This document shows, piece after piece, positions 1 through 10,656 of a stretch of 10,656 bases of DNA (position 1 is its first letter; the number at the start of each line of letters is the position of its first letter). The DNA is from Thiobacillaceae bacterium (GTDB lineage Bacteria; Pseudomonadota; Gammaproteobacteria; Burkholderiales; Thiobacillaceae). Below the pieces are notes generated by a model. It was given only the letters and a program-made list of their open reading frames with translations. It did no database searches and had not been told where the DNA came from. Made by a program: the position numbers and the translations under genes. Location: positions 1-10,656 of the forward strand of contig JAHENE010000048.1 of NCBI GenBank assembly GCA_024643305.1. The letters run 5' to 3'.

Positions 1-768
1 ATCAAACCGTTTACCGTGGCGGCGGCGCTGGAGCACGGCCTGGTGCAGCCTGACACGATGATGTATTTGCCCGACGATTACAGCGTAGGAGGCAAACATA
101 TTACCGATGTGCATTACCACCCGCAGTTGACTGTCACCGAGGTCCTGCAAAAGTCGAGCAATATCGGCGCGGTGAAAATGGCCATGCAACTCAAGCCCGA
201 GCAGTTCTGGGATGTTTTGCACCGCGCGGGTTTTGGCGAGAAGCCGGGTTCTGGTTTTCCGGGCGAGGCCAGCGGCAGACTGCGCGAGCCTGCCACCTGG
301 AAACCGGTCGAGCAGGCAACACAGGCCTATGGGCACGGTCTTTCGGTCAGCCTGCTGCAACTGGCGCGAAGCTATATGGCATTTGCCAATGACGGCGTGG
401 TAATGCCGCTCACCTTCCTCAAGCGCGAGCCTCAGGAACTCAATGGCGAGCGTGTGCTGTCAACGAGTGTGGCGCGCATGGTGCGCGCGATGATGGAGAC
501 CGTTACCCACGAGGGTGGTACTGCCACCCTGGCGCAAGTACCCGGCTACCGCGTGGCAGGAAAAACGGGCACTGCCTACAAATTGATAGACGGGCACTAC
601 AGCACCGACAGTTACATTTCTTCCTTCGTCGGCATGGCGCCGGCATCCGATCCGCGCCTCATTATCGCGGTGATGATTGACGAGCCGCGCGGCGATGCAC
701 ATTACTGCGGACAGCCGCCGCGCCGGACCTGGGGTGGCATTTGCTGCCTATCCTGGTGCTGTGCATGA
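1..768 (+). CDS. ftsI: Peptidoglycan D,D-transpeptidase FtsI (PBP3), 5' partial, C-terminus apparently replaced
   Basis: Septal class B penicillin-binding protein that crosslinks peptide stems of new glycan, acting in the periplasm with FtsW. The frame is open from base 1. The first residues, I-K-P, are the end of the S-x-x-K active-site motif, so the catalytic Ser codon lies just upstream of the window. SSN (154-162, in QKSSNIGAVK) and KTGT (562-573, in VAGKTGTAYK) are the other two transpeptidase motifs. Family-like sequence continues through SSFVGMAPASDPRLIIAVMIDEP to HYCG at about 711. After that the frame gives 18 unrelated residues rich in Cys, Trp and Arg and stops at 766-768. The usual ending (GG-VAAPVF-- and the last helix) is absent: only about 49 residues follow the Lys of KTGT, against about 95 in E. 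coli as recalled. The gene is therefore cut at both ends in this sequence. Identity is certain; whether the 3' truncation is real or an assembly error is open. Confidence 0.95.
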   Translation: MKPFTVAAALEHGLVQPDTMMYLPDDYSVGGKHITDVHYHPQLTVTEVLQKSSNIGAVKMAMQLKPEQFWDVLHRAGFGEKPGSGFPGEASGRLREPATWKPVEQATQAYGHGLSVSLLQLARSYMAFANDGVVMPLTFLKREPQELNGERVLSTSVARMVRAMMETVTHEGGTATLAQVPGYRVAGKTGTAYKLIDGHYSTDSYISSFVGMAPASDPRLIIAVMIDEPRGDAHYCGQPPRRTWGGICCLSWCCA

Positions 769-2086
769 TGGCCGTGCATTCATCCCCCAGGCGATCGCCA
801 GCGGTTCGCCGGCCATCCTGTGGGAAGAAGATCATTTCTTGTGGGACCCTGCCTGGCAAGTGCCCAATGTCGGCGTGCAGGGGCTCAAGCAATGCATCGG
901 CGAGATCGCGGCTTGCGTCTATGGTGATCCATCGAGCAAGTTGCGCATGATAGGGGTGACTGGCACCAATGGAAAAACCTCGGTCAGCCACTGGGTCGCC
1001 CAGGCTTTGTCTGTCCTCGGCACGCCCAGCGTAGTGATCGGGACACTGGGTAATGGGTTCACGGAAAAACTCTCGACTGCCGCAAATACCACGCCCGATG
1101 CCGTTGCTTTGCAGGAGGTGCTTGCCCGTTATGAGCAGGAAGGCGCGCGTGCCTGTGCCATGGAAGTCTCTTCGCACGGACTGCATCAGGGCCGTGTCAA
1201 AGGCTGTCATTTCAATGTGGCGGTGCTGACCAACCTGTCGCGAGACCACCTGGATTATCACGGCAGTATGGAAGCCTATGCCGAAACCAAGTCCGGCCTC
1301 TTTAGCTGGCCCGGCCTGGAACATGCCGTGCTCAATCTGGACGACGAATTCGGGCGAGCGCTCGTGGGCAAGGCCGGTAGCGCAAAAATCGTCGGTTACG
1401 GCATGCACCAGGGAGAAGTGGTCGCCGAAACCGTCAGGGCAGAACGCGAAGGACTGATCTTGGCGCTTCACACTGCCTGGGGCCGGGCAGAGCTCAGATC
1501 TGGCCTCCTTGGCCAGTTCAATGCCTACAACCTGATGGCCGCACTCGCCACTTTGCTGGTATCTGACGTTTCGCTGGAAGCCGCATGCAGTGCGCTTGGC
1601 CAGATCAAACCGCCAGCAGGGCGCATGCAAACACTCGGCGGCGGTACGCACCCGCTGGTGGTGGTGGATTATGCGCATACCCCGGATGCGCTGGAGAAAG
1701 TGTTGGCAACGCTGCGTCCGCTTGCCGGCGAAGGGCGCGTGATATGCGTCTTTGGCTGCGGCGGGAATCGCGACAAGGGTAAAAGGCCATTGATGGGCAG
1801 CGCTGCTTCGCAAGGTGCTGATCTTGTTTTTGTCACCAGCGACAACCCGCGCAATGAAGAGCCGGCAGCAATCATCAAAGACATTTTGGAAGGCGTGCAG
1901 GGCGAAAGCGTACGCACAGAGGTAGATCGAGCGCGCGCGATTTTTGAAGCCGTGGGAAATGCCAGGACGAATGACATTGTTCTGATCGCCGGCAAGGGCC
2001 ACGAAGACTATCAGGAAGTACACAGCCAGAAACTGAGTTTCTCTGATGCTGTAGTGGCACAGAAAGCACTGGAGGCGTGGCTGTGA
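695..2086 (+). CDS. murE: UDP-MurNAc-tripeptide synthetase MurE (meso-DAP type), N-terminus apparently truncated
   Basis: Cytoplasmic ATP-dependent ligase that adds meso-diaminopimelate to UDP-MurNAc-L-Ala-D-Glu. Numbered from ATG 695 (463 residues), it shows the UDP-binding ITADSR at 3-8, the Mur-ligase P-loop GVTGTNGKTS at 87-96, EVSSHGL at 157-163, the expected carbamylated Lys at 199 (AETKSGLF), YAHTPDALEK, FGCGGNRDKGKRP, and DNPRNEEP at 383-390, whose DNPR is the signature for meso-DAP rather than Lys. AGKGHEDYQ lies near the end. The DSR motif sits at residues 6-8, whereas in E. coli it is near residue 28-30, so roughly 20 N-terminal residues are missing. The frame opens at 677 just after an in-frame TGA (674-676), so the only starts upstream of the conserved block are TTG 677 and ATG 695. 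Neither has a good ribosome binding site, and both lie inside FtsI coding sequence. The body of the enzyme is complete; its start is not trustworthy. Confidence 0.95.
   Translation: MHITADSRRAGPGVAFAAYPGAVHDGRAFIPQAIASGSPAILWEEDHFLWDPAWQVPNVGVQGLKQCIGEIAACVYGDPSSKLRMIGVTGTNGKTSVSHWVAQALSVLGTPSVVIGTLGNGFTEKLSTAANTTPDAVALQEVLARYEQEGARACAMEVSSHGLHQGRVKGCHFNVAVLTNLSRDHLDYHGSMEAYAETKSGLFSWPGLEHAVLNLDDEFGRALVGKAGSAKIVGYGMHQGEVVAETVRAEREGLILALHTAWGRAELRSGLLGQFNAYNLMAALATLLVSDVSLEAACSALGQIKPPAGRMQTLGGGTHPLVVVDYAHTPDALEKVLATLRPLAGEGRVICVFGCGGNRDKGKRPLMGSAASQGADLVFVTSDNPRNEEPAAIIKDILEGVQGESVRTEVDRARAIFEAVGNARTNDIVLIAGKGHEDYQEVHSQKLSFSDAVVAQKALEAWL
701..711 (+). other. Probable deletion or misjoin point between ftsI and murE
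   Basis: FtsI-like sequence in frame 1 runs up to HYCG (700-711), and MurE-like sequence in frame 2 starts at ITADSR (701-718). The bases attactgcgg (701-710) fit both families: in frame 1 they belong to the HY-x-G motif of FtsI, in frame 2 they encode I-T-A of MurE. This is what recombination or a collapsed assembly between two short matching stretches would leave. From usual family lengths about 200 nt or slightly more are missing (about 45 FtsI codons, about 20 MurE codons and any spacer). The sequence shows the frame switch; the mechanism is inference. Confidence 0.75.
2071..2075 (+). promoter_or_regulatory. Ribosome binding site deciding the murF start
   Basis: GGAGG lies 7 nt before GTG 2083, the ideal distance, but only 1 nt before GTG 2077. 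It therefore favours GTG 2083, whose codon overlaps the murE stop as GTGA. ATG 2095 and ATG 2098 are further alternatives, with longer spacing (19 and 22 nt). Confidence 0.7.
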
Positions 2087-3444
2087 CTCGGGCAATGATG
2101 CGTCTCTCCGAAGCCGCCGCCGCCGTGAACGGCGACCTCGCAGGAAAGGACCGCGAGTTTCTTGCCGTGTCCACCGATACGCGCAGCATCAAGAGCGGTG
2201 ATCTGTTTGTCGCGCTGAAAGGCGAACGATTTGACGGCGCGGAGTTCGCAAAACAGGCAATCGAAAGCGGCGCTGCCGGCGTAATGGTGAACAATGGCGC
2301 CTCCAATGCAGCACCTGCCATTCATGTAGAGGACACGCGCATCGCTCTGGGCAAGCTTGCAGCCGATTGGCGCACGCGTTTTTCCGTTCCCGTCATTGCC
2401 ATTACCGGCAGCAATGGCAAGACCACGGTCAAGGAAATGCTCGCCGCCATTCTGCGCGCTGCGTCTTCACAAAGCGGCGTGCTGGCTACCGAAGGCAATC
2501 TCAACAACGACATTGGTTGCCCGCTGATGCTGCTGCGCTTGCGTGAAGAACATCACTACGCTGTGTTGGAAATGGGAATGAATCATCCTGGCGAGATTCG
2601 TTACCTAACACATCTCGCCATGCCGGATGTGGCGCTGGTAAACAATGCGCAATCTGCACACATTGGCTTCATGGGCTCGGTTCAAGCCATTGCCGAAGCC
2701 AAAGGCGAAATATTCGAGGGCCTTGCTGAAAAGGGCGTTGCCATCATCAATGGCGACGACCCGCACGCGGATTATTGGCGCAACCTGAACACCACACGTC
2801 GCATGATGACATTCGGCCTTTCGCCAAATGCCGACATCCGTGGCGAATATCAGTCCTCAGGGTTTGGCGGCACGCTTGAGGTGACTTGCGCGCAAGGTAG
2901 CGCCAGCATCGATTTGCAGGTGCCGGGTGACCACAACGCCCGCAATGCACTGGCTGCGATTGCCTGCGCGCTGGCCGTCAATGTCGATCTGCGTATCGCG
3001 GCCAGTGCGTTGTCCGGGTTTGCAGGCGTCAAAGGCAGGTTGCAGCGCGTTTCCGCCTTGCATGGCGCTTTGTTCATCGACGATACCTACAACGCAAACC
3101 CCGATTCCACACGTGCTGCGCTGGATGTGCTGACGCGCCAGACGGGACACAAATATTTCGTGCTGGGTGACATGGGCGAATTGGGTGGCGATGCTCCTGC
3201 AATGCATGCGCAAACCGGCCTGGCGGCGCGCGAGGCGGGTGTTGAGCGTTTATTCGGGCTGGGTGAACTCTCCCGCGAGGCGGTCAAGGCATTCGGTACC
3301 GGGGGCATTTATTACGAACGCATCGAGGAACTGCTGGCCGATGTGGAAAACGCATTGGCACCCGGTGTGACGGTGCTGGTGAAAGGTTCGCGTGCCATGC
3401 AGATGGATCGCGTGGTGAAAAGTTTAAGTGAGGGGGCGCACTGA
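2083..3444 (+). CDS. murF: UDP-MurNAc-tripeptide D-alanyl-D-alanine ligase MurF
   Basis: Cytoplasmic ligase that adds the D-Ala-D-Ala dipeptide to UDP-MurNAc-tripeptide and so completes the pentapeptide precursor. Taking GTG 2083 as start it has 453 residues, like the family (about 452 in E. coli). The N-terminal domain shows [20 protein letters not shown], the P-loop [13 protein letters not shown] starts at residue 107 with Lys113, then [24 protein letters not shown] and [24 protein letters not shown] at 333-342, LGDMGELG and the terminal [11 protein letters not shown] belong to the central and C-terminal domains. It overlaps murE by 4 nt (GTGA) and shares one base with mraY (TGATG), indicating coupled translation. 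All key motifs are present and nothing looks unusual beyond the choice of start. Confidence 0.97.
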
Positions 3445-4529
3445 TGCTGCTGTGGTTATTTCAGTCACTGGGGCAGGACATCCACGCCTTCAACGTTTTT
3501 GGGTATCTGACACTGCGTGCTGTTATGGCGGTGCTGACTGCTTTGGTAATTTCATTCGTGGTCGGGCCATGGATGATTGACCGCCTGAAAATCATGAAAT
3601 TCGGACAGGCGGTTCGAGACGATGGTCCGCAGTCCCACCTGGTCAAGGCAGGAACACCCACCATGGGCGGCGCGCTGATCTTGACTGCGGTTGCGGTGTC
3701 CACCCTGCTGTGGATGGATCTGTCGAACAAATATGTCTGGGTGGCGCTCCTCACCACGCTCGGCTTTGGTGTGATTGGATGGGTCGACGACTACAAGAAA
3801 ATCGTGCACCGGAACCCCAAGGGCCTGAGCGCGCGCTGGAAATATCTGTGGCAATCAGTGATTGGTTTGGGGGCGGCGATCTACATTGCAACTTCCACCA
3901 GCCTTCCGGCGCAAACCGAACTCATTGTTCCCTTCTTCAAGCATGTTGCCATTCCGCTGGGCGTGGTGGGGTTTGTGGTGCTGACATATTTAGTCATTGT
4001 CGGCTCCAGCAATGCGGTCAACCTGACGGACGGCCTGGACGGTCTCGCCATTCTGCCAACTGTAATGGTGGGTTCCGCATTGGGCATTTTTGCCTACGTC
4101 GCCGGGCATGCGGTTTTTGCCAAGTATCTCGGGGTACCGCACATACCCGGTGCAGGCGAGTTGGCGGTCTTCTGCGCGGCTATTGCAGGCGCAGGGCTGG
4201 CCTTTCTTTGGTTCAACGCCTATCCGGCAGAAGTTTTCATGGGCGATGTCGGAGCCTTGGCCCTGGGTGCGGCGCTGGGTGTGGTGGCAGTGATCGTGCG
4301 CCAGGAAATCGTGCTCTTCATCATGGGCGGCGTGTTCGTGGTGGAAACTTTGTCGGTGATGATTCAGGTGGCTTCATTCAAGCTCACCGGCAAGCGCGTT
4401 TTCCGAATGGCGCCGCTGCATCATCACTACGAACTCAAGGGCTGGAAAGAGACACAGGTGGTGGTGCGGTTCTGGATCATCACAATGATGCTGGTGCTGA
4501 TTGGCTTGTCGACATTGAAGCTCAGATGA
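3444..4529 (+). CDS. mraY: Phospho-MurNAc-pentapeptide transferase MraY
   Basis: Integral membrane enzyme that transfers phospho-MurNAc-pentapeptide from UDP to undecaprenyl phosphate, making lipid I on the inner face of the membrane. The protein has 361 residues, the standard length, with about ten hydrophobic segments. Motifs in order are KAGTPTMGG near residue 70, VDDYKK at 114-119 (the Asp pair at the E. coli D115/D116 positions), [10 protein letters not shown] from 193, [11 protein letters not shown] from 265 with the catalytic-site Asp at 268, and [13 protein letters not shown] with the His triplet at 326-328. GAGGGGG at 3430-3436 gives a strong ribosome binding site 7 nt before ATG 3444. 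It shares one base with the murF stop and overlaps murD by 4 nt. A second frame stays open across most of this gene but does not encode anything recognisable. Confidence 0.98.
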
Positions 4530-5911
4530 ACACCAATAGCCTGCATCTTTCCGGACGCAAAACACTGGTTCTTGGGCTAGGGGATACCGGCTTGTCCTGC
4601 GCCAAGTGGCTGGCATCGCATGGCGCCATCGTGTCAGTTGCCGACAGCCGTGAGCAGCCGCCGCATGCGCAGGCGTTGCGCGATGCGGTGCCCGATGCCG
4701 TGTTGCATTGTGGCCCGTTTGATGCCCACGTATTGCAGTCTGCCGACATGATAGTGGCCAGCCCTGGCGTTCCCATGGCCGAGCCGGCTGTGGCACGTGC
4801 AGTACAAAAAGGTATTGAAACCGTTGGCGATGTAGAACTGTTTGCGCGCGTACTGAAAAAGTCTCAGGCCAGGCTTATTGCCATCACCGGCAGCAACGGC
4901 AAAAGCACAGTGACGGCTATGTGTGGGGCGATGAGCGAAGCGGCAGGCAAGAAAACATGTGTCGCGGGAAACATAGGTCTGCCAGTCCTGGAAGCCTTGC
5001 TGGATATTGAAAGCGGCAGGATGGCCGAACCTGAAGTCTGGGCGCTTGAGCTTTCCAGCTTCCAGTTGGAGACCACGACCAGCCTTGATGCCGATGCGGC
5101 CACCGTGCTCAACATCAGCGAAGACCATCTTGACCGTTATCCGGGCATGGAAGCCTACGCTGCTGCCAAGGCGCGCATTTTCACAGGTCAGGGTGTGCAA
5201 GTCCTGAATCGTGATGATGCTCAGGTAATGGCCATGGCAATTCCGGGACGGCGACAGATCAGCTTTGGTTTGAATGCAGCAGTAGCCGCCAGCGATTTTG
5301 GCTTGTGCAATGACAGTCTCTGTCGCGGTGCCGAGCAGTTGATGGCCGTGGCCGCTTTGCCGGTCGTCGGCATGCATAATGCCGCCAACGCCCTGGCAGC
5401 GTTGGCGCTGACTACATCAATCGGTTTGCCGGAACCCGGCTTGCTTAACGGCTTGAGCCATTTCAAGGGATTGCCACACCGGGTTGAGTTCGTGGACGAA
5501 ATCGATGGAGTGCGTTTTTACGACGACTCCAAGGGCACCAATGTCGGCGCGACCGAAGCCGCGCTCTACGGCATGGAGCGCAGGGTGGTTGTGATCCTCG
5601 GCGGCGACGGCAAGGGACAGGATTTCTCGCCGCTGAAAAAAGCAGTCACTGCAAAAGCGCGTGCCGTGGTGCTGATTGGGCGCGATGCACCGCTTATCGA
5701 AAAAGCCATAAGCGCCAGCGGCGTGCCGATGGAAAGAGTTTCATCCATGCAGGATGCCGTGGAGATGGCTTTCGAACTTGCCTGGGAGGGAGATGCCGTG
5801 TTGCTCTCGCCGGCTTGCGCCAGCTGGGACATGTTCCGCAATTATGCGCATCGCGCAGAAGTGTTCATACAGGCGGTGCACGGTTTGAAGAATATGCGGG
5901 AGAGTGCCTGA
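4526..5911 (+). CDS. murD: UDP-MurNAc-L-alanine:D-glutamate ligase MurD
   Basis: Cytoplasmic ATP-dependent ligase that adds D-Glu to UDP-MurNAc-L-Ala. The 461-residue product has the Rossmann-like N-terminal domain with [16 protein letters not shown], then SPGVPM, the P-loop [13 protein letters not shown] from residue 120 (Lys126), [27 protein letters not shown], the expected carbamylated Lys at 215 (AAAKARIF), [23 protein letters not shown], and the C-terminal [20 protein letters not shown]. The reading frame is open far upstream, inside mraY, but the family N-terminus and the ATGA overlap with the mraY stop fix the start at ATG 4526. Its ribosome binding site is weak (GAAG at 4517-4520), so it probably depends on coupling to mraY translation. 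Confidence 0.97.
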
Positions 5912-7068
5912 TGTTTTATGCCGCTCGCGCTCCCAAACCGACAGGCGAACTCGATTACGCACTTGTCTGGCTTATTGTCGGCCTGCTTGGAATTGGCCTG
6001 GTGATGGTGTATTCCGCTTCGATCGCGATTGCCGAAGGCTCGCGCATGACCGGCCACCACGGACATTATTTCCTGCTGCGTCAAACGGTGTTCATTCTGG
6101 CGGCGCTGGTGGCAAGCGCCATGGTCTTTCAGGTGCCCATGCGCACCTGGCAGCAGGTTGCACCTTATCTCTTCATGGCAGGGCTCGTGTTGCTGGTCGT
6201 GGTGCTGATTCCTGGCCTGGGCAAGGAAGTCAACGGCAGCCGTCGCTGGATTTCGCTTGGTTTTGCCAATCTGCAGCCGTCTGAGTTGATGAAGTTCTTC
6301 GCCGTGCTATACGCCGCGGATTACACCACGCGCAAAGCCGCCGTCATGCATGACTTCAAAAAGGGCTTTTTGCCCATGGCAGCCGTCATGCTGATAACGG
6401 GCGCACTCCTGTTGCACGAACCCGACTTCGGCGCTTTTGTCGTGATTTCCGGCATTGCCGTTGGCATCCTGTTCCTGGGGGGGCTCAACTGGAAAGTGTT
6501 CGCCGCACTGCTTGCTGTGTTGCTCGCCGGGTTTGTCACGCTGATCCTGACTTCGCCCTATCGCCTGCAACGCATACTCGGTTTTCTCGACCCCTGGGCT
6601 GATCCCTACGGTAAAGGGTATCAACTCTCGCATTCGCTTATTGCCTTTGGCCGTGGCGAATGGTTTGGGCTGGGACTTGGCGGGAGCGTGGAAAAACTTT
6701 TCTATCTGCCTGAAGCGCACACCGATTTTCTGCTGGCAGTGATTGCCGAGGAACTTGGTTTCGCGGGCGTTGCCGCAGTGCTGGCGATGTTTGTCGTCCT
6801 GGTGGGCAAGGCCTTCCTGATTGGCCGCCACGCGGCGCGCCTGGAGCGTAATTTTAGTGCCCTGGTAGCCATGGGTATCGGTATATGGTTTGGCGTCCAG
6901 GCCGGCATCAACATGGGTGTAAACATGGGGTTGTTGCCAACCAAGGGCCTCACCCTGCCTTTCCTTTCCTTCGGTGGCAGCGGCATTGTCGCCAACTGCG
7001 TGGCCGTGGCCGTGCTGCTCCGGATCGATTGGGAGCACAGGCAGATGAAACTCGGGAAGACCTTTTGA
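5911..7068 (+). CDS. ftsW: Septal peptidoglycan glycosyltransferase FtsW (SEDS family)
   Basis: Multi-spanning membrane protein that polymerises lipid II into glycan strands at the division site, paired with FtsI. The 385-residue product has a short cytoplasmic N-terminus, a first membrane segment near residues 16-35 (ending in VMVYSAS), and about ten segments in all. SEDS signatures are [69 protein letters not shown], the extracytoplasmic loop [18 protein letters not shown] with Asp272 (matching the catalytic Asp297 of E. coli FtsW), and [15 protein letters not shown]. The frame is open upstream to 5815, but ATG 5911 matches the family start. It shares one base with the murD stop (TGATG) and has GGGAG at 5898-5902, 8 nt away. 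Somewhat shorter than E. coli FtsW (414) but complete. Confidence 0.97.
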
Positions 7069-8174
7069 TGGCCACGGAGAACAGAACCCTCATGGTCATG
7101 GCCGGCGGCACCGGCGGGCATGTCTATCCTGCGCTGGCTGTTGCAGATGAAATGCGCGCGCGTGGTTGGGACGTGTTCTGGCTGGGTACACGAACAGGCC
7201 TGGAGGCGCGTGTTGTACCCGCAGCTGGTATCGATATGGTTTGGATATCAATGTCGGGTCTGCGCGGCAAGAACCCCATTCGAATGGCGCTGACGCCATT
7301 CATGCTGCTGCGCGCATTCTGGCAAAGCCTGCGTGCCATTGTTTCCCGCCGGCCTGATGTAGTGCTGGGCATGGGCGGCTATACAGCCTTTCCAGGCGGC
7401 ATGATGGCAGCACTGCTAAACAAGCCGTTGGTGGTTCATGAGCAGAACAGCATCGCCGGCCTTACCAATCGCGTGCTGGCGTGTCTGGCCGAGCGTGTGC
7501 TGGTGGCTTTCCCGTCAGCATTTGCCAACAAGGCAGACAGGCCTTTGCCTTGCCGCAAAGCCGATACCGAGTGGGTCGGCAATCCTGTGCGCGGACCGAT
7601 AGCAGGACTTGCCACAGACGCCGGGAAGTACATCGGGCGCTCAGGCCCGCTTCGTTTGCTGGTGGTTGGCGGAAGTCTGGGCGCAACCGCGCTCAATGAA
7701 CTTCTGCCTAAGGCGCTCGCCAAACTGCCGTCGGAAAAACGGCCGGAGGTTGTACATCAATCCGGGCGCCAGCATGTAGATAAGCTGCGCGCCAATTACG
7801 CCGCTGCGGGTGTTGAAGTAGACGCACGTGATTACATCGAGGACATGGCTACGCTGTACGAATGGTGCGACGTGGCGGTTTGCCGCGCCGGCGCCATGAC
7901 GGTTGCCGAGCTTGCCTGTGCGGGCGTGCCGGCCGTGTTGGTGCCATTCCCTTATGCAGTGGATGACCATCAGACCACCAATGCGAAATTCCTGGCTGAG
8001 GCCGGTGCTGCATGGTGCATGCAGCAAAAAGACATCACTGCCGAAAGCCTTGCTGCGCATCTGGCGGCGCTAACGCGCGAACAATTGGCCGGCATGTCGA
8101 GCAAGGCCCAAGCATTGGCCAAGCCCGAAGCGACGAAAACCGTGGCAGATATCTGCGAGGAGCTGGCGAAATGA
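7068..8174 (+). CDS. murG: UDP-GlcNAc:lipid I N-acetylglucosaminyltransferase MurG
   Basis: Peripheral membrane GT-B glycosyltransferase that adds GlcNAc to lipid I, producing lipid II on the cytoplasmic face. The 368-residue product starts with the glycine-rich acceptor loop [14 protein letters not shown] at 13-26 (His18), followed by [33 protein letters not shown], the second glycine-rich loop [34 protein letters not shown], the sugar-nucleotide site [10 protein letters not shown], and [15 protein letters not shown]. The frame is open upstream inside ftsW; ATG 7068 is chosen because it forms TGATG with the ftsW stop, has GGGAAGA at 7054-7060, and gives the normal family N-terminus. It is slightly longer than E. 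coli MurG (355). Its stop overlaps the start of an 18-codon mini-ORF. Confidence 0.97.
8158..8162 (+). promoter_or_regulatory. Ribosome binding site before the murG-murC mini-ORF
   Basis: AGGAG within the last murG codons lies 8 nt before ATG 8171. It is a good match at a good distance, although being inside coding sequence (Cys-Glu-Glu-Leu) it could also be chance. Confidence 0.45.
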
Positions 8175-8227
8175 AACTGCATCTCACGCCTCACGCCTTG
8201 CACCTCACAGCCCGGAGGTCTTCATGA
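8171..8227 (+). CDS. Candidate 18-residue coupling (leader) ORF between murG and murC
   Basis: Reads [18 protein letters not shown]. Its ATG overlaps the murG stop (ATGA, 8171-8174) and its TGA overlaps the murC start (ATGA, 8224-8227), so it fills the whole 49-nt gap and would let ribosomes pass from murG to murC without a break. A Shine-Dalgarno-like AGGAG sits 8 nt upstream. The peptide has no recognisable domain and much of it is encoded by a degenerate heptamer repeat, so a role through translation rather than through the peptide is more likely. It could also be accidental, because murC has a strong ribosome binding site of its own. Not recognised as any named gene. Confidence 0.35.
8184..8211 (+). 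repeat. Degenerate heptanucleotide tandem repeat in the murG-murC gap
   Basis: Two perfect copies of TCACGCC (8184-8197) are followed by two weaker ones, TTGCACC and TCACAGC. The four units cover 28 nt, most of the only gap of any size in the operon. It may be the remnant of a short tandem array that arose by slippage. The repeat ends just before the murC ribosome binding site. Confidence 0.55.
8214..8219 (+). promoter_or_regulatory. Ribosome binding site of murC
   Basis: GGAGGT, a near-perfect Shine-Dalgarno sequence, lies 4 nt before ATG 8224 (5 nt counted from GGAGG). It is one of the strongest in the window and suggests murC can also be initiated independently of the upstream frame. Confidence 0.75.
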
Positions 8228-9624
8228 AGCACGCCGTCAAACATATCCATTTTGTCGGTATCGGCGGTGCGGGTATGAGCGGCATTGCCGAGGTGCTGGC
8301 GAATCTGGGCTTCACGGTCTCGGGCTCCGATCTTTCGGAGAACGCCACCACCCGTCGCCTGCAAGGCTTCGGCATCAAGGTGTTCAAGGGGCACAAGACA
8401 GAACATATCGAGGGCGCGGAAGCAGTTGTGGTGTCGACCGCCGTACCTGAAGACAACCCCGAAGTGGTGGCCGCGCGCGAACACAAGATTCCCATCGTGC
8501 CGCGCGCCATGATGTTGGCTGAACTCATGCGTCTGAAGCAGGGCATTGCCATCGCTGGCACACACGGCAAAACCACCACCACTTCACTGGTGGCTTCGTG
8601 CCTGTCGGAAGCGGGCATGGATCCGACCTTCGTGATTGGGGGAAAACTTACGGCTGCCGGCGCGCATGCGCGGCTGGGCAAAGGTGATTTCCTGGTGGCC
8701 GAGGCGGACGAATCTGATGCCTCCTTCCTGTACCTCACTCCCGTCGTGGCGGTTGTCACCAATATTGATGCCGACCACATGGAAACCTATGGCCATGATT
8801 TCAATCGCCTGAAGCAGGCGTTTGTCGATTTCCTCCAGCATCTGCCTTTCTATGGCCGTGCGGTGGTCTGCGCTGATGATGCCAATGTGCGCGAGATACT
8901 GCCGCGTGTCACCAAGCCGGTGACAACTTACGGGTTTTCGGAAGAGGCGGACATCCGTGCCGAAAATGTGCGTGCCGAAGGCGCATCAATGCATTTTGAT
9001 GCGGTAATCACAAACGGTGGCATCACGCGCCTGCCGGTCACGCTTAATCTGCCGGGGCGCCACAACGTGTTGAATGCGCTGGCCGCCATCGGAGTGGCAA
9101 GCGAGGTTGGTGCGAGCAACGAAGCCATCATCAAAGCGCTGGCTGAATTCAGCGGTGTCGGCCGACGCTTCCAGCACTACGGGGAAATGCCGACGCCGGA
9201 TGGTGGCAAGGCCGTGGTTATCGACGACTACGGTCATCACCCCGTCGAGATGGCCGCAACACTTGCGGCCGCTCGCGGCGCCTATCCAGACAGAAGACTG
9301 GTGCTGGTATTCCAGCCGCACCGCTACACCCGCACGCGTGATTGCTTCGAAGATTTTGTTCGCGTGTTATCGGAGGTCGATGCCCTGGTGCTAACCGAGG
9401 TCTATCCCGCAGGAGAGCAGCCGATCGTGGCGGCGGACGGTCGCGCGTTGGTGCGCGGCGTGCGCGTCGCCGGAAAGATCGAGCCGCTGTTTGTGGAGTC
9501 GGTGGATGATCTGCCGGAAGCCGTGCGCAGCCATTTGAAGGGTGGCGACGTGGTGCTGATCATGGGTGCAGGCTCAATCGGCCAGGTGGCGGGCAAGCTG
9601 ACAGGGGCCAATCATGCAGGCTAG
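8224..9624 (+). CDS. murC: UDP-N-acetylmuramate:L-alanine ligase MurC
   Basis: Cytoplasmic ATP-dependent ligase adding L-Ala to UDP-MurNAc, the first of the four Mur ligase steps. The 466-residue product opens with the UDP-binding loop [17 protein letters not shown] (G-x-G-G-A-G-M at 12-18), then [26 protein letters not shown], the P-loop [13 protein letters not shown] from residue 111 (Lys116), [54 protein letters not shown] from 334, [11 protein letters not shown], and [12 protein letters not shown]. These cover all three Mur ligase domains. Length is within the family range (E. coli 491). It overlaps murB by 11 nt. Confidence 0.98.
9603..9607 (+). promoter_or_regulatory. Ribosome binding site supporting the murB start
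   Basis: AGGGG lies 6 nt before ATG 9614, inside the end of murC. The alternative in-frame ATG 9644 has only GAAGAG directly next to it, so 9614 is the better start. Confidence 0.55.
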
Positions 9625-10591
9625 ATATCGCGCTCCTGAAGAGATGCAAGGCGGTGCGGGTGGCCCGGTTTTGCGCGGCCGTTTCCTGCATAACGAACCC
9701 ATGTCAAAGCATGTGTCCTGGCGCGCCGGTGGAACTGCGCAGCGAGCCTACATCCCCGCAGACATTGAGGACCTGCGCCTGCTGTTGCAAGCAATACCTG
9801 TGGAAGAGCCCATCCATATGGCAGGACTGGGCAGCAATTTGCTGGTGCGCGATGGTGGCGTGCGCGGCGTGGTTTTGTTGCTGCATGGCGTGTTGAAGAA
9901 ACTGGCCCTTGAGTCTCGCAGTGTCGGCATTCCCGAAGCGCCGCAGGGTATGGGAGAAAGCGGCCTTGTCTATGCAGAGGCAGGTGTTGCGTCGCCCAAG
10001 GTGGCACGATTTGCCGCCAACCACAACCTCGTCGGCGCGGAATTTCTTGCTGGCATCCCCGGTACCGTGGGCGGCGCGCTTGCCATGAATGCAGGCTGCC
10101 ATGGCGATGAAACATGGAACCATGTGGCACAGGTGCTTACTTTGAATCGTCAAGGACAGTTAAGCGAACGTCCGCCCAGCGATTATGTGCTGGGATATCG
10201 GCATGTCGCGTTGCGAGAAGGTCATGAAGAATGGTTTATGGCGGCATGGCTGCGCTTTGCAAAGGGGGATGGTCAAGCCTCTCGTACACGCATCAAGGAA
10301 CTGCTGCAAAAGCGTATCGACACCCAGCCACTCAATTTGCCCAATGCCGGTTCGGTATTCCGCAACCCACCTGATGACCATGCGGCACGCCTTATCGAGG
10401 TGTGTGGCTTGAAGGGGGTGCGTGTCGGAAACGCTCAGATATCAGAAAAGCATGCCAATTTCATCGTCAACCTGGGTGGAGCAACTGCGGCGGACATTGA
10501 GGCGCTGATCGAGAAAGTTGAAGAAACCGTTGAGGCGAAGACAAATATTCGCCTGATCCGTGAAGTGCGAATTATTGGAGACAGGTTGTGA
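9614..10591 (+). CDS. murB: UDP-N-acetylenolpyruvoylglucosamine reductase MurB (type II-like)
   Basis: FAD- and NADPH-dependent enzyme that reduces UDP-GlcNAc-enolpyruvate to UDP-MurNAc, the substrate of MurC. The 325-residue product has an N-terminal FAD-binding part with [12 protein letters not shown] from residue 71, [19 protein letters not shown] from 146, YRHVAL with the Arg expected in the active site, NAGSVFRNP from 244 with Ser247 as the likely proton donor (Ser229 in E. coli), and [22 protein letters not shown] near the end. Length and the GSVFRNP / SEKHANF pattern fit the shorter type II MurB, whereas E. coli MurB is type I. A stretch around residues 103-114 looks like a small family-variable insertion. 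It overlaps murC by 11 nt, and its stop overlaps a GTG that may start the next gene. Confidence 0.96.
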
Positions 10592-10656
10592 AGAAGTTTG
10601 GGAAGGTGGGTATGGCGATGCCGACTTGTCGGGTGCGAAGCACCCAGGAGCAGGTG
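10588..10656 (+). CDS. Possible start of a ddl-like gene, 3' partial (running off the window)
   Basis: GTG 10588 overlaps the murB stop as GTGA and the frame stays open to the end of the window (23 codons). The first residues KKFGKV resemble the start of D-alanine-D-alanine ligase, the gene expected here in a dcw cluster. The following residues (GMAMPTCRVRSTQEQV) do not show the VLxGGxSAERE motif that should come next. ATG 10612, with GGGAAGGTGGG in front of it, is an alternative start in the same frame. The gene may be disrupted, the sequence may be chimeric here, or this may be another gene. Confidence 0.3.
   Translation, partial: MKKFGKVGMAMPTCRVRSTQEQV
10631..10645 (+). repeat. Perfect short inverted repeat (hairpin) downstream of murB
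   Basis: GGGTGC and GCACCC pair perfectly over 6 bp around a GAA loop. No T-run follows, so it does not look like a rho-independent terminator. It may be part of a REP-like or other dispersed palindromic element, or chance. Confidence 0.5.

Follow-up and report, generated by a model that had tools for sequence, protein, structure and literature searches.

The window, i.e., the whole stretch of DNA that was analyzed, is the complete 10,656-nt contig C67 of draft genome G000, which totals 2,081,496 bases over 311 contigs, with a completeness of 83.29%. According to our reading of the translations, the contig carries the genes ftsI-murE-murF-mraY-murD-ftsW-murG-murC-murB, with ftsI cut off at its 5' end by the contig start (Table 1). 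Gene order and directions, also read from translations, are the same as in an ordinary division and cell-wall (dcw) cluster. However, the C67 record differs from such a cluster in lacking 213 nt across the ftsI/murE boundary. The genes downstream of this join show normal read-through, and a promoter and terminator scan of positions 500-900 returned nothing useful.

Table 1 Features at the ftsI-murE join of contig C67.
Feature	Position	Strand	Evidence
ftsI (peptidoglycan D,D-transpeptidase) fragment, homology ends at HY	1..705	+	PF00905 positions 46-282 of 299; 84-91% identity to 7 same-genus loci
In-frame ATG inside ftsI, possible start of a shortened MurE (MHITADSR)	695..697	+	Sequence
Join point, AC compatible with both native flanks (6/7 relatives on each side); ~213 nt absent compared with nearest relative	704..705	+	Comparison with relatives
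murE without start and ~20 N-terminal codons	704..2086	+	Mur ligase domains; 85% identity to L005; sole strong MurE match in G000
Alien tail of FtsI frame (murE DNA in other frame) and chance stop	706..768	+	Translation, alignment with relatives

The last FtsI-like residues (HY) are encoded by positions 700-705 and are followed by 20 codons unlike FtsI and a stop at 766-768. MurE homology starts at the ACT at position 704, in a frame other than that of FtsI, and the join contains no Ns. Compared with the nearest relative (locus L005; 91% identity in FtsI and 85% in MurE), 213 nt are absent, comprising the end of ftsI with its stop codon, the murE start, and approximately 20 murE codons. The first-pass annotation had estimated a loss of about 200 nt at this boundary and had proposed aligning relatives to measure the missing length; the 213 nt found against L005 agrees with that estimate. 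It had also described FtsI homology as stopping about 45 residues early, at HYCG. The early end was borne out, since 47 more FtsI residues follow the equivalent of base 702 in all seven same-genus loci, but the last fitting residues are HY, as the C (base 706) differs in all seven. Similarly, the tail that it counted as 18 unrelated residues has no resemblance to FtsI but spans 20 codons (706-765). MurE homology does begin at once and in another frame, as it had noted, and its figure of about 20 missing residues agrees with the approximately 20 murE codons absent compared with L005.

We searched for MurE in 40 relatives and in the draft itself, and the loci of 29 of the 40 relatives were cut out and all measured; the remaining 11 comprised nine with good MurE matches, plus G005 and G033 with poor ones. 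FtsI and MurE homologies are 1 nt apart in the window, compared with 188-284 nt in all 29 measured loci, where FtsI extends 43-59 residues beyond the equivalent of base 702. All seven same-genus loci align with the window up to and after the gap. In six of them, an ATG or GTG precedes the position equivalent to base 704 by 23 MurE residues, and the seventh (L010) has a TTG at that start position, by our own count on the translation. A DNA search of nine genomes, including the draft itself, found no match covering the joined form in the eight other same-genus drafts. Seven of these eight matched one or both sides of the join, and G005 gave no match; the match in G004 passes the join by 27 nt, yet the G004 locus is intact in the alignment. 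The same short FtsI and MurE ends in relatives, which the first-pass annotation had named as the sign of a natural arrangement, occurred in none of the 29 measured relatives, all of which have the longer form.

The ten bases attactgcgg (701-710) had been proposed to fit both proteins, as a short matching sequence through which the two ends were joined. Only the AC at 704-705 turned out to fit both flanks clearly, and support for the rest of the ten bases was weak. Against the FtsI flank of the same-genus relatives, nine of the ten bases match in five loci and eight in two, with a mismatch always at 706 (the C of HYCG; 7/7), while positions 703-705 fit in six of the seven. Against the MurE flank, only five to eight of the ten bases match: position 701 differs in all seven relatives and 703 in six, and 704-705 fit in six. 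The two native flanks of the relatives agree with each other at five to seven of the ten bases. Because of the FtsI-register misfit at 706 and the MurE-register misfits at 701 and 703, we place the frame switch at 704-705, and the exact overlap at the join is probably just this AC. The flanks compared are those of the relatives rather than of the organism itself, in which a longer imperfect match may exist. As a signature of the join, a ten-base microhomology has support at two bases only. Overlaps of around ten bases suffice for gap closing in one common assembler, a behavior on which we put no weight; 'gap closer' was not used among the matches listed in a literature search on such assembler behavior.

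Other collapsed joins were sought in a sample of 60 of the 311 contigs of the draft (407 kb), of which 56 were readable. Most were picked by number, and C67, C147, and C210 were in the sample because of earlier matches (C147 through PF00905, and hence not at random). A scan for split genes used sequence from G002 (99% complete, ~1.06 Mb readable) and from G006 (182 kb) as reference. The 56 readable contigs contain seven gaps of exactly 10 Ns, one of which (C147, locus L135, 5208-5217) lies in a rodA-like gene where G002 has 48 nt. In C115 (L211), an unmarked loss of 62 nt at ~6893 throws a metallo-hydrolase gene out of frame; this gene is intact in seven of the eight other genomes of the genus (including G002, the genome of the query itself), with only weak matches in G005. 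Among 83 genes compared with G002, three splits were found, namely the N gap in the rodA-like gene, the 62-nt metallo-hydrolase loss, and a third, lying upstream of a gene start, which was set aside; no split was found in 30 genes compared with G006. Apart from the window, unmarked losses of at least 20 nt thus amounted to one in 81-83 genes against G002 and none in 30 against G006, and unmarked collapses are not very frequent in this draft. The event in the window is outside these counts, since genes that lack their tail do not count as splits. Two of the seven 10-N gaps had flanks that could be placed on a sampled relative, one at L135 (48 nt) and one at L148 (projected -83); the latter value was set aside, there being no matching duplicate at the gap. 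At the 10-N gap in L143, the 20 bases on its left reappear 92 bases to its right, resembling an unmerged overlap.

When G002 itself was the scan target, no splits were detected in sets of 70 and 72 genes; under looser limits there were one and two, respectively (three in 142 tests), and no loss of at least 20 nt was among them. With G006 as the target, nine splits were detected in 101 gene tests (3/27 and 6/74), eight of them at N bases; five were losses of 55-152 nt and four were 1-base frame changes. Splits at or near Ns were seen in conserved genes of five G006 loci (L152, L153, L164, L166, and L167), with losses up to 152 nt. These represent collapses like those of G000, here in a second draft of the genus, in which 22 of the 24 N runs are 2 bases long. 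The looser scan also gave an unmarked 59-nt loss in G006, which rests on a short match of 17 residues. In G000, it retained the 62-nt loss and missed the rodA gap, presumably because the match went to a related gene. Two drafts of the genus therefore carry collapsed joins, which are mostly marked by Ns, with at least one unmarked, in G000.

We consider the ftsI-murE join to be a local assembly or gap-closing error rather than a biological change, with a probability of roughly 0.88, which stayed the same after the looser-limit scan. An assembly or consensus error had been among the options offered by the first-pass annotation, and it is the best supported of them, given the further collapsed joins in this draft. 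Two ends separated by ~213 nt on the actual chromosome, one in ftsI and the other in murE, would have been butted together without Ns, which would remove the intervening end of ftsI and start of murE from the record. The organism itself would most likely have the ordinary ftsI-murE arrangement. We infer that the join arose in an assembler rather than in the cell, and that the draft was derived from a metagenome. What counts against an assembly error is the lack of Ns at the join, the low frequency of unmarked losses among the genes scanned, and the non-random choice of C147, which holds the rodA gap; moreover, a biological deletion of 213 nt that left a 2-nt overlap would be indistinguishable.

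Such a deletion, present in some or most of the sampled cells or in dead or degrading DNA, would have removed the C-terminus of FtsI and the N-terminus of MurE. A clean join, normal read-through of the downstream genes, and the lack of an intact copy in the draft would all be consistent with it. We nevertheless regard it as unlikely, given that both ftsI and murE are essential in cell-walled bacteria, that the stretch is kept in all 29 measured relatives, and that other joins in the same draft are collapsed. It is highly improbable that the population truly carries the deletion and that its cells manage with FtsI broken and MurE shortened, e.g., in a wall-poor form or with another transpeptidase serving in division. 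If real, the deletion would call the need for an intact FtsI into question, and nothing here favors it. The proteins themselves bear on a further reading, in which the arrangement is natural and working, with MurE starting at the ATG at 695 inside ftsI and both shortened enzymes functional. The predicted MurE retains all three Pfam domains (N-terminal, middle, and C-terminal), and its Mur_ligase N-domain, matched from profile position 7 of 95, still scores above the cut-off (27.4 versus 21 bits) in a protein ~20 residues shorter than those of same-genus relatives. However, the PF00905 transpeptidase profile match in FtsI ends before the profile does (Table 1), and an intact FtsI orthologue aligns ~40 residues further to a solved FtsI, so that the transpeptidase domain is incomplete. 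With FtsI deprived of ~45 residues, most of them alignable to the solved structure, and given 20 alien ones instead, in a form that no measured relative has, a working arrangement seems extremely improbable.

Alternatively, a second, intact ftsI-murE copy could be present in the cell, with C67 a decaying duplicate. We queried G000 with the PF00905 profile, the MurE protein, the intact FtsI of a relative, and the DNA of a relative over the missing stretch, and found no second FtsI or MurE in its 311 contigs. The only strong MurE match was that of the window, and the DNA over the missing stretch matched the two flanks in the window and nothing else in G000. Outside the window there were only a protein on C147 and one on C210, which, judging from their lengths, are presumably PBP2-like and PBP1-like, respectively, and weak matches of other Mur-type ligases. 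FtsI residues 1-300 were found on no other contig of G000, where the PBP2-like protein gave only weak matches. As the draft is 83% complete and itself lacks FtsI residues 1-300, the absence of a second copy is weak evidence, and such a copy could be missing from it. Nevertheless, the second copy that the first-pass annotation had considered, and the intact ftsI and murE that it suggested looking for elsewhere in the assembly, did not come to light in this incomplete draft; with one FtsI and one MurE in G000, and with C67 otherwise normal in its gene order between ftsI and murB, we judge this explanation very unlikely.

According to a passage of PMC7111523, metagenome drafts contain local assembly errors, which propagate incorrect protein-coding sequences and are recognized by a lack of perfect read support. 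C67 would resemble the local errors of that passage in that its sequence is wrong at one site of a draft, with incorrect protein-coding sequences as the outcome. In contrast to the read-support criterion given there, the join in C67 was judged from assembled sequences alone. The case cautions that essential genes can look fused or truncated in drafts through silent collapses without Ns. Except for the claimed ten shared bases, the initial observation at this locus is accurate, and its biological interest is low.

The first passes of the split-gene scan flagged 32 of 246 and then 17 of 128 reference frames, with antisense open frames and start-site differences mixed in. Eight flagged cases were read by DNA alignment or six-frame translation, and only two of them, the gap in the rodA-like gene and the loss in the metallo-hydrolase gene, stood up as G000 collapses. 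The split in L148 lies upstream of a gene start, the flag in L179 was due to N bases in G006, and that in L143 was a 1-base frame difference from G002, which the looser scan showed as well; three other flags that were read look like start or low-complexity tail differences. The split in L210 was in an antisense frame opposite a gene that is presumably trpB-like, judging from its bases. The gene at 11860-12320 of L143, compared with 7405-7818 of L267, reads through in G000, and the 1-base frame change is relative to its G002 counterpart.

Some relatives showed unusual MurE matches. In G011 (C15), G018 (C63), and G037 (C1), MurE and MurF-like matches fell in open frames of equal length (1450, 1096, and 942 aa, respectively), which look like natural MurE-MurF fusions. 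MurE had no good match in G005, and in G033 its matches were limited to three partial ones, in frames of 667 aa. Among solved structures, the window MurE matched best to 8f5d, a fusion protein.
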